A stretch of 64,000 bases of DNA. It comes from Geotalea toluenoxydans JCM 15764 (GTDB lineage: Bacteria; Desulfobacterota; Desulfuromonadia; Geobacterales; Geobacteraceae). Each line of letters begins with the position of its first letter. Within the stretch, counting starts at the first letter, position 1. A model generated the notes under the pieces. It was given only the letters and a program-made list of their open reading frames with translations, had not been told where the DNA came from and ran no database searches. The DNA is taken from positions 62,001 through 126,000 of the forward strand of contig NZ_BBCJ01000009.1 in the NCBI RefSeq assembly GCF_001311985.1, read 5' to 3'. The translations under genes were made by a program, and so were the position numbers. Positions 1-64,000 of this stretch are shown here, one piece after another.

Positions 1-2
1 GC

Positions 3-626
3 CCCACCTGCCGTGGTGCCGGCCAAGTCCGTTTTCAGCAGGGCTTCTTCAGCGTCAGTAAAACCTGTAGCCATTGTAACGGGGAAGGAAAAGTGGTGGA
101 AAATCCTTGCCCCGATTGCCGCGGAGCCGGCACGGTCAGGGACAAGAAGACTTTGTCGGTGAAGGTTCCGGCCGGGGTCGAAACGGGCAATCGGCTCAAG
201 CTTTCCGGCGAGGGGGGCCAAGGTTCCAAGGGGGGCGCAAATGGCGATCTGTATGTGGCCCTTGCCGTCAAAGAGCACTCCATCTTCAAACGGGAAAACA
301 ATGACGTTATCTGCGAGATCCCCATCAGCTATACCCAGGCTGCCCTGGGTTGCGAGTTGGAAATTCCCACCCTGGACGGCAAGGCCAGTCTGAAAATACC
401 GGAGGGTACCCAGTCGGGGAAGCTGTTCCGCATTCGTGGCAAGGGAATTCAGGTGCTGCAGGGATACGGCAGGGGAGATCACCTGGTCATAATCAAGGTG
501 GAAACGCCGACCAATCTGACCAAGCAGCAAAAGGAACTGTTGGAAGAGTTTGCCAGGATCAGCGGCGAGGATGTGAACCCCATGCGGAAAAACTTCTTTT
601 CCAAGGTTATGGACCTGCTCCATTGA
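3..626 (+). CDS. dnaJ: Chaperone DnaJ, C-terminal part (cut by window start)
   Basis: DnaJ (Hsp40) delivers unfolded clients to DnaK and stimulates its ATPase in the cytoplasm. The reading frame is already open at the window edge, so the J domain and G/F linker lie outside. What is visible begins in the zinc-finger domain, with CxxCxGxG-type repeats ([22 protein letters not shown]). The two beta-rich client-binding domains follow ([25 protein letters not shown]) and the protein ends [21 protein letters not shown] plus a short tail. The sequence is typical of the family and no shift is seen. Identity is secure; only the start is missing. Confidence 0.95.
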
Positions 627-663
627 ACGGCGTAAGGGGATCAGGCATCAGATCAGGGATGCT

Positions 664-1187
664 GTGGCGATTTTCGCCATGGCCATTCTTTGCTTCGCTG
701 TCTCGCCAGTGTATGCCGGTGGCAGTTATACGGCCAGTACCACTCTGCTGCGCAACCAGGAGTACGGCGATGCCCTGGTGAAAGGCATCAGGAGCGCCCG
801 CCGTAATGTTATCTTCTCCTTTTACCTGTTCAAGGTCACTGAATCGCGCAACAATCGGCCGGGAACCATCGTTGCCGAGCTGATCAAGGCTGCCCGGCGC
901 GGCGTCGATGTAACAGTTATCCTGGAAACGAGCAATGATCTAAAAGACAAGCTCAATGATGAAAATCGAAAGACAGCGGCTCTTCTTACCAAAGGAGGAG
1001 TCAAGGTCTTCTTCGATCTGCCCGGCGTAACCAGCATCTTAAAACTGCCGTCATAGACAGCCGTTATGTTTTTATCGGCAGCCACAACCTTACACAGAGC
1101 GCCCTGCAGCACAATAACGAACTTTCGGTCATGATCGATTCTCCGGAGATGGCCGCGGAGATCAAAGCATACCTGAACCGCCTCTGA
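664..1187 (+). CDS. Secreted phospholipase D-like (single HKD) protein, frameshifted
   Basis: This is a small PLD-superfamily protein with one HKD motif, a phosphodiesterase or nuclease fold resembling Nuc-type exported enzymes. The N-terminus is hydrophobic and ends SPVYAGG, which suggests export. The GTG at 664 gives a signal peptide without basic residues, and an upstream in-frame extension rich in Arg/Lys (about 622-663) may belong to it, so the start is unsure. The frame shifts near 1030: the first part ends at 1056, but the motif HLKTAVID and the GSHNLTQSA box lie one base out of phase and run to the TGA at 1187. Restoring one C in ACCAG joins them into about 175 residues. The shift looks like a one-base deletion. 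Confidence 0.75.
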
Positions 1188-1334
1188 CCCTGCTGCGGCT
1201 TCAAATCTCCAGTCATACCCCTTCCACCGCCAGCTGTGCCGATAAAAATACTTGCTTTACCCTATTAAGTGGTATACTTCCACCGTCAATTTTCCACTTC
1301 ATGTCAAACAGCTAACCAATAGCCAAGGCCAACT

Positions 1335-2098
1335 ATGGATCGAGCCGAATTGAAACTCCTGCTGCAAAAGGTGAAAGAAAATCGAATCAATGTTGATGAG
1401 GCGCTGGAGTGCCTCAGGCACCTGCCATACGAGGAACTGGATTGTGCGACGGTGGATCATCACCGTGCCCTGCGCCAGGGTTTTCCCGAGGTCATCTTCG
1501 GCGAAAGCAAATCGGTGGGGCAGATGGAACAGATCATCATCGCCCTTATGGCCAAAGGAAACAATGTCCTGGCAACGCGGATCGATGGGGAAAAGGGAGC
1601 GGTGCTGATGCACAAATTTCCGGCTGCCCGTTATCACAGGGAATCGCGCTGCCTGACCATCGAGCAGAAGCCGGTGGAGGCCAAGGGAGGGGCAAGATCG
1701 TCGTCATTTCTGCAGGCACCTCCGACATGCCTGTTGCCGGAGAAGCAGTGATAACCGCACGGATTATGGGCAACGAAGTGGAAACGCTCTTCGATGTGGG
1801 GGTGGCTGGGCTGCACCGGTTGCTGGCCAGAAAGGAACTGCTCTTTTCCGCCTCGGTAATCATCGTCGTCGCAGGTATGGAAGGGGCCCTCCCTTCGGTT
1901 GTCGGTGGTCTGGTGGACAAGCCGGTCATTGCCGTTCCCACGTCTGTCGGCTACGGGGCGTCCTTCGGCGGGGTCGCAGCCCTGCTTGGCATGCTCAACT
2001 CCTGTGCTGCCGGGGTAACGGTGGTCAATATCGACAACGGCTTCGGCGCTGCCTATGCCGCCAGTCTCATAAACAGGGAATCATCTTCTACAATATAG
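1335..2098 (+). CDS. larB: LarB, nickel pincer cofactor carboxylase (frameshifted)
   Basis: LarB carboxylates nicotinic acid adenine dinucleotide and hydrolyses it, the first step of the nickel-pincer nucleotide cofactor used by lactate racemase-type enzymes. The N-terminal 115 residues carry the family helix-rich part ([19 protein letters not shown]). The C-terminal half is the AIR-carboxylase (PurE-like) domain ([42 protein letters not shown]). The two halves are one base out of phase; adding a G to the G run at 1689-1692 restores a protein of about 254 residues, the usual length. larC follows 14 bp downstream. No larE is in view. Confidence 0.9.
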
Positions 2099-2112
2099 CT
2101 ACGGAGAACGGC

Positions 2113-3283
2113 TTGAAGGTTTTGTTTTTCGATTGTTTTGCCGGGATTGCCGGTGATATGACGGTGGCAGCGATGATTGAGCTGGGCCTGCCCCTTGAAC
2201 ATCTACGCCGGGAGCTTGCCCGGCTGTGCCTGCCTGCCTCCACCTACGAATTGGCTGTGGAACCTGTCAGGCGAAAGGGGATCGCCGCCAGTCATTTTGA
2301 AGTGCGGGTTGAGCAGGATCAGCCCCATCGCCATTATGCAGACATAGCTGCCATGATCGATGAAAGCTCCCTTGCTGCGGCGGTAAAGGACAAGGCGCAG
2401 CGTATCTTTCGCCGAATTGCTGAAGCAGAGGCGAAGGTGCATGGCATGGAGATCGGCCATGTGCACTTTCACGAGGTTGGTGCCGTCGATTCCATTATCG
2501 ATATTGTCGGCGCCGCCATCGGTCTCGATTACCTGGAGATTGAGGCGGTATACGTCTCGCCACTCCCCTTGGGGAGCGGCTATATCGAAACGGCCCACGG
2601 CAGGCTTCCGGTACCTGCACCGGCAACGGCAGAGCTTCTCAAAGGCCTCCCTGTCCATGGCAATATCGGCCTGGTGAACGGGTCACTCCCACCGGCGCGG
2701 CCATTGTTGCTGCCCTGGGCACCGCCTTCGGCAGCCCCCCCCCCATGGAGATCAGGTCCATCGGCTATGGGGCCGGCAGCAAGGATTTTGCAGACATGCC
2801 GAACCTGTTGCGCCTGGTCCTGGGGGAGACTGCAGAAACTCTGCAGCGGGACGAAATCGTTGTGCTTGAAACCAATATCGACGACATGAACCCGGAACTC
2901 CTCGGCTTCCTCATGGAACGTCTTTTTGAAAAGGGGGCACTGGATGTAACCTTTTCCCCCTTGCAGATGAAGAAAAACCGTCCGGGAACCCAGGTAACGG
3001 TCATTACCCCCTGCGACAAACGCGATGAACTGGCACGGCTGATCCTGTCCGAATCCACAGCTATTGGTGTCCGGTATTACCCTGCCAGCGGCTGATCCTT
3101 TCACGAAGCGTCGAGGAACGGCTGACCAGCCTGGGGGCGGTGAAAGTCAAGGTGGTCACGGATGATGCCCTGCTCAGGCGTGTGGTGCCTGAGTTCGAGG
3201 AATGCCGGCGTCTTGCCGCGGAAAAGGGCCTGCCGCTCATGCATGTCTACCGCATCGTCGAACGTGAGGTGGCGGAAACATGA
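2113..3283 (+). CDS. larC: LarC, nickel insertion protein (two frameshifts)
   Basis: LarC is the CTP-dependent cyclometallase that installs nickel in the pincer nucleotide. TTG at 2113 is the likely start because GGAG sits just upstream and the family N-terminus KVLFFDCFAGIAGDM follows at once. The HVHFHEVGAVDSIIDIVG segment near residue 115 is the family signature. The frame shifts near 2676 (before ERVTPTGAAIVAAL) and again near 3089 (before RLILSRSVEERL). Each is repaired by one added base, giving about 390 residues ending at TGA 3281-3283. Its last codons overlap the pgpA start (ATGA). In some bacteria larC is naturally split by programmed frameshifting, but the neighbouring genes here carry similar deletions, so error is more likely. 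Confidence 0.9.
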
Positions 3284-3729
3284 GGCGCTTTGTCATCCTT
3301 TCCGCAACCTGGTTCGGTGCCGGCTTCAGCCCTGTGGCCTCGGGCACGGTCGGCACCCTGGCTGCCATCCCCCTTTATCTGGTCCTGGCCAGGCTGTCGC
3401 TTCCCCTTTATCTGCTCACCTTGCTGGGCTTTTTCTTCTATGCCTGCTGGGCTTCCGACCGGGCGGAGTTTATTTTCGGTGAAAAGGATTCGGGAAAGAT
3501 CGTCATCGATGAGGTTATCGGCTTTCTCATTACCATGACCGGCGTTCCCTGTAGCTGGCAAGGGATTGTTGCAGGCTTTTTCCTGTTCCGCTTTTTCGAT
3601 ATCACCAAGATTCCACCGGCCCGCTTCTTCGATCGCCGGGTGAAAAACGGTTACGGCGTGGTGCTGGATGACGTGGTGGCCGGCATTTATGCTGCCATTG
3701 TCCTGCATCTGCTGCTGAGGTTCATGTGA
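3280..3729 (+). CDS. pgpA: Phosphatidylglycerophosphatase A
   Basis: PgpA dephosphorylates phosphatidylglycerol phosphate to phosphatidylglycerol at the inner membrane. The 149-residue product has the family N-terminus (ATWFGAGFSPVASGTVGTLAAIP), hydrophobic membrane segments around residues 25-60 and 85-105, and the conserved acidic stretch GKIVIDEVIGF followed by FFRFFDITKIPPARFFDRR (the track reads FLFRFFDITKIPP) and NGYGVVLDDVVAGIYA near the C-terminus. It overlaps larC upstream (ATGA) and cinA downstream (its ATG-TGA end contains the cinA GTG), so it is read within one operon. Confidence 0.92.
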   Translation: MRRFVILSATWFGAGFSPVASGTVGTLAAIPLYLVLARLSLPLYLLTLLGFFFYACWASDRAEFIFGEKDSGKIVIDEVIGFLITMTGVPCSWQGIVAGFFLFRFFDITKIPPARFFDRRVKNGYGVVLDDVVAGIYAAIVLHLLLRFM

Positions 3730-4966
3730 GAGCTGCCATTCTTTCCATCGGTGACGAACTGCTTCTGGGCGAAGTGGTGGATACTAATGCCGCCACCATT
3801 GCGGCGCGGCTCTATAATCTGGGGGTCAACCTGCCGCTGCAGATGACGGTGGGGGACAGCATGCAGGATATTGTCGATGCCTGCCAGCTGCTGGCAGGGA
3901 AGAGCGATACCGTTATCGTCACCGGCGGCCTTGGTCCTACGGTGGATGATGTCACAGCCATGGCTGCGGCAAAGCTTGCCGGTTCACCACTGGAACCGAA
4001 CCTGGAGGCGATGGCTCATCTGAAAAATTTTGCCGAAAAAGTGGCAGAAAAGCTGCATCCGGCAAATGACAAGCAGGCGCTGATGCCGGTGAGCGCCAAG
4101 GTGATACCTAACCCGGTGGGTACCGCCTGCGGCTTCTCGCTGGTCCATGAAGGCTGCAGATTTTTTTTCCTCCCCGGTGTTCCCGGCGAGATGGTCTCCA
4201 TGCTCGATGAAACGGTGCTGCCGGCACTTGCTTCCTCCGGTCGGCTCAGGACATTGCGGACAAAAACATTCAAAGTATCGGGTGTGTCCGAGGCCGAACT
4301 GGATGTGATGTTGCAAGGGATGACGGAAGGTTTTGCCGCCGCCTCCATTGCCTTCTGCGTCAATTTTCCGGAAATTGAGGTAAAGATCAGGGTGGTGGCG
4401 GACGAAGAGCTAACTGCCGACGAAATTATCGCCATCGTAGGTGACAAGACCAGGAACATTCTGGCAGCCGCGTTTTTGCCGAGGATGGTGAAACCATCGA
4501 CACGGTGGTGGCCGGTCTTTTCAAAAAAACAGGAGCTACCCTGTCCCTGGCCGAATCCTGCACTGGCGGCCTCATTGCCAAACGCATTACCGATCTTTCC
4601 GGAAGTTCGACATATTTTCTCGAAGGTCTTGTTACTTACAGCAACCGGGCCAAAATCGATCTGTTGGGCGTTCCCGCGCAACTTCTGGAAGAAAAAGGTG
4701 CAGTCAGTGCCGAGGTGGCAATGGCAATGGCTCGTGGAGCAAGGGAAAAATCCGGCAGTGATCTTGCTCTTGCCGTTACCGGTATCGCGGGTCCCGAGGG
4801 GGGCTCAGCGGAAAAGCCCGTCGGCACGGTGTTCATGGCACTTGCCGGCCAGGAGCAATGCCGGGTCAGGCTTTTTAATTTTCATGGTGACCGGGAGCAG
4901 GTTCGCCTGGTCACCTCGTTTGCCGCCCTTAACTGGCTGCGAAGGGAGCTGCTCGCCCGGCCATAA
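3726..4966 (+). CDS. cinA: CinA-like competence/damage-inducible protein (frameshifted)
   Basis: CinA combines an N-terminal MoaB/COG1058 domain (residues 1-170; SIGDELLLGEVVDTNA, TGGLGPTVDDVTA) with a C-terminal nicotinamide-nucleotide amidase (PncC-type) domain (LSLAESCTGGLIAKRITD, GIAGPEGGSAEKPVGTVF), and is linked to pyridine-nucleotide recycling. The start is GTG at 3726, inside the pgpA stop. The frame slips in the T run at 4473-4477; one extra T restores continuity into the C-terminal domain, giving about 413 residues, the normal length. Co-occurrence with recA downstream is common, although a kinase gene intervenes here. Confidence 0.92.
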
Positions 4967-4977
4967 CAAGCAACAAT

Positions 4978-7100
4978 ATGCAGCACGATGACAGGTGGAT
5001 CATGACGTCTGCCAGAAAAAAAACCGCTGTTAAAATCCTCATCCTCTCCATCGGACTGATGCTCTCAGGCTCATTGCCGAGGCACTCCTTCCCGCCGCCG
5101 TTTTTTCACCCCTTCTTCACCTGGCTGTTGTTGTTTTGCTGGCGGTTTCGCTCGTCATCCTCAAGGTAGCTGGGGGGACAACGAGAACCCACAGGGAAAG
5201 CGAATACTCCCATGAACTGCAGGAAATGCAGCGGGAGGTGGACAAGACCATCCGCCGCTACAAGAGTCTTCTTGAAGGGGCCGGCAATGCCATCTTTGTC
5301 TTCAATGCAGACAGCGGCATTCTGGAAGAGGTTAACCGAAAAGGGTGTGAACTCCTCGGCTTCAGCAAGGAGGAAATGGCCGCCATGCGCGGCAAGGATC
5401 TGGTGCTTGAGGATGAGCAGGGAAAATTCACCTTGATGGTCTACCGGGTGAAGCGCCGTGGCCGGGCCCATTCCGACGGCATTACCTTCAAAAAGAGCGA
5501 CGGCTCTTCCTTCCTTGGCGAGATAGATGCCCGGCTGATCGATCTCGGAGATGAAAATTTGGTTCATGTTATCGTACGCGATGTTACCTACAGGCACCGG
5601 GCAAAGCTGGAGATCCAGCAACGGAACAGAGAATTATCAATTCTCAATAATATTCTGGCCGGTACCCAGACTTCCGATCTGCAGACGGTACTTGAAACAA
5701 CCATCAAGGAGACTCTGGAAATATTCTCTGCCGAGGGGGGCACCATCCACCTTCTGGAAGACGACGGGAAGAGCCAGGTGCTGGCTGCTTCCATCAACAT
5801 CTCTCCGGAACTTAATGGGAAATTGGCCCATAATAGATTGCAATGCCCATCGGACTGCCGCATGTCGTCAGTTCAGCGTTGCCATGTGCTGAACTCTCTG
5901 GAGGAATTTCCATGCCACATTGCCCTGGCCGCAGCGGAGGAAGGTTGGCAGTGCATCACGGCGGCGCCCCTGGTGGCGAAAACGGACCTGATCGGCATCA
6001 TGCATATCCTGACCCGTGCGGAGCAGCATTATGCCACAGAGGAATTGCGATTTCTGAGCACCATGGGAAGCCAGATCGGCATAGTTATAGAGCAGTCCCG
6101 GCTTTTCAGCGAACTGAACTGGAAGAACGAGGAACTGCTCCGCTCCCATCGCCTGCTGGAAAAAAGCAGCAACAAACTGGCCGTTTCCCAGAATCGGTTG
6201 AGGAAGAATCTGACCCTTGTGGAGCGGGCCAACGCGGAGCTGGAAAGATTTGACAGGATGAAAAGCCACTTTATCGGCATGATTTCCCATGAATTCAAAA
6301 CTCCTCTTACCAGCGTCCTCGGTGGCGCCGAGTATCTCCTCAACCTGGACAACCGGGATCTGTCGGTGGAACAAAGGCGCATGCTGGAGATGATATACAA
6401 TGGGGGCCATCGACTGAACGAGATAGTCAGCGATCTTTTGACTGTAATAAAACTGGAAACCAGCGCTTCACCGGTAAAAAAAGTATCGTTGCAGCTGTCG
6501 GAGATTATCGAAACCTTGCAGGAACAATTCAAGCCGCTTCTCAATGAAAGGAAGCAGACCTTGAGTTTCCGTAACCAGGAAGCCCTACCTTATTTCAATG
6601 GTGATCGTGAGTATCTGGAGGAGGTTTTCAATGAACTGCTGGAGAATGCCATGAAATTTACCCCCGATGGCGGTGAAATCATCATCAAGGGACGAGTTGT
6701 CGACCGACAGGCTTTGGCAGAAAAGGCGGAACTGCTGATTCGCTTCAATCCCGGTTTTTACGAGCACCAGAGCGGCTCATGCTATCTTGAGGTGCAGGTG
6801 CAGGATTCGGGCATCGGTATCAGGGTTGACGAGCAGCTGAAAATTTTCGACAAGTTCTATGAGGTGGGGGACATCAGGCACCATTCCAGCGGCAAACACA
6901 AATTCCAAGGCAAGGGGACCGGTTTGGGACTGGCCATCGTCAAAGGGATGGTGGAAGCCCATGGCGGAATGGTGTGGGTCGAATCGTCGGCGGGATCAGG
7001 CAGCTCGTTCTTTTTGCTCCTGCCACTCGAGGAGATTCCAGGGCAGCCTACACTCCCCTTTGTTCAGCAGGAAGCTCTCCCCTTTTTAACAGGTCTTTGA
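4978..7100 (+). CDS. Membrane sensor histidine kinase, PAS-GAF-HisKA-HATPase (frameshifted near N-terminus)
   Basis: This is a hybrid-less sensor kinase. Two hydrophobic segments near the N-terminus (KILILSIGLM and LHLAVVVLLAVSLVILK) should anchor it in the membrane. They are followed by a PAS domain (SLLEGAGNAIFVFNADSG), a GAF-like domain (TSDLQTVLETTIKETLEIF onwards), a coiled-coil linker, HisKA with the phospho-acceptor box SHEFKTPLTSVLGG, and a HATPase domain with N box NELLENAMKF, G1 DSGIGI and G2 GTGLGLAIV. The start codon region (ATG 4978 or 5002) is one base out of phase with the rest; a base lost near 5062 explains this. No partner regulator is adjacent. The ligand is unknown. Confidence 0.88.
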
Positions 7101-7267
7101 AAACGCAGAGATTTATGAATTGGTTTGCTGCAGAAAAACTGTAAGCAGAAGCGGCTTCTGCAGGACAAAGATAAACTTGAAAAGGCACTGATAAGTGTGC
7201 TATTTGTGGGTACGCTCCAGCTAATAGTGTTATGTGGAGAGGGTATAAAATTACGGGAGGCTCCTGA

Positions 7268-8269
7268 ATGCAGGAAAGAGAGAAGGCTATTGACCTGGCG
7301 TTGAGCCAGATAGAAAAGCAGTTCGGCAAGGGTTCCATAATGCGTCTCGGCAATGAAGAGGCCTTGCCCGATGTGGCAGCCATACCTACCGGCTCCCTTT
7401 CCCTCGACATTGCCCTTGGTGTCGGCGGCGTGCCCAGAGGGCGCATTATCGAAATCTACGGCCCGGAGTCGTCGGGAAAGACTACACTGGCACTGCACAT
7501 CGTTGCAGAAGCACAGAAAACGGAAGGCATTGCTGCCTTTATCGATGCCGAGCACGCACTGGATATCGGCTATGCCCGTAAGCTGGGGGTGAAAACCGAT
7601 GACCTGCTGGTTTCTCAGCCGGACACCGGTGAACAGGCCCTTGAAATAGCGGAGACACTGGTGCGAAGCGGCGCCATTGATGTCCTCGTTATCGATTCGG
7701 TAGCGGCGCTGGTGCCGAAGGCTGAAATAGAAGGGGAGATGGGGGATTCGCACATGGGGCTGCAGGCCCGCCTCATGTCCCAGGCCCTGCGGAAGCTGAC
7801 CGCTATCATCAGTAAATCCAACTGTTGCGTCATCTTCATCAATCAGATCAGAATGAAGATCGGCGTCATGTTCGGCAATCCGGAAACAACCACTGGCGGC
7901 AACGCCCTCAAATTTTACGCCTCGGTGCGTATGGACATCAGGAAGATTGCCAGCCTCAAGCAGGGAAATGATGTCATCGGCTCCCGCACCAAGGTGAAAG
8001 TTGTGAAGAACAAGGTGGCTCCTCCCTTCAAGGAGGTTGAATTCGATATTCTCTACGGCGAGGGCATTTCCCGGGAGGGGGACATCCTTGATCTGGCCGT
8101 GGAAAAGGGAATTGTCGACAAGAGCGGCGCCTGGTTCTCTTACGGCAAGGAGAGGATCGGCCAGGGACGGGAAAACTCCCGCATCTACCTGAAGCAGAAT
8201 CCGGAGATATGTGCGGAAATAAAGGAAAAGCTCGCCCAGCAGGCAGTACCCTCCGGAGGGGGTGCATAA
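7268..8269 (+). CDS. recA: Recombinase RecA
   Basis: RecA forms the filament on single-stranded DNA that drives homologous recombination and LexA self-cleavage. The 333-residue product is complete. It has the Walker A motif GPESSGKTT near residue 66, Walker [11 protein letters not shown], the L1/L2 loop region ([22 protein letters not shown] across two loops; [22 protein letters not shown] spans L2), and the [12 protein letters not shown] core. A good Shine-Dalgarno (ACGGGAGG) precedes ATG 7268. I looked in the 167-bp upstream gap for an obvious palindromic SOS box and could not identify one. recX lies two genes downstream. Confidence 0.98.
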
Positions 8270-8272
8270 AAA

Positions 8273-9420
8273 ATGGATCTTAACGAGATACTCACCATAG
8301 CTGTCAAGGCGCGCGGTTCGGATATCCACATCAAGACCGGCATGCCTCCCATCGTCCGCATTGACGGAAGGCTGAGGGCCATTCCCAATGCGGAACGCCT
8401 TACGGCCGAGAATGTCATGAACATGGCCATGGGGATCATGAACGAACGGCAGCAGAAGCATTTCGACGAGAATTTCGAGGTCGATCTTGCCTATGGCGTA
8501 CCCGGCCTCGGCCGCTTTCGTGTCAGTGTCTATGCCCAGCGGGGTAGCATCGCCATGGTGTTCCGTGCCATCCCCTTCGGCATTCCATCACTGGAGGCGC
8601 TCAATCTGCCGCCGGTCCTGAAAAAAATTGCCATGGAAGAGCGCGGGCTGGTCCTGGTTACCGGGACCACCGGCAGCGGCAAGTCGACGACCCTGGCGGC
8701 AATGGTGGATTTCATCAATGAAAGCCGCAACTGCAATATCATCACCATTGAAGACCCGGTGGAATACCTGCACAAGGATAAAAAGAGCATCATCAGCCAG
8801 CGTGAAGTGGGATTCGACACCTCCTCCTTCGGCAAGGCCCTGACCAGTTCCCTGCGTCAGGACCCGGATGTTATTCTTGTGGGTGAAATGCGCGATTTCG
8901 AAACTATCGAGACCGCCCTCACGGCTGCCGAAACGGGCCACCTGGTCATGTCGACCCTGCATACTCTGGATGCAGCCGAGACCATCAACCGCATCATTTC
9001 CGTCTTCCCCCCCTATCATCAACGTCAGGTAAGGATGCAGCTTTCCGGTATCATCAAGGGTGTCATTTCCCAGCGACTGGTACCGAGAGCCGACGGCAAA
9101 GGGAGGGTGCCCGCCGTCGAAGTCATGATCGGTACAGCCCGCATCCGTGATTGCATCGACGACAAGGAAAAGACCAAGCAGATACCGGAGGCCATTGCCC
9201 AGGGTTTCACCACCTACGGCATGCAGACCTTCGACCAGTCATTGATGCAGCTATTTACCCGAAAGCTGATTACCTACGAAGAGGCCCTGCGCCAGTCATC
9301 CAATCCGGATGACTTTGCCCTCAAGGTTTCCGGCATCTCTTCCACCTCCGATGCAACTGGGATCAGTTCGCCATGGAGGGAGGCGAAGAAGGGGAGAAGC
9401 TGGAAGTAGACAAGTTCTGA
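8273..9420 (+). CDS. pilT: Type IV pilus retraction ATPase PilT (frameshift at C-terminus)
   Basis: PilT is the hexameric AAA-like motor that depolymerises type IV pili, driving twitching. It starts three bases after recA. The N-terminal PAS-like domain (GSDIHIKTGMPPIVRIDG) is followed by the RecA-like core with Walker A GTTGSGKST (about residue 130), the Asp box EDPVEYLH, Walker B DVILVGEMRD and the His box TGHLVMSTLHT. The unshifted frame ends at 9409 with an unusual tail. One added T in ACTGGGAT (near 9357) gives ATWDQFAMEGGEEGEKLEV and a stop at 9418-9420, more like other long PilT paralogues, so that end is used. It may be one of several pilT copies. Confidence 0.93.
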
Positions 9421-9421
9421 A

Positions 9422-9904
9422 ATGGGTGATAAGGCCGGTGCCATGCCCGTGGCCCTGAGAATCCTGGCCCGCCGGGATCACAGCGAGGCGGAACTGCGGC
9501 GCAAGCTTCAGGAAAGAGGCTTTGGCTGCGGCGATACTGAGGCTGCCGTTGCCAGGATGAAAGGGCTCGGTTACCTGGATGACAGCCGCTTTGCCCGGCA
9601 ATGGGCGGAGTCGGCAGTTCGGAATGGGCGCGGTTTCGGACCGCGGATCCGGCTGGAGTTGCTGCGCCGGGGAGTTGCCGAAATGATCATTTCGGAGGTG
9701 CTTGTATCTCTGACAGGTGATTACCAGGAGCGGCAGGTTCTGGAATCGGTCGTGGCCAGGAAATTCGGCAGCTTCGACTACCGCAAGGCCGATGACAGGG
9801 AGAAACGTCGTATTGTCAGCTATCTCCAGCGCCGCGGCTTTTCCCTTTCCCTGATTTTGGATGTTTTACATGAGCAGCAAGGTTGCCAAGGCAACCTTTT
9901 TTAA
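9422..9904 (+). CDS. recX: Regulatory protein RecX
   Basis: RecX binds the RecA filament and limits its activity. The 160-residue protein shows the three-helix repeat pattern of the family ([59 protein letters not shown], quoted in two parts by position 58-92; [21 protein letters not shown]). It follows pilT with one base between the repaired pilT stop and ATG 9422. Its final codons are the second arm of a terminator hairpin, so transcription ends inside the gene. The recA-pilT-recX order supports the call. Confidence 0.9.
9879..9902 (+). terminator. Intrinsic terminator overlapping the recX stop codon
   Basis: A perfect 9-bp stem, AAGGTTGCC / GGCAACCTT with a two-base AA spacer, is followed directly by a T run. 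The stem encodes the last residues of RecX (GCQGNLF) and the stop TAA at 9902-9904 falls at the end of the T tract. It should end the recA-pilT-recX transcript and leave alaS to its own promoter. Confidence 0.85.
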
Positions 9905-9945
9905 TTCCTTTCAAGCTGCTTTTACAATATTTTGCAGAGGTTTTC

Positions 9946-12575
9946 ATGACAGGCAAAGAAATCAGAGAAAAGTTCTTCAGATTTTTTGAGGAGAGAGGTC
10001 ATACGGTTGTGGAAAGCTCCAACCTCATCCCCAGAAATGACCCGACCCTCCTCTTTACCAATGCGGGGATGAACCAGTTCAAGGACCTGTTCCTCGGCCT
10101 GGAGAAACGTGGCTACGTCCGGGCCTGCAGTTCCCAAAAATGTGTCCGAGCCGGCGGTAAGCACAATGACCTGGAAAATGTCGGTCGCACCGCCCGCCAT
10201 CATACCTTTTTCGAGATGCTGGGAAATTTTTCCTTCGGCGATTATTTCAAGAAGGAGGCCATTGCCTTTGCCTGGGAATTTCTGACTAAGGAACTGAAGC
10301 TGGACAAGAATCGTCTTTATGTGACTGTTTACACGGACGATGACGAGGCGGCCGAGATCTGGAACAAACAGGAAGGGGTACCCGTGGAGCGGATCTACCG
10401 CTTCGGCGAGAAGGACAACTTCTGGTCCATGGGTGATACCGGACCGTGCGGTCCCTGCACTGAGATCTTCTGGGACAACGGTCCCGGCACCGGCTGCGGC
10501 AGACCTACCTGTGAAGTCGGCTGCGATTGCGACCGCTATATGGAGATCTGGAACAACGTCTTCATGCAGTTCAACCGGGATGCCAAGGGTAACCTGACGC
10601 CGCTGCCCAAGCCGTCGGTGGATACCGGCATGGGTTTGGAGCGGATCTGTACCGTCATGCAGGGGGTTACTTCCAATTACGACACTGATCTTCTCCAGGG
10701 AATAATCAGGCATGTGGAAAAGCTTTCCGGCAAGCGCTACGGTCAGGATGAGAGAGACAGTGTTTCCATGCGGGTCATTGCCGACCATTCACGGGCCATC
10801 ACCTTCCTCATCTGCGACGGGGTACTTCCCAGCAACGAGGGGCGCGGCTACGTGCTCCGCCGCATCATGCGCCGGGCCGCCCGCCACGCCAAGATGCTCG
10901 GCTTTGCCGAGCCGGTGCTGTACCGGATCGTCGACGCAGTCAATGCCATGATGGGGGACGCCTATCCAGAGCTTCTGGAGCGGGAGGAGTACGTCAAGAA
11001 GGTGATCCATGCGGAAGAAGAACGGTTCATGGAAACCCTGGACCGTGGACTGTCCATTCTCAATGAAGAGGTCGCCCTGCTGATGAGAAGTGCGGGTACG
11101 GTCGTGCCGGGCGACGTTGTCTTCAGGCTCTACGACACCTTCGGCTTTCCGGTGGATTTGACAGCAGATATCGTCGCCAATGAAGGGCTGACCATCGACG
11201 AGGACGGCTTCGTCCTGTGCATGGAGAAACAGCGCCTCCAGGCCAGGGAAAACTGGAAGGGGTCCGGAGAGGAAGGTCTGGCCGAGATTTACAAGAACCT
11301 GCACGGCAAAGGGATCAGGAGCTCATTTGTCGGCTATGACGAGCAGACGGCCTATTCTCCCATAACTGTTCTGGTGCGGGAAGGCAGGGAGGTTGCTGAA
11401 GCGGTTGCCGGAGAGGAAGTGGAAGTCATCGTCGCCACCACCCCCTTCTACGGCGCTTCCGGTGGCCAGGCCGGGGATACCGGTACTATCTCTACCGGCA
11501 ATGCCCATCTGAAAGTCGTCGGTACCAGCAAGCCCTTTGCCGATCTCACCGTGCACCGCGCCTGGTGGAGAAAGGGACGATCAAGGTGGGGGATGCGGCC
11601 GATCTAAAGGTACTGATCCGGGAGCGCAACGCCACGGCCCGCAACCACACGGCTACCCATCTCTTGCAGTCGGCCCTGCGCCAGGTCGTAGGCGACCATG
11701 TGAAGCAGGCCGGTTCGCTGGTCACTGCCGACCGGCTCCGCTTCGACTTCACCCACTTTTCTGCCATGACGGCCGATGAATTGCGTCGGGTGGAGAACAT
11801 CGTCAATGGATACATCATGGACAACTCCGACGTGAGTTCGGTGGAAATGGCCGCGGCAGAGGCCATGCAGAGCGGCGCCACCGCCCTGTTCGGCGAAAAA
11901 TACGGGGACCGGGTCCGGGTTGTCAGGGTTGGTGAGGTGAGCAGCGAGTTGTGCGGTGGTACCCATGTCCGGGCAGCCGGCGACATCGGACTTTTCAAGA
12001 TTGTCAGTGAAGCGGGGATTGCCGCAGGGGTGCGCCGTATCGAGGCCGTCACCGGCAGCGGCGCCATTGAGTATGTTCAGCAGCTGGAAGATGAGCAGAA
12101 ACACCTTGCGACTCTGGTCAAGGCGGAGGGGGGCGGCGTCATCGACAGAGTTGAGCGCCTGCTGGCAAGACAGAAAGAACTGCAGCGGGAAGTGGAGGAA
12201 CTCCAGTCCCGCCTGAACGCCTCCAAATCGGCCGACCTGCTTGCCGGGGTACGGGAAAGCAATGGAATAAAAATTCTTGCCACCAGAGTTGAGACCGAGG
12301 ACCCGAAAGGGCTGCGTGATCTGTCTGACAGCCTGAAAGACCGCCTCCAGTCGGGGGTGATCGTTCTCGGCTGTGCTGCAGCCGGCAAGGCCAACCTGCT
12401 GGTGGCCGTGACCAAAGATCTCACCGACCGCTGCAAGGCGGGGGACATCATCAAGTCACTGGCTCCCATCATCGGCGGCAGCGGTGGCGGCAAGCCCGAG
12501 CTTGCCCAGGCCGGCGGCACGAAGCCTGAAAATCTCGATGAGGCATTGGAAGCAGCCTATAAAATAATCGGTTAA
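9946..12575 (+). CDS. alaS: Alanyl-tRNA synthetase (frameshifted)
   Basis: AlaRS charges tRNA-Ala and edits mischarged Ser/Gly. ATG 9946 is chosen because [20 protein letters not shown] is the conserved N-terminus and AGAGG lies upstream. The catalytic domain ([30 protein letters not shown]), the tRNA-recognition region ([20 protein letters not shown]), the editing domain zinc ligands (NHTATHLL and [10 protein letters not shown]) and the C-terminal C-Ala domain ([11 protein letters not shown]) are all present. The frame slips near 11560; CGCGCC should be CGCGCCC, giving [13 protein letters not shown]. Repaired length is 876 residues, the family norm. Because the gene is essential, the shift must be a sequence error or be suppressed. 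Confidence 0.96.
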
Positions 12576-12589
12576 CCGGGAGTGACCCC

Positions 12590-12934
12590 ATGAACTGGAA
12601 AAATGTCGATTCTAATGCTCTGGCTGAAAATCTCCATCCCAAGCACGACAAATACTTTCTCAAAGATCTCGTTGTCAAGGCTGACAGCGGTCATCTCAGT
12701 GTCCATCGCGGCAGGATCGAGCCTGGTGGAGAGATCTTTGTCCACACCCACGAGGTAGAGTCGGAGACTTTCTATATCCTCTCCGGCCGGCTTGAGTGCA
12801 CCATGGGTGATGAGAAAATAGCTTATGCCGCCGGCAACTGCGGCTTCGCACCACCGGGCATTCCCCACGGCCTGCGCAATACGGGAGATGTCCCAGCGGA
12901 GCTTATCGCCATCTTTACCCCACCTCTGAAGTAG
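12590..12934 (+). CDS. Small single-domain cupin protein
   Basis: A 114-residue single cupin barrel. The two cupin motifs are visible: motif 1 around residues 42-60 (PGGEIFVHTHEVESETFYIL) with three metal-ligand candidates H, H and E, and motif 2 around residues 80-97 (GFAPPGIPHGLRNTG) with its His. The substrate cannot be told from sequence; members bind metals or sugars or act as small dioxygenases or isomerases. It sits 15 bp after alaS and 26 bp before the receiver-kinase gene, so it may be co-transcribed with alaS. Confidence 0.8.
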   Translation: MNWKNVDSNALAENLHPKHDKYFLKDLVVKADSGHLSVHRGRIEPGGEIFVHTHEVESETFYILSGRLECTMGDEKIAYAAGNCGFAPPGIPHGLRNTGDVPAELIAIFTPPLK

Positions 12935-12959
12935 TCTGCAGCCGATTTTGTGAGGCGCC

Positions 12960-14182
12960 ATGCTTGATGTCGTTCAGACTCAGAACATAGAGCTCCGCCA
13001 GAAGCAGGAGGGGAAATGCATCCTCATCGTCGATGATGAGGCCATCATCCGCGATCTCTGCAGCAGAGCCCTCAAAGGCTACCGGGTGCTGGAGGCTGCC
13101 GATGGCGAAGAGGCCCTCAAGGTCTTCGATAATGGCGGGGTCGATGTCATTCTCACCGATGTGATGATGCCCAACATGGATGGGATCGAGCTCCTGAAGA
13201 AGCTGAAGGAGCTGGAACCGACGCTGGTGGTTATTGTCATGACCGGCTATGCGGACAAGGACATCATCCTTAATGCACTGAAGGCCGATGCCGACGATTT
13301 CATCACCAAACCGCTCAACCTGCTGCAACTGAAGACGGCGATCGAAAAGGCGTTGGTGAAAAAGGCGCTCAAGGAGGAGATTGCCAATCTCAAGAATGTC
13401 GACCGCCTCAAATCGAATTTCCTCTCCCTGGTTTCCCACAAATTTCGCACTCCCATTACATCGATTTCCCTGTTTCTGCAGAACCTTGCCTCAGGAGTAT
13501 ATGACCCGGAAGACCCGGCGTACCGTGAGAACCTGAGCATGATCTACAAGGAGTCGTGCTATCTTGGCGGACTGGTCACCGATCTTCTCAATTTCAGCCA
13601 GATGATGGACAAAGGTGACAAGCTAAAACTTGAGCCATGCAACCTGAACAGCATAATTCTCGACATCCTTCCTGCTTCACGGGAAGTGGCCGGCAAATCG
13701 GGGGTAGAGATCGCCTTCAACCTGGATCCTATCCCTAGCCTGTTCCTTGACCGGGAAAAAGTCAGCTTTGCCATCAAGCAGGTGATCGATAACGCCTTCA
13801 AGTTCTCAAAAGAGAAAGGCCGCGTTTCGATCCGGATCGAGAAGCAGGAAGATCTCTCCAGGATAATCGTTGAAGACGAAGGCATCGGCATAAGTAAAGA
13901 AGATCTGCCTAAGATCTTCGAGAAATTCTACCAGGTGGACAGGGAAAATACAGGTCAGATCCGTGGTTTTGGTCTGGGTCTTTTCTATGCCCGTGAATTC
14001 ATCCGGCTGCACCACGGAAAGCTCGTCATCGAAAGCGAGCCTGGAAAAGGAACTAAAGTCACCATCACCCTACCGGCTGCAGAAGCTGCCCCATCTCGAT
14101 TTCCTCCGCACCAGAAAATCCCCTTTGATGTTGATTATTTCGCCTTATCTGCTATATTTACTTTTTTTCTGAAGGGTGCCGC

Positions 14183-14186
<4 letters not shown>
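12960..14186 (+). CDS. Receiver-histidine kinase fusion protein
   Basis: This cytoplasmic two-component protein has its receiver first. The receiver (residues about 18-135) carries the acidic pair in ILIVDDEAI, the phospho-Asp in DVILTDVMMPNMDG and the Lys in FITKPLN. HisKA follows (LVSHKFRTPITSISLFLQNL), then HATPase with N box QVIDNAFKFS, G1 DEGIGI and G2 GFGLGLFYAREF. There are no membrane segments, so it is probably driven by an upstream kinase. The C-terminal 30 residues after the last HATPase strand (PSRFPPHQ onwards) look unlike the domain and may reflect a late shift. It overlaps the argB start by four bases. Confidence 0.88.
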
Positions 14187-15084
<898 letters not shown>

Positions 15085-15107
15085 CTCCTTTAAGAACGGG
15101 GTACAGT

Positions 15108-16298
15108 ATGAACTCACAACAATGGATCGCCAAGGGCGACAAATACATCATGAAGACCTATGGCCGCTATCCCCTGGTGCCGGTCAGGGGTGAAGGGTGC
15201 TACCTGTGGGATGCGGACGGCAAACGCTATCTGGATTTCCTCGCCGGGGTGGCCGTCAACAATCTTGGGCATTGTCATCCGAAAGTGGTGGCGGCGCTGC
15301 AGAAACAGGCGGCCGAGCTGATCCATTGCTCCAACTATTACCACATCCCGACCCAAATCGAGCTGGCCGAGCTGCTCTGCAACAACTCCTTTGCCGACCG
15401 GGCTTTTTTCTGCAACAGCGGCGCCGAGGCCAACGAGGCCGCCATCAAGCTGGCGCGCAAGTACAGCCGTGAAAAGTTTGGGCCTGAGCGCTACCAGATC
15501 ATTACCGCCATTTCGTCCTTCCACGGCCGGACCATGGCCACCGTCTCCGCCACCGGTCAGGAGAAGGTACAGAAATTCTTCGATCCCCTGCTGCATGGCT
15601 TCGTCCATGTCCCTTTCAATGATGCCGATGCCCTGCGCCAGGCGGTTACTCCTGCTACCTGTGCCATCATGCTGGAACCGATCCAGGGTGAAGGCGGGGT
15701 GGTGGTTCCCGATGCAGAATATTTCCGCCAGGTAAGGCAGATCTGCGACGACAACAACCTGCTCCTCATCTTCGACGAGGTTCAGGTGGGAATCGGCAGG
15801 ACCGGCAAGCTCTTTGCCCATGAGCATTTCGGCGTCATTCCCGATATCATGACCCTTGCCAAGGCTCTGGCCGGAGGCGCTCCCATCGGCACCATGCTGG
15901 CCAAGGAAGAGTTGGCTGAATCCTTCGGGCCGGGTACCCACGGCTCCACCTTCGGCGGCAATCCGCTGGTGACGGCTGCCGGGGTTGCAGCCATAAGGAC
16001 GATCCTGGAAGAAGGCATCCTCAACCACGCCGAAGAAATCGGTGAATACCTGGTGGGCGAACTGGAAGGACTGAAAAGAAAGTTCCCCGTTATCACGGAG
16101 GTACGCGGCATCGGCCTGATGATCGGCGCCGAGCTTTCCGTTCCCGGCGGAGAAATCGTCAAGAAGGCACTGGAACGGGGCGTTCTGCTCAACGTGACCC
16201 ACGACAGTGTGCTCCGGTTTGTACCACCGCTGATTGTCGGCAAGAAGGAAGTGGATGAGATGATCAGCATACTGTCCGGGATTCTTGCGGAGATGTGA
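15108..16298 (+). CDS. argD: Acetylornithine aminotransferase
   Basis: ArgD is a class III PLP aminotransferase making N-acetylornithine (and often N-succinyl-LL-diaminopimelate). It has 396 residues and is intact. Landmarks are the N-terminal DGKRYLDFLAGVAVNNLGH, CNSGAEANEAAIKLAR for PLP phosphate binding, LIFDEVQVGIGRTGK with the Asp that pairs the pyridine N, the lysine in DIMTLAKALAGGAPIG, and GSTFGGNPLVTAAG. It lies between argB and argF in the same orientation. Confidence 0.96.
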   Translation: MNSQQWIAKGDKYIMKTYGRYPLVPVRGEGCYLWDADGKRYLDFLAGVAVNNLGHCHPKVVAALQKQAAELIHCSNYYHIPTQIELAELLCNNSFADRAFFCNSGAEANEAAIKLARKYSREKFGPERYQIITAISSFHGRTMATVSATGQEKVQKFFDPLLHGFVHVPFNDADALRQAVTPATCAIMLEPIQGEGGVVVPDAEYFRQVRQICDDNNLLLIFDEVQVGIGRTGKLFAHEHFGVIPDIMTLAKALAGGAPIGTMLAKEELAESFGPGTHGSTFGGNPLVTAAGVAAIRTILEEGILNHAEEIGEYLVGELEGLKRKFPVITEVRGIGLMIGAELSVPGGEIVKKALERGVLLNVTHDSVLRFVPPLIVGKKEVDEMISILSGILAEM

Positions 16299-16303
16299 AT
16301 CTT

Positions 16304-16364
16304 TGTAGGGGCGGTCCCGTGTGGCCGCCCGATAATAGGGCAACCACGCGGGGTTGCCCCTACG
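16304..16364 (+). repeat. REP-like palindromic element, GTAGGGGC ends
   Basis: The outer arms GTAGGGGC and GCCCCTAC enclose two smaller hairpins (GGGCGG/CCGCCC-like and GGGCAACC/GGTTGCCC). The element lies between argD and argF. The same end sequence recurs at 18591-18619, so this is a dispersed palindrome family rather than a gene-specific regulator. Confidence 0.8.
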
Positions 16365-16375
16365 AAAGGATAAAA

Positions 16376-17287
16376 ATGAAAAAGGATTTTCTGGCCTTGA
16401 GCCAGTTCAGCAAAAGCGAGCTGGACGCCATCTTTACCCTGACCAGGGAGCTGAAGCAAAAACAGAAAAGGGGAGAGGATCATCACCTGCTCAAGGGGAA
16501 AACCCTGGCGATGATCTTCGAGAAATCCTCCACCCGAACCCGCGTCTCCTTCGAGGTGGGTATGTACCAGCTGGGGGGGCATCCGCTCTTCATCTCTACC
16601 AAGGATTCCCAGATGGGACGGGGCGAGCCGATCAAGGACACGGCGCGGGTGATGGCACGCTATTGCGACGGTGTCATGATTCGCACCTATGGCCAGGAGA
16701 TCGTGGAAGAATTTGCCCGCTACTCATCGGTGCCGATCATTAACGGTCTCACTGATCTGCACCATCCCTGCCAGATCATGGCCGACCTTTTTACCGTCAT
16801 CGAGCACCGCGGCAGTTATGAAGGGCTGAAGATAGCCTGGGTAGGGGACGGCAATAACATGGCCAACACCTGGATCGAGGCAGCCGCCATTTTCGGTTTC
16901 GACCTGACCCTTGCCTGTCCCAAGGGGTATGAACCGGATGCGGCGGCCATGCAATGGGCGCTTGCCAATGCCACCTCCAGTATAGTCCTCACCGACGATC
17001 CCCAGGAGGCGGTAAAGGATGCCGATGTGGTCAACACCGACGTCTGGGCGAGCATGGGACAGGAAGCGGAGCAGAACAAGCGGGAAAAGGACTTTGCCGG
17101 TTATCAGCTGAACGAAGCGCTACTCGATCTGGCCAAGGGGAACTGCATGGTACTCCATTGCCTGCCGGCTCACCGGGGCGAGGAGATTACCGATGACGTC
17201 ATCGAGGGGCCACATTCGGCGGTGTGGGATGAGGCGGAAAACAGACTACATGTACAGAAGGCGATAATGGCGACATTGATGAAATAG
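16376..17287 (+). CDS. argF: Ornithine carbamoyltransferase
   Basis: ArgF converts ornithine and carbamoyl phosphate to citrulline. The product from ATG 16376 has 303 residues; a longer frame exists upstream but runs through the repeat, and AAAGGATAAAA before 16376 fits a ribosome site. The carbamoyl phosphate loop SSTRTRVSFE is seen near residue 47, then the HPCQIMADL motif, the WVGDGNNMANTW segment and the ornithine-binding HCLPAHRGEEI near the C-terminus. No irregularity is seen. Confidence 0.96.
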   Translation: MKKDFLALSQFSKSELDAIFTLTRELKQKQKRGEDHHLLKGKTLAMIFEKSSTRTRVSFEVGMYQLGGHPLFISTKDSQMGRGEPIKDTARVMARYCDGVMIRTYGQEIVEEFARYSSVPIINGLTDLHHPCQIMADLFTVIEHRGSYEGLKIAWVGDGNNMANTWIEAAAIFGFDLTLACPKGYEPDAAAMQWALANATSSIVLTDDPQEAVKDADVVNTDVWASMGQEAEQNKREKDFAGYQLNEALLDLAKGNCMVLHCLPAHRGEEITDDVIEGPHSAVWDEAENRLHVQKAIMATLMK

Positions 17288-17340
17288 GGTAAAACTTGAA
17301 AACTTTTATTTGTTGAATTCGTTGAAAAGGAGATATGTAA

Positions 17341-18561
17341 ATGGCTAAGCAAGAAGTGAAAAAGATCGTCCTTGCCTACTCCGGCGGGCTGGATACCTCC
17401 ATCATCCTCAAGTGGTTGAAGAACGAGTACGGTTGTGAAGTGATTACCTTTTCCGCCGATCTGGGCCAGGGGGACGAGTTGGCGCCGATCCGGGAAAAGG
17501 CTTTGGCCACCGGTGCCGACAAGGTCTATATCGATGACCTGAAGGAGGAATTCGTCCGCGACTTCGTCTATCCCATGTTCCGGGCCAATGCCATTTACGA
17601 GGGGCATTACCTGCTCGGCACTTCCATTGCCCGGCCGCTCATTGCCAAGCGGCAGATGGAGATTGCCAAGATCGAGGGTGCCGATGCCGTTTCCCACGGC
17701 GCTACCGGCAAGGGCAACGATCAGGTCCGCTTCGAGCTGGGCTACTACCATTTCAATCCGGCTATTACCGTCATCGCCCCCTGGAGGGATTGGAAGCTGA
17801 ACAGCCGCCAGGCGCTGGTCAACTACGCCAAGAAGAACGGCATACCCATTCCGGTCACCAAAAAGCGCCCCTGGTCCTCCGACCGAAACCTGCTGCACAT
17901 CTCCTTCGAAGGCGCCATCCTTGAGGATACCTGGGCAGAAGCACCGGAAAACATGTACGTGCTTACCAAGGCGCCGGAAAAGGCCCCCAATAAGCCACAG
18001 TACGTGGAAGTTGAGTTCAAGAACGGCAACGCCGTGGCCGTTGATGGTGAAAAGATGTCGCCTGCCCAGCTCCTTGCCCACCTCAACTTCATCGGCGGCG
18101 AGCACGGCATCGGCCGGGTCGACCTTCTGGAGAACCGCTCGGTGGGCATGAAATCCCGCGGTGTCTATGAGACCCCCGGCGGCACCATTCTGCGCGAGGC
18201 GCACATGGCTGTTGAGCAGATTACCATGGACCGCGAGGTTATGCATCTGCGCGATTCCCTCGTTCCCCGCTATGCTGAGATGGTCTACAACGGCTACTGG
18301 TTTTCGCCGGAGCGGGAAATGCTCCAGGCACTGATCGACGAGTCGCAGAAAACGGTCAACGGTGTGGCACGGGTGAAGCTGTACAAGGGTCATTGCCGAA
18401 CCGTCGGCCGCAAGTCCGAGACCGATTCCCTTTTCAATCTGGACTTCGCCACCTTCGAAAAGGATCAGGTATACAACCAGAAGGATGCGGAAGGTTTCAT
18501 CAAGCTGAATTCCCTCCGTCTGCGTATCCGCTCGCTTCAGGCTGCGGCAAAAAAGAAATAA
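17341..18561 (+). CDS. argG: Argininosuccinate synthase
   Basis: ArgG joins citrulline and aspartate using ATP. Its 406 residues begin with the PP-loop motif ([17 protein letters not shown]), followed by [12 protein letters not shown], the [15 protein letters not shown] aspartate/citrulline site and the C-terminal oligomerisation helix. A strong Shine-Dalgarno (AAGGAGATAT) precedes ATG 17341. It sits in the arg cluster between argF and a Nudix gene. Confidence 0.97.
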
Positions 18562-18590
18562 TGGCTGAAACACCAAAGATGGATTAATCT

Positions 18591-18619
18591 GTAGGGGCAC
18601 GGTAACACTGTGCCCCTAC
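18591..18619 (+). repeat. Second REP-like palindrome, GTAGGGGCAC ends
   Basis: A 10-bp inverted repeat GTAGGGGCAC / GTGCCCCTAC with a 9-base loop lies between argG and the Nudix gene. It shares its outer GTAGGGGC arms with the element at 16304-16364. It could form a stem in the argG 3' untranslated region, but there is no T run, so I do not call it a terminator. Confidence 0.75.
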
Positions 18620-18627
18620 GGTCTTAT

Positions 18628-19077
18628 ATGCCACAGATAAAATACAAAAAAGAACATATCGTCACCTCGGTGGTTGCGGTTATCGTCGATGACGACGAAC
18701 GGGTGCTGCTGACCAAGCGGAACATCGCTCCCTTCAAGGACCAGTGGGTAATGCCGGGCGGTCAGATCGACCTGGGCGAACCAATCCTCAAAGCCCTGCA
18801 CCGGGAAGTGATGGAGGAAGTCGGGCTTGAGGTGGAGGTGGTGGGACTGGTGGACGTCTTCGAGCACCTGACGCCCGGTCCTTACAACAGCCATTTTGTC
18901 ATTCTATATTACCGCTGTCGCCCACTTTACTGCGACATCACCCACAATCCGGAGGAAGTTGCCGAGGCCAGCTGGGTGCCACGAGGGGAGCTTGCGGTTT
19001 ACAACATGCCCGACGGCACCAGGTTCATTCTCGGCAAGATCTTCCCCGAACTCTGTAGTTGTGATATTAGGTCATGA
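18628..19077 (+). CDS. Nudix hydrolase
   Basis: A 149-residue Nudix protein that would hydrolyse a nucleoside diphosphate linked to some other moiety. The Nudix box is complete: GGQIDLGEPILKAL leading into HREVMEEVGLEV, with Gly, Glu and the REVMEEVG signature at the expected spacing. ATG 18628 is preferred over an upstream codon that lies inside the palindromic repeat. The substrate is not evident. It is carried in the arg cluster without a known role in arginine synthesis, so this may be opportunistic placement. Confidence 0.85.
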   Translation: MPQIKYKKEHIVTSVVAVIVDDDERVLLTKRNIAPFKDQWVMPGGQIDLGEPILKALHREVMEEVGLEVEVVGLVDVFEHLTPGPYNSHFVILYYRCRPLYCDITHNPEEVAEASWVPRGELAVYNMPDGTRFILGKIFPELCSCDIRS

Positions 19078-19115
19078 AGTTGTGGGTTTTGGTCCTGAAA
19101 CAAACCTAACTGACT

Positions 19116-20264
19116 ATGGTTCAAATCATCGACAAAAAGATCAATCTGGAGTTCCCCCAGGGGCATCATCTCCATTGCCTGATCGCCCAGATTCCCAATC
19201 ACCTGCGGCGTGTGGAGCACGGCTTCGCCATGACCGACCCGGAAGAGAAATGGACCCAGGTCAAGGCGATCCTCGACCTGATCAGCATCGGTGAAGGCAA
19301 CCTGAAAAAGCTCCACTTCCTGGTGCTGCCTGAGACCAGTATCCCCTTTTCCCGTTTCGACGAGATGCTGGCCATTCTGGAGCATAGTTTCCGGCCCAAC
19401 ACCGTCACCATGTTCGGTGTGGAGCACGTACGTCTCAAGATTTACCGGGACCTTCTGGAGCGCTTCCGGGAGGACAACGGCGAGGCGATCGAGCTGGTGG
19501 ACCGGGACATAGACTCGGGCGACATTCTGGAGATGCCGGTCAACTGGTGCTGCATCGCAGTCAAGGAGGCAACGGGCAAGCTGCGGGTTTTTCTCGAAGC
19601 AAAGTCGCACCCTTTTCACGGCGAGGAATTTCTCGACAAATATCACGACCTCTACCGCGGCCGCCATTTTTACCTCTTCAGGAGCCGCCCGTCATGCTTC
19701 AACTTCATGGCCCTGATCTGCCTGGACTACATATATCGGGATCTGTACGCTTCCAACATCAAGCAGATCATCGACCATGCCGACCGCCTCTTCTTCAGTA
19801 CCAAGCAGGGGTTGGATGCTCTGTTCGTCATCCAGTGCAACCCTAAGCCGGAGCATCGGGCCTATTTCGAGGTCATCAGCGGTTTCTATGGTGAATATCT
19901 GGAGGATACGCCGGGGGTAAGGGAGACGGTTTCCGTCTTTGCCAATACTTCCGATGAGACCAGTCTGGAAGGACTGCCATCCCAGGCACCCTACGGCAAC
20001 TCTTTCGTTGTTATGAACAAGCACTACAAGCTGGGGAAGATCCAGCACCCGGAATTCACCACCGACAATTTCAACGGTGCCCCGGTGTGCCGGCTGCGCT
20101 TCGGCACCGGCACGCGCCTCTATTACATCAACCTGCCCCTGTACCATGAGTTGGACCCTCGCACCAGCAGGATCCCCCTCAAGGTGCACGTGGTCCTGCG
20201 CTGGTCCGAAGGGAAGTGGGTCAAGATACAGGGCGACGAAATGGTGGCAGCTGTAACCGGCTGA
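19116..20264 (+). CDS. Nitrilase-superfamily-like (carbon-nitrogen hydrolase) protein of unknown substrate
   Basis: 382 residues. The order of putative catalytic residues fits the nitrilase fold: Glu in [11 protein letters not shown] (about residue 73), Lys in [12 protein letters not shown] (about 157) and Cys in [11 protein letters not shown] (about 198). The C-terminal third ([28 protein letters not shown]) also resembles the last beta strands of the family. The insertions are long compared with typical 260-310-residue members. Its place between argG/Nudix and argH suggests amide or ureide hydrolysis tied to nitrogen metabolism, but this is inference; I do not recognise a named family member. 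Confidence 0.6.
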
Positions 20265-20304
20265 CCGACATTATATTGCATGCATTAGCATCAGGAGAGA
20301 CCAG

Positions 20305-21681
20305 ATGAGCAAAGACAAGCTGTGGGGTGGCCGTTTCACCCAGCCCACCAACAAATTCGTCGAGGAATTCACCGCTTCCATCGACTTCGACAAGCGCCTC
20401 TACCATCAGGATATTCGCGGCTCCATCGCCCACGCTCGGATGTTGGGCAAACAGCGGATCATCCCAATGGAGGATGTGGAGAAAATAGTCCATGGACTGC
20501 AGGAGATCCTTGACCAGATCGAGGCCGGCAAATTCGATTTTTCCATTTCCCTGGAAGACATCCACATGAATATCGAGTCGCGCCTTTCGGCGAAGATCGG
20601 CGAGGCGGGCAAACGTCTGCACACCGGCCGCTCGCGCAACGACCAGGTGGCCCTGGACATCCGCCTCTACCTGCGGGATGAGCTGGTGGAGATCAGCGCT
20701 TACCTTGATCTGCTGGTGGATTCACTGCTCAACCAGGCGGAAAAGAATATCGATGTCATCATGCCGGGCTATACCCACCTCCAGACTGCCCAGCCGATTC
20801 TCTTCGCCCATCACATGCTTGCTTATGTGGAAATGTTCAAGCGGGACAAGGCCCGCATGGAAGACTGCCTGAAGCGGACCAACGTCCTGCCGCTGGGGGC
20901 CGGTGCCCTGGCAGGGACCACCTTCCCCATCGACCGGGAGCACGTGGCCGAATTGCTGGACTTCCCCGAGGTAACCCGCAACTCCCTCGACTCGGTTTCC
21001 GACCGTGACTTTGCCCTGGAATTCCTGGCCCATGCTTCCATTCTGATGATGCACCTCTCTCGATTCTCCGAGGAGCTGATCCTCTGGTCCACAAGTGAAT
21101 TCAAATTCATTGACCTCTCCGACGGCTTCTGCACCGGCTCTTCCATCATGCCCCAGAAGAAAAATCCCGATGTACCGGAACTGGTGCGGGGCAAGACCGG
21201 CCGGGTATATGGTAACCTGATGGCCCTCCTCACCGTGATGAAATCACTGCCCCTGGCCTACAACAAGGACATGCAGGAGGACAAGGAGCCGCTTTTCGAC
21301 ACCATCGACACCGTCAAGGGAAGCCTCAAGATCTTCGCCGACATGATCCGGGAGATGCAGGTCAACACCGACACCATGCGCAACGCAGCGGCAAAAGGCT
21401 TTTCCACGGCCACCGACGTGGCCGACTACCTGGTGCGCAAGGGAATGCCGTTCCGCGACGCCCATGAGGTGGTGGGAAAATCGGTTGCATACTGCATCGC
21501 CAACAAAAAGGACCTGCCGGAGCTGTCCATCGAGGAATGGAAGGGTTTTTCCCCGATGATCGATACCGACATCTATGAGGCCATCACCCTGGAGGCCAGC
21601 GTCAATGCTCGCCGTGCAACCGGCGGCACTTCTCTGGAAGGGGTAAAAAGAGAGATTGCCAGGGTTCGCGCTGGCAAATAG
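20305..21681 (+). CDS. argH: Argininosuccinate lyase
   Basis: ArgH releases arginine and fumarate, the last step of the pathway. It is complete at 458 residues. It begins [20 protein letters not shown], has [16 protein letters not shown] near residue 108, the [10 protein letters not shown] segment with the catalytic His, and the superfamily signature [20 protein letters not shown] near residue 277. CAGGAGAG lies before ATG 20305. It closes the arginine set. Confidence 0.97.
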
Positions 21682-21747
21682 ACGGCTGTGGCTTTTTGCC
21701 AATTTCGGCGTTGCCCGGCGTCATCTTCTTGTGCGGCGTAGCGCCGT

Positions 21748-21840
21748 CCCCCTCTCCCTAACCCTCCCCCACGAGGGGGGAGGGAATACAGTTTACCCTC
21801 TCCCTTTATGGGAGAGGGTGGCCGAAGGCCGGGTGAGGGC
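21748..21840 (+). repeat. Dispersed palindromic repeat (CCCTCTCCC type)
   Basis: Two adjoining hairpins, one from a CCCTCCCCC run pairing with GGGGGGAGGG and one from ACCCTCTCCC pairing with GGGAGAGGGT, are followed by GGCCGAAGGCC and GGTGAGGG. This composition is typical of high-copy intergenic palindromes of proteobacterial genomes. It fills most of the argH-lipoprotein gap. Confidence 0.7.
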
Positions 21841-21903
21841 CTCCGCGGGATTCCTCGTGCGCTTTGACCTTGCCTCAAAATTCACAGCAGTTATGAAAGA
21901 GCA

Positions 21904-22661
21904 ATGAATAAAGCAACGTTACTTCTTATAATCATGTTGCCCCTTCTTGCCGCCTGCGGCAAGAAAGGGCCGCTGGTGCCGCCGGAGGCGCTGGTGCCGG
22001 CTGCGGTGAATGATCTGTTCGTTGCCCAGAAGGGGGAGTATTTCCAGCTTTCCTGGTCGGAACCGACACGGGAGGTGGGAGGCGGGCGCCTGACGAATCT
22101 TGCCGGCTTTGAGCTCTTTCGGAGGGAGATGTTACCCCCGGCTGAGGATTGCGAACAGTGCCCCACTGCCTATCGCCTGCTGAAAAAGATCGATCAGGAT
22201 TACCTGCGTGATGTGGACCGCCGCGGCAACCTGTTATTGGTCAACGACAACGGGGTAGAGACCGGCAAGACCTACCAGTACAAGGTCATCTCGCGGAAAA
22301 AGGACGGCACCCCCAGCCCGGAATCCAACCGGGCACGGCGGCAGAAGGTCAATCCCCCCTTGCCGCCGGAGGTCAAGGCAACTTCCCAGGCAACCAGTAT
22401 CGTCATTGAGTTGAATCCTGCGCAGGTGGCGCCGGCCGCTGTCCTGTCGGGATACAATATTTACCGCTGGCGGACCGGGCAGTCCATTCCCCCGTTTCCC
22501 CTCAACGACAAGCCCGTTACCGGCAGTGCCTTTGAAGACCAGCGGGTGGAGCGGGGTGTTACCTATTCCTATGCTGTGCGTACCTGGTCAAGGCAGCGGG
22601 AGAAGATGTGGAGAGCGCACCTTCCAACCAGGTGAGCGGAGCTTTGACAGAGCCTGACTGA
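21904..22661 (+). CDS. LptM-like lipoprotein with fibronectin-III-like repeats (frameshifted end)
   Basis: The signal peptide ends in the lipobox LLAACGKKGPLVPPE, so Cys18 should be lipidated. The CGxKGPL...PP start is that of the small LptM/LppL lipoprotein often found just upstream of lysA. Here the mature part continues for over 200 residues as two fibronectin-III-like units (FQLSWSEPTREV..., IVIELNPAQVAPA...NIYRWRTG). The frame slips near 22583; one restored base gives LVKAAGEDVESAPSNQVSG and a stop at 22659-22661, consistent with the last beta strand. lysA follows after 169 bp. The protein would face the periplasm or outer membrane. Confidence 0.7.
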
Positions 22662-22830
22662 TCGTCTTAATCTGCCAATATAACGTCGTTTATTTTGACT
22701 TTTACCCTCCTGTATGTTAGAAATATTCACTTTTATCGTTTTTTCCCCCTCTCCCTGCTTGAGAAAATCGATTCATCGCCACTGACACCGTATACTGGTA
22801 ATTTTATCTAATAGTTTGAGGAAAAGTTTA

Positions 22831-24084
22831 ATGCACCACTTTCAGTACAAGGGGCACGATCTCTATGCCGAAGATGTGGCGATCAAGGACATCGTCGCCA
22901 AGGTCGGCAGCCCCTTCTACGTCTATTCCCAGGCCACCCTCGAGCGCCATTTCCGCGCCATGGACGAGGCTTTTGCTTCCGTTTCCCATACCATCTGCTA
23001 TTCGATGAAGGCCAATTCCAATCTGGCGGTGGTGAAGAACTTCGTCAACCTGGGTGGCGGCGTCGATATCGTTTCCGGCGGCGAGCTGTACCGTGCCCTG
23101 AAGGCGGGGGCGAGTCCTTCGAAAGTCGTCTACTCCGGCGTTGGCAAGAAGGATGACGAGATCGAGTATGCCCTCAATACCGGCATCCTCATGTTCAACG
23201 TGGAGTCGGAGCAGGAACTGACCCGCATTTCCGAGATCGCCAGCCGCATTGGCAAGAAGGCCGGGATCGCCATCCGCGTCAATCCTGACGTTGATCCCCA
23301 GACCCATCCCTATATTACCACAGGTCTAAAGAATGCCAAGTTCGGCATCACCATCGACCGCGCCATTGAAGAGTACAGTCGGGCCAAGGGCCTGCCTGGC
23401 ATCGAGATCCTCGGCATCGACTGCCATATTGGCAGCCAGCTGACCAAAGTCAGCCCCTTCGTCGACGCAATCAAGAAGCTGAAGAATGTCATCGGCAAGC
23501 TGAAGGAGATGGGCATCAGCCTCAAGTACTTCGACCTTGGCGGCGGTTTGGGCATCCAGTACAACGACGAAGCACCGCCACTGCCAGCCGATTACGGCAG
23601 CGAGATCATCAAAGAGACCAAGGACCTGGGCATGCACCTTCTTTTCGAGCCGGGGCGCAGCCTGGTGGGCAACGCCGGCATCTTGGTGGCCAAGACCCTT
23701 TACATCAAGCACCGCGACGAAAAGAACTTCATAGTGATCGACGCCGGCATGAACGATCTGGCCCGCCCGGCCCTCTATGGGTCCTTTCACGGCATTAAGC
23801 CGGTGGTTAACAACCAGGACGGCGTCATTACCGCCGATATCGTCGGCCCCATCTGCGAGTCGGGGGACTTCCTGGCCAAGGACCGTGAGGTGCCCGTGTT
23901 CAAACAGGGAGACCTGATGGCCTTCATGTCCGCCGGCGCCTACGGTTTCGCCATGTCCAGCACCTACAACAGCCGTCCCCGCGTTGCCGAGGTCATGGTC
24001 AAAGGAAACAAGTTCGAGGTTGTCCGCGAGCGGGAGACGGTGGAAGACCTGATGAAGGGTGAAAAAGTCCCTTCGTTCCTGTAG
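22831..24084 (+). CDS. lysA: Diaminopimelate decarboxylase
   Basis: LysA decarboxylates meso-diaminopimelate to lysine. The 417-residue alanine-racemase-fold enzyme has the PLP lysine in ICYSMKANSN (about residue 60), the phosphate-binding GGGLGIQY, EPGRSLVGNAGIL, the CESGD box with the catalytic Cys, and the C-terminal MSAGAYGFAMSSTYNSR. ATG 22831 with GAGGAAAAG upstream is the start. It heads a lysA-dapA-dapB-dapL series in one orientation. Confidence 0.96.
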   Translation: MHHFQYKGHDLYAEDVAIKDIVAKVGSPFYVYSQATLERHFRAMDEAFASVSHTICYSMKANSNLAVVKNFVNLGGGVDIVSGGELYRALKAGASPSKVVYSGVGKKDDEIEYALNTGILMFNVESEQELTRISEIASRIGKKAGIAIRVNPDVDPQTHPYITTGLKNAKFGITIDRAIEEYSRAKGLPGIEILGIDCHIGSQLTKVSPFVDAIKKLKNVIGKLKEMGISLKYFDLGGGLGIQYNDEAPPLPADYGSEIIKETKDLGMHLLFEPGRSLVGNAGILVAKTLYIKHRDEKNFIVIDAGMNDLARPALYGSFHGIKPVVNNQDGVITADIVGPICESGDFLAKDREVPVFKQGDLMAFMSAGAYGFAMSSTYNSRPRVAEVMVKGNKFEVVRERETVEDLMKGEKVPSFL

Positions 24085-24165
24085 ACTAAATAATATATGG
24101 GCAAGACCCTGTCTTTGCCCGGATAAGGCAGACACACCCCGGTCTGACCCAAACGGAGGTTGCAT

Positions 24166-25037
24166 ATGTTCAAAGGAAGCATTGTCGCCATTGTTACACC
24201 ATTCAACAATGGTGTGGTGGATGAAGAAAAACTGCGGGAACTGGTGGAATTCCAGATTGCCGGTGGCACCGATGCCATCGTGCCGTGCGGCACCACCGGG
24301 GAGTCCTCCACCCTGGACTACGAGGAGCATGACCGGGTCATTGAGATTGTTGTCCAGCAGGTGAACAAGCGGGTTCCGGTCATTGCCGGCACCGGCTCCA
24401 ACTCCACCCGCGAGGCCATCGAAATGACCGAGCATGCCAAGCAGCTCGGCGCCGACGGCGCGCTGCTCGTTACTCCATACTACAACAAGCCGACCCAGGA
24501 AGGGCTCTATCGCCACTACATGGCTGTTGCCGATGGGGTGGCCCTGCCCCAGATCCTCTACAACGTGCCGGGACGCACCGGCGTCAATCTGCTGCCGGAA
24601 ACGGTGGCACGGCTGGCCGAGCACAAGAACATCGTTGCCATCAAGGAAGCGACCGGCTCCCTGCAGCAGGCATCGGAAGTGCTGGACCTGTGCGGCGACA
24701 AGATTGACGTCCTCTGCGGTGACGATTTCATAACTTTCCCCATGATGCTTGCGGCGCCAAGGGGGTCATTTCGGTGGTCGCCAACATCATGCCCAAAGAG
24801 GTCGCCGCCCTGGTGGACGCCTTCTTTGCCGGCAAGATGGAAGAAGCCCGTCAGTGGCACCTGAAGCTGTTGAAGATCTCCAATGCCATGTTCATCGAGA
24901 GCAACCCGGTGCCGGTCAAGACCGCTGTTGGCCTGATGGGCAAGGCTAGCGACGAGGTAAGGCTGCCGCTGGCGCCGATGTCGGAAGCCAACAAAGCTAA
25001 ACTGACGGCAGTAATGAAAGAATACAAGCTTATCTAA
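24166..25037 (+). CDS. dapA: 4-hydroxy-tetrahydrodipicolinate synthase (frameshifted)
   Basis: DapA condenses pyruvate and aspartate semialdehyde. ATG 24166 follows GGAGG and begins MFKGSIVAIVTPFNNG. CGTTGESSTL and the YYNKPTQEGLYRHY segment are present, as is the Schiff-base lysine in VAIKEATGS. The frame slips near 24752: GCTTGCGGCGCC needs one more G, giving LAAGAKGVISVVANIMPKEV and running to TAA 25035-25037. Repaired length is about 290 residues, as expected. The gene should be essential in this pathway, so an error is likely. Confidence 0.95.
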
Positions 25038-25047
25038 ATCGATTCAC

Positions 25048-25114
25048 CACTAAGGCACGAAGAGCACTAAGTAAACCAAAGGTTCTTCCTTTCGGTTTCT
25101 TCGTGTCCTTAGTG
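25048..25114 (+). repeat. Dispersed inverted repeat in the dapA-dapB gap
   Basis: Near-perfect arms CACTAAGGCACGAAGA and TCTTCGTGTCCTTAGTG enclose an inner inverted repeat (AAACCAAAGG / CCTTTCGGTTT). The whole gap is occupied by a long potential hairpin. Sequences of this CACTAAGG...CCTTAGTG type are common interspersed palindromes. No T run follows, so a terminator role is not supported. Confidence 0.65.
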
Positions 25115-25142
25115 TCTTCCTGGTAAGACAAGGGGTTTTTCA

Positions 25143-25946
25143 ATGGTGAAAGTTGCCGTTTGCGGTGCCGCTGGCCGCATGGGTCAAAGGATTATAGTTG
25201 CAATAACCGAAGCCGAAGGGATCGAGCTCTCCGGTGCCCTGGAGCGGCCGGGCCATCCCCTGGTCGGTCAGGACGCGGGGCTTCTTGCCGGCTGCGGCGA
25301 ACTGAAGGTTAAGATCAGCGACGACATCAATGCCGTCGTCGAAGGGTGCGATGTCCTGATCGACTTCACCACCCCGAAGGTGTCCCTGAAGAACCTGGAG
25401 GTCTGTGCCCTGAAGAAGAAGTCTATCGTCATCGGCTCCACCGGCTTCACCCCCGAAGAACGGGCACTGGCTGCCGAGCTGGCCAAGGAGATCCCGGCGG
25501 TGCTCGCCCCAAACATGAGCGTCGGCGTCAACGTCTGCTTCAAGGTCTTGAAGGACGTGGCCAAGACCCTGGGTGACGACTTCGACGTGGAGATCGTCGA
25601 GCTGCACCACAACAAGAAGAAAGACTCCCCCTCCGGCACTGCGGTGCGCATGGGGGAGGTGGTGGCCGAGGCCCTCGGGCGCGACTACAACAAGGTGGCC
25701 AACTATCACCGGGAAGGAATCTGCGGCGAGCGGACCAAGGAAGAGATCGGCATGCAGACGGTCCGCGGCGGCGACATCATCGGTGAGCACACCGTCTACT
25801 TCATCGGCATGGGTGAGCGGATCGAGATTTCCCACCGGGCCATGACGCGGGATATGTTCTCCCGTGGTAGTGTCCGGGCGGCCAAGTGGATAGTTTCCCA
25901 GAAGCCGGGGATTTACGACATGCAGGATGTGTTGGGGCTGAAGTAA
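25143..25946 (+). CDS. dapB: 4-hydroxy-tetrahydrodipicolinate reductase
   Basis: DapB reduces the dihydrodipicolinate product of DapA with NAD(P)H. The 267-residue protein starts VKVAVCGAAGRMGQRI (Rossmann glycine loop) and has VLIDFTTPKVSLKN, the GSTGFTPEE loop, APNMSVGVNVCFK, the catalytic ELHHNKKKDSPSGTA box and C-terminal FSRGSVRAAKW. It is intact. It follows dapA after the palindromic repeat. Confidence 0.96.
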   Translation: MVKVAVCGAAGRMGQRIIVAITEAEGIELSGALERPGHPLVGQDAGLLAGCGELKVKISDDINAVVEGCDVLIDFTTPKVSLKNLEVCALKKKSIVIGSTGFTPEERALAAELAKEIPAVLAPNMSVGVNVCFKVLKDVAKTLGDDFDVEIVELHHNKKKDSPSGTAVRMGEVVAEALGRDYNKVANYHREGICGERTKEEIGMQTVRGGDIIGEHTVYFIGMGERIEISHRAMTRDMFSRGSVRAAKWIVSQKPGIYDMQDVLGLK

Positions 25947-25957
25947 GGAGCATTAAA

Positions 25958-26191
25958 ATGGCTACCACCTATCGGGACAGGCTGATCGCTGATATTGACG
26001 AGGTTCCTAAATCAAAACTGCCACAATTGTATGCCATCGTGCATACAATAAAGGAACAGTTGCTGACAACAGCTCCGACAGGACCAGGTGTTGGCAAGCG
26101 TTGTCTTGGCAGTGCCAAAGGGCATGTCTGGATGGCTGATGATTTCAACGCGCCGTTGCCGGATGAGATAGTTGACGAGTTTTACAAATGA
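25958..26191 (+). CDS. Putative VapB-type antitoxin (DUF2281-like)
   Basis: A 77-residue protein starting at ATG 25958 after AAGGAG. The N-terminal half (RDRLIADIDEVPKSKLPQLY) is helical, and the tail GSAKGHVWMADDFNAPLPDEIVDEFYK contains the G-x-K/G...DDF-x-x-PLPxE pattern seen in antitoxins paired with PIN toxins. It overlaps the downstream PIN gene by four bases (ATGA), the usual arrangement. It is expected to neutralise that toxin and to autoregulate. No separate palindromic operator is seen in the 11-bp gap to dapB, so it may be transcribed with the dap genes. Confidence 0.75.
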   Translation: MATTYRDRLIADIDEVPKSKLPQLYAIVHTIKEQLLTTAPTGPGVGKRCLGSAKGHVWMADDFNAPLPDEIVDEFYK

Positions 26192-26574
26192 AATGCCTGC
26201 TGGATACCCATGCGTTCATCTGGCTTATTACCGATGATGATCGCTTGTCAGCGAAGGCAAGAAAAACCATTCTTGATAGTCGAACTTTTTTATATCTTAG
26301 CAGCGCCAGCATTTGGGAGATGGTTGTCAAGGCCGCTATCGGCAAGTTGAAGCTTCCTGTTCATCCTGAAGCTTTCGTGCAGAAGCAGCTGGCGGCAGCC
26401 CAGATACAGGAACTCCCCGTCTCCTTCAAGCACGCCTTCCATCTGCAGCATCTGCCCAATCACCACAAGGATCCATTCGACCGAATGCTGGTGGCGCAGG
26501 CTCTAGCCGAAAAACTGACCATTCTCACAATCGATCCATTGATTGCCCAATATCCTGCAAAAACACTTTGGTAA
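26188..26574 (+). CDS. PIN-domain toxin (VapC-like ribonuclease)
   Basis: 128 residues. PIN acidic residues are visible: D6 in MKCLLDTHAFIWLI, E44 in SASIWEMVVKAA, and the C-terminal KDPFDRMLVAQALAEKLTILTID with two Asp. Such toxins cleave tRNA or rRNA. The YLSSASIWEM...HHKDPFDRMLVAQA form is the subclass commonly paired with DUF2281-type antitoxins. It is intact and forms a two-gene unit placed between dapB and dapL. Confidence 0.85.
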   Translation: MKCLLDTHAFIWLITDDDRLSAKARKTILDSRTFLYLSSASIWEMVVKAAIGKLKLPVHPEAFVQKQLAAAQIQELPVSFKHAFHLQHLPNHHKDPFDRMLVAQALAEKLTILTIDPLIAQYPAKTLW

Positions 26575-26601
26575 TAATTAAAATAAGGAGATTTCTACGT
26601 A

Positions 26602-27834
26602 ATGGCAAAAATCAACGACAACTACCTGAAACTGAAAGCAGGCTACCTCTTTCCCGAAATTGGCCGCCGGGTGCGGGCCTTTGCCGAGGCTAATCCCTCT
26701 GCCAAGGTCATCCGTCTCGGTATCGGCGACGTCACCCGTCCCCTGGCCCCGGCCGTGATCAAGGCCTTCCACCAGGCGGTGGACGATCTGGCTACCACCG
26801 ACCAGTTTGCCGGCTACGGCCCCGAGCAGGGCTACGACTGGCTGATCAATGCCATCATCGAGAAATCCTACAAGCCCCTGGGCGTTTCCCTGAAGACCGA
26901 GGAGATGTTCATCTCCGACGGTTCCAAGTGCGACTGCGCCAATATTCTGGACATCTTTGCCATGGACAACGTGGTTGCCATCGGCGACCCGGTCTACCCG
27001 GTTTACAACGACACCAACGTCATGATCGGCCGCACCGGCGAAGCCGATGACAAGGGCTACTACAAGGGGATCGTCTACCTCCCCTGTAACGAAGCCAACA
27101 ACTTCATTCCCGAGCTGCCCAAGGAGAAGGTGGACATCATCTATCTCTGCTTCCCCAACAACCCCACCGGCACCGTCGCCAGCAAAGCAGAGCTGAAGAA
27201 GTGGGTCGATTACGCCAACGCCAACGACGCCGTCATCTTTTTCGACGCCGCCTACGAGGCCTTCATCACCGATCCATCCATTCCCCACTCCATCTACGAG
27301 ATCGAAGGGGCCAAAAAGTGCGCCATCGAGTTCCGCTCCTTCAGTAAGACCGCCGGCTTTACCGGCGTCCGTTGCGGTCTGGTGGTCGTGCCCGAAGAAG
27401 TCATGGGCACCACCGCCGACGGCGAGCGTTACAGCTTCAATCGCCTCTGGCTGCGCCGCACCACCACCAAGTTCAATGGTGCTTCCTATCCGGTACAGCG
27501 GGCTGCTGCTGCAGTTTACAGCGATGAAGGCTGGAAGCAGACCAAGGAGATCATCGACTACTACATGGAGAACGCCCGCATCATCCGTGAAGGTCTGAAG
27601 GAAACCGGTGTCACCGTTTTCGGCGGCGTCGATGCCCCCTACATCTGGCTCAAGACCCCCGGCGGCATGACCAGCTGGGACTTCTTCGATAAGCTGCTCA
27701 ACGAATGCAACGTGGTCGGCACCCCCGGCTCCGGCTTCGGGCCTAGTGGGGAAGGATACTTCCGGCTTTCTGCATTTGGTCATCGGGAGAATGTGATTGA
27801 GGCGGTGGAGAGGATAAAGAAGAATTTGAAGTAG
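26602..27834 (+). CDS. dapL: LL-diaminopimelate aminotransferase
   Basis: DapL converts tetrahydrodipicolinate directly to LL-diaminopimelate, bypassing the acylated intermediates. The 410-residue class I/II PLP enzyme has the N-terminal [19 protein letters not shown], the substrate-binding [37 protein letters not shown] and the PLP lysine in [17 protein letters not shown]. It completes lysA-dapA-dapB-dapL, although it is separated from dapB by a toxin-antitoxin pair. It has its own ribosome site (AAGGAG) and ends at a hairpin. Confidence 0.97.
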
Positions 27835-27842
27835 TTTGTGAC

Positions 27843-27869
27843 GAAAGGCGGCCTATGAGGCCGCCTTTC
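27843..27869 (+). terminator. GGCGGCC-family hairpin after dapL
   Basis: A 12-bp perfect stem GAAAGGCGGCCT / AGGCCGCCTTTC with loop ATG, followed by CATGAAAG rather than a long T run. It belongs to the repeated AAAGGCGGCC/GGCCGCCTTT hairpins found after many genes in this window and likely ends dap transcription. Confidence 0.75.
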
Positions 27870-28027
27870 ATGAAAGGGTTTGTATTTCATTTTAGGCTTT
27901 GGCTTCGGGGGAGGCGGTGGTAGCAGGTCCGACAAGGTTTCCTGGCGTAACGTCACAACATAATGTAACAATTGACGGTAGATTGCACGTGTCCGTCGGC
28001 ACGAAAAACATTAACGAGGTGACAAAG

Positions 28028-28144
28028 ATGAAACAAAATACGTTCAAGAAACTTGTAGCAAAAACAGTACGAAAAGCAGCGCGTTGTACGAGTACCGTGG
28101 CGTTACTAGGAAGCCTTGCATCTGCCCCGCTGACCAAAGCCTAA
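28028..28144 (+). CDS. Small cationic peptide, 38 residues, function unknown
   Basis: ATG 28028 has a good ribosome site (GAGGTG, six bases upstream). The peptide has eight Lys/Arg and no acidic residues. A basic amphipathic first half (KKLVAKTVRKAARC) is followed by a small-residue hydrophobic stretch (STVALLGSLASAPL) and a final KA. It could be a small membrane-active toxin, a secreted or modified peptide precursor, or a chance frame. An in-phase TTG 43 codons upstream exists but is less well supported. It converges on the JAB-E1 gene, ending 41 bp from that stop. I do not recognise it. Confidence 0.4.
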   Translation: MKQNTFKKLVAKTVRKAARCTSTVALLGSLASAPLTKA

Positions 28145-28185
28145 AATCCACAATGTACCAGCTCTTTTACTAATTCCAAATGCTC

Positions 28186-29622
28186 TCACAAGATTTTCTC
28201 ACGCTGACGCTGTCTTTCGCGAGCTTTTTCAGCACCGATATCGCGACCGCAGAGTGAAAAATTTCGGTCTCCATGCCCTTCTAGTTCCTGACAATCACAC
28301 CCGTCTTTGCACTTCCTTTCGACATCGACTTCAATATTGCCTGGTATGTAGCGGTACCGCTGGATACCAAAATCACTGATTCCCCCAACCCCAGTTGCCA
28401 ACGCAATCAACTGAAGGACCTCAAGGGAAGCAAGATTGGTGCTGAAGGGGAAGACATTCTCGTTATTTTTGTGTCGATGATCAGGTGGCAAACCTTTCAT
28501 GTAGCTCGGGTCATCAAGTTTGCCTGATTCTTCCAAATTTACATCCGTGAGATTATAAGTCCCGAGGCACGCAAGACAGGGTCTGCCAGGCGCGACTGTC
28601 TGAAGTTGCCAATCGACGCCAGTGAACCGCTTATTCTTGTCGAAGCGAACTTCAATTCCTCCATCAACAACCGGTATTAAATGACTATATGCAAAATGGT
28701 TGAGAATATGTCGGGCGCGGGGGCGGTCAACGCAACTAAAAATAACGTCGCAATCCAGCGCTGCACGGTAACCTTCTTCTTCTGCTAAGCTGTGCGGTGT
28801 TGAAGCAATATCTGTTCTCTCTGCAGTTGCTGAATGCTCAAACTGCCGCTTAGCAACTTCTATCTTTAGTTTGCCAAGGTCTGCTTCTGTTGCCCCTAAA
28901 AGTCTGTCGAGATTGTGCGGCTGTATCTCGTCGTAATCAATCAAAGAAATAAACTGCATTCCCATGCGGGCCAGGGTTTCTGCGACAATACTGCCAACGC
29001 TGCCTAGCCCAATGATGCCAATTTTGAGACGAGCAAGGTTTTGGTGATTATCTTTGCCCCAAACGGTGATAGAACGCTTAAATTGCTCTCGATAAACAGG
29101 TTTCGGCATTAAATCATCATTAAAATCTGCCTTAAGCCCTATCCCGACAATGCGAACAGATTGGCACCATTCGCGACGATACTCGCGGCCACCAACGTGT
29201 TGCCACATTCTCGCACTCCAAGTGCCATCAGAACCTATGGTCATCCCTACAAGCGGCAAATCGGTTAGTGCTGCCACTGCCCCAGCGATCTTCCGCTCGG
29301 CCAAAATGTCGTCTTCACTCATACCCTGCCAACCGGCTCCGGGGTGACTGTGGAGAAAAGCAATTCCACAGCCTTCCCGTAAAGCAATTGCGCAAACTTT
29401 CTCAAAATAATCTGGGTTAAAGCTAGCGTTCCCATGGACCTGCCTATCTCCGGCTTCCGGAAATATAATTGTATGAATCAGAGCAGTTAAACGTGAATTC
29501 CCCTGTGATGGAGTCCACAGAGCAAAAGTCAGATCCTCTTGCCGATCCTTTCGAATTAGAAAATTTGAGAGGCTGGTGTTCAGCCTCTCAGGCATGGCTA
29601 CAGATAATGAAATCTTAAGCAT
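28186..29622 (-). CDS. JAB deubiquitinase-like / E1-like (ThiF) fusion protein
   Basis: 478 residues. The N-terminal JAB/MPN domain (about 1-150) has the JAMM zinc signature HSHP (91-94) with S102 and D105, so it should cut Ubl conjugates or mature the Ubl. The ThiF/E1 adenylation domain (about 195-435) has GLGSVG at 205-210, the DYDEIQPHNLDR stretch at 229-240 and VVDGGIEV near 320. A probable zinc site is made by CLAC (349-352) and the C438/C442/C444 cluster. There is no cysteine between 353 and 437, where thioester-forming E1 enzymes keep theirs. The gene overlaps the E2-like gene by 8 bases. The composition is richer in A/T than the dap genes, suggesting transfer. Confidence 0.88.
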   Translation of the reverse strand: MLKISLSVAMPERLNTSLSNFLIRKDRQEDLTFALWTPSQGNSRLTALIHTIIFPEAGDRQVHGNASFNPDYFEKVCAIALREGCGIAFLHSHPGAGWQGMSEDDILAERKIAGAVAALTDLPLVGMTIGSDGTWSARMWQHVGGREYRREWCQSVRIVGIGLKADFNDDLMPKPVYREQFKRSITVWGKDNHQNLARLKIGIIGLGSVGSIVAETLARMGMQFISLIDYDEIQPHNLDRLLGATEADLGKLKIEVAKRQFEHSATAERTDIASTPHSLAEEEGYRAALDCDVIFSCVDRPRARHILNHFAYSHLIPVVDGGIEVRFDKNKRFTGVDWQLQTVAPGRPCLACLGTYNLTDVNLEESGKLDDPSYMKGLPPDHRHKNNENVFPFSTNLASLEVLQLIALATGVGGISDFGIQRYRYIPGNIEVDVERKCKDGCDCQELEGHGDRNFSLCGRDIGAEKARERQRQREKIL

Positions 29623-29989
29623 TGGCGAATATCCCCTTTATTTGGTTCATGAGAAGACGTGTCGACCGTTCACTGCCGTTCCATCCGAAGTTGTGGCTCC
29701 AGTAGCGCCACTCTGGCCCCAGTGAGCTATTGGTTATGTTCCGTACGCCTGGTAACGTATCGGAGTAGTCAAATAATTGTGGTTCCGTTCTCACGTGTAA
29801 TGATGCGCCTACAGTACGAGGGAAATCTGGAGTGGCCGGGATGGCTAATTCAATAGTTCGACCAGCAAACTGTCCAAGGGGAACCTCATACTCCTCGATA
29901 ACTGCAAAAACCGCTTCACCCACGTTAATCATTTCAACAGCGTAGCCGAGTTCCACCAATTCAATGCGAAGTCTTTCAGGTCCAAACAT
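29615..29989 (-). CDS. E2-like protein without cysteine (prokaryotic E2 family)
   Basis: 124 residues, read between the Ubl and JAB-E1 genes, with RBS GAGGTG overlapping the Ubl stop. The pattern (IELVELGYAVEMI, VPLGQFAGRTIELAIPATPDFP, then GPEWRYWSHNFGW and a C-terminal helix) resembles bacterial E2/UBC-fold families that accompany multi-ubiquitin-type Ubls. The protein contains no cysteine at all, so it cannot form a thioester with the Ubl. A Ser/Thr nucleophile (for example the NSS preceding LGPEW) or a purely structural role is possible. Family assignment is from motif memory and context, not a search. Confidence 0.72.
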   Translation of the reverse strand: MFGPERLRIELVELGYAVEMINVGEAVFAVIEEYEVPLGQFAGRTIELAIPATPDFPRTVGASLHVRTEPQLFDYSDTLPGVRNITNSSLGPEWRYWSHNFGWNGSERSTRLLMNQIKGIFANA

Positions 29990-29998
29990 ATCAGCACC

Positions 29999-30232
29999 TC
30001 ACGAAACAGTAGTTGGGGTATTGTGGTAAACAACAAATTTCATGCCGTTAACGAGGGTTAGGACCATGGCAAGGTCCATAAGTTTCTCGAGTTCATTCCC
30101 ATGCCGCCTAACTAATGTAGTCTCGTTAGGGTTTGACATGGCGAAATCTTCGAGGAGTTCGCGAACAGTGACTTCCGTTTTCTCAGTTTTGAATTGTTCC
30201 TGATCGATGAAAAACACAATTTCTTTCTTCAT
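29999..30232 (-). CDS. Ubiquitin-like protein (single multi-ubiquitin-type domain)
   Basis: 77 residues forming one beta-grasp-like unit: strand (EIVFFIDQEQFK), strand (TEVTVRELLEDFA), a middle region with LVRRHGNELEKL, and the end GMKFVVYHNTPTTVS. The MKFVVYHNTPTTVS tail is like the ends of multi-ubiquitin domains. It lacks a terminal diglycine and has no extra tail to trim, so Ser77 would be the residue activated by the E1. It is first in a three-gene operon and faces the divergent XRE gene across a 186-bp regulatory region. RBS AAGGAGAAGG precedes ATG 30232. Confidence 0.75.
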   Translation of the reverse strand: MKKEIVFFIDQEQFKTEKTEVTVRELLEDFAMSNPNETTLVRRHGNELEKLMDLAMVLTLVNGMKFVVYHNTPTTVS

Positions 30233-30291
30233 GGCACCTTCTCCTTTTGCACGGGTTAAATTCTTAAACGTGTGCTTAGGTTATTTTATTT

Positions 30292-30369
30292 TGCTTGATA
30301 CGTCAAGCATTATTTTTGCCTTGCGTAGTTAGTCAAGCATTAAATAAGTTTTGCTTGCTGAAGTGAGCA
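30292..30369. promoter_or_regulatory. Three phased 18-bp operator-like sites between the Ubl operon and XRE gene
   Basis: Site 1 (30292-30309) is a perfect inverted repeat TGCTTGA-TACG-TCAAGCA. Sites 2 (30322-30339, TGCGTAGTTAGTCAAGCA) and 3 (30352-30369, TGCTTGCTGAAGTGAGCA) share the TGC...GCA frame with degenerate arms. The start-to-start distance is exactly 30 bp twice, close to three helical turns. The intervals are T/A-rich. This is the natural place for the XRE protein to repress both directions; the binding is inferred. Confidence 0.7.
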
Positions 30370-30418
30370 TGTTTGTCATAATATCTCTATATAAAAAGCA
30401 CTTCCCCGGGAGGTACCC

Positions 30419-30808
30419 ATGCCAAAGACAAATGAAAAGCCTAATCGTCCTGAGGCAAAAGAGCTGGGAAACTATCTAGCCAACATCCGCACCGCAAAGC
30501 GTATGACGCTCAGAGAAGTTGAAGATGCAACCAATAAGGATGTATCTAACGCCTACCTCAGCCAGCTCGAAAACGGTCGGATCAACAAACCTTCGCCGAG
30601 CATTCTCCACTCCCTTGCTTCGGTATATAATGTCCCCTATGAAATGCTCATGGAAAAGGCCGGTTATATTTCATCAGCCGCTGATCGTATTGAAAGTCAG
30701 AAGCACGGTCGAGTTGCAACGTTTGCTGGCGAAAATCTCACTCCAGAAGAAGAGGATGAATTACTAGAGTATCTTGCTTTCCTCCGCACACGTAGGGGCC
30801 ATAAATGA
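30419..30808 (+). CDS. XRE-family transcriptional regulator
   Basis: 129 residues with an N-terminal helix-turn-helix of the Cro/CI type (about 14-70: LGNYLANIRTAKRMTLREVE, then SNAYLSQLENGRINKPSPSI) and a C-terminal acidic helix (LTPEEEDELLEYLAFL) typical of regulators paired with ImmA-like proteases. RBS GGGAGG precedes ATG 30419. Its stop overlaps the next ATG (ATGA), so both are coupled. It is likely the repressor of its own operon and of the divergent Ubl operon, relieved when the protease acts. Confidence 0.88.
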   Translation: MPKTNEKPNRPEAKELGNYLANIRTAKRMTLREVEDATNKDVSNAYLSQLENGRINKPSPSILHSLASVYNVPYEMLMEKAGYISSAADRIESQKHGRVATFAGENLTPEEEDELLEYLAFLRTRRGHK

Positions 30809-31712
30809 TCAAGGCAGATGATAGCACCATCGACCCACCACAACTTTTAGCAATTCGCAAGCATGCACAAAGAGCATTGGAAGCTGCTGCAGCTATCGGT
30901 AAATACCCTACACCAATAGCTGACGTGATGCACAGTGCACAGGTAATCGTGGTTGAAGAAGATGTTTTGGATGAAGGGTTTTTGGCGCGCGTTCGCCGTG
31001 CGTCAGGGAAGCTAAAGCAGGCTCTTAGCAAGGTTTTAGGTGTGCTCGACATTAAAGCGAGGCTTATCTATCTCGACCGCACATTACATTCAGTCAAGTT
31101 AACCTTTCTAAAGCTGCACGAAACTGCTCATGCTGTCCTGCCTTGGCAAAGAGATATTTATGGAGTGGTTGAGGACTGCAAACAAACTATCGCACCTGAA
31201 GTCAGTGAGAATTTCGACAAGGAAGCAAACATATTTGCTTCCGAAGTTCTTTTTCAATTGGATGACTTCACAAGACAAGCAGCTGATCAATCGTTCGGCA
31301 TCAAAGTTCCAATTTCATTAAGCAAGAAATATGGTTCATCAATTTACGCTGCCGTACGAAGATATGTTTCCACAAATCACAGGGCTTGCATTGTTATTGT
31401 CATTGATCCTCCGGAGTTAGTGGCAGGTGATGGCTTTCAGGCAAATTTGCGTAGGGTGGTTACCTCTGCTGGATTCGATCTAACCATGGGAACCCTTAAT
31501 TGGCCAAAGTACTTTACCCCGGGAGACGAAATAGGAGCAATGATTCCGATAAATGGCCGAAAAATGTCTTATCCTAGAAATTGCTCTCTTAGGGATGCTA
31601 ATGGTGGCCTGCATGAATGTATCGCCGAGGCATTTACTAATACCTATCAAGTGTTTGTGCTTATTTATCCAGTTTCAAAGCTTTCAAAAAAAAAATGTCC
31701 TGTTATAAATAG
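30805..31712 (+). CDS. ImmA/IrrE-family metallopeptidase
   Basis: About 300 residues. The zinc motif H105-E-T-A-H109 (FLKLHETAHAVLPW) plus E140 in FDKEANIFASEVLF define a gluzincin of the ImmA/IrrE (COG2856) type, which cleaves partner XRE repressors during SOS or phage signals. A C-terminal GAF-like half (IVIVIDPPELVAGDG onward) may sense a ligand. A run of ten A at 31686-31695 lies at the 3' end: as written the frame runs on through repeats into the fic 3' end, while one more A gives KKKMSCYK and a stop at 31710-31712. I take the shorter end. Transcriptional slippage on this tract is possible. Confidence 0.8.
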
Positions 31713-31722
31713 CTCTGGGGAG

Positions 31723-31786
31723 ATGCATAAGGGTCGGGAGATGCATAAGCGGATGCATAAGGGTCGGCGGATGCATAAGGGTCGCG
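31723..31786. repeat. Short tandem repeats with ATGCATAAG core
   Basis: Four copies of ATGCATAAG start at 31723, 31741, 31753 and 31771 (spacing 18, 12, 18). Three continue as GGTCGS. Copies are in direct orientation. The block separates the convergent ImmA-like and fic genes and abuts the fic stop. It is too short and irregular for CRISPR and looks like a slippage-prone array. Confidence 0.85.
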
Positions 31787-31787
31787 T

Positions 31788-32960
31788 CTACACATTACAC
31801 AAATTGCTTGTGAGATCCTTCTGTAGTTCAGTCCCTTCGCTGACAATCTTGACGTATTCTCGGTACATGAATTTGCGATTTCTCCTGCCTTTGCTGATCT
31901 GCTGCAGAAGGCCCAAACGCTCACAGGTGCCAATCATTTCGTTGGCTTTGGTATAGCTTACCCCGGCTATCTTGGCAACGTCGTTTGCCATTACAACAGG
32001 TTGCTTCATGAGGCCCCGCAGCAGTTTCAGCCCGTGGGCGCCTTCCCCTGCCTCTACCAGCCGGTCCACATCATCCCGCTCCAGCGCCTGAATTCTCCTG
32101 GTCGTTTCAAGCACCATTTTGGATACTTCGATTATCCCCTCAAGAAAGAAGCGGGTCCAGGCTTCGAAATTTCCGTCCACTCTCACCTGGGTCAAGCGGT
32201 CATAATATTCCTGCTGATGCGCTTTTAAATAGGCGCTTAGGTAGAGCATCGGCTCATCGAGAATCCCTTTCCAGACCAGATAGAGTGTTACCAGCAAACG
32301 TCCCACCCGGCCATTGCCGTCGTTAAATGGGTGGATGGTTTCAAATTGATAGTGCAGCAGTCCGCAACGAACAAGCGGAGGGAGGGAGTCTTCCTTGTGA
32401 AGATAAAGCTCGAAGAGGTTCAGTGCCTCCTGCATTGTCTCGGGAGGTGGCGGGATAAAACGGGCATTGGCAGGGTTGGAGCCGCCAATCCAGTTCTGCA
32501 TGGTTCGGAACTCTCCGGGAGTCAGGTGAACCGCTCCACCTCGAACCTGTTGCATGAGAACCTCGTGGATCTCGCGGAGTAGTCGCAGCGACATGGGGAA
32601 ATCGTCTGCCCTGAGCCGTTTCAACCCGTGGCGCATGGCTTTGACATAATTTATTACCTCGCCTACGTCGGCAGTCGGCTCGTGATCTTCGTCGGCACCC
32701 AACACATCAACGAGAGATGACTGGGTGCCTTCGATTTGTGAACTGAGCAGTGCTTCCTTCTGGATAAACATCCCCACCAGCAGATCAGGGTTGGGAAGCA
32801 CCGTTACTACCACATTCAGTGCGCCAAGCGCGCGGTCGGCAGCCGAGAGCAGCAATTGCAACTCACCTTCAAGACGGATTGGAGGATCAGGCGGCAGCGG
32901 CGCCGGGAAAAAAGAAGTGTATCCTGCGAGGGTTTTTTTGAAAACGCCGCTTCGAGACAT
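31788..32960 (-). CDS. Fic-domain protein (AMPylase-like) with C-terminal winged helix
   Basis: 390 residues. The Fic active site HPFNDGNGRVGR lies near residue 205, so the enzyme can transfer AMP (or another nucleotide) to a protein hydroxyl. The inhibitory helix motif SSQIEGTQSS is near residue 75, ahead of the Fic core, which makes this a self-contained class II Fic protein. The C-terminus (VVMANDVAKIAGVSYTKANEMI) is a helix-turn-helix, suggesting DNA binding and autoregulation. RBS AGGAGG precedes ATG 32960. It is intact. Its last codons touch the ATGCATAAG repeats. It has no separate antitoxin. Confidence 0.92.
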   Translation of the reverse strand: MSRSGVFKKTLAGYTSFFPAPLPPDPPIRLEGELQLLLSAADRALGALNVVVTVLPNPDLLVGMFIQKEALLSSQIEGTQSSLVDVLGADEDHEPTADVGEVINYVKAMRHGLKRLRADDFPMSLRLLREIHEVLMQQVRGGAVHLTPGEFRTMQNWIGGSNPANARFIPPPPETMQEALNLFELYLHKEDSLPPLVRCGLLHYQFETIHPFNDGNGRVGRLLVTLYLVWKGILDEPMLYLSAYLKAHQQEYYDRLTQVRVDGNFEAWTRFFLEGIIEVSKMVLETTRRIQALERDDVDRLVEAGEGAHGLKLLRGLMKQPVVMANDVAKIAGVSYTKANEMIGTCERLGLLQQISKGRRNRKFMYREYVKIVSEGTELQKDLTSNLCNV

Positions 32961-33050
32961 AGTGCCTCCTGTGCTATGTGTAAATTCTGAGTTATAGCCG
33001 GATTGGAAAGAGGTATATCACGTTTTGTTAAATATAAGGATAATTATTTA

Positions 33051-33102
33051 CGCCATATCTCGCAAATTCGAGATATGGCGCCTTGGTAAACCGCCATATC
33101 TC
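33051..33102. promoter_or_regulatory. Palindrome upstream of fic, three CGCCATATCTC copies
   Basis: A perfect 12-bp inverted repeat (CGCCATATCTCG at 33051-33062 and its complement at 33069-33080, loop CAAATT) is followed by a third direct copy of CGCCATATCTC at 33092-33102. It lies 90 bp upstream of the fic start. Without a T run it is more like an operator array than a terminator; the winged-helix end of Fic is one candidate binder. The rest of the 318-bp fic-rluA gap holds only one hairpin terminator. Confidence 0.6.
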
Positions 33103-33139
33103 CCAGCACTGTAAATTAAGCGAACACCATACTTAATTC

Positions 33140-33163
33140 AAAGGCGGCCAATCGGCCGCCTTT
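33140..33163. terminator. GGCGGCC-family hairpin in the fic-rluA gap
   Basis: Stem AAAGGCGGCC / GGCCGCCTTT with loop AATC, then GCTGTAT. It is nearly identical to the hairpin at 41441-41464. No complete gene ends just upstream on the plus strand, so it may be a relic of the gene that once preceded the accessory insertion. Confidence 0.7.
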
Positions 33164-33278
33164 GCTGTATAGTAGTCGGTACTGGAATGAAGTATTTGTT
33201 CTGCGCTGACGGTGATAATCCACCGGCCGATCAAGACGACCTGTGCGGGGTACAAGATGCAGAGCGAGGAAAGGTTAC

Positions 33279-34199
33279 ATGGGAATAGCTAAACATCCTT
33301 CAGTAGTTACCATGCCGAGAACCGCAAAGCCATACCCGTCCCTCCTTGTTTTCCTGTGTGACCGATTCCCCGCTATTTCCCGGGAGATTTGGGCGCAAAG
33401 AATTGCCGAGGGAAAGGTCCTGGATGAAAATGGCCAACGGCTGACGCTGGAGACTGCATATGCCCCCTTAAAGCGTATTTTTTATTTCCGCGAGGTCCTT
33501 AGCGAGCCGTGCATCCCTTTTGCTGAAAAGATCCTCTTTCTCGATGATGAGATTTTGGTCGCCTGCAAACCACATTTTCTTCCTGTGACTCCGGGTGGAC
33601 GCTATGTTGACGAATGCCTGTTGAACCGTTTGCGCAAGAGTACCGGAATTGAAGATCTGGTGCCGCTGCACCGGTTAGATCGTGGCACAGCCGGCCTGGT
33701 TCTCTTCTCGGTCAATAAAAAGAGCAGAGGGCTCTACGCAGGACTCTTCCTGAACAGGCTGATTGAAAAAACCTATCAGGCAGTGGCGGCATGTCATCCA
33801 CTTCAGGAAACAGCCTCATGGAATGTGGAGACAAGAATAGAGCGGGGAGAACCGGGGTTCCGGATGAAAATGGCACCTGGCAGGGTCAATGCCATTTCCG
33901 CCATTCATCTGGTTGAGGTCAGGGGAGAACTGGCTCGCTTCACCCTGCTGCCGCAAACCGGCAAAACCCATCAGCTGCGGATTCATATGAGCGGTATCGG
34001 CTTCCCGATACTGAACGACAGCTATTATCCCGAGCTGCTGGACGAAAGCGCTGACAATTTTGCCGTGCCACTCCAGCTTCTGGCTCAAAGACTGTGCTTC
34101 AAGGATCCTCTGAGCGGCAAGAACAGAGAGTTCAGTCTGAGCGAGAGCTGTTATGGTGACGATTCCAGAGAATTCCGGTGGGACATCATAGTTAATTAA
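33279..34199 (+). CDS. RluA-family pseudouridine synthase
   Basis: 306 residues from ATG 33279 (RBS GAGGAAAGG). The catalytic motif HRLDRGTAGLVLFS, with Asp at about residue 133, is that of the RluA family, followed by the EKTYQAV strand and LLPQTGKTHQLRIHMSGIGFPI near residue 235. It isomerises uridine in rRNA or tRNA; the target cannot be told. The N-terminal part is S4-like (ISREIWAQRIAEGKVLDENG). It lies alone between hairpins. Confidence 0.9.
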   Translation: MGIAKHPSVVTMPRTAKPYPSLLVFLCDRFPAISREIWAQRIAEGKVLDENGQRLTLETAYAPLKRIFYFREVLSEPCIPFAEKILFLDDEILVACKPHFLPVTPGGRYVDECLLNRLRKSTGIEDLVPLHRLDRGTAGLVLFSVNKKSRGLYAGLFLNRLIEKTYQAVAACHPLQETASWNVETRIERGEPGFRMKMAPGRVNAISAIHLVEVRGELARFTLLPQTGKTHQLRIHMSGIGFPILNDSYYPELLDESADNFAVPLQLLAQRLCFKDPLSGKNREFSLSESCYGDDSREFRWDIIVN

Positions 34200-34200
34200 A

Positions 34201-34222
34201 AAGGCGGCAAATTGGCCGCCTT
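34201..34222 (+). terminator. GGCGGC-family terminator after the pseudouridine synthase
   Basis: Stem AAGGCGGC / GCCGCCTT with a six-base loop, followed by CGTTGTTC. It starts directly after the TAA of the synthase gene. Confidence 0.75.
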
Positions 34223-34244
34223 CGTTGTTCTGAAGAAGGGGCGC

Positions 34245-34278
34245 AAAAAAGAGGCCAAGGGAGTAAACCCTTGGCCTC
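34245..34278 (-). terminator. Terminator of the minus-strand PLP decarboxylase
   Basis: An 11-bp stem GAGGCCAAGGG / CCCTTGGCCTC with a six-base loop. On the minus strand it is followed by six T (plus-strand A run 34245-34250). It lies 26 bp beyond the stop of the decarboxylase at 34304 and is a canonical intrinsic terminator. Confidence 0.85.
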
Positions 34279-34303
34279 TAACTGTCTCTGACTGATGGAT
34301 CGA

Positions 34304-35622
34304 TTACAGCTTCACATCCAGCTCATTCTGCACCAGCTGCTCACGAACCTGCTTCTTCCTGATCAGCACCAGCTCACCGCTGCGGGTTTTCATGACCGCT
34401 CCCGGCTTGCGGTGGGAGTTGTAGTTTTCCGGCGACATACTCTCGGAGTAGGCTCCCGTGCCGCCGATGACCACATAATCCCCGATTTCCGGTTCGATAA
34501 TCAGCACCGGCACGATGTTGCCGTCTTTGTCCAGACGCACAGAGTCGCCGCTTTCGCAGCAGCGCCCGACAATACCGAACGGTTTCAGTCCGGCCGTCGG
34601 CGTCTGGTCGTACTCGCTGGAGAGCAGCGTACCGTCCTGGCGGACGATGGCGATGGGGTGCTCTGAGCCGTACAACAGCGGGCGTGTCAGCAGTTCCATG
34701 CCGCCATCGACGATCAGGAAGTTCATGCCGTTGGTCAGCTTCTTGTCGATTATCTTCGTAACAATGTGGCCTGAGTTGGCTACGACAAAGGTTCCCGGCT
34801 CGATCTCCATCGTCAGTTCTCGGCCGGTGGCTGCCTTGAATTCCTCTACCCGCTGCTTGGCATAGGCGCCCAGGGAGGTGATATCGGCCTGTTTTTCTCC
34901 CGGCATCCTGGCGACCTTGAGTCCGCCGCCGAAGCTGACGGTGGTGGCATCGGGGAAATAGCTCCGCACAAAGCCCAGTTCACGGTCGATGTTTTCCCGC
35001 CATTTTTCCGGGTCGCCACCGGAGCCGATATGCACATGCACCTGGGTGAAGCGTAGTCCCTTCTCATCAGCCAAGGCTTTCACCTTGGGACATCGTTCAG
35101 GTGGACGCCGAAGCAGGAATATTCGCTGCCGGTGTCGCGGGTGGCGCTTTCACCGCCGCCGGCAGCTCCCGGATGGACCCGGATCGACAGGTCGATGGTG
35201 TTGACTTTGGCAAAGTCGGCAATCAGTTGAAACTGGGTCAGGGAGCAGACGTTGTACTTGAGGCCGGCTTTGAGCATCGCCTCCAGTTCGGCGCGTTCCT
35301 CATCGGCCGGCACCTCCTGGGTGGTGAGCATCATTCGGCTATAGGGAATGCCGGCGGCATGGGCGCGGGCCGCTTCATCCACCGACGAGCAGTCCAGATC
35401 CAGCCCCTTGTTGGTGACGACCCGCAGGACGGTGCGATCCGAGTTTGCCTTCATGGCGTAGCGCACATGCAGGCCGTAGGCATTGGGCATGTTCAGCAGC
35501 TGTTCACAGCTGTTTTCGATGTATGCCTGATCGTGCAGATATACCGGCGTTCCCCACTGCTTGGCAATTTGGGGGATGAGCATTGCATCGAGTTTGGTCG
35601 GACCAAAGTGTTTCATCGTCAT
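34304..35622 (-). CDS. Second diaminopimelate decarboxylase-family PLP enzyme (frameshifted)
   Basis: About 440 residues of the fold III decarboxylase group. The PLP lysine is in VRYAMKANSD; HVHIGSGGDPEKW, the SFGGGLKVA loop, EIEPGTFVVANSGHI, RCCESGDS and a final GTGAYSESM follow. The pattern is that of diaminopimelate or carboxynorspermidine decarboxylases but differs clearly from the lysA at 22.8 kb, so it may act on another diamino acid. The frame slips near 35083; CCAAGG should be CCCAAGG (DVPKVKALADEK). ATG 35622 is the chosen start. It stands alone with its own terminator. Confidence 0.82.
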
Positions 35623-35896
35623 TCTTACACCCTCATAATTTGATATGACACTGCATTCCACAGTCTTCGAACAAAGATGGACATTCCTTTTAACATTTTA
35701 GACCGGTATGGTGCAAGATATCTGTGGAATTTTGTGCGTAACGGTGGAGTTATGGGGATAGCACATTTATTCCAAAAGTGGGCCAGTGCCCCCTTTGCCA
35801 TTTTAATGCTTGAAATTTTCCGGTTTAATGAGCGAGAATGTGCAGCATGCATATCAGTTTCTTCCTTAATGAAACAGCCACCGTTTCAATGTTTTT

Positions 35897-36417
35897 ATGA
35901 TGACCCACGATTCCCCTTTCATCTATCGCCCCATCGGCGTCCTGCAGTCCCCCTATTCGCGTCGCATTGACGCACCCCATCAGAGCACGGTGGTGGCAGG
36001 CACCAAAACCGGGGATTTCGCCTTGGCCACCCTGGAACTGCAGCAGTGGCTGGACGAGAAGGTCATTCAGGATCTGAGCGGCTTTGACCGGCTCTGGCTC
36101 ATCTTCGCCTTTCATCTGAGTGAAGGCTGGAAAACCAGTGTCAAACCCCCTCGCGGTGGACCGAAACGGGGCGTGCTGGCCACCCGCTCCCCCCATCGCC
36201 CCAATTCCATCGGTCTGTCGGCTGTGGAACTGGTAACGATCGAAGGAAGGACACTCCATCTGCGCGGTGTGGACCTCCTGAATGGCACACCCGTTCTGGA
36301 TATCAAACCCTATGTCCCTATGCGGATGCCTTTCCAGATGCCAGAGCCGGTTGGATCGATGACCTGGATGCCAAGCTCGGGCGTCACTCGGCGCCGGGGC
36401 CGCGAAAGCCCAAGTGA
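35897..36417 (+). CDS. trmO: tRNA m6t6A37 methyltransferase TrmO-like (frameshifted end)
   Basis: TrmO (YaeB/TsaA family) methylates t6A37 of tRNA-Thr using SAM. The N-terminal PIGVLQSPYSRRIDAPHQ, the FDRLWLIFAFH strand, RGVLATRSPHRPNSIGLSAVEL (split over about residues 88-112) and LHLRGVDLLNGTPVLDIKPYVP are the family core. As written, the C-terminus drifts after residue 140; one C added in GTCCCTATGCGG gives YADAFPDARAGWIDDLDAKL and a stop at 36415-36417, about 174 residues. The 274-bp gap before it holds only the promoter region of the divergent decarboxylase. Confidence 0.87.
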
Positions 36418-36470
36418 TGGTGTGATTTGCTGGAAAATAAGGTGGATATCGCTCCGATGCTGTGGTACCT

Positions 36471-36501
36471 TTTAACTAGCTAGACTGTCTAGCTAGTTAA
36501 A
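36471..36501. promoter_or_regulatory. Operator-like palindrome before the Phd/PIN pair
   Basis: A 14-bp perfect inverted repeat, TTTAACTAGCTAGA and its complement TCTAGCTAGTTAAA, separated by CTG. It ends nine bases before the antitoxin ATG at 36511 and covers the ribosome-site region. Type II antitoxins usually bind such palindromes; this is the likely autoregulatory site. Confidence 0.8.
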
Positions 36502-36510
36502 GGAGCTCCT

Positions 36511-36792
36511 ATGAAATCTAAAAAGACGGATCGCTTACCCCATGACCGGGAATGGCAGCTTCAGGAAGCCAAGAACCGCTTGAGCCAGGTAATCGAACTT
36601 GCTCAGCATGATGGTCCGCAGACGATTACTCTGCGCGGCAAACCTTCTGCTGTCGTCGTATCGTTTGATGAGTATCGCAAGCTGACCGTGCCGCGTACCG
36701 GCTTGGCCAAGTTTTTCAGTGAATCTCCCCTGCGTGATGTGGAGCTCGATCTCAGCCGCAGTGCCGATGTATCCCGCGAGGTGGAGCTGTGA
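36511..36792 (+). CDS. Phd/YefM-family antitoxin
   Basis: 93 residues. The fold signature WQLQEAKNRLSQVIELAQ, then GPQTITLRGKPSAVVVSFDEYRKL (residues about 35-58) is that of Phd/YefM DNA-binding antitoxins. The acidic, less ordered C-terminus (RDVELDLSRSADVSREVEL) should bind the toxin. It overlaps the PIN gene by four bases. The palindrome just upstream is its probable operator. Confidence 0.9.
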   Translation: MKSKKTDRLPHDREWQLQEAKNRLSQVIELAQHDGPQTITLRGKPSAVVVSFDEYRKLTVPRTGLAKFFSESPLRDVELDLSRSADVSREVEL

Positions 36793-37208
36793 AATTCCTG
36801 CTTGATACTTGTCTGATTTCCGAGCTGGTGAAAAAAGAGCCGAACCCTGCAGTGGTCAATTGGTTGGACGAGCAGGAAGAGCAATCCCTTTTTCTCAGCG
36901 TTCTGAATTTGGGAGAGTTGCAGAAAGGGATCAGCAAACTCCCCGATGGCCCCAAAAAAGATGAGCTTCAGGCCTGGGTCGCCCTTGACCTGGTGGAAAG
37001 GTTCACCGGACGCATCCTGGACATTGATCTGGAAACCGCTCTCTGCTGGGGGGGACTCCAGGGAATGGCGGAGCAGAAGGGAGAGAGGTTGCCGGTAATG
37101 GATTCTCTCATTGCCGCCACCGCTACGGCGCATGGCTTGGTGGTGGTTACCCGCAATGTGAGGGATATGGAGCGATGTGGCGGCAGGGTTTGCAATCCGT
37201 GGGGGTGA
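36789..37208 (+). CDS. PIN-domain toxin (VapC/FitB-like)
   Basis: 139 residues. Acidic PIN residues are D6 (MKFLLDTCLISELVK), E42 region (SVLNLGELQKGI), and Asp in ERLPVMDSLIAATATAHGLVVVTRN. The FitB-type pattern LDTCLISEL...LGELxxGI...DSLIAATA is clear. It should be an RNase held off by the Phd-like partner. It is intact and forms the second PIN module of the window. Confidence 0.9.
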   Translation: MKFLLDTCLISELVKKEPNPAVVNWLDEQEEQSLFLSVLNLGELQKGISKLPDGPKKDELQAWVALDLVERFTGRILDIDLETALCWGGLQGMAEQKGERLPVMDSLIAATATAHGLVVVTRNVRDMERCGGRVCNPWG

Positions 37209-37252
37209 GGTAGGCAATTTTCTACCGCATCCTTGAATTTAAGGAGGAAAAG

Positions 37253-37531
37253 ATGTTTGAAGACTTGAAGCCTGGAGAGACTGAACTGGTCGGTATGTGG
37301 CTTGACCTTGGCCTGAAGGTGACTGGGGATGCCATTGCCGACCGGGTTGAATGGCTGGCCGCCAATCGGCTGCAGAAGCTGGCGGAGAAGCCGGATGAAG
37401 GTGCGGAACTCTACCGCGACCCCAGGGACAACCGCCTGTGGGAGAAGGTGCTCCCTTTTGCCGGCGGACCGCCGACCTTGCGAGTCATCACCCAGGCCAA
37501 TGCGGCGATTCGTTTCGGGTATACCGGATGA
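37253..37531 (+). CDS. Imm27-like immunity protein, orphan
   Basis: 92 residues with RBS AAGGAGGAAAAG. The sequence LKPGETELVGMW, VTGDAIADRVEWLAANRLQKLAE, ELYRDPRDNRLWE and GGPPTLRVI follows the Imm27 polymorphic-toxin immunity pattern. Those proteins neutralise a contact- or secretion-delivered toxin in the same cell. No toxin gene of that kind is adjacent, so it would be an orphan protecting against neighbours, or has another role. Assignment is by remembered motif order. Confidence 0.65.
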   Translation: MFEDLKPGETELVGMWLDLGLKVTGDAIADRVEWLAANRLQKLAEKPDEGAELYRDPRDNRLWEKVLPFAGGPPTLRVITQANAAIRFGYTG

Positions 37532-37535
37532 GCCC

Positions 37536-38162
37536 ATGCGGCAAAGAGAGGCTGTGGATATGGAGAAGAGACACCTTGTGGTTTGTATGATTTCCATCGT
37601 CTTTGTCCTCATAGCCGGATGTGCAACGGACCCGGCGCAGCGGCAGGCCGCTTTGCTTCAAGCAGAGCACAAGGCCCAATACACCAAAGCTCTGCGCAGT
37701 ATTGAGGGGCATGACGGAGAGTATCCGGCCCGGGTCCTGCGCGGCATGGAGCTGCTGAAATCCATGGCAGAGCAAGGTTATGCCCCGGCCCAGTTCAAGC
37801 TGGCCTACTATTCCTATACCGGCCCCGCCTCCTACGACTGCTTGAAGCAGGATACAAAGGAGGCCTATTACTGGTTCGGAAAGGCGGCAGAGCAGAACCA
37901 CCGAGAAGCCCAGTATGAATTTGCCATGCTATTCAACCCGAAAAGCGGTTTGAAGCAGTACGCCGATGCTGAAAAGTACGTGTACTGGATGCAGAAAGCT
38001 GCCGATGCCGGATACGCCAAGGCCCAATACGCCCTGGGGAGGATGAACGAAAAGGGAGAGCATGTGCCGCAGGATGTGGCCTTGGCCAAGGAACTTTTCG
38101 AGAAGGCAGCTGCACAGGGGGATGGGCAGGCGCGGAGGGCGTTGAAGAGGTTTGGGAAGTAG
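37536..38162 (+). CDS. Lipoprotein with Sel1-type repeats
   Basis: About 208 residues. The signal peptide ends FVLIAGCATD, giving a lipidated Cys. The mature part carries Sel1-like helical repeats: GYAPAQFKLAYYSY, KEAYYWFGKAAEQNHREAQYE, EKYVYWMQKAADAGYAKAQYA and AKELFEKAAAQGDGQARRAL. These scaffold protein-protein contacts at the envelope. ATG 37536 or ATG 37560 could start it; the latter gives a better signal peptide. It follows the Imm27-like gene by four bases, so both are probably co-transcribed. Confidence 0.8.
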   Translation: MRQREAVDMEKRHLVVCMISIVFVLIAGCATDPAQRQAALLQAEHKAQYTKALRSIEGHDGEYPARVLRGMELLKSMAEQGYAPAQFKLAYYSYTGPASYDCLKQDTKEAYYWFGKAAEQNHREAQYEFAMLFNPKSGLKQYADAEKYVYWMQKAADAGYAKAQYALGRMNEKGEHVPQDVALAKELFEKAAAQGDGQARRALKRFGK

Positions 38163-38172
38163 CTGAAGGACA

Positions 38173-38640
38173 CTGAAGATTTGGATCGATGCAGATGCCT
38201 GCCCGCGGGCGGTGAAGGATATTCTGTTTCGGGCATCGGCCCGACTGCGGGTGCCGCTGTGCCTGGTGACCAACAAGAGCCTCGCCAAGCATGCGGGCCC
38301 GCTGGTAGAGACGGTGGTGGTGGGGACGGGCTTCGACGTGGCAGGCGACTACATCGCCGACCCACGCCGCACCGACAGATCTGGTGGTCACCGCTGATGT
38401 GCCGCTGGCTGCCCGAATCGTCGCTAATGGGGGGTGGCTCTGGACCCCACGGGGCGAGCTCTACACCGAAGAGAATATTGGTGATCGGCTGGCCATGCGC
38501 GACCTGCTGTCTGAACTGCGGGACGGGGGGATGCTCCAGGGCGGCCCCGCCCCGTTCGGCCTGGCCGACCGCAATCGCTTTGCGTCGAGCCTGGATCGCG
38601 CGCTTACTCCTATTATGCGAGGTCAACGACCTAGCTGCAA
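38173..38640 (+). pseudogene. yaiI: YaiI/YqxD (UPF0178) family gene, broken
   Basis: The family start KIWIDADACPRAVKDIL is present, but the first codon reads CTG, with no ATG, GTG or TTG after the stop at 38164. The body continues SARLRVPLCLVTNKSLAKHAG and [12 protein letters not shown]. At 38361 an extra base shifts the frame (expected [20 protein letters not shown]), and a further pair of shifts around the G run near 38430 is suggested by [14 protein letters not shown] in place of [14 protein letters not shown]. The end is unclear because it runs toward yaeQ. Function of the family is unknown. Several independent lesions make decay plausible. Confidence 0.65.
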
Positions 38641-38646
38641 GGTGTT

Positions 38647-39187
38647 ATGGCGTTACCTTCGAAAATCTACAAAGCAACCATTGAGCTGTCTGACATTGAT
38701 CGGGGCCGTTACGAAACTCTGCAGGCCACCGTGGCCCAGCACCCGTCGGAGACGGCGGAGCGGCTGTTGGCGCGGCTTCTGGCCTACGCCATCTTTTGCG
38801 AGGACGACCTGACCTTCACCAAGGGGCTTTGCGCTACCGACGAGCCGGACCTCTGGCTCAAGGGGGGGCGGCGGCCGCGTACAGCTCTGGGTCGAGGTGG
38901 GCCTGCCCGATGCCGAGCGGATAGTAAAGGCGAGTCGCCACGCAGAAAATGCCGCCCTGCTGGCCTGAGGCCGGGCGCTTCCAAGCTGGCAACAGTAGCA
39001 TCTCCCCAAACTCACCAACATCGCCAACATCGCCAACCTCACCGTCATTACCATTGATCAATCGGTTTTCGCCAGCCTGGTGGAGCGGCTGGAGCGCTTC
39101 ATCTCCTGGTCTATCACCATCACCGAAGGAATTTTGTACCTCACCATCGGCCAAGAAATGCTGGAGACGACAATTACAAAGCTATAA
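38647..39187 (+). pseudogene. yaeQ: YaeQ family gene with frameshift and two nonsense codons
   Basis: YaeQ is a PD-(D/E)XK-fold protein of unclear role. The start [20 protein letters not shown] and the core [33 protein letters not shown] are good. A G run of seven at 38862-38868 carries one base too many; the next phase reads GRVQLWVEVGLPDAERIVKA and then meets TGA where a Cys codon TGC is expected (GRALPSW follows) and TAG shortly after (WQQ-stop-HLPKLTN). The remaining LTVITIDQSVFASLVERL and ILYLTIGQEMLETTITKL run to TAA 39185-39187. One shift plus two stops argues for a true pseudogene. Confidence 0.75.
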
Positions 39188-39600
39188 TCCGGCGAGAAGC
39201 CTCACTGGAAGGAGTTATCTTCACCTCTACAATGGGGAATGGGGGTGACTGCCGGAAAAGGATTATATGCAGCCGATCACCAGTGAAGGCAGATGTCGGA
39301 GAAGTAAATAAGTAATCTTTAAGTTCCATATTCATCCTACAGTTGCAGCTCCTGCGCCATTCAACTGTTCCCTTTTCACAATCTTCCTTCGTATCGTCCC
39401 CATCCTGCACGTCACGCGTGCATCACTCCCACAAAATACACGCTACACATTGTAGTAATTTAATAAATATTTGATATTGTACCTCGACGGCTTGTCAGGT
39501 TGGCGGTGACCAGAGCCGTTAAAGCCGGGGAAGGGAGGACTTGTCACCTCTGCGAAACCGGTTCTTGCAGTCAACTCAACCCACATTACAGGCGGGAAAA
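39188..39600 (+). other. 413-bp gap with a candidate structured leader at 39487-39562
   Basis: No gene is supported between the yaeQ remnant and the secreted protein. The first 290 bp show nothing I can name. Within 100 bp of the next ATG there are nested pairings: ACGGCT (39487) with AGCCGT (39514) enclosing GTCA/TGAC, then GCCGG (39524) with CCGGT (39558) enclosing GAGG/CCTC. This resembles a folded 5' leader, but it does not match a riboswitch consensus known to me, including the GEMM type common in this group. Confidence 0.4.
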
Positions 39601-40012
39601 ATGAAAAAGCTCATTTCATCGTTCGTCGTACTTACCCTGTTGGTTGCTGCCAATGCCCATGCCGGTGTCTGGAATCCATCGGTGCACATCTCGGAAATAG
39701 AAGTGAACACCGATGCTGCCGGTGCTGGGTCGCGGGCTTTCCTCTCCTTCCAGGAAGGGGCGACCAGCAAACCTGCTTGTGGCGCTGGTTCGCCCTATGT
39801 TCAATTGCAGGGGACTACGGAAAATATCCGCAACCTCCTCAGCATCTCAACGACGGCATTTATCAACAGCCGGCCCGTTGGCGTCTTTTTTGACGGCACC
39901 TGCACCGGGCCTTATGCCAATGTCGTCGGTCTCGCCCTTCGCTGAAGGAACTCAAGTCCTCAGTGGAAACTTTTTGAAAATTACTGGGTGCAGTACTGTA
40001 GCTTTCGCGTAA
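39601..40012 (+). CDS. Small secreted protein of unknown function (frameshifted end)
   Basis: ATG 39601 starts a clear signal peptide (MKKLISSFVVLTLLVAANAHA) cut after AHA. The mature part is about 115 residues, beta-rich, with few charges and cysteines at GATSKPACGAG, FFDGTCTGP and, after the shift, ITGCSTVAF. The direct frame stops at 39945 (VGLALR). Removing one C near 39939 gives VGLALAEGTQVLSGNFLKIT and a stop at 40010-40012, consistent with a final strand. I do not recognise the family. It precedes the secreted beta-helix protein and may share its surface role. Confidence 0.55.
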
Positions 40013-40176
40013 TGCTGGATTTAGAGGTTTCTTAAGCCTCAAAATACCGCGTTCCTGCCTGCCTTGCTTGCTCGGGGGGAACGGAGTGTATGTGCTTTTG
40101 TCGTGCTGTCGTGTTCAGCCATAAACGGGATTTTACCGGTGGTTGAACCTATTTCATTCTTAGCAAGGGAGGGAGT

Positions 40177-41415
40177 ATGAAGCGAGTGATTCACAAGTGG
40201 TTAGGTTCGGTGGCGACCATTGCGGCAGTCACAATATGTCTTTCAACTCAGAGTTTTGCCTTGGTCAGTTCGGGGCAGATCGCGCCAGCCGATGGCATCT
40301 CCGGGCAGGACATCATGGTGGGGAACGGTGTCAAGACTGGTCACATTCAAGACGGGTCCGTAACAGATGCCAAGATCGTGAGCATTTCCGCAGAAAAGAT
40401 AGCGGGGATCATCGGTGTGGATAAAATAGCTTCCTACGCCGGGGTCAAGATTGTTCACAAAGGTGCGGTGGACGGCGTCAACACCTTCACTACAATTGCC
40501 GCAGCGGTTCAAGCCATTGGGGCAAACACCGCTGAACGGTATGCCATTGTCGTTATGCCCGGGGTTTATACTGAAGACTTTTCCTTCTTCGACGCAGCCG
40601 GCACGTTCAACATGGACATCATCGGCGCCAGCAGAAGCGGAAGTTACCTCAAGGCCACCGGAAACCACTGGCGTGCGTATGACCCGTCCTGGAGATCCTA
40701 TCTCCATCTGGCGAACGGCCTCTTTCTCAAGAATCTTTCCTTCGAAGGGATCGTCGACATCGGATATACCAGCGGCGCAGGCATAGTCGATTGTGACCTT
40801 CTCCCGGCTCGCGCACCACAAGGTGCGGGATACGCCATCATGGGCCATGCACCGAAAAGTGTCACCGTAGAAAACGTTTATATCGAGACGGATCAACTGG
40901 GAATGTGGCTTTATGCCATGGGTGACGGCAATCCTGAGGACGGCTATATCTTCAACAATATCAGGATTCATGGCGTCGGCACCGGCGCAGAAGGCATATG
41001 GGCCTTCCCCAGCAATACATCCCGTCCCATCCGCTTCTCCAACATTACCATGACCAGCACGATCTACAAAGGATTCACCTTCTACAGCTATAGCGGCGGC
41101 GAGACCGAGTTGTACAATATTACTTTCAGCGGCAGCGGCTCCCCCTTCCAGTATGGCGGCTCGGGCTGGCATAGGGTAAATGCGAGGAACTGCAACTTTA
41201 ACTCCGCTGCAGATCTGGTTTATGGGGGCGGCAATAGCGCCATGGCCATAACCATCGACAACTCCACCATCAAGAGCACTGTCTCCGGCTCGGCAAGCCC
41301 AGTGAAAATAGGCGGTTCCAAGATCATTGCGCCAATCACCAGTTCAAACGGTTCAGTGAAAATCATCAATTCCTATGACGGGAATTATGACGCCATTCCG
41401 AACGGCAACTACTAA
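40177..41415 (+). CDS. Secreted right-handed beta-helix protein
   Basis: 412 residues. The signal peptide (MKRVIHKWLGSVATIAAVTI to QSFA) targets it for export. After a linker (DGISGQDIMVGNGVKTGHIQ) the body has repeated short beta-helix turns: NGLFLKNLSFEGIV, GAGIVDCDLL, SVTVENVYIET, YIFNNIRIHGVG, PIRFSNITMTS, ETELYNITFSG, WHRVNARNCNFNS, AITIDNSTIKS. This is a pectin-lyase-like fold used by polysaccharide enzymes and adhesins. No catalytic set is evident. It ends at a GGCGGCC terminator. Substrate and partner are unknown. Confidence 0.7.
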   Translation: MKRVIHKWLGSVATIAAVTICLSTQSFALVSSGQIAPADGISGQDIMVGNGVKTGHIQDGSVTDAKIVSISAEKIAGIIGVDKIASYAGVKIVHKGAVDGVNTFTTIAAAVQAIGANTAERYAIVVMPGVYTEDFSFFDAAGTFNMDIIGASRSGSYLKATGNHWRAYDPSWRSYLHLANGLFLKNLSFEGIVDIGYTSGAGIVDCDLLPARAPQGAGYAIMGHAPKSVTVENVYIETDQLGMWLYAMGDGNPEDGYIFNNIRIHGVGTGAEGIWAFPSNTSRPIRFSNITMTSTIYKGFTFYSYSGGETELYNITFSGSGSPFQYGGSGWHRVNARNCNFNSAADLVYGGGNSAMAITIDNSTIKSTVSGSASPVKIGGSKIIAPITSSNGSVKIINSYDGNYDAIPNGNY

Positions 41416-41440
41416 TAGAGCGACAGGGATCGCCAGTTCA

Positions 41441-41464
41441 AAAGGCGGCCAATTGGCCGCCTTT
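41441..41464 (+). terminator. GGCGGCC-family terminator after the beta-helix gene
   Basis: A perfect palindrome AAAGGCGGCC-AATT-GGCCGCCTTT, then GCTGTT. It lies 25 bp past the stop at 41415. Confidence 0.8.
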
Positions 41465-41545
41465 GCTGTTTCCGGGAGTTCCGGCAGGGAGTTCCGGGGA
41501 CATCATACTTAATTTTGCAGGCCAAATTCCGGGGTACATCCACAC

Positions 41546-42091
41546 TTACTTGTCCCCGCTCCCTCTACCTTTCCCGAACAGTTCCTTAAAAAGCTCCTTT
41601 GACCGGGCAAGCCCCTCTTGCGTCAAGACTACCGACTTAGCTTTGCCACTCGGGTCAAGAATATATCCCTTGTCAAAGAGCCTATCCATGACCTCGAAAT
41701 CTAAGCCCTTCCAGGCACGTGCCATGTCATGGAGCGTCAACTGCAGAAGGGCGAGGACAACATCGTCGACCTTATCCCTGTCCCATTCCTCAGAAGGCTC
41801 CGACGAACCATACCCTTCCCCTGCCTCGTGGACCTTGCTCACCAGCGGATAGCGCTCCGGATGCAGAATACTATCGACTTCCAGATCGACATCCAGGTCC
41901 GGCCAGTACAGGTGCTGCGGTGTGGGGAGCTCGACGTGGACTACTTTTCCTACCGGTGCATCCTGAAACCAGGGAAACTTATCGAAGGGAAGAAAGAGCT
42001 CCTCATCATTGAGCAGAAGCCAGAGGCCGTGCGTCGATATGTTGGTGACTTCAACCATTGAAGTGCCTGGTCCATTCGTTCCGTATCTCAT
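41546..42091 (-). CDS. DUF2442-DUF6429 two-domain protein
   Basis: 181 residues. The N-terminal part (residues about 10-80: VEVTNISTHGLWLLLNDEEL, FLPFDKFPWFQDA, LYWPDLDVDLEVDSI) matches the DUF2442 pattern. The C-terminal part (about 100-172: DKVDDVVLALLQLTLHDMAR, GLDFEVMDRLFDKGYI, SVVLTQEGLARSKELF) matches DUF6429, a winged-helix-like domain. Such proteins are often found near mobile or toxin-type genes, but nothing clear is adjacent here. RBS GAGGAAC precedes ATG 42091. Function is unknown. Confidence 0.72.
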   Translation of the reverse strand: MRYGTNGPGTSMVEVTNISTHGLWLLLNDEELFLPFDKFPWFQDAPVGKVVHVELPTPQHLYWPDLDVDLEVDSILHPERYPLVSKVHEAGEGYGSSEPSEEWDRDKVDDVVLALLQLTLHDMARAWKGLDFEVMDRLFDKGYILDPSGKAKSVVLTQEGLARSKELFKELFGKGRGSGDK

Positions 42092-42246
42092 GCTTATGTT
42101 CCTCTATCAGCTTTCGGATGAGGCTCAACTTGGTTCCCCCGTGGGGGAGGGCTAACAGCAGACGGCATGCATTCGGTCATTGACAAATCACCCTGCATTG
42201 ATTGAATTGTCCTATAAGCGGCAGAGTTTAGACCAAGGAGGTTCTC

Positions 42247-42639
42247 ATGGGCATAGTTGACACCATTACCAGTAAGCTCGGCGGCCAGAGTCAAGCCTCT
42301 GATGGAAAAGCGGGCTCGATTTTGAGCGGCGTAATGGAAATGTTCTCGGCACGGGAATCGGGGGGGCTCCAGGAGTTGATCAGTTCTTTTCAGCAGCGAG
42401 GCCTTGGTGACGTTGTCTCGTCGTGGGTTGGCCGCGGTGAAAACAAGCCAATCTCGCCGGACCAAGTCCGAGAGGGCTTGGGCAACGATCGGGTCAGAGA
42501 TTTGGCTGCCAAAGCCGGCGTATCGGAGGATGAGACTGCCAGGCATCTTTCCAGTCACCTTCCTGACTTCGTCGACAAGATGACTCCTGATGGCCAGGTG
42601 CCGCAGGGGGATGGATGGAAAAAGGGATGGAGTTTTTGA
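42247..42639 (+). CDS. YidB-like (DUF937) protein
   Basis: 130 residues, with RBS AAGGAGGTTCTC before ATG 42247. The C-terminal half has the YidB pattern LQELISSFQQRGLGDVVSSW, GENKPISPDQVREGLGND, AAKAGVSEDETARHLSSHLP and DKMTPDGQVP. The family is widespread, cytoplasmic and of unknown function. It is complete and stands alone before a terminator. Confidence 0.85.
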   Translation: MGIVDTITSKLGGQSQASDGKAGSILSGVMEMFSARESGGLQELISSFQQRGLGDVVSSWVGRGENKPISPDQVREGLGNDRVRDLAAKAGVSEDETARHLSSHLPDFVDKMTPDGQVPQGDGWKKGWSF

Positions 42640-42691
42640 AAGGAAAATTCTCTGGGTAGTCAAAGGAGATCTGGGACAGCATAACTAATTT

Positions 42692-42715
42692 AAAGGCGGC
42701 CAATGTGCCGCCTTT
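42692..42715 (+). terminator. GGCGGC-family terminator after the yidB-like gene
   Basis: Stem AAAGGCGGC / GCCGCCTTT with a six-base loop, then GCAGTTTT. It lies 53 bp after the stop. Confidence 0.75.
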
Positions 42716-42839
42716 GCAGTTTTAGGTGCAAGAAAGGAATGGGGTAGCTTTGATATTCCGACGAAATTCTTGCCTGCATCTTGCTTAGACGAAGTTCTGT
42801 CATTTGTGGCGGGCACCCCGTTTGAGTGCCCGCCACTGT

Positions 42840-45325
42840 TTACAGCCGTTTCAGTTTATTCAGTGCAGTGTTGAAGAACTTTGCATCGCTCATATCGACT
42901 TTACCATCCTGATTAAGATCGTAAGCTATATTCTTGAGAGTAGCTTTACGGATCTCTGCCAGTAGTAGCGAGTAATCGGCGGTGTCTACCTTGCTATCCT
43001 GGTTGAAATCAGGAAAGTTCGAATCTAATCGGACCACATACGGCCTCATCATCTCATTGTCTTCATGCTCGAGAATATGGCAGTGCCAGACGAACAACCC
43101 GGGAATATCGAACTTGGCTTTGATGCGGGTGATCTGGCCTGGCAAGGCGAGAACCGTGTCCTTATATCCTGCCTCAGTCGGAGTAGCTGGTGCTGCCTCA
43201 TCTATCGGGGTGAAATCGTCCGGATCGAACTCCTGGCGATTCAGGACATTGAATCGCACCATGTGCAGGTGGATGGGATGGGCATCGGCGGTGGTGTTAA
43301 ACAGTTCCCAAACTTCGGTACTGTTAAGCAGTGGTGTCTCGGTAACAGGGTCCATCCACCGCAGCGGCATGCTTACCAGGTCGCCACTGGAATCCTTGGC
43401 CATCACCCCGAAGAGGGCTCTTTTCGGGGCCATGGGTGAACCTCCCGCAGCAGCGCAGTCTTTGGCGAAATCAGCATCCTTCGGCCGGTTGAAGAGGGTG
43501 ACGATGCTGCCGTCGGGTAGCGTCTGGACGCAAAGCTGGTTGGATTCCTCCTCATTGAGACTTAGGCGACGGGTATAAGTGGCTGCTCCCAGCGGTCGCT
43601 CGGCGGGCAGCACAAGGTTCTGCGGCGTCGTCGTCTTGGAATCACTGGTTTGGGTCAGGCTGGTGTTGACGATAAACTGCATGACCTGCCCGGTGGTACC
43701 GGGGTCTGCTGGCGTTTCCAAAGAGCCGTTGAAGGGGAAATCGGGACCGGTATTGATCATGCGTACACCGTGCCGTTGGCCAGGCCGCTGAAATCGACGA
43801 TGACATCGGCTCGTTCCGCCGGGCCCATGAGTAAGGCGCGCTTGGGATCAGCGGCGGGGATATTTGCTGGAATGGTACCGTTTCCCGGCAGGGGTGTAGC
43901 ACTGCCGGTCAGGATCTTCACCACCTTTGGCAGGAAACCTTCCTCGGCCCCGATCTGATAGAAGGGGATTTCCTGGCCGAGCCTTTCGTTGGCTTTTCCT
44001 GCATTGGTGACCGGAAAGAGGGACAGGTTGAAGGTCCGCCCGTTGGCGGCGGCCAACAGTCGGAAACGATAACGGGCCGGAGCAACGGCTAGTTGAGGCC
44101 AGGTACTGCCGTTGACGACGATGGTATTGAAGAAGGCTTCAGGATTCCAGATGGGCGGGATATCGGAAGCAGGGATGAACGGGATGTCGAGCACGCCTGC
44201 TCCGGGAAGCTGAGGTGTGGTGCCCGGTACGTTCAATCCCTCGAAGAAAGCGCGGTTGTCCGGGTAGAAGAGAGATCCGTCCTGGTTGAAGGATCGATCC
44301 TGTACGACGATCGGGATCTCCCGGATTTTGGCACGGACCGAAGCTGAGAAGTTAGGGTCGCCTCCTCCTGCCTTTGGGGCCGGTCCGGGGAGTACGGCAG
44401 GATTCCCTCGGCTGTCCCTGACATTGGCATCGCCGTTAGGGCCGCCACGGATAAGCCAGAAGCCAGCAGGACCGGCATAGACGTTGTTTCTTGTCATGCC
44501 GAGGGTGTGATCATGATACCACAGGGTTGTCGCCGGCTGGATGTTCTGATATCCGAAAAATGCCGATCCCGGCACGGTGTTACTGTTGTCGAACTGGTCG
44601 AAGTTCGATCCTCGCTTGGCGTAGCAGCCGGGATATTATCGGCCGCCGGCAGCCACCATGACTCGGGAAAACCGTCGCTTGACGAATTGACGTGGGAACC
44701 GTGGACATGGACCGTAATGGGGACCGGCCCGTATAGGGTTTGGGGTTTAAGGTGTTGCAGTCGGTGCGGTTGGTCCCGTCGGCACAGCCTCTTGCCGGTG
44801 GGTTGGCCCAATGAAGTGTCTGGTCGATGGCAAAGAGGTGCGGCAGAAAATTTTTCGTCAGCGGGTCGACGAGATCATTGATCCACCTGACGGTGGTCAG
44901 CCTCGCCGAGATATTTTCCACGGTGAACGCAGGATAATTGAAGGAAATATCGGTCGATAGTGGCGTGGGCGCGACAAAGTTTGCCGGTAGAACATCCTCT
45001 GCCCGGCCATAACTCCAGACAGTAGTCGGATCAAACGAGTCGGAGCGGCCGTTGATACTGTTCCATATGCCGCCGGGCAGGACCTGCTGCTTGAACTGCC
45101 GCACCGCAATGTTGTAATCTGCAGCGGGTTTTCCTGGTTGGGTGGTGCTTTTCGGCATTTCTGGTGGAATAATGAGCGGGATGACATATTTGGGATGGTG
45201 GTTGGATCGAGGGTCCCTCCCGGGACCGGTTGCCCATGGGCTTTGTTTGGCTCCCCCTGCATGAGCAGGAAGAGCGCCGCGCCAATTGTGACAGCTGCCT
45301 TCGGTATACTGTGTATTTCAGCCAT
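42840..45325 (-). CDS. Secreted multicopper oxidase with dockerin-like C-terminus (four frameshifts)
   Basis: A periplasmic or extracellular laccase-like enzyme of about 830 residues, split into five phases by four one-base losses. A signal peptide starts at ATG 45325. The copper ligands are all present: HVHGSHV, LWYHDHTLG, HPIHLHMV and WHCHILEHEDNEMM, so T1 and T2/T3 sites can form and the Met ligand is there. The last 60 residues hold two DxNxDxxVD-type calcium loops (FNQDSKVDTADYSLLL and LNQDGKVDMSDAKFF), a dockerin type I-like pair, unusual on an oxidase. Phase changes lie near 45130, 44715, 44590 and 43760. Possible roles are metal or phenol oxidation. Confidence 0.85.
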
Positions 45326-45541
45326 AGAATCGTGTTACCTCCTTTTCGCAATTTTCCTGTTGTACAGGAATTCGGTTGGAGATCGCCATTCCAGGGAATC
45401 ACACGGCAACAATGGTAACTTGTAGAGTTAAAAGGAAACTTTCCCCCCTTTTCTATGATCTTTATGGATGCCTGTGTGCCGGGATACATGGTGAAGTACA
45501 AAAACCGAAAATCGTCTTGGTTCAGCATTAATAATACCAAA

Positions 45542-45727
45542 TTAAAATCCTGATGCTACTCTTGATCTCGAGAAAGGAGGGATCCGCGAGGCGTACACAT
45601 ACGCTGGGCGAAATAGGTCCATCCCTGGCCTGGGAGGATGCTCCAGTGGAGTGAAGAGCCTTTCGTAGTCCTCCATCCGCCACAGTTCGAGGATTCCTTT
45701 CAAGTTCTGTTGCACCTTCGCTGCCAT
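45542..45727 (-). CDS. Hypothetical 61-residue protein
   Basis: ATG 45727 has a good ribosome site (AAGAGGAG, four to five bases upstream). The product MAAKVQQNLKGILELWRMED continues with YERLFTPLEHPPRPGMDLF and is rich in Arg and Pro near its end. There is no signal peptide or membrane segment. No family is recognised. It lies between the multicopper oxidase and polX genes, all on the minus strand. The remaining gaps (45326-45541 and 45728-45844) show nothing else. Confidence 0.4.
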   Translation of the reverse strand: MAAKVQQNLKGILELWRMEDYERLFTPLEHPPRPGMDLFRPAYVYASRIPPFSRSRVASGF

Positions 45728-45844
45728 GGTACTCCTCTTGATGGAAAAAGGGACTCGGTTGCCAATAGTGCTGTGTATGCGTGGATTCCATCCATCGGGA
45801 GAAGTGCTACAAGATGCGACTGTGCAGGAGGCCCGTTCAGTCTT

Positions 45845-47584
45845 TCAATGCCCACCAAACTTCCCCGAGTTCCTTCCTTTTCTCCGCAAAAGCTCCGGCA
45901 GTTCCAGGGCGTTCAGCACATCTACCTTTTCCAGCCAGCCCCTACGGGCAGTGGCTACTCCGTAGGGAAGGAAATCGAAGTTGGTGATGACGTGGGCATC
46001 GGTGTTGATGGCCACCGGTATCCCCAGCTCCTTGGTTCGCCGCGCCTGGCGGTCGTTGATGTCCAGGCGGAGAGGATAGGCGTTGATTTCCATGGCAGTA
46101 CCGGTTTCCGCAGCCACACGGAGCACATCGTCCATGTCGATCTCGTACGCCTCCCGCTCCCCCAGTACCCTGCCGGTGGGGTGGGCGATCATGGTCACCC
46201 ACGGATTGCGCATGGCGGCCACCATCCTGGCGGTGATCTGCTCCCGGGGTTGCTTGAACGCCGAGTGGATGGAGGCGATGACGAAATCGAGCTCCTTAAG
46301 CACCTCATCGGGAAAATCAAGGGAGCCGTCGGGCAGGATGTCCATCTCCGTGCCGTGCAGCACCCGGAAATCGCCACTATTACGGTTGAAGGCGGTGATC
46401 TCCTCCCGCTGCTCCATGAGCCTCTCAATGGTCAGGCCACGGGTGACCCCCAGGGACCGGGAGTGATCGGTGAGGGCGATATAGGCAAGCCCCCGCTTCC
46501 TGGCTGCGGCGGCCACCTTGTCCAGGGAATGCATGCCATCGCTCCACCGGGAGTGGACGTGCAGGTCCCCCCTGATGTCTTCGGCGGTGACCAGCCGGGG
46601 CAAGGCACCGGTCAGGGCCCGCCTCCACCTCGCCGCCGTCTTCTCGCAGTTCCGGTGGAATGAACGGCAGTCCCAGCACCCGATAGACGTCCTCCTCTTC
46701 TGCCCCGCCGATCCGTGAATCGTCTTCGGTGCGGAAGATGCCGTACTCATTGATCTTCAGCCCTGGCGCACCGCCATGTCCCTGAGCCGCACGTTGTGGT
46801 TTTTAGAGCCGGTGAGATAGGCGAGGGCAGCACCAAAGGAGTCCCGCTCCACCACCCGGAGGTCGACCTGGATCCCGTCCGTGACAAGCACCGACGACTT
46901 GGTCGGCCCTTTAAGCAGCAGGCGGGTCACCTGGGGGAGCGTGGTAAAGGCAATCATCAGTGCCGTCGGATCGGGGGAGGTGGCGACCATATCGATGTCC
47001 TTGACCGTCTCTTTCCAGCGCCTGATACTGCCGGCAAGCTCGATTCGCTCCACCAGTCCCTGCTTGCGCAGACTGTCCACCAGGGACTCGGCCAGAGGCA
47101 GCACCCGCCCGAGGGGAAACCGTTCCCGGCCCCTCTTTACCATCTCTATCCCCTTGAGGATATTTTCCTCGGTCTTGCTCTGGATCTTGGGGATTGCCCC
47201 AGCCAACCGGTGCTCGGCAGCGGCCCGTTCCAGATCGTCGATCCCTTTGATTTCCAGCTTGTCATAGAGGAGTTTCGCCTTTGCCGGTCCCAGACCGGGA
47301 ATGACCAGCAGTTCCAGCATCCCCAGCGGTACCTCTTCCTTGAGCTTTTCATGGGCCTCGATCTTGCCGGTGGCGAGATACTCCTCGATCTTGGCGGCGA
47401 AATCTTTGCCGATCCCGGGGATTTCCAGCAGTTCCTTATGGGAGAGGTTGTCCACCGCCTGGGACAGTCCTTCCAGGTTCAAAGCGGCACGACGGTAGGC
47501 CCTGATCTTGAAAATATCGTAGCCACGGAACTCATGGATGTCAGCGATTTCGGAAAAGATGCGGGCGATCTCATGGTTTTTCAT
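45845..47584 (-). CDS. polX: DNA polymerase X family protein PolX (two frameshifts)
   Basis: Bacterial PolX combines a gap-filling polymerase with a PHP 3'-5' exonuclease for base-excision repair. From ATG 47584 (RBS GGAAGGAGG) come the helix-hairpin-helix repeats (LLEIPGIGKDFAAKIEEYL, LLVIPGLGPAKAKLLYDKL) and the nucleotidyltransferase core (ELAGSIRRWKETVKDIDMVA, TDGIQVDLRVV). The C-terminal PHP domain has GDLHVHSRWSDGMHSL, ALTDHSRS, HGTEMDIL and NTDAHV. A base is missing near 46757 (VRQGLKINEYGIF) and one G is extra near 46620 (EVEAALTGALPRL). Net length is about 580 residues, the family norm. Confidence 0.93.
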
Positions 47585-47658
47585 GGGTGCCTCCTTCCTT
47601 AAATTTTATCAGGTGAAGGTCAAGGAGGTAACTTCAACGTCCTGTAATTCGCCGCCTA

Positions 47659-47826
47659 TTGAACATTGCTGATGGGGAAGTAGCAAGGATGTTTAACGGA
47701 ATCCTGGACACATATGATCTGACGCTGTTCAGTGCAATTCCAACCGGCGGCTCAAGTGCTCCGGTTACGGAGCCTGGGGCCTGCTTCCTTATCGGCAGCG
47801 GATTGTTAGTTCGAAATTTGAATTAA
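47659..47826 (+). pseudogene. Remnant of a PEP-CTERM-like exported protein end
   Basis: A short plus-strand frame ending at TAA 47824-47826 reads DTYDLTLFSAIPTGGSSAPV and then TEPGACFLIGSGLLVRNLN. The EPG + hydrophobic LIGSGLL + basic Arg order copies a PEP-CTERM sorting signal, but the Arg-rich end is reduced and there is no upstream protein body in phase. In-frame ATG 47689 or TTG 47659 give no obvious signal peptide. It occupies part of the 445-bp gap between polX and panP, the rest of which shows nothing else. Confidence 0.45.
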
Positions 47827-48029
47827 AAAAGAGACCTTTTGCGAGGCCAGGGGCAACCATTGGGGGCGACGTCCTTGCTTTTTGGGCCAGTGTAGCTGTA
47901 TACTCCTGTTTTAAAATATCAAGGAGCCGAAGTATGGGCGGCAAGAAACGGCTGCGAAGGACCTTTCTGTTGCTGCCATACTGCCAGTACCAGCCCCGCA
48001 GTGGAAGACGCTCCAAAAGGTGAACCATA

Positions 48030-49677
48030 ATGCCGAAAAATCGTGAAGCAGCTCGCGCCAATCTGGAAAATCTCTACCGGATCTTTACCGTCCCGGAAGC
48101 GCCCGATTCGACCCTGGGCGCTATCGATCAGGCGATTGCCGCAGATGTCACCGGCTTTTTGCAGACCCATATCGTTGCCATCGAACGCGACCTCGAAGCT
48201 ATCGAGCCGATTTCGCCTCTGCCATCATCCCGGAAGAACCGACCTACGTCTCCGAATATACCGAATTCGTCAAGGAGAACCTGGTCGCCCAGTCGGTCCA
48301 TACCGCTGCCCCCGGCTTTGTCGGCCACATGACTTCGGCGATCCCCTACTTCATGCTCCCCCTGGCGCGCCTCATGACCGCCCTCAACCAGAACCTGGTC
48401 AAGGTGGAGACCTCCAAGGCCTTTACCCCCATGGAGCGGCAGGTCCTGGCCATGCTCCATCACCTGGTCTATCGCCGGGATGCCGACTTCTATCCCGCCT
48501 GGATTCACAACAGCCAGCATGCCCTGGGGGCCTTCTGTTCCGGTGGCACCATTGCCAACGTCACGGCACTCTGGGTGGCGCGCAACCGCCTCTTCGCACC
48601 ACACGGTGATTTTGGCGGCATTGCACAGGAAGGGCTGGGCCGGGCGCTGCAGCATCGAGGGGCTGAGGGTATTGCGGTCCTAGTCTCCGAGCGCGGCCAC
48701 TATTCCTTCGGCAAGGCCGCCGATCTCCTGGGCCTGGGCCGGGACAACCTGATCAAGGTGCAGACCGATGCCCATAACCGTGTCGACCTGAAGCTGTTGC
48801 GGGAAGAGGTCCGGCGCCTGCAGGACAGGAACATACTCCCGCTGGCATTGGTTGGCATTGCCGGCACCACCGAAACCGGCAATATCGACCCGCTGGAGGC
48901 CTTGGCCGATCTCGCAGGGGAGCTAGGGTGCCATTTCCATGTGGACGCTGCCTGGGGTGGGCCGACCCTCTTTTCCGACCGGTTCCGCTCCCTGCTCAGT
49001 GGCATCGAGCGGGCCGACTCGGTCACCATCGATGCGCACAAGCAGCTCTATGTTCCCATGGGGGCGGGGATGGTCGTCTTCAAGGATCCGACGGCCCTTT
49101 CGGCGATCGAACATCATGCAAACTATATCCTGCGTCATGGCTCCAAGGATCTGGGGAGCCATACCCTCGAAGGATCACGGCCGGGTATGGCGATGTTGGT
49201 TCATGCCGGTTTATCCATCATCGGCCGCAAGGGGTACGAACTCCTCATGGATATGGGGATCGAGCGGGCGCGGACCTTTGCCGCCATGATCCGCCAGTAT
49301 CCCCATTTCGAACTGACCAGCGACCCGGAGCTGAATATCCTTACCTACCGCTACTGTCCGCTCAATGTACAAAAGGCCCTGGCCGCAGCGCCTGCTGAGC
49401 AGCGTGCCGGTATCAATGCACTCCTCGACCAGGTCTGCCTGCTGCTGCAAAAACATCAACGGGAAGCGGGGAAAACCTTTGTCTCCCGGACACGGCTGCG
49501 AGTGGCTCGCCATGATGAAGAACTAACTGTCCTGCGCGTCGTGTTGGCCAATCCACTGACGACCGACGAGATCCTGACGGCGGTTCTGGCCGAGCAGTGC
49601 GAGATCGTGCAGCAGCCGGAGATTCAGCCTTGTTGCAGCAGGTCGAGGAAATCTGTACAGGTTTGACGGCGAAATAG
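48030..49677 (+). CDS. panP: PanP-type pyridoxal-dependent aspartate 1-decarboxylase (two frameshifts)
   Basis: A group II PLP decarboxylase of about 549 residues. The N-terminus NLYRIFTVPEAPDSTLGAID is characteristic of the PanP family, which makes beta-alanine from aspartate for pantothenate in place of PanD. The core has NLVKVETSKAFTPMERQVLA, AFCSGGTIANVTALW, FHVDAAWGGP and the PLP lysine in TIDAHKQLYVPMGAGM. The phase changes near 48215 (before AIIPEEPTYVSEYTEFVK) and near 49628 (ALLQQVEEICTGLTAK, stop 49675-49677); each is one lost base. A glutamate decarboxylase-like role is the alternative. Confidence 0.85.
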
Positions 49678-49807
49678 AGGGGGGCTATTATCTTCGGGGG
49701 TGAGAGCTTCCACATCTAATAAAACCCCGCTTCCCGTTTCAAGCGTGTATATTGGGCGCCGTCGTTAAAAGAATGCCGACACAGCAAAGTCGAGAGAAGG
49801 TGAAACT

Positions 49808-49987
49808 ATGAGTATCTTTAATCTGTTTAATTGTAAGCCAGTGTGTCGAACCCGCATGGTCAGTCAGGATTTCTTCGAGTGCAAGGTGAAAAGACCCAAG
49901 CCGAAATTTTGCGAGTATTCCCTCAGCATGGGAGAAAGCTTCATCTGCAACCACCTTGACCGCGCCGGGTTTTCAAGTAAAAAGTAG
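49808..49987 (+). CDS. Small cysteine-containing protein, 59 residues
   Basis: ATG 49808 follows a clear ribosome site (AGAAGGTGAAACT). The protein has five cysteines spread over NCKPVCRTRM, FECKVKRPKPKFCEYS and SFICNHLDRAG, and ends SSKK. The CxxxC and later Cys could bind a metal, but no standard zinc motif is met. It lies 32 bp before the acetyltransferase gene and may be co-transcribed with it. No family is recognised. Confidence 0.5.
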   Translation: MSIFNLFNCKPVCRTRMVSQDFFECKVKRPKPKFCEYSLSMGESFICNHLDRAGFSSKK

Positions 49988-50019
49988 TGCCGTAGCCACG
50001 TCCTGGAGTCCCATTCATC

Positions 50020-50541
50020 ATGAAAATACAGAAGTTGACGATCGAGAACCGCTCCAAGGTCTATGCGCTATTGCAGCACGCCTTTCCCGGCACTGATTAT
50101 GAAGTGGCGCTGGTACGGAAACTCCACGAGAACAGCAGACCCGTGCATGAATGGGTCTGTATTCATACCAGCAAGGTCATCGCCTACATTGCTTTTTCCA
50201 ACGCTTATGATGGCACCGACATCTGTGGCTTGCACCTGGCCCCCATGGCGGTGGCCCCCGAATTTCAAAATCAGGGGGTGGGTTCGGAACTGCTGAAATT
50301 TGCCTTGCGACAGGAGGCGATTAAAAGCCGGACCCTGTTTGTCCTGGGGGAACCAGCTTATTACCAACGGTTTGGCTTTGAACCCTGCGGCGCCCCCATC
50401 TGTCCGTTTGATAAGAACAACTCACATTTCCTGAGTATGCGAAACAACATTGCCGTCAGTTTCTCTGTGGGTTATGAGCCTGAGTTTAACGCTGCTGCCA
50501 CATCATCCGGCAAGCAGGGAAAGAAGCGCCGGTTACGATAA
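50020..50541 (+). CDS. GNAT-family N-acetyltransferase (YhbS-like)
   Basis: 173 residues. The acetyl-CoA binding motif is LAPMAVAPEFQNQGVGSELL (about residues 77-96), followed by LFVLGEPAYYQRFGFEPCG, the strand-turn typical of YhbS-type acetyltransferases. The substrate is unknown. It is complete and ends before a GGCGACC hairpin. Confidence 0.88.
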   Translation: MKIQKLTIENRSKVYALLQHAFPGTDYEVALVRKLHENSRPVHEWVCIHTSKVIAYIAFSNAYDGTDICGLHLAPMAVAPEFQNQGVGSELLKFALRQEAIKSRTLFVLGEPAYYQRFGFEPCGAPICPFDKNNSHFLSMRNNIAVSFSVGYEPEFNAAATSSGKQGKKRRLR

Positions 50542-50571
50542 GCATCGAAACGAGCGATTCACTTTTATTCA

Positions 50572-50598
50572 AAAGGCGACCATTATTGGGTCGCCTTT
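50572..50598 (+). terminator. Terminator after the GNAT gene
   Basis: Stem AAAGGCGACC / GGTCGCCTTT with a seven-base loop, followed by GTTGTTTCTTG. It is 30 bp past the stop. Confidence 0.8.
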
Positions 50599-50746
50599 GT
50601 TGTTTCTTGTCCCGGAAACTGTTTTTTCGCCGCCGTACAGCCAACGTCCTCCCCATATCCACATTTTGGTGCACATGGGCGGTTATGCCGGGCTGATCAG
50701 CCAGCATTACCCGCAGCGCAACAAAAAAAGCTCCTTCGATCTGGTT

Positions 50747-50913
50747 CTAGGAGTCTGTCGGACTTAGAATGAATCGGCTGCGAAAATGGCAAATCGGTCC
50801 GGATCTCCGTAAATTTTCGACAAATAGGTCCACTATTCGCTCTCAAATTTCCAAATATCCGTCCTCGAATTTCCATTCTCTCGCTTCGATCCCTAAGTCC
50901 GACAGACTCCTAG
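50747..50913. mobile_element. 167-bp MITE-like element with 21-bp perfect terminal inverted repeats
   Basis: The left end CTAGGAGTCTGTCGGACTTAG (50747-50767, shown here whole as a 21-base end) is exactly complementary to the right end at 50893-50913. The 125-bp interior is A/T-rich and holds no credible gene. The size and ends are those of a non-autonomous insertion element mobilised in trans by a transposase with the same ends. A short CTAG or TA duplication at the edges is possible. It lies just past the 3' end of the MFS gene, and reading beyond that gene's stop would enter it. Confidence 0.8.
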
Positions 50914-50936
50914 CGCCGGAATGGAAAATCCAGTGG

Positions 50937-52205
50937 TTACTGGTGGCGTGACTTGAGCAGAAACGAGAAAATGAGCCTGTCAGGAGAAACCCGCACGCAG
51001 GGCAAAACTGTAGAAAGATGACCGTCCGGGGTAGAGCCCGGCCGGATAACGATCCTTGATGAGGCGACCAGCTGTGGGCCGGCGATACCGGCGGCGGACC
51101 AGGCAGTGAGGATTGTGCCATAGACGGCAGGCATGACCCTGCTGCCGAACAGGTCGAGCACGAAGGAGGGCATGGTTCCGAAACCGCCGCCATAGCAGAG
51201 GAGAATGTAACAGACCAGCAGCGCGAATAGCCAGGGATTGTCTGTGTACGTCAAGAGGATAAACGCCAGCAGTTGGGTGCCGAGAATGACCCTGAAGGTC
51301 TCCCGGCGGCCGATCCGGTCCGAGATCCCTCCCCATAAAAACCTGCCGATACCGTTGAAAATGGAACTGACTGCGATCAGGGTGGCGCCGTACCTGGCAA
51401 GAGCCTCCTTTCCCAGCGCCGGGTCTGCCTTGCTCCAGATATCCTGAAAGAGCGGCGACTGGAAACCGATAATGGCGATGCCGGCGGTGATGTTGCAGAA
51501 GAAGATCACCCAGAGCAGCGCAAATTCCCGTGAAATCAGGCAGGCACGGGTTCCCCTGCCATGCTTGTCCGGGCCGCTCCCGGCGCCCGCCAATGGCAGG
51601 ATACAACCGGACGGCATCCATCCGGTGGGCGGATTCCTGACAAAGGCTGCAGCAGGAATGACCAGCAGGAGGAACACCACCCCCATCACGGCAAAGACCC
51701 TTACCATATCTCCGCCCAGTTGCGCCAGGAGTAGAGGCGCTAAAACCTTCGACATCAGGAGGGCGCCAAAGCCGAACCCCATGACTACCATGCCGGTGGC
51801 AAACCCTTTCCGGTCTGGGAACCACCTGGCCACCGTTGCGACCGGAGTGACGTAGCTTAGTCCCAGGCCGGTTCCCCCGATTACGCCGTAACCGGCATAA
51901 AGGAGCGGGAGTGAATGCATTCTGAGCGCCAGTGCTGCCAGCAGGTAACCGCAGCCGAACAGCATCCCGCCCAGCAGGGCAAGGATCGTCGGTCCTGTCT
52001 TTGGCAATAACATCCCTCCAGCTGCGGCAGCCAGACCGAGAAAGCAGATGGCGAGGCTGAAAGCCCATGCCACTTGGCTGTTCGACCAAAAGTAGGCGTC
52101 GCAGAGGGGTTTCTGGAAGAAGCTCCAGGCGTACACGGTTCCCAGGTTGACCATCAGCAGCGTGCAGATTACCGCAATCAGCCAGCGGTTGAACGTCTTT
52201 ACCAC
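50937..52205 (-). CDS. MFS transporter, oxalate/formate antiporter-like (frameshifted C-terminus)
   Basis: About 420 residues with twelve predicted hydrophobic segments. The N-terminal WLIAVICTLLMVNLGTVYAW SFFQ start and the VTPVATVARWFPDRKGFATG loop between helices 4 and 5 are of the OFA (oxalate:formate antiporter) group; ISDRIGRRETFRVILG is the second-half equivalent. GTG 52205 with a G-rich ribosome site is favoured over an upstream ATG. Near 51060 the phase shifts (IKDRYPAGLYPGRSSFYSFA reads one base off) and then returns, so the last helix is uncertain. The substrate is probably a small carboxylate; this is inference. Confidence 0.82.
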   Translation of the reverse strand: MVKTFNRWLIAVICTLLMVNLGTVYAWSFFQKPLCDAYFWSNSQVAWAFSLAICFLGLAAAAGGMLLPKTGPTILALLGGMLFGCGYLLAALALRMHSLPLLYAGYGVIGGTGLGLSYVTPVATVARWFPDRKGFATGMVVMGFGFGALLMSKVLAPLLLAQLGGDMVRVFAVMGVVFLLLVIPAAAFVRNPPTGWMPSGCILPLAGAGSGPDKHGRGTRACLISREFALLWVIFFCNITAGIAIIGFQSPLFQDIWSKADPALGKEALARYGATLIAVSSIFNGIGRFLWGGISDRIGRRETFRVILGTQLLAFILLTYTDNPWLFALLVCYILLCYGGGFGTMPSFVLDLFGSRVMPAVYGTILTAWSAAGIAGPQLVASSRIVIRPGSTPDGHLSTVLPCVRVSPDRLIFSFLLKSRHQ

Positions 52206-52346
52206 CCGTGCACCCCCTTTATTCCCGGACAACCCCCCATGCAGCAGCTCCGGGTAGGAATTTGAGTATATAGTTAGAAGCAATTTTGTCCAGTTAACTA
52301 ATGATGGGCAACAATGGATTCTGGGGACGGAATTTGCTTAAAGCAG

Positions 52347-52368
52347 AAGGCGGCCTGTTGGCCGCCTT
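52347..52368. terminator. GGCGGCC-family hairpin downstream of sodC
   Basis: Stem AAGGCGGCC / GGCCGCCTT with loop TGTT. sodC (minus strand) ends 60 bp away, so this probably serves as its terminator. On the minus strand the stem is followed by CTGCTTTAAG, with only a short T stretch. Confidence 0.65.
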
Positions 52369-52427
52369 TGATGTTTCATGCGCATATAAGTGCGGATAAA
52401 TGCCTTACTCCCTTCAGCCGTGCCGCA

Positions 52428-52946
52428 TCAGCTGGCGCCGACCACTCCACAGGCTATCCTGTCACCGGAGTTGCCGGTTGGGTCGGTCTTCTCGTCGTCA
52501 GGCTTGGCGTGGATGATCAGGGCCGTACCACCATCTTTCAGCAACGAGGTCTTCCCTTTGCCCAGTGTTGCACCTTCGGCGGTTGCCGTTAATTCTGCGG
52601 TGCCGTTCCCTTTCACCTCCAGGTTGGGCAGGTCGCCGGCATGCTTTCCTTCCGGGTGACCGGCACCGTGGTGCCTGCCGGTGGGGTTGAAGTGAGCGCC
52701 TGCGGTGGCAAAACCGGGAGGCTCGCACTTGCCGTTTTCATGGATATGCATGCCATGTTTACCCGGCGGGAGTCCCGACACCTTGACCGTCACTTCTACG
52801 CCCCCCTTTCGTTCGGCGAAGGTTGCGGTACCGATCGATTTCCCGGTTGTGTCGACAATGGAAGAGGAAACAGTTTTTCCCGTTTCGCCAGCTCCGGCAA
52901 CAGTGGCAGAGGCAATCAGCAGAAGACATGTGGTTGATCTGATCAT
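52428..52946 (-). CDS. sodC: Cu/Zn superoxide dismutase
   Basis: 172 residues with a signal peptide (STTCLLLIASATVAGAGE), so it is periplasmic. Copper and zinc ligands are visible: HGMHIHENGKCEPPGFATAG, AHFNPTGRHHG, HAGDLPNLEVKGNG and ALIIHAKPDDEKTDPTGNSG, ending GDRIACGVV with the second disulphide cysteine. It removes periplasmic superoxide. RBS AAGGAGAAAG precedes ATG 52946. It is intact. Confidence 0.95.
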   Translation of the reverse strand: MIRSTTCLLLIASATVAGAGETGKTVSSSIVDTTGKSIGTATFAERKGGVEVTVKVSGLPPGKHGMHIHENGKCEPPGFATAGAHFNPTGRHHGAGHPEGKHAGDLPNLEVKGNGTAELTATAEGATLGKGKTSLLKDGGTALIIHAKPDDEKTDPTGNSGDRIACGVVGAS

Positions 52947-53039
52947 CGCTTTCTCCTTGTAGGTTAGTTTCTGGTGCTAAAAGTGTAGATTGCTTAACCT
53001 GCTGTCAATCCGGCTCAAATGAGTGCTCCGCCGACTCCG

Positions 53040-53425
53040 TCAACGCTGCCTGGCGGCATCGACGCTCCAGATTCCACCTCCCTGGGCAGCTATGAAGAGG
53101 AAGACAAAACAATACAGTGCCGCCAGTTCGCCTTCATTCTGAAGCGGCAGCAACGCCTTCGTTCCATGGCCGATCCAGTAGCGAAGGCCATCTGGCCGCT
53201 GGCAATAAAGGCTGCCCAGTGGGTGAACAGACCTATCATAACCAGTATCCCGCAAAACAGCTCGATGGGACCGGCCACATAGGTAATGAAGGAGGGGACT
53301 CCTGCCGGCATAGGGCTCGGAATAGCGAACAGCTTCTGGGCGCCGTGCCACAGAAACAGAAAGCCTGCCACGATGCGCATCAATGCATAACAGTGGGGAA
53401 TGTAGTCGGACATGAATGGTCTCAT
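53040..53425 (-). CDS. DoxX-family membrane protein (frameshifted)
   Basis: About 129 residues with four membrane helices. The N-terminal ALMRIVAGFLFLWHGAQKLF and FITYVAGPIELFCGILVMIG are the DoxX signature. ATG 53425 follows GGAGGTGTTAC. Near 53190 the phase slips (GQMAF to AYWIGHGTKALLPLQNEGEL); one added base joins the parts. The end ALYCFVFLFIAAQGGGIWSV supports the second frame. The role is uncertain, with links to redox and detoxification. It lies next to a VOC-family gene on the same strand. Confidence 0.85.
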
Positions 53426-53460
53426 GTAACACCTCCAGATCGATACGCTGCTTACTCCGG

Positions 53461-53825
53461 TTATTTCGGAGAAGCCGGGTTCATCTGCCAGAGTGCCAGT
53501 GTCGCACCGGTGGGGTCGGTGATGACGCTGAACCAGCCGATGCCGGGAATTTCGGTGACATCTTTGCAGATCTTCGCCCCCAGGGTCCGGGCCTTTTCGG
53601 TGGCGGCGGCCGCATTGTCCACCAGAACGTAGGCGATCCAACATGAGGGGGTATCCGGGTCCGGGGTCTTCATCATGCCGCCGCCGGTTCCTTCGCCCAC
53701 CTTGATCAGGGTGTAGTCCATCCCCGGTATTTCTTCCAGCTGCCAATCGAACAGCCCGGTATAAAAAGCTTTTGCCTTGCTACATCGGTGGTCACAAGCT
53801 CCACATGTACGAAGGGATTTGCCAT
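53461..53825 (-). CDS. VOC-family (glyoxalase-like) protein (frameshifted)
   Basis: About 122 residues. ATG 53825 (RBS AAAAGGAGAG) begins MANPFVHVELVTTDVAKAKA after repair of one base near 53776; as written, the early part is out of phase with FYTGLFDWQLEEIPGMDYTL and the rest. The single VOC repeat pair (PSCWIAYVLVDNAAAATEKA; GWFSVITDPTGATLALWQM) resembles the glyoxalase/bleomycin group. Its substrate is unknown. It is read with doxX, 35 bp downstream. Confidence 0.82.
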
Positions 53826-53929
53826 AAGTACACTCTCCTTTTTATATTGGTTTGTCTTAATTTATTATACGGCATCCTGCGCCTGAGTTGTGGTTACAAT
53901 CATAAAAACAGGACGTTTTTGTTGACATC

Positions 53930-53945
53930 TGGACCATCTGGTCCT
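53930..53945. promoter_or_regulatory. TetR-type operator copy 1 with -35 box
   Basis: TGGACCATCTGGTCCT is a near-perfect palindrome (TGGACC-ATCT-GGTCCT) placed 12 bp before the tetR ATG and directly after a TTGACA -35 box (53922-53927). The matching site before the cupin gene (54566-54581) supports it as a binding site of the adjacent TetR protein. Confidence 0.75.
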
Positions 53946-53957
53946 AAAGTGGAACCC

Positions 53958-54548
53958 ATGACACTTGGAAGACCATTGGCATATGACCCCGACAAGGCAC
54001 TCAATGCCGCCATGCAGGTATTCTGGTCGCAGGGATATGAGGCCACTACACTGCAGGACTTGCTGCAGGCTATGGGGCTCTCCAAAAGCAGCTTCTACCA
54101 AGCATTCAGCGGCAAGAAAGAGCTTTTTCTGCGCTGCATTTCCCTATATCGGGAAAAAATTTCCCAAGGGCTGGCCGAGCTGCTGGAGAATTCTGTTTCC
54201 GGACGGGATTTCATCGAGCGGATGCTGCTCAATTCTGCGGCAGAGGCAAGGCGCACCATTGATATGCGTCGCGGTTGCCTGCTGATGAATACCGCCACCG
54301 AATGTGCACAGAAAGACCGCGACATTGCCGAGAGGGTCTCTTCCGGGTTCGCGGGGTTGAAGGAACTGCTCATCCAGGCGGTCAGGCGGGGGCAGACCGA
54401 GGGAGAGATAACCAGGGCAGTGGCGGCCGAGGTGCTGGCCGGTTACCTGATCAGCAGTCTGGGGGGTATCAAGACGGTTGTCAAGGGTGGGGCGGATGAA
54501 CAGCGCGTATGCGATATCGTAGCCGTTATCCTGCGGGCGCTGGACTGA
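53958..54548 (+). CDS. TetR-family transcriptional regulator
   Basis: 196 residues from ATG 53958. The N-terminal helix-turn-helix reads LGRPLAYDPDKALNAAMQVF, GYEATTLQDLLQAMGLSKSS, FYQAFSGKKELFLRCI. The C-terminal ligand domain (RRGCLLMNTATECAQKDRDI) is of the YdeS/AcrR-like type. Palindromes TGGACC-N4-GGTCC(A/T) lie before this gene and before the cupin gene, so it likely represses both itself and the cupin gene. It is divergent from the VOC/DoxX genes, sharing a short region with them. Confidence 0.9.
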   Translation: MTLGRPLAYDPDKALNAAMQVFWSQGYEATTLQDLLQAMGLSKSSFYQAFSGKKELFLRCISLYREKISQGLAELLENSVSGRDFIERMLLNSAAEARRTIDMRRGCLLMNTATECAQKDRDIAERVSSGFAGLKELLIQAVRRGQTEGEITRAVAAEVLAGYLISSLGGIKTVVKGGADEQRVCDIVAVILRALD

Positions 54549-54565
54549 ATTTTTTTAAATATTTT

Positions 54566-54581
54566 TGGACCATAAGGTCCA
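54566..54581. promoter_or_regulatory. TetR-type operator copy 2 before the cupin gene
   Basis: TGGACCATAAGGTCCA is a perfect palindrome (arms TGGACC/GGTCCA, spacer ATAA), 26 bp before ATG 54608. It matches the site at 53930-53945 in arms and in 4-bp spacing. Confidence 0.8.
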
Positions 54582-54607
54582 CAATAATCCAAAAGGAGGA
54601 ACAGGCA

Positions 54608-55033
54608 ATGACCATTCAGGGAAACAACTTTACCGCAGAGCACACCGGGCCGTTTGAAACACTTTTAAAAAGGGATTTTCTGGGCTTTCACGGCAAATTC
54701 TTCATCGGCGGCGATCTGGGACTCACCGGCTGCGAGGTCTCTCTTAATCGCCTTCCGGCCGGCAAGGGGATGCCATTTGTCCATGCCCATAGCAAGAATG
54801 AAGAACTCTATATTGTTTTGGGTGGCAGTGGCATCTTTCATGTGGATGGGGAGGAGTTTCCGGTGAGCGAAGGAAGCCTGATCCGCGTGGCGCCGGCTGG
54901 AGAGCGTGCCTACAAGGCAGGAGATGTGGACCTCTATTTCATCTGCATCCAGGCCGAGGCGGGGAGTTTGACTCAGGCCACACTTGAAGATGGGGTCAGG
55001 CTCGCGACCAAAGCCTCGTGGATGACCAAGTAG
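54608..55033 (+). CDS. Cupin-domain protein under TetR control
   Basis: 141 residues with RBS AAAAGGAGG. It is one cupin barrel: motif 1 GKGMPFVHAHSKNEELYIVL (residues about 51-70) with two His and a Glu, motif 2 GSLIRVAPAGERAYKAGDVD lacking the usual His. The strand pattern and GCEVSLNRLPAGKGMP start are those of small YhhW/quercetinase-like or sugar-binding cupins. It follows a TetR gene with a shared operator, so it may respond to the same ligand. Function is unknown. Confidence 0.8.
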   Translation: MTIQGNNFTAEHTGPFETLLKRDFLGFHGKFFIGGDLGLTGCEVSLNRLPAGKGMPFVHAHSKNEELYIVLGGSGIFHVDGEEFPVSEGSLIRVAPAGERAYKAGDVDLYFICIQAEAGSLTQATLEDGVRLATKASWMTK

Positions 55034-55281
55034 CGTATCTGTGATCGGGGAATGCATGGAGACTCTTTGGTTCCTGCCAACTGCAGGTGGCGGTGGTAAT
55101 CCTTTGCGGCTTACTTCTTCACAGCTGCTTTTCTTCCTTCATACCAGATACTCCGGTCAATGGCCTTCAGGTGTCCAGATATGAGCGGTGATCGATAACC
55201 TTGCTCTTTCCTGTCCGCGATATTATACTACGGCGGTAAACGCGGGTGCTGACAGTTCCCAAGATCATCATCAAAGGAGAA

Positions 55282-55974
55282 ATGAAAGTGAGAGCGAAAA
55301 GTTTCATCAAAGTAGTTGTTGGCGCATCTATAGTGGCCATGCTGGCAGCTGGTTGCGCAACCAATCCCGATGGCAGCTATGAATTTAAGAGAAGCGCCAT
55401 AGGCTCTTTGGGTGGGGCGGCACTGGGCGCAGGTATCGGGGCGCTGGCGGGCGGAAAGACCCATAGGGGAAGAAATGCGGCTATCGGTGGTCTGTCCGGT
55501 GCAGTCGTGGGCGGCGGCATCGGTTATTACATGGACCGGCAGGCAGCAGCCTTAAAGAAAAACCTGCCTGAAGCGGAGGTGGTCAGGGACGGTGACAAGG
55601 TTTATGTGGCTTTGCCGTCAGGTATCCTCTTCGACCTGGGCAAGGATTCCTTGAAGTCGGGAGCCAAGGAGTCTCTGAGCAAGGCGGCGGCAACCCTCAA
55701 GGCCTCTGAGACCAATATCATCGTTCAGGGACATACCGATTCCACCGGCTCCGATGCCATCAACCAGCCATTGAGTGAAAGGCGCGCGAAGCAGGTCCGT
55801 GATTTTCTCACTGCCAACGGTGTGCCTGCGTCCAGGCTGACTGCTGTAGGCTATGGATCGAGCCGCCCGGCCGTTGCCAACGACACCGACGCCAACCGCG
55901 CCCTCAATCGTCGGGTGCAGATGGAGATAAGCCCCAACGAGAAGGCCATAGAGCAGAACAGCGGTAACAACTAG
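55282..55974 (+). CDS. OmpA-family lipoprotein with glycine-zipper region
   Basis: 230 residues. The lipobox MLAAGCATN lies near residue 25. A glycine-zipper stretch follows (GSLGGAALGAGIGALAGGKT, AAIGGLSGAVVGGGIGYYMD), then the OmpA peptidoglycan-binding domain from about 115 (VALPSGILFDLGKDSLKSGA, IIVQGHTDSTGSDAINQPLS, ERRAKQVRDFL, NRALNRRVQMEI). This is the YiaD/Pal-like plan that anchors the outer membrane to murein. ATG 55282 follows AAAGGAGA. The 248 bp before it hold nothing else. Confidence 0.92.
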   Translation: MKVRAKSFIKVVVGASIVAMLAAGCATNPDGSYEFKRSAIGSLGGAALGAGIGALAGGKTHRGRNAAIGGLSGAVVGGGIGYYMDRQAAALKKNLPEAEVVRDGDKVYVALPSGILFDLGKDSLKSGAKESLSKAAATLKASETNIIVQGHTDSTGSDAINQPLSERRAKQVRDFLTANGVPASRLTAVGYGSSRPAVANDTDANRALNRRVQMEISPNEKAIEQNSGNN

Positions 55975-56006
55975 CAGCACCTTACAATTTGAAAGTAGAT
56001 TAAAAT

Positions 56007-56036
56007 AAAGGCGGCCCCGGGGTCGCCTTTATTTTT
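56007..56036 (+). terminator. Terminator after the OmpA-like gene
   Basis: Stem AAAGGCGGCC / GGTCGCCTTT (one G-T pair) with a four-base loop, followed by ATTTTTT. It is 33 bp past the stop. Confidence 0.85.
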
Positions 56037-56140
56037 TGATAAAAGGCTGCAGGTGCGTCGGCGTGATAAGACCGGGGAATAATGGTGGAAAACCTCTTCT
56101 TATCCGGCTATCATAGGGGCCTTCATCACAGGAGGGATAT

Positions 56141-56935
56141 ATGGCGACCGTATGGCTGTTGTATTTAGTACTGGGGGCATTTGCAGGCGTCATGGCGGGG
56201 TTGCTCGGCGTCGGCGGGGGGCTGGTGATCGTACCGGTGCTGTCGTTCATTTTCGCCTATCAGCAGTTGCCTCCTGAGCATATTCTGCACCTGGCCCTGG
56301 GTACTTCCCTGGCCAGTATCATTTTCACCTCCATCTCCAGTCTCCGTGCCCACCATGCACGGGGGGCCGTCAACTGGAACGTGGTGCGGCAGATCAGCCC
56401 GGGCATCGTATTCGGCACCTTTCTCGGCTCCTGGGTTGCCTCCAGGCTTTCCACCGCGTTTCTCAAAGGTTTCTTTGTCGTTTTCCTCTTTTACGTGGCC
56501 ATACAGATGTTCTTCAATATCAAGCCGCAGCCCCATCGGCAGCTCCCGGGAAAAGGCACGATCTTCGGCGTGGGTGGCCTGATCGGTGGGGTTTCCAGCT
56601 TCGTCGGCATCGGCGGCGGCAGCATGTCTGTCCCCTTTCTGCTCTGGTGCAACGTTGCCATGCACAATGCCATCGGCACTTCGGCGGCAATCGGTTTTCC
56701 CATCGCCCTTGCCGGTGCGGCAGGCTACGTGGCCAACGGGCTTGCTGCTTCCCTTCCGCCACATACTCTCGGTTTCGTTCATCTCCCGGCCCTCATGGGA
56801 GTGGCGGCGGCAAGCATTGCCACTGCGCCCCTTGGGGCGAAACTGGCCCACTCGCTGCCAGTGGCGGGGCTCAAAAAAATCTTTGCGCTGCTGCTTGTGG
56901 TGATTGGAACGAAGATGGTGCTGGACCTTTTTTAG
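56141..56935 (+). CDS. TauE/SafE-family sulfite/organosulfur exporter
   Basis: 264 residues with about eight membrane segments. The repeat signature GVMAGLLGVGGGLVIVPVL near residue 18 and its second-half copy GLIGGVSSFVGIGGGSMSVP near residue 145 are those of TauE/SafE. AIGTSAAIGFPIALAGAAGY supports it. Family members move sulfite, sulfoacetate or other small anions. RBS AGGAGG precedes ATG 56141. It is intact and converges on the flavin-fold gene. Confidence 0.9.
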   Translation: MATVWLLYLVLGAFAGVMAGLLGVGGGLVIVPVLSFIFAYQQLPPEHILHLALGTSLASIIFTSISSLRAHHARGAVNWNVVRQISPGIVFGTFLGSWVASRLSTAFLKGFFVVFLFYVAIQMFFNIKPQPHRQLPGKGTIFGVGGLIGGVSSFVGIGGGSMSVPFLLWCNVAMHNAIGTSAAIGFPIALAGAAGYVANGLAASLPPHTLGFVHLPALMGVAAASIATAPLGAKLAHSLPVAGLKKIFALLLVVIGTKMVLDLF

Positions 56936-56957
56936 CAGGTTTCGGGCGGGCTTTGGT

Positions 56958-56994
56958 GCAGAAAAGGCGACCCCGGCGGGGCCGCCTTTTCTGC
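56958..56994. terminator. Bidirectional terminator between convergent genes
   Basis: A long stem GCAGAAAAGGCGACCCC / GGGGCCGCCTTTTCTGC with loop GGC and one mismatch. It lies between the TauE/SafE stop (56935) and the flavin-fold stop (57001), flanked by T on both strands within the stem, so it serves both. Confidence 0.8.
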
Positions 56995-57000
56995 AATGAT

Positions 57001-57423
57001 CTACAGGGTTATCCATTCCTTCGGCGCAAAGTTGCTCTCCATGGTCCAGGCCAGGGCCTGGCATCCCTCGACGCGGAAAACCGACATCAGGCTGTAGCCA
57101 CTCGCCTCGATCCATGGCTTCAGGAATTCCCGGCCCGGCGAGTTGACAATCTCCTCTTTCAGCGCCTGGTCGTCCACCAGTTTAGCCTTCCCTCGTACCC
57201 TTACCTGAATGTTTGCCTGCCAGTCATGAAAGCAGAGCTCCACGGCGGAATTGACCGTCATCTGCCGGTGGACATCCTTCATGGCTCCTGTGTGGAAAAG
57301 GATGCCCCGGTCATCGGCGCGATAAACAAGCATGCCCCGCACCCGTGGTTCCCCCTCTTCGATGGTTGCCAGATGGAATACCGGATTCCTGTTGATCAGC
57401 TCAATGAGTTCTTCTCTTTTCAT
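57001..57423 (-). CDS. Pyridoxamine 5'-phosphate oxidase-like FMN-binding protein
   Basis: 140 residues. ATG 57423 is preferred over an upstream ATG because GAGGAGGAGCTG precedes it and the family core starts there. The split-barrel pattern is clear: NPVFHLATIEEGEPRVRGML, VYRADDRGILFHTG, KDVHRQMTVNSAVELCFHD, IQVRVRGKAKLV and a C-terminal MSVFRVEG with NFAPKEWITL. It is a small flavin-binding (PNPOx-like/general stress type) protein; its substrate is unknown. Confidence 0.85.
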   Translation of the reverse strand: MKREELIELINRNPVFHLATIEEGEPRVRGMLVYRADDRGILFHTGAMKDVHRQMTVNSAVELCFHDWQANIQVRVRGKAKLVDDQALKEEIVNSPGREFLKPWIEASGYSLMSVFRVEGCQALAWTMESNFAPKEWITL

Positions 57424-57514
57424 CAGCTCCTCCTCGACTCTTTTTCCGCGAAGGTAACAGATTTGCAACAACGGGGCTTCCGGATTCATGCTTTTCGCTT
57501 CGGTTATCCTGCTT

Positions 57515-58381
57515 TTACGGTGTCATGACATCCGAGGGGGGGCAACCGAAGCGTTTGCGAAAAGTGTCGGTGAAGTGGGAATGACTGGCGAAACCACAAC
57601 GAAGCGCGACGGAGGTGACGCAGGTTTCGCCGGAGACTAGGAGACGGCGGGCTTTTGCCAGGCGCAGGTCGATCAGGTAATTCATCGGTGAAAGACCGGT
57701 CTCCTTGCGGAAGACGCGGCTGAAATGGGAGGATGACATGGCCGCCACGGTAGCCATCTCGTCCACCGTTACCTTTTCACCATAGCGATGGTGGAGATAT
57801 TCGACAACGCGATTGATTTCAATCCGGTTCGAAATATGGGGCGCCGATGAATTGATACCATGGGCGGCCCGGAGGATGGAGTGGGTGATGCGGATTGAGA
57901 CTGCTGCCAGCACAGCTTCCCCGCCGGGGAGTCCCGCTTCGTGTTCGGTCATGAACTCCTTAAGTAGATTGATCAGTTCCGGACCCGGAAGAAATCGACG
58001 GAAATCGTAGGCTTTTCCGGCAAGATCGTACTGCCTCGCCTCCCGGTCGTGAAGGGTATGGGAGACGAGGATGGCGATGTAGCGCGACTGCTCTTGTCCG
58101 GGAACTTCATGATGCAGTGATCCAGGATCGATGGCTACTACTTCGCCGGGGGCGGGGGTGATGTTTTTCCCCTTGGCCTGAAAATTACCCTTGTCGTCGA
58201 AAGTGAGGACGAAGGAGTATGCCGGGTGACTGTGGTCTCGGGTAATGGCGTAGAGACAGGGACCAACTGCCGGAATGAAGAGCCCTATGCCATCGCCGAC
58301 GAAGCAGTCAACATATTTGAGCTGTTCTTCCGACACCTCGCCGACAAGGGCGCGTATTTTTTCCAGTTTACTGGTTTCCAT
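57515..58381 (-). CDS. AraC-family transcriptional regulator with cupin-like sensor domain
   Basis: 288 residues. The N-terminal half (about 20-120) is a cupin-type sensor (HPAYSFVLTFDDKGNFQAKG, ITPAPGEVVAIDPGSLHHEV). The C-terminal AraC domain (about 190-288) has both helix-turn-helices: TVDEMATVAAMSSSHFSRVF RKETG and CVTSVALRCGFASHSHFTDT FRKRFG. It may act on the adjacent flavin-fold gene (same strand) or another operon. No matching operator is obvious. Confidence 0.9.
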   Translation of the reverse strand: METSKLEKIRALVGEVSEEQLKYVDCFVGDGIGLFIPAVGPCLYAITRDHSHPAYSFVLTFDDKGNFQAKGKNITPAPGEVVAIDPGSLHHEVPGQEQSRYIAILVSHTLHDREARQYDLAGKAYDFRRFLPGPELINLLKEFMTEHEAGLPGGEAVLAAVSIRITHSILRAAHGINSSAPHISNRIEINRVVEYLHHRYGEKVTVDEMATVAAMSSSHFSRVFRKETGLSPMNYLIDLRLAKARRLLVSGETCVTSVALRCGFASHSHFTDTFRKRFGCPPSDVMTP

Positions 58382-58574
58382 AGTTTCTCCGGACGGGCAT
58401 TATATACGATAGCGGAGGGGGATATGTCACTATCTTTATTGAGGTGTTTTTCGTCGCTTTTGGCCGCTCACAACCTGTCGATTCAGTAAAAATGAACGTT
58501 TTCCCATGGAGTTAGGCCTTTTCAAAGGTGAAAAAATTATGGTATCGTCAGTCGCTTGAAACCAGGAGGTAAAC

Positions 58575-58877
58575 GTGAAAACATTGCAGGCCGGATACAT
58601 CTCTATGGGTCGCCAGGGGAAGGCAACGGCGAGATTTTCTTTGCTCGTGCTGCTGATAATGCTTGCCGTGCTCTACGGTTGCAGCAAGCTGACCACGGAA
58701 AATTACGAGAAAATCAAGATGGGCATGGACTACGGCGAGGTAGCCGGTATTCTCGGCAAGTCGGACAGTTGCTCCGAGGCGCTTTTTGCCTGCATCTGGG
58801 GCAACGAGCAGAAGAACATCACGGTGAATTTCGTTGGCGACAAGGCGATTCTCTTCACCAGCAAAAATATCAGGTAG
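58575..58877 (+). CDS. Small lipoprotein, SmpA/BamE-like (DUF3862)
   Basis: 100 residues, starting at GTG 58575 after AGGAGGTAAAC. The signal peptide (SLLVLLIMLAVLYGCSKL) has lipobox LYGC. The mature domain (TENYEKIKMGMDYGEVAGIL, GKSDSCSEALFACIWGNEQK, NITVNFVGDKAIL) matches the two-helix, three-strand DUF3862/SmpA pattern. The location is probably the outer membrane inner leaflet. It lies 30 bp before the beta-lactamase-fold gene. Confidence 0.8.
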   Translation: MKTLQAGYISMGRQGKATARFSLLVLLIMLAVLYGCSKLTTENYEKIKMGMDYGEVAGILGKSDSCSEALFACIWGNEQKNITVNFVGDKAILFTSKNIR

Positions 58878-58907
58878 TCGGGGATAGGCTTAAAAATCCG
58901 GATTAAG

Positions 58908-59914
58908 ATGAGCCGATTGAGATTAAGACAATTCATGTGCTATGGCTTTGCGGCAGTGCTGCTGGTCAGTGGCGGCTGGTATGCCCATGGCTGGTACCAC
59001 CCCCATGACCACAGTGCATCCCGCCGGGTCAGGATTGCCGGCTTTCGCTTTATCAGTCCTCTCCTCGATGTGGAACTTCCAGAAGGGATGAGTATGCGGC
59101 TGGAGCCGATTCCCTTCAAGAACAAGGTGCTGGATTTCGTCCGCCAGCAGACCCAGACCGGTAGGGTCAGCGGCATGTCGGTTTATTTCCGGGACCTTTT
59201 CGACGGACCCTGGTTCGCATCAATGAAGATGCCAAATTCAATGCCGCCAGCATGATGAAGGTGCCGGTCATGATTGCATGGCTGAAGCGTGCCGAGAAAG
59301 ATCCGCGGATACTGGATCGGCAGTTTTATTATGACGGCAAGGAAGACCTGACGGCAATGCAGGATATCAAACCAAGACGTGCCATCGCTGCAGGCAGGAA
59401 GTACACGGTTGAGGAGTTGCTGCACTACATGGTCAATTACTCCGACAACAATGCCACCTCCTTGCTCTACAACGCATTGCCTCCCCAGGAGTTGAACGCA
59501 GTGCTGGATGGCATGGATGTGGACAACGACACAAGTGCGGGAAATAATGACATTACCGTCCACGGCTATTCGGGCTTTTTCCGCATTCTCTTCAATGCGG
59601 GCTATCTGAACCGGGAGATGTCGGAAAAGGCTCTGCAACTCCTTACCCTTGCCGACTTCCCCCAGGGGATTGCAGCGGGGGTGCCGAAAGGCACCCCGGT
59701 AGCGGCAAAATTCGGCGAATTCAATCAGGGCGAGGAACGGCAGTTGCATGAATTCGGCATTGTCTATCATCCCAAAGGTCCCTACATCCTTGGAATTATG
59801 ACACGTGGCCGTGATGCGAAGATTCAGGCGGAGGTAATAAGGGATCTTTCCGCCCTTATCTTCACTGAGATTTCCAATGGTTCGCCAGTAAAAGGCCCAG
59901 GGGGGATGCAATAA
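58908..59914 (+). CDS. Class A beta-lactamase-fold serine hydrolase (frameshifted)
   Basis: About 335 residues, with an N-terminal membrane or signal segment (MCYGFAAVLLVSGGWYAHGW). The frame slips near 59213: GGTTCGC should have one more base, giving RINEDAKFNAASMMKVPVMI. Active-site motifs follow: the S-x-x-K serine in ASMMKVPV, the SDN in VNYSDNNATSLL, and AAKFGEFNQGEERQLHEFGI at the KTG position, with an altered KTG. The altered third motif suggests a peptidase or esterase-type relative rather than a true resistance enzyme. It is exported, and its substrate is unknown. Confidence 0.8.
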
Positions 59915-59968
59915 ATTCCACGGCATTCAGTTCCCCCCTTGCCACCGCACCCTGTTGAAGGAGTTCGT

Positions 59969-60493
59969 ATGTCATCGGAGCAAGAATCTTTCGAAAGCCT
60001 GCCGGAAGTGGGTGGCCGCTGGCCCGGCTCCTGCTTTGTCTGTTCGGCAGATCATCCCCATGGGCTGCATCTGCGCTTCCGCCACACGGCAGAAGGGGTC
60101 ATTTCTAGCTGTGTCGTACCGGAGCACTACTGCGGCTTCGATGGGATGGTCCATGGTGGCATCATCACGACACTTCTGGACGAGGCATCGGCCTGGGCTC
60201 TGATGGCCCGCCACGGCAAACTGGGCGTGACACGGGAGATGACGGTCCGCTTCCTGAAACCGGTCATGACAGGGCAGGAGCTTACAGTTGAAGCCTGCAT
60301 CGTCGAATTCGACAGCAAAACGGCTGCCGTAAAGGGTACGGTAAAAAACAGCGAAGGTGAGATCCTTGCTGAAAGTTCCTGTTCCTGGGCTTTTCCGCGG
60401 TTATCGCGCATTGCGGGGCTGGCTGGGGTGGAAGAGCAGCGACTGCAGGCTTTTCTCGACGATTGTCGGCTGCCGGGCGATGGTGGTAAATGA
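59969..60493 (+). CDS. PaaI/hotdog-fold thioesterase
   Basis: 174 residues from ATG 59969 (RBS AAGGAG). The hotdog core has CFVCSADHPHGLHLRFRHTA, the catalytic region EHYCGFDGMVHGGIITTLLD and EASAWALMARHGKLGVTREM, then VRFLKPVMTGQELTVEACIV. The GMVHGGxxxTLLDE pattern marks the PaaI/YbgC-like acyl-CoA thioesterases. It precedes the GAPDH and acyl-CoA ligase genes, which fits acyl-CoA metabolism in the same stretch. Confidence 0.88.
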   Translation: MSSEQESFESLPEVGGRWPGSCFVCSADHPHGLHLRFRHTAEGVISSCVVPEHYCGFDGMVHGGIITTLLDEASAWALMARHGKLGVTREMTVRFLKPVMTGQELTVEACIVEFDSKTAAVKGTVKNSEGEILAESSCSWAFPRLSRIAGLAGVEEQRLQAFLDDCRLPGDGGK

Positions 60494-60569
60494 AAAATCT
60501 GAAGGATTGTTTTGCGTAATGTCATGGGAGGTCCCAATGACGGGCCTCGGAAAGAGAGGGGATAGAAGA

Positions 60570-62013
60570 ATGATGAATCAGAAGCAGACAGCGTATTTGA
60601 AGGAATGGCAGGGATATGAAGGATTAGCCGAGCAGATGCTGCCCATAATCGGCAGACTTTACCGTGACCATAACGTGGTGACCACCGTCTATGGCCGTTC
60701 GCTGGTCAACACTTCCACTATCGATATTCTCAAGGCCCATCGTTTTGCCAGGCTTATTCTGGACGGAGAGCTGACGGTGGTGGATACTTTTCCCATCCTG
60801 GAGGAGGTAGGCAAGCTGGACCTTGCTCCGGCGCGCATCGACATCGGCAGACTGGCCATTCGTTACCAGGCACAGGCGGGGCAGTTGCCAGTGGACGAAT
60901 TTCTCCGCCGCGAGCTTGCCCCGGTAAACACCGGCCGGGTGCCTCTGCTGGATGAGCCGCGGGACATCGTCCTTTACGGTTTCGGACGTATCGGCCGTCT
61001 TTTGGCCCGGATACTCATCGAAAAGGCGGGAAGCGGTGAAAAATTGCGCATCAGGCGGCGGTGGTCCGCAAGGGGAGCGCCGGAGACCTGGCAAAACGGG
61101 CCAGCCTCCTGCGTCGTGACTCTGTCCACGGCCAGTTCCACGGCATCATCACCATCGACGAAGAGGAAAACGCCATCATCGCCAACGGAACATGATCCGC
61201 ATCATCTATGCCGATGCCCCTGAAAATGTGGATTATACCCGGTACGGCATTCACAATGCCATTCTCATCGATAACACCGGTAAGTGGCGGGATCGGGAAG
61301 GGCTGGGGCGGCACCTGCAGGCGAAAGGGATTGCCAAGGTCATTCTCACCGCTCCGGGCAAGGGGGACATTCCCAACGTGGTGGCCGGGGTCAACAACGA
61401 ACTGATTACTGCCGAAGAGCCCCTCTTTTCGGCCGCCAGTTGCACCACCAATGCCATCGTGCCGGTGTTGAAGGCCGTGAACGACCGCTTCGGCATCGTC
61501 AGCGGCCATGTGGAAACCTGCCACTCCTATACCAATGACCAAAACCTCATCGACAATTACCACAAGGCTTCCCGTCGCGGCCGGAGCGCTCCTCTCAACA
61601 TGGTCATTACCGAGACCGGTGCCGCCAAAGCGGTGGCCAAGGCCCTGCCCGAGCTGACCGGCAAGCTGACCGGCAATGCCATCCGGGTGCCGACCCCCAA
61701 CGTCTCCCTGGCCATACTCAATCTTGAACTTAAGGAAGGGGCTACAGTGGAGGCACTGAACGATTATCTGCGCGACATCTCGCTGGAATCGCCACTGCAG
61801 AACCAGATCGACTTCACCAACTCGCCGGAGGTTGTATCCAGCGATTTCGTCGGTTCCCGCCATGCCGGGGTCGTGGATTCCCTGGCGACCATTGTCCAGG
61901 GTAACCGTTGTGTCCTCTATGTCTGGTACGACAACGAGTTTGGCTATAGCTGCCAGGTGGTGCGCATGGTGCAGAAGATGGCTGGTCTTGAATTGCCGGC
62001 AATGCCAAGCTGA
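60570..62013 (+). CDS. Long-form glyceraldehyde-3-phosphate dehydrogenase (two frameshifts)
   Basis: About 481 residues: an N-terminal extension of about 130 residues (LPIIGRLYRDHNVVTTVYGR, TSTIDILKAHRFARLI) precedes the Rossmann start DIVLYGFGRIGRLLARILIE. Catalytic Cys lies in SAASCTTNAIVPVLKAV, with HSYTNDQN, SAPLNMVITETGAAKAV and a final YVWYDNEFGYSCQVVRMV. One base is missing near 61053 (AAVVRKGSAGDLAKRASL) and one near 61191 (NGNMIRIIYADAPENVDY). This extended type occurs beside a normal gap gene in several proteobacteria and may be gluconeogenic. ATG 60570 is chosen. Confidence 0.88.
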
Positions 62014-62043
62014 AGGGTCTGCAGATCCACATCATATGAAAGC

Positions 62044-62067
62044 AAAGGCGACCGCAGGGTCGCCTTT
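62044..62067 (+). terminator. Terminator after the GAPDH gene
   Basis: Stem AAAGGCGACC / GGTCGCCTTT with a four-base loop, then ACTGTTTC. It starts 30 bp past the stop at 62013. Confidence 0.8.
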
Positions 62068-62197
62068 ACTGTTTCAATGCTTCCCCGGCCCGGCACCTTG
62101 TGAACGACCCTGGCCAGGGTGCAACACAAAGATCTGGCAGGATACTGTCGATGAAAGTAATATACGAATTTACAGTAAATTTTGAGGAGAGCACACA

Positions 62198-63835
62198 ATG
62201 AATGAGTTGCTGATTCCCCGCACCCCATCCGCCCATAGTTACCAGCTGCTGATCAGGAACATGCTCTACACGCCAATGGTCAACAATCCGGACCAGGAGA
62301 TCGTCTACCGTCATCACTATCGCGGCACTTACCGGGATCTTCGCGAACGTGTCTGCAGGCTCGCTTCGGTGTTGACCAGTCTTGGGGTAAAACCGGGGGA
62401 CACGGTGGCGGTGATGGACTGGGACAGCCACCGCTACCTGGAGATGTTCTTCGCCGTGCCCATGATCGGCGCGGTGCTGCACACCATCAATGTCCGGCTT
62501 TCGCCGGAGCAGATCCTCTATACCATCGACCATGCCGAGGATGATGTCCTTTTCGTCAACAGCGAATTTCTGCCCATCCTGGAGCAGATCCGTGGCCGAA
62601 TCGACCTGGTGCGGACCTACGTGCTCATTGCCGATGAGCCGTGCGACGCCCATACTGTCAAGTTTGCCGGAGAGTACGAGCAACTGCTGGCCCAGGCGGC
62701 CCCCCATTTCGATTTCCCCGATCTGGATGAAAATACCCGCGCCACCACCTTCTACACCACCGGCACCACCGGTTTGCCGAAGGGAGTCTATTTCAGCCAC
62801 AGGCAGCTGGTGATGCATACCATGGGACTACTGGCCATGCTGGGATCGGTGGTCGGCCATGGCGGTTTTCGCCGTGACGATGTCTACATGCCCATGACCC
62901 CCATGTTCCACGTGCACGCCTGGGGAATCCCTTACGTGGCGACCATGCTCGGCGTCAAACAGGTCTATCCCGGCCGCTATTCGCCGGACCTTCTGCTGGA
63001 GCTGAAGGAGAAGGAGCAGGTAACCTTTTCCCACTGTGTGCCGACCATTATGCATATGCTCCTCAAGCACCCCCATGCCGACCAGATGGACCTTTCCGGG
63101 TGGAAGCTGATCATCGGCGGCGCGGCCATGTCCCGGACCCTCTGCCTGGATGCGCTATCCCGCGGCATCGACGTCTTTACCGGTTACGGCATGTCCGAGA
63201 CCTGCCCGATCCTGACCATATCGCAGCTGACTCCGGAGATGCTCGATCTGTCACCGGATGAGCAGGCGGCGATTCGCTGCCGCACAGGCCTGTCTCTCCC
63301 CCTGGTCGAACTTAAAGTGGCTGACGGCAACATGCAGGAACAGCCATGGGACGGCAAGAGCAGCGGCGAGATCGTCGTCCGCGCCCCCTGGCTGAGCCAG
63401 GGCTACCTGAAAGACCACAAGGCGTCCGAGCGATTGTGGGACGGCGGGTACCTGCACACGGGCGATGTGGCGGTGCGGGACGAGAAGGGATATGTGAGGA
63501 TCACCGATCGTACCAAGGATGTGATAAAGGTGGCAGGGGAATGGATTTCGTCCCTTGAACTTGAGGATATCGTTGCCCATCATCATGCTGTGGCCGAGGT
63601 GGCGGTGATCGGTCAGCCCGACGAAAAGTGGGGTGAGCGCCCCCTGGTCCTGGTGGTGGCAAAGCCTGGGGAACAGGCCAACGAGAAGGAAATTGCCCAT
63701 CACCTTCGGCAGTACGCCGACAAGGGGGTAGTGAGCAAACATGTGGTGCTGGCCAGGGTGCGGCTGGTGGAGGCGATAGACAAGACCAGTGTCGGCAAGA
63801 TCAACAAGGTTGCCTTGCGGGAGAAATACCTGTAG
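62198..63835 (+). CDS. AMP-dependent acyl-CoA synthetase (medium/long-chain fatty acid ligase)
   Basis: 545 residues, intact. The adenylation signature TTFYTTGTTGLPKGVYFSHR is near residue 190, then VFTGYGMSETCPILTISQLT and the hinge region YLHTGDVAVRDEKGYVRITD RTKDVIKVAGEWISSLELED with the catalytic Lys near the end (TSVGKINKVALREKYL). It activates a fatty or other carboxylic acid as acyl-AMP then acyl-CoA. RBS GAGGAGAG precedes ATG 62198. It matches FadD/acyl-CoA synthetase-type enzymes of degradation pathways. Confidence 0.93.
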   Translation: MNELLIPRTPSAHSYQLLIRNMLYTPMVNNPDQEIVYRHHYRGTYRDLRERVCRLASVLTSLGVKPGDTVAVMDWDSHRYLEMFFAVPMIGAVLHTINVRLSPEQILYTIDHAEDDVLFVNSEFLPILEQIRGRIDLVRTYVLIADEPCDAHTVKFAGEYEQLLAQAAPHFDFPDLDENTRATTFYTTGTTGLPKGVYFSHRQLVMHTMGLLAMLGSVVGHGGFRRDDVYMPMTPMFHVHAWGIPYVATMLGVKQVYPGRYSPDLLLELKEKEQVTFSHCVPTIMHMLLKHPHADQMDLSGWKLIIGGAAMSRTLCLDALSRGIDVFTGYGMSETCPILTISQLTPEMLDLSPDEQAAIRCRTGLSLPLVELKVADGNMQEQPWDGKSSGEIVVRAPWLSQGYLKDHKASERLWDGGYLHTGDVAVRDEKGYVRITDRTKDVIKVAGEWISSLELEDIVAHHHAVAEVAVIGQPDEKWGERPLVLVVAKPGEQANEKEIAHHLRQYADKGVVSKHVVLARVRLVEAIDKTSVGKINKVALREKYL

Positions 63836-63904
63836 CAGTTGCCTGCTTTCCGGCAAAAGCAGCAGGATATGAAGCAGCCGGTTGATTGAAGATGTTTCTC
63901 TGAT

Positions 63905-63927
63905 GGGCGGTCAAGATGACCGCCCTT
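63905..63927. terminator. Hairpin between the acyl-CoA ligase and the edge gene
   Basis: Stem GGGCGGTCA / TGACCGCCC with a three-base loop, then TTTTATTTTTC. On the plus strand it ends the acyl-CoA ligase transcript. It also abuts the stop of the minus-strand gene at 63928-63930. Confidence 0.8.
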
Positions 63928-64000
63928 TTATTTTTCTTTATCCCGCAGGGTCTGCCGTTCCTCTTCGGACAGGCTTTCCACATATTCAATGAGGCCGCGC
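63928..64000 (-). CDS. C-terminal fragment of an unidentified gene (cut by window end)
   Basis: On the minus strand, an open phase enters from the window edge and reads RGLIEYVESLSEEERQTLRD then KEK and the TAA at 63928-63930. It is helical and charged. Only 23 residues are seen, so no family can be assigned. It converges on the acyl-CoA ligase gene with a shared hairpin between. Confidence 0.5.
   Translation of the reverse strand, partial: RGLIEYVESLSEEERQTLRDKEK

Follow-up and report, generated by a model that had tools for sequence, protein, structure and literature searches.

We find that a three-gene operon in a 64,000-nucleotide stretch of the Geotalea toluenoxydans genome (the window, by which we mean this whole stretch) likely represents a branch of the Bub ubiquitin-like conjugation pathways that lacks DUF6527. 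In this operon, a ubiquitin-like protein (Ubl) would be converted to Ubl-AMP, transferred as an oxyester of Tyr374 in the E1 and/or Ser98 in the E2-like protein to a target, and removed by a JAB domain, with expression under CapH/CapP-type control. The genes and the sites in them that are discussed below are as follows.

29999..30232, minus strand: BubA-like Ubl, 77 aa, beta-grasp, C-terminus -NTPTTVS (ORF; fold from the model of a homologue)
29615..29989, minus strand: BubB-like E2-fold protein, 124 aa, no Cys, Prok-E2_E family (ORF, Pfam, alignment, homologue model)
28186..29622, minus strand: BubCD-like fusion of an N-terminal JAB and an E1/ThiF domain, 478 aa (ORF, Pfam, sequence and model match)
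30002..30004, minus strand: codon of Ubl Ser77, putative mature C-terminal residue (60 homologous ORFs)
29696..29698, minus strand: codon of E2 Ser98 (in YWSH), candidate acceptor nucleophile (invariant in aligned homologues)
28501..28503, minus strand: codon of E1 Tyr374, equivalent to Citrobacter BubCD Tyr370 (invariant in alignment)
29308..29352, minus strand: JAMM motif H91-S-H93-P ... S102xxD105, with E29 upstream (sequence and alignment)
28567..28578, minus strand: first CxxC (C349, C352) of the likely zinc tetrad (alignment)
About 28297-28311, minus strand: second pair (C438/C442) of the likely zinc tetrad (alignment)

The reading frames are as described in the original prediction, i.e. 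three overlapping or closely spaced minus-strand genes for a 77-residue Ubl, a 124-residue E2 and a JAB-ThiF fusion. Each is preceded by a Shine-Dalgarno-like sequence, the E2 and E1 genes (29615..29989 and 28186..29622, both on the minus strand) share 8 nt, and the operon has a GC content of 47.5% versus 55.2% for the window. Homologues were sampled at 80 loci from genome contigs, and in nearly all of these loci, the E2 gene adjoins the E1 gene; the alignments comprise 77 E2s and 84 E1s. Ubl and E2 were modelled together with AlphaFold2 using a close homologue, L018, in which the two are naturally fused (pLDDT 95.3), and this high-confidence model supports both predicted folds, beta-grasp and E2.

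The E2-like protein matches Prok-E2_E with an E-value of 5.1e-5 and 23.5 bits, just under the gathering score of 25. In agreement with the prediction of an E2 without any Cys, its 124 residues contain none, and the alignment of 77 sequences has no conserved Cys column, with a maximum of seven Cys per column. Because Cys is missing at the equivalent positions family-wide, its absence is, as judged from the alignment, ancestral rather than the result of local loss, chance or error; no conserved catalytic Cys had been lost only here. All 77 aligned E2s have Ser98, part of the motif YWS(R/H), as well as Gly39, and Trp94 is nearly invariant. When the groups were compared separately, Ser98 was kept in 76/76 window-type and 7/7 DUF6527-type E2s. 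By comparison, Ser88 (56/77) ranks below the invariant residues as a candidate nucleophile. In the homologue model, Ser98 follows the final E2 strands and precedes the C-terminal helix. The best PDB match of the E2 family profile is Citrobacter BubB (1.1e-5), with Ser98 aligned on the serine of the BubB RWSR motif, and the E2 half of the L018 model matches BubB with Z 10.9 (115 aligned residues, rmsd 3.1) in a match list that was filled by Ubl matches, so that the structural comparison of the E2 is with BubB rather than with canonical E2 folds.

We consider it unlikely that the E2-fold protein is instead a catalytically dead, RWD-like Ubl-binding scaffold, with the E1 transferring Ubl directly or with no conjugation taking place. 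Such a reading was inferred by Iyer et al. 2006 for the same fold in '6e' operons on account of the missing Cys (PMC1779556). However, a potentially nucleophilic Ser is invariant in every homologue, where drift would be expected in a dead protein, and there is a solved structure of BubB bound to BubCD and BubA.

The JAB-E1 fusion contains a ThiF domain (Pfam, 6.6e-33), and the E1 residues for adenylation (D229, D231, N237, R240, K253 and D299) are invariant among the 84 E1s. The JAB residues that had been pointed out (HSHP, S102 and D105) are present and, together with E29, near-invariant across the 84 homologues (E29, H91-S92-H93-P94, S102, D105). Cys residues of the fusion are located at 77, 85, 153, 291, 297, 349, 352, 438, 442, 444 and 458. 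The original prediction assigned all of them either to the part before the crossover region or to a probable zinc cluster of C349, C352 and C438-C444. Its first element stands, as the crossover region (354-437) has no Cys in the window protein and no conserved Cys across 84 E1s. The cluster is narrower than proposed: the zinc tetrad is likely C349, C352, C438 and C442 based on the alignment, while C444 is present in 2/84 E1s and the additional C458 in 1/84. C291 and C297 are conserved and were rejected as catalytic Cys residues, as they lie in DCDVIFSCVD, a stretch of the adenylation domain and not of the crossover region.

Within the crossover region, Tyr374 is invariant in 83/83 window-type and 7/7 DUF6527-type sequences (90/90 in total); Ser394, found in 80/84 E1s, was ranked below the invariant residues as a nucleophile. 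The alignment pairs Tyr374 with Tyr370 of Citrobacter BubCD, in which D104 is the JAB Asp. A PDB entry carries the title 'BubCD(D104A/Y370F)-BubB-BubA(155-229)'; that its depositors changed Tyr370 to Phe together with the JAB Asp in an E1-E2-Ubl complex fits a role of this Tyr as acceptor in the E1, and the title alone is no proof of an oxyester. By sequence, the fusion matches Citrobacter BubCD with 1.6e-21 over residues 10-353. An AlphaFold2 model of the window E1 (pLDDT 94.7, pTM 0.94) matches BubCD over residues 4-460 (Z 38.9, rmsd 3.1, 426 aligned), and the next non-Bub fold matches are MoeB and ThiF (Z about 24.8). For the conserved Ser/Thr that had been expected in the E2, Ser98 is the candidate; for the E1, for which no residue had been named, Tyr374 is the best candidate. 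Homology to BubA, BubB and BubCD and the two invariant residues give good support to the proposed non-thioester, Bub-type route, which we still infer from sequence. The invariance of Ser98 or Tyr374 could have structural reasons.

The window Ubl is a single Ubl without a Gly-Gly tail and ends in Ser. Among 60 stand-alone homologous Ubl ORFs, 53 have Ser or Ala as the final residue and only one has Gly at the same place. The tails follow the consensus G-P-T-P-V-(S/A), and 46/53 have Thr at the fourth position from the end. A few ORFs extend 2-5 residues past this motif (TPTSWR, TPVASRNRV), and about ten are joined in frame to the E2 directly after it (TPVS-D...). Such an unchanging motif with extensions that vary would be expected of a processed C-terminus. 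Citrobacter BubA ends in ...VNNG (Gly229) as chain and construct, with the BubB chain starting directly after. Judging from these tails, Ser/Ala in the window clade probably takes the place of the Gly of Bub, and Ser77 is the putative linked residue. The Ubl half of the L018 model has a beta-grasp fold, with matches to bacterial multi-ubiquitin proteins (Z 12.1) and to BubA(155-229) (Z 8.6; model residues 4..75 on chain residues 155..229).

Based on the conserved residues, we propose that the E1 half adenylates the Ubl C-terminus, probably at Ser77, and that Ubl would then pass to Tyr374 of the E1 and/or straight to Ser98 of the E2, with oxyesters replacing thioesters. The E2 would hand Ubl to the target, and the fused JAB, in which the JAMM motif is intact, would take it off again; JAB may also trim the Ubl precursor where Ubl has an extension or forms a fusion with the E2. 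We give an even chance to the fuller description, in which a widespread system of three core genes under DNA-damage-type control adenylates a Ubl ending in Ser/Ala (TPV-S/A) and passes it via E1-Tyr and/or E2-Ser oxyesters, with neither a catalytic Cys nor a terminal Gly.

The same oxyester chemistry could serve an acceptor that is a lipid, sugar, nucleotide or hydroxyl side chain rather than a protein lysine, comparable to the transfer of ATG8 to a lipid. The final acceptor is not readable from sequence, and oxyester acceptor chemistry could differ from that of thioesters. We nevertheless regard such an acceptor as quite unlikely: no cluster for lipid or sugar metabolism is prominent among the recurrent neighbours, the families of which were identified in part, and isopeptide removal is the typical task of a JAB such as the fused one. 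A ThiS/MoaD-like pathway (sulfur carrier or small molecule), to which the fold proximity to MoeB and ThiF and a similar layout of the CxxC pairs would point, is very improbable given that a rhodanese match in Pfam and a Gly-Gly tail are missing, that nearly all loci have an E2-fold gene next to the E1 gene and that the match to BubCD is far stronger.

Conjugation along a Bub-type route remains our preferred reading, and the closest characterised system is Bub of Citrobacter (BubA/BubB/BubCD; PDB 9ea4, 9ea5, 9ea8, 9eae and 9eav, released in 2025). Gene order and the JAB-E1 fusion are as in the window, the E2 active-site region is Cys-less with a WSR serine, the E1 has the crossover Tyr, and the fold matches over the whole chain. 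The window operon shares the features of Bub in the broad sense, i.e. a Cys-less BubB-type E2 with a WS(R/H) serine, an N-terminal JAB on the E1, a crossover Tyr and an upstream beta-grasp Ubl, the fold of the latter being based on the close homologue. However, it lacks the features of the Citrobacter/6e subtype, namely, a downstream DUF6527 gene, a multi-Ubl ending in Gly and an E1 in the DUF6527-type clade. The two E1s have about 22% identity and fall into separate clades; the characterised operons have a DUF6527 gene and a multi-Ubl-E2 fusion ending in Gly229, while the window has a single Ubl and no DUF6527 gene, and its clade has Ser/Ala at the Ubl end. C349/C352/C438/C442 are present in the window E1, while the CxxC is absent from Citrobacter, and the window E2 has His65 where Bub has Tyr. 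An oxyester mechanism is reportedly claimed for the Bub pathway in the mechanistic paper of Ye et al. 2026.

Other systems share parts of this arrangement. Type II Bil (bacterial ISG15-like) operons also combine Ubl, E2, E1 and JAB; they have catalytic cysteines and a separate JAB, neither of which is found in the window operon. The catalytic Cys in both E1 and E2 that defines a canonical ubiquitin-like cascade or Type II Bil is absent in our alignments. Type II CBASS Cap2/Cap3 resembles the window system in E1-type adenylation, a JAB partner and CapH/CapP-type control; Cap2 is an E2-E1 fusion with cysteines that acts on a cyclase, while the window operon has no cyclase. The Cys-less E2 of the Prok-E2_E type has been known since 2006 and was then read as inactive (Iyer et al. 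2006, PMC1779556). Operon type 6e comprises a polyUbl, an 'inactive' E2/RWD-like domain, JAB-E1 and a Zn-finger protein (PMC1779556). It shares its domain set and Cys-less E2 with the window operon, and a solo Ubl is recorded in one 6e species. In contrast, 6e has a C-x3-C...H-x2-C metal-binding protein (which fits DUF6527) that is absent in the window operon, and the phylogenetic spread of the window clade is wider.

In a tree of E1 sequences, built with a quick method, 7 DUF6527-type and 83 window-type sequences are split by a branch with SH-aLRT 99. Two branches in this tree are very long, one of them leading to haloarchaeal locus L010. At this locus (4077-6602), plasmid-borne JAB-E1 relatives have an upstream gene that aligns loosely with the E2, seemingly without the WS serine, and the mechanism may differ. 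A DUF6527 gene is present in 6/7 comparison operons and was absent from the window and the 83 clade loci searched, apart from one marginal match (0.005, on the other strand, in L027). The window clade covers at least 14 phyla: Thermodesulfobacteriota, Acidobacteriota, Myxococcota, Pseudomonadota, Gemmatimonadota, Bacteroidota, Actinomycetota, Chloroflexota, Planctomycetota, Ignavibacteriota, Bacillota, Latescibacterota and two candidate phyla. Its spread is patchy, with the system in 2/48 genomes of the family of G. toluenoxydans and, using a looser cut-off, 3/395 genomes of its phylum. Using tblastn, the E1 had no match in the phage collection, and viral contigs gave one weak locus. In one sub-branch, a 329-aa protein is encoded convergently downstream of the E1 (L077, 6436-7425; also L069, L070, L072, L080 and L083).

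The operon lies next to dapL in a variable region of ~8.6 kb (window 27835-36457). The region is considered variable because in relative G287 the sequence of window position 36458 begins 68 bp after dapL; other relatives have other inserts there. In the sister genome (G063), the operon occupies the same position relative to dapL, but the upstream HTH gene differs and no CapP-like gene is adjacent. Between the two operons, dS is saturated and dN is 0.21-0.30. Ahead of the sister operon (L111, 5425-7072) are genes for a dCTP deaminase-like protein (Pfam DCD, 4.6e-28) and for a 346-aa protein with a HELGH motif. In the window, a possible toxin-antitoxin pair lies between dapB and dapL (25886-26574), comprising a PIN-domain protein (26188-26574) and a small gene just upstream.

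The system probably extends past 28186-30232 to include a divergent pair of genes for an HTH protein and an ImmA/IrrE protein, with an operator-like array between them and the operon.

30419..30808, plus strand: CapH-like HTH protein, divergent from the operon (PADLOC capH, 7.5e-7; a weak, general HTH match)
30805..31956, plus strand: CapP-like ImmA/IrrE (M78) protease with HETAH motif (PADLOC capP, 4.9e-14)
30292..30369, no strand: three operator-like 18-bp palindromes starting at 30292, 30322 and 30352 (exact 30-bp spacing)
30309..30336, minus strand: best promoter-like site of the operon, TTGACT - 16 - AATAAT, overlapping the palindromes (consensus match only)

The capH-like and capP-like genes overlap by 4 bp and are next to the operon promoter region. 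Counted from the locus listing, 42/84 loci have a HEXXH M78 protease within about 2 kb, divergently oriented in 35 of those, while the window genome has only three M78 matches. Two relatives have full-length CapP matches (9e-56 and 2e-64), and matches in other relatives are partial or RmrA-like. At 383 aa, the capP-like ORF is longer than most relatives, and its tail may have been added when the original stop was lost. A tandem repeat of 18/30-bp units near its 3' end (31718-31784) encodes MHKGR repeats, and a minus-strand Fic-domain gene (31788-32960), with relatives near homologous operons L027 and L067, overlaps the tail. In Bacteroidota loci (L073, 3343-3960; L032, L039, L046 and L050), a conserved gene for a small protein, perhaps a sigma-factor-type regulator, separates the operon from the CapP-like gene and is divergently oriented.

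The palindromes TGCTTGATACGTCAAGCA, TGCGTAGTTAGTCAAGCA and TGCTTGCTGAAGTGAGCA follow each other in exact 30-bp steps (30292, 30322 and 30352), and the perfect palindrome occurs a single time in the 4.2-Mb genome. In 500 dinucleotide shuffles of the 186-bp region, the observed score was never matched (p about 0.002). Only 7 of 39 homologous intergenic regions beat their shuffles at p<0.05, and a single window palindrome taken alone was not above shuffles at this threshold. Therefore, the operator claim is for the phased triple in the window only.

By analogy to the CapH/CapP family, the divergent CapH-like repressor would hold down expression by binding the three phased operators, and derepression would follow activation of the CapP-like protease; in the cases known, DNA damage leads to this activation through single-stranded DNA. 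CapH+CapP control immune operons that are de-repressed after DNA damage, CapH cleavage is activated by ssDNA in this family, and 219/544 Bub operons carry CapW or CapH+CapP (PMC13373217). Among possible roles of the tag, a stress response or antiphage immunity is most likely. From CapH/CapP-type control, an antiphage function is plausible; for Bub, antiphage activity is stated to be undemonstrated (PMC13373217). PADLOC matches of the E1 were rejected as a sign of a defence system, as they cover the shared ThiF domain only.

The kind of chemistry, which is that of Bub, and the Cys-less E2 were already known. The DUF6527-less clade, the Ser/Ala tail and the breadth of the clade may be new: we found no description of the three in a literature search outside the main Bub papers. 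Since the three-gene form is present in at least 14 bacterial phyla, the branch of Ubl systems that lacks Cys and probably uses oxyesters seems to be more than an oddity of a few plasmid-borne systems, and this simpler form keeps the same two invariant hydroxyl residues, Tyr374 and Ser98. Together with Ubl Ser77, these are named residues that are open to test. A Ubl ending in Ser/Ala questions the rule that conjugated Ubls have an obligatory terminal glycine, and DNA-damage-type control offers a possible handle for switching the system on and finding its targets.

Follow-up and report, generated by a model that had tools for sequence, protein, structure and literature searches.

Three TGC-N12-GCA sites are located in the gap between two divergent transcription units of the 64-kb window (the whole stretch of DNA analysed here), and they form a real, non-random cluster. 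The sites are read as operators of a CapH-like XRE repressor because of their divergent position, their overlap with predicted −35 and −10 elements and their tracking of one XRE family across genomes. On these comparisons of sequence, the array probably serves a switch in which the repressor holds both flanking units shut until a partner protease relieves the repression, a reading we hold with good but not complete confidence.

The array is housed in a 186-bp gap (30233-30418), with the leftward gene starting at 30232 and the rightward gene at 30419. Site 1 (TGCTTGATACGTCAAGCA, 30292-30309) scores 24.4 bits, site 2 (TGCGTAGTTAGTCAAGCA, 30322-30339), in which 4 of 7 arm positions pair, scores 18.3 bits, and site 3 (TGCTTGCTGAAGTGAGCA, 30352-30369), with 5 of 7 arm positions paired, is the weakest at 13.1 bits; none is assigned to a strand, and the start-to-start step is exactly 30 bp. 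An earlier sequence-only reading had claimed sites beginning at 30292, 30322 and 30352, the first of them a perfect 7-4-7 palindrome, and all of this holds. The scores come from a matrix of 30 sites from 10 loci (consensus TGCTTGATATATCAAGCA), which includes the window and was afterwards used to score the same 10 loci on which it had been trained; when the window was held out of training, sites 1, 2 and 3 scored 24.8, 16.9 and 5.9 bits.

The TGC-N12-GCA outline alone is common, with 35 occurrences in the window against 24.9 expected, but at a threshold of at least 12 bits the full matrix finds the three array sites and nothing else in the 64 kb. When the gap was shuffled 20,000 times with its dinucleotides preserved, sites averaged 0.059 per shuffle, a pair at 28-31 bp arose in one shuffle and three sites in none (0/20,000), by which a chance origin of the array is ruled out. 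The exact triple array was found in one of 98 scanned genomes of the class, which is the source genome of the window, and a looser two-site pattern in 4 of 277, in sequences that lack the TGCTTGA/TCAAGCA arms. The exact string TGCTTGN6CAAGCA occurs once in the source genome; with two mismatches allowed it is found genome-wide at 181 places, compared with 57 for the reversed control.

The leftward unit consists of three genes on the minus strand, in agreement with the ubiquitin-like (Ubl) unit that had been proposed on this side. The first (29999-30232) encodes a 77-aa protein for which neither Pfam nor a sequence-profile search returned a match. Its AlphaFold model (mean pLDDT 88.8) is nearest to the bacterial multi-ubiquitin 8u38 (TMq 0.75) and Citrobacter BubA 9ea8 (TMq 0.73), with E values of about 2e-3 to 5e-3, so that a BubA-like fold is predicted. 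The second (29615-29989) encodes a cysteine-free E2-like protein of 124 aa that scores 23.5 bits against Prok-E2_E, just under the 25-bit cut-off, and has no sequence match in the PDB, and so none to a solved Bub E2. Four of five aligned E2-like sequences lack cysteine and the fifth has a single, unconserved one, and a G-x2-W-x-YWS stretch is invariant in all five; judged from this alignment, non-cysteine chemistry is likely. The third (28186-29622) encodes a BubCD-like JAB-E1 fusion of 478 aa with a ThiF match and the JAB motif HSHP-x7-S-x2-D, whose best PDB match is Citrobacter BubCD 9ea4 (E=1.6e-21, residues 10-353). The Ubl fold, the E2-like protein and the BubCD-related fusion together identify the leftward genes as a Bub-type operon. 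Just left of it, lysine-pathway-like genes for a decarboxylase, DHDPS, DapB and an aminotransferase (22816-27834, plus strand) may mark the insertion spot.

The rightward unit is the XRE/ImmA gene pair that had been expected there, both genes on the plus strand: a CapH-like XRE repressor of 129 aa (30419-30808) and a CapP-like ImmA/IrrE (M78) protease with the sequence HETAH (30805-31956). The two genes overlap by 4 bp, from the protease start codon to the xre stop. The XRE profile, built from a 16-sequence alignment (A1), matches the CapH N-terminal domain 7t5u with E=3.4e-9, and Foldseek aligns the XRE model to the same structure (E=8.1e-3, TM 0.82 on the target). The CapH match is not exclusive: the profile also matches the immunity repressor 8bny, ClgR, DdrO and SinR, with SinR, ClgR and DdrO scoring about like CapH, the model resembles DdrO 6rnx, and the PADLOC capH match is weak (28.2 bits, 7.5e-7). 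Of 277 genomes of the class, three, the source genome among them, have an XRE relative at E≤1e-15. The protease is recognised by Pfam, by PADLOC capP (4.9e-14) and by its match to CapP 7t5t, and the HExxH residues are invariant in 13 of 13 aligned sequences.

In the XRE model, the N-terminal part is a helical HTH domain and residues 109-126 form a C-terminal helix; the linker between them is disordered (pLDDT under 50 at residues 92-105). The linker carries the motif HG[RKH]x[AP], which is present in 11 of the 16 XREs of alignment A1, every one of them beside a protease, although in L062 the annotated protease gene lacks its N-terminal part. The motif is missing from L060, L066 and L069 despite a protease being present, and also from two Piwi-linked XREs (L067 and L068), where no M78 neighbour is annotated. 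It is put forward as a candidate protease target.

Downstream, the end of the protease ORF (31704-31956) extends beyond the ends of its relatives into an 18-bp tandem repeat (MHKGR-type), probably through a late stop-loss, and overlaps the 3' end of a convergent Fic-family gene by 169 bp. That Fic gene (31788-32960, minus strand; PADLOC SoFic, E=5e-111) adjoins the switch and is a second candidate defence gene. Further along, a PLP-dependent decarboxylase (34304-35661, minus strand) is spread over two overlapping ORFs, perhaps as the result of a frameshift.

Predicted promoters for both units overlap the sites. By consensus match only, a sigma-70-type promoter for the Ubl operon (TTGACT-N16-AATAAT) is predicted at 30309-30336 on the minus strand and a weak xre-immA promoter (TTGCTG-N18-TAATAT) at 30355-30384 on the plus strand. 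The leftward −35 hexamer lies inside site 2 and the predicted leftward −10 shares its last base with site 1, while site 3 overlaps the predicted rightward −35. In all 16 loci a site coincides at least in part with the best leftward −35, and in 13 of 16 with the best rightward −35; these counts are not independent and are partly built in, as the operator motif itself contains TTGAC. With sites overlapping the best −35 boxes, repressor and polymerase would compete for identical bases.

The TTGAC within the motif, together with the flagging of two of the palindromes as terminator-like, could be taken to mean that the palindromes act not as protein sites but in RNA, as hairpins or terminators, or are merely conserved −35 boxes. 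This is highly improbable. The stems comprise only 7 pairs, 3 of them G-C, and the flagged hairpins are on the plus strand upstream of the predicted rightward start and so would not be transcribed from it; on both grounds, stem length and position outside the predicted rightward transcript, the hairpin or terminator reading was rejected. In addition, the middle sites of the three-site arrays in L053, L057, L058 and L061 carry neither of the best promoters and nevertheless keep both the palindrome and the spacing.

The placement of three sites between divergent promoters, and the drop in held-out scores from site 1 to site 3 (24.8, 16.9 and 5.9 bits), would also suit a lambda-like graded and bistable switch in place of simultaneous repression. 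In such a switch the Ubl operon would be closed through the strong sites 1 and 2 when little repressor is present, and autorepression through the weak site 3 would set in only at high repressor levels. The order of site strengths is not conserved, however, the xre-proximal site being the strongest in the spaced arrays of L053, L058, L061 and L063, which leaves a general graded scheme unsupported; we regard it as unlikely. Simple protease-relieved repression of both units is the reading pursued below.

Related loci show that the repressor faces a range of target operons. The closest XRE relative, L051/L053 (XRE 76%, protease 66% identical), diverges from another Ubl operon, made up of Multi_ubiq, DUF6791-ThiF and DUF6527 genes, and L052/L054, a relative from the same taxonomic order as the window with an XRE 60% identical, faces DUF2188, DUF2604-like and ThiF genes, the last two being below cut-off. 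Among plasmids, the XRE had 18 matches, of which 14 were fetched (H9 and H16-H18 were left out because their species had already been fetched). Eleven of the 14 plasmid loci (L056-L066) diverge from a Ubl/ThiF operon, the link resting on tblastn in L057 and on a Pfam Ubl match in L066; two (L067 and L068) lead an operon with PD-(D/E)XK and Piwi-type genes, the third gene of L068 being annotated as hypothetical and called Piwi-type by similar layout only; and one (L069) faces neither kind. The closest relative of the window E1, L025 (73%), has neither the window's XRE/ImmA pair nor the sites, and carries a small, co-directional HTH-like ORF upstream. With XRE relatives facing other operons and L025 lacking the pair, the repressor cassette and the Ubl operon appear, from these sequence comparisons, to have been exchanged independently.

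The sites, together with their spacing, go with the repressor family and not with the target operon. Of the 16 Ubl-linked XRE loci, 12 have two sites 28-30 bp apart, as do 12 of the 17 XRE loci that were scanned whole. Successive spacings, in bp, are 30 and 30 in the window, 30 and 29 in L053, 18 and 29 in L054, 29 and 29 in L057 and L061, 29 and 28 in L058, 28 in L059, 30 in L060, 29 in L062 and L064, 18, 29, 29 and 56 in L063, 29 and 22 in L065, 29 in the phage contig L074 and 32 in the Piwi-linked L068. The operator motif also precedes the XRE genes that lead the Piwi-type operons of L067 (4965-8640) and L068 (4998-8670). Four Ubl-linked loci have no 28-30 bp pair: L056 has a single site, L066 lacks sites altogether, and in the actinobacterial L035 and L045 the palindromes are of a different, TGCAC-based type and lie closer together (19 bp in L035). 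The diverged XREs of L035 and L045 have the recognition helix VSTAYLLKLEKG in place of VSNAYLSQLENG, in line with their different palindromes, although L066 keeps the SNAYLSQ helix without the motif, so that helix and operator do not correspond one to one.

The spacing was also recovered by a leave-one-locus-out motif built from single best sites. The first seed, site 1 of the window plus one other, was replaced by retraining without the held-out locus; L057 and L061 were excluded because of their similarity to L058; L066 and L069 took part in the scoring only. In 10 of 16 loci the next-best site lay at a distance of 28-30 or 57-60 bp, and one of these loci, L056, is weak at 1.3 bits. The corresponding binomial values, 3.6e-6 and, without the near-duplicate L063, 1.8e-5, are guides and not strict probabilities, as the distance classes were picked post hoc and the loci share ancestry.

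The 48,400 bases of control sequence taken upstream of Ubl-E1 genes contained no site of at least 12 bits in any of 22 regions, comprising 20 loci without an XRE match, one of which (L047) has a protease match, and the two diverged-XRE loci L035 and L045; the notion that the array is a property of the Ubl operon was rejected on this result. The sequence-only reading had asked whether the sites are lacking from otherwise conserved loci, and their retention in three quarters of the Ubl-linked XRE loci is the answer. Its assignment of the sites to the XRE protein is upheld in that they track this XRE, and needs amending in that they are not tied to the Ubl operon, as L025 illustrates.

The same data bear on whether the XRE has its targets elsewhere and the sites serve another regulator, for instance a LexA-like or nucleoid protein of the host. 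The commonness of the TGC-N12-GCA outline in the window (35 occurrences) would allow this, but the full motif is restricted to the array, is absent from all 22 control regions and follows the XRE in the taxonomic order of the window, in plasmids of alphaproteobacteria and on phage contigs, and where the recognition helix is changed, as in the actinobacterial XREs, the palindromes are changed too. We consider another regulator very unlikely, and continue with the XRE as the protein that probably binds the sites.

The spacing had been interpreted as placing bound dimers on one face of the DNA. The distance of 28-30 bp is conserved; a single face is only approximate, as these distances correspond to a non-integral 2.67-2.86 turns at 10.5 bp per turn, with residuals per step of −120, −86 and −51 degrees for 28, 29 and 30 bp respectively. 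Since loci with two and with three sites share the same 28-30 bp unit, repressor geometry, not promoter geometry, probably sets the spacing, the likeliest cause being contact between repressors. The non-integral turns point more to a flexible contact, made by way of the linker and the C-terminal helix, than to rigid side-by-side packing.

In the proposed switch, XRE dimers would occupy neighbouring sites cooperatively, blocking the leftward promoter from which the Bub-type Ubl-E2-JAB/E1 operon would be transcribed, and autorepressing the rightward xre-immA promoter. The switch would open when a signal, most likely single-stranded DNA arising through DNA damage or phage replication, activates the M78 protease and the XRE is cleaved; the probable cut region is the disordered linker (about residues 92-108) with its conserved HGRxATFA motif. 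Loss of the dimers would empty the sites and allow the Ubl pathway, fresh repressor and protease to be made, and once the signal fades the repressor would re-close the switch. The nature of the signal is inferred from CapP and PprI, both of which are activated by single-stranded DNA according to the accessible parts of the respective papers (PMC13373217 and PMC10904395). DNA damage or phage signals had been named as the trigger; what those parts report for such pairs is, more narrowly, single-stranded DNA acting on the protease.

Relatives of the repressor are also found on viral contigs. A scan of IMG/VR with alignment A1 returned 44 loci, in which the recognition helix is shared by construction, as the search pattern required [VI]SNAYLSQ. 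L070, L071, L080, L082 and L083 have XREs 50-59% identical on phage contigs, those of L082 and L083 being putative, with no recognisable M78 gene nearby, and in L073, L074 and L075 protease homology is reduced to 45-76 residues. The XREs of L070, L071, L080 and L085 lie among phage DNA polymerase, exonuclease, primase, terminase or helicase genes, and L085, like the other three, has no protease in its neighbourhood. One explanation is that phages carry protease-free, possibly protease-proof, XRE copies that keep host Ubl operons shut during infection, which we consider doubtful. The linker motif is absent from 7 of 11 sequences in alignment A5, including L082 and L083, and no operator of at least 12 bits was found in the available DNA of L071, L082 and L083, which for L082 and L083 would fit action in trans on host operators. 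Against it, L070 and L071 keep the linker motif, which A5 otherwise shows in the window and L080 (4 of 11 in all), and a single XRE recurs on several contigs between differing flanks, which may reflect recombination or misassembly. Two copies of one XRE with different flanks (L074 and L081) also occur on a single 46.8-kb IMG/VR contig.

If the sites act as proposed, they spell out the operator code of a family of CapH-like repressors, in which one cassette of repressor, protease and spaced operators pairs with quite different Ubl operons and, through its operator motif, also with Piwi operons. With such a code it would be inexpensive to predict the bacterial Ubl pathways that answer to a DNA-damage-type signal. 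It would also provide defined sites for reporters that could reveal the triggers of Bub pathways, for which, according to PMC13373217, phage protection had not been demonstrated.

The same paper counts CapW or CapH+CapP in 219 of 544 Bub operons (PMC13373217), so the gene pairing beside Bub and its DNA-damage logic are, to that extent, already known. What appears to be new is the spaced operator array: none was recognised in the literature searched, and the accessible main text of an XRE-palindrome paper (PMC12565409) contains none of the motif strings. No priority is claimed over the original CapH description (Lau 2022). As with CapH+CapP in CBASS, BREX, Pycsar, DISARM and Bub, the window places an HTH repressor and an M78 protease beside an immune operon, to which it adds the multi-site array with its 28-30 bp unit. 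It shares with Bub operons the Ubl fold, the E2-like protein and a JAB-E1 fusion homologous to BubCD, but its Ubl is one 77-aa domain ending in TTVS and not a tandem multi-ubiquitin, and no DUF6527 gene was recognised next to the operon among the ORFs scanned.

The logic of an M78 protease and an XRE repressor is common to the window and to PprI(IrrE)/DdrO of Deinococcus, but the latter governs a genome-wide regulon, whereas control in the window is local and, as far as seen, limited to one operon; the DdrO operator also differs from the window sites. The lambda OR region likewise has three operators between divergent promoters, and the window differs from it in encoding a partner protease beside the repressor and in its unit spacing of 28-30 bp. 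RptR, as described in the accessible part of PMC12255303, has 6-bp sites and an unrelated fold, with no partner protease mentioned there, but its three repeated sites, bound cooperatively in the control of a defence island, resemble the three sites of the window.
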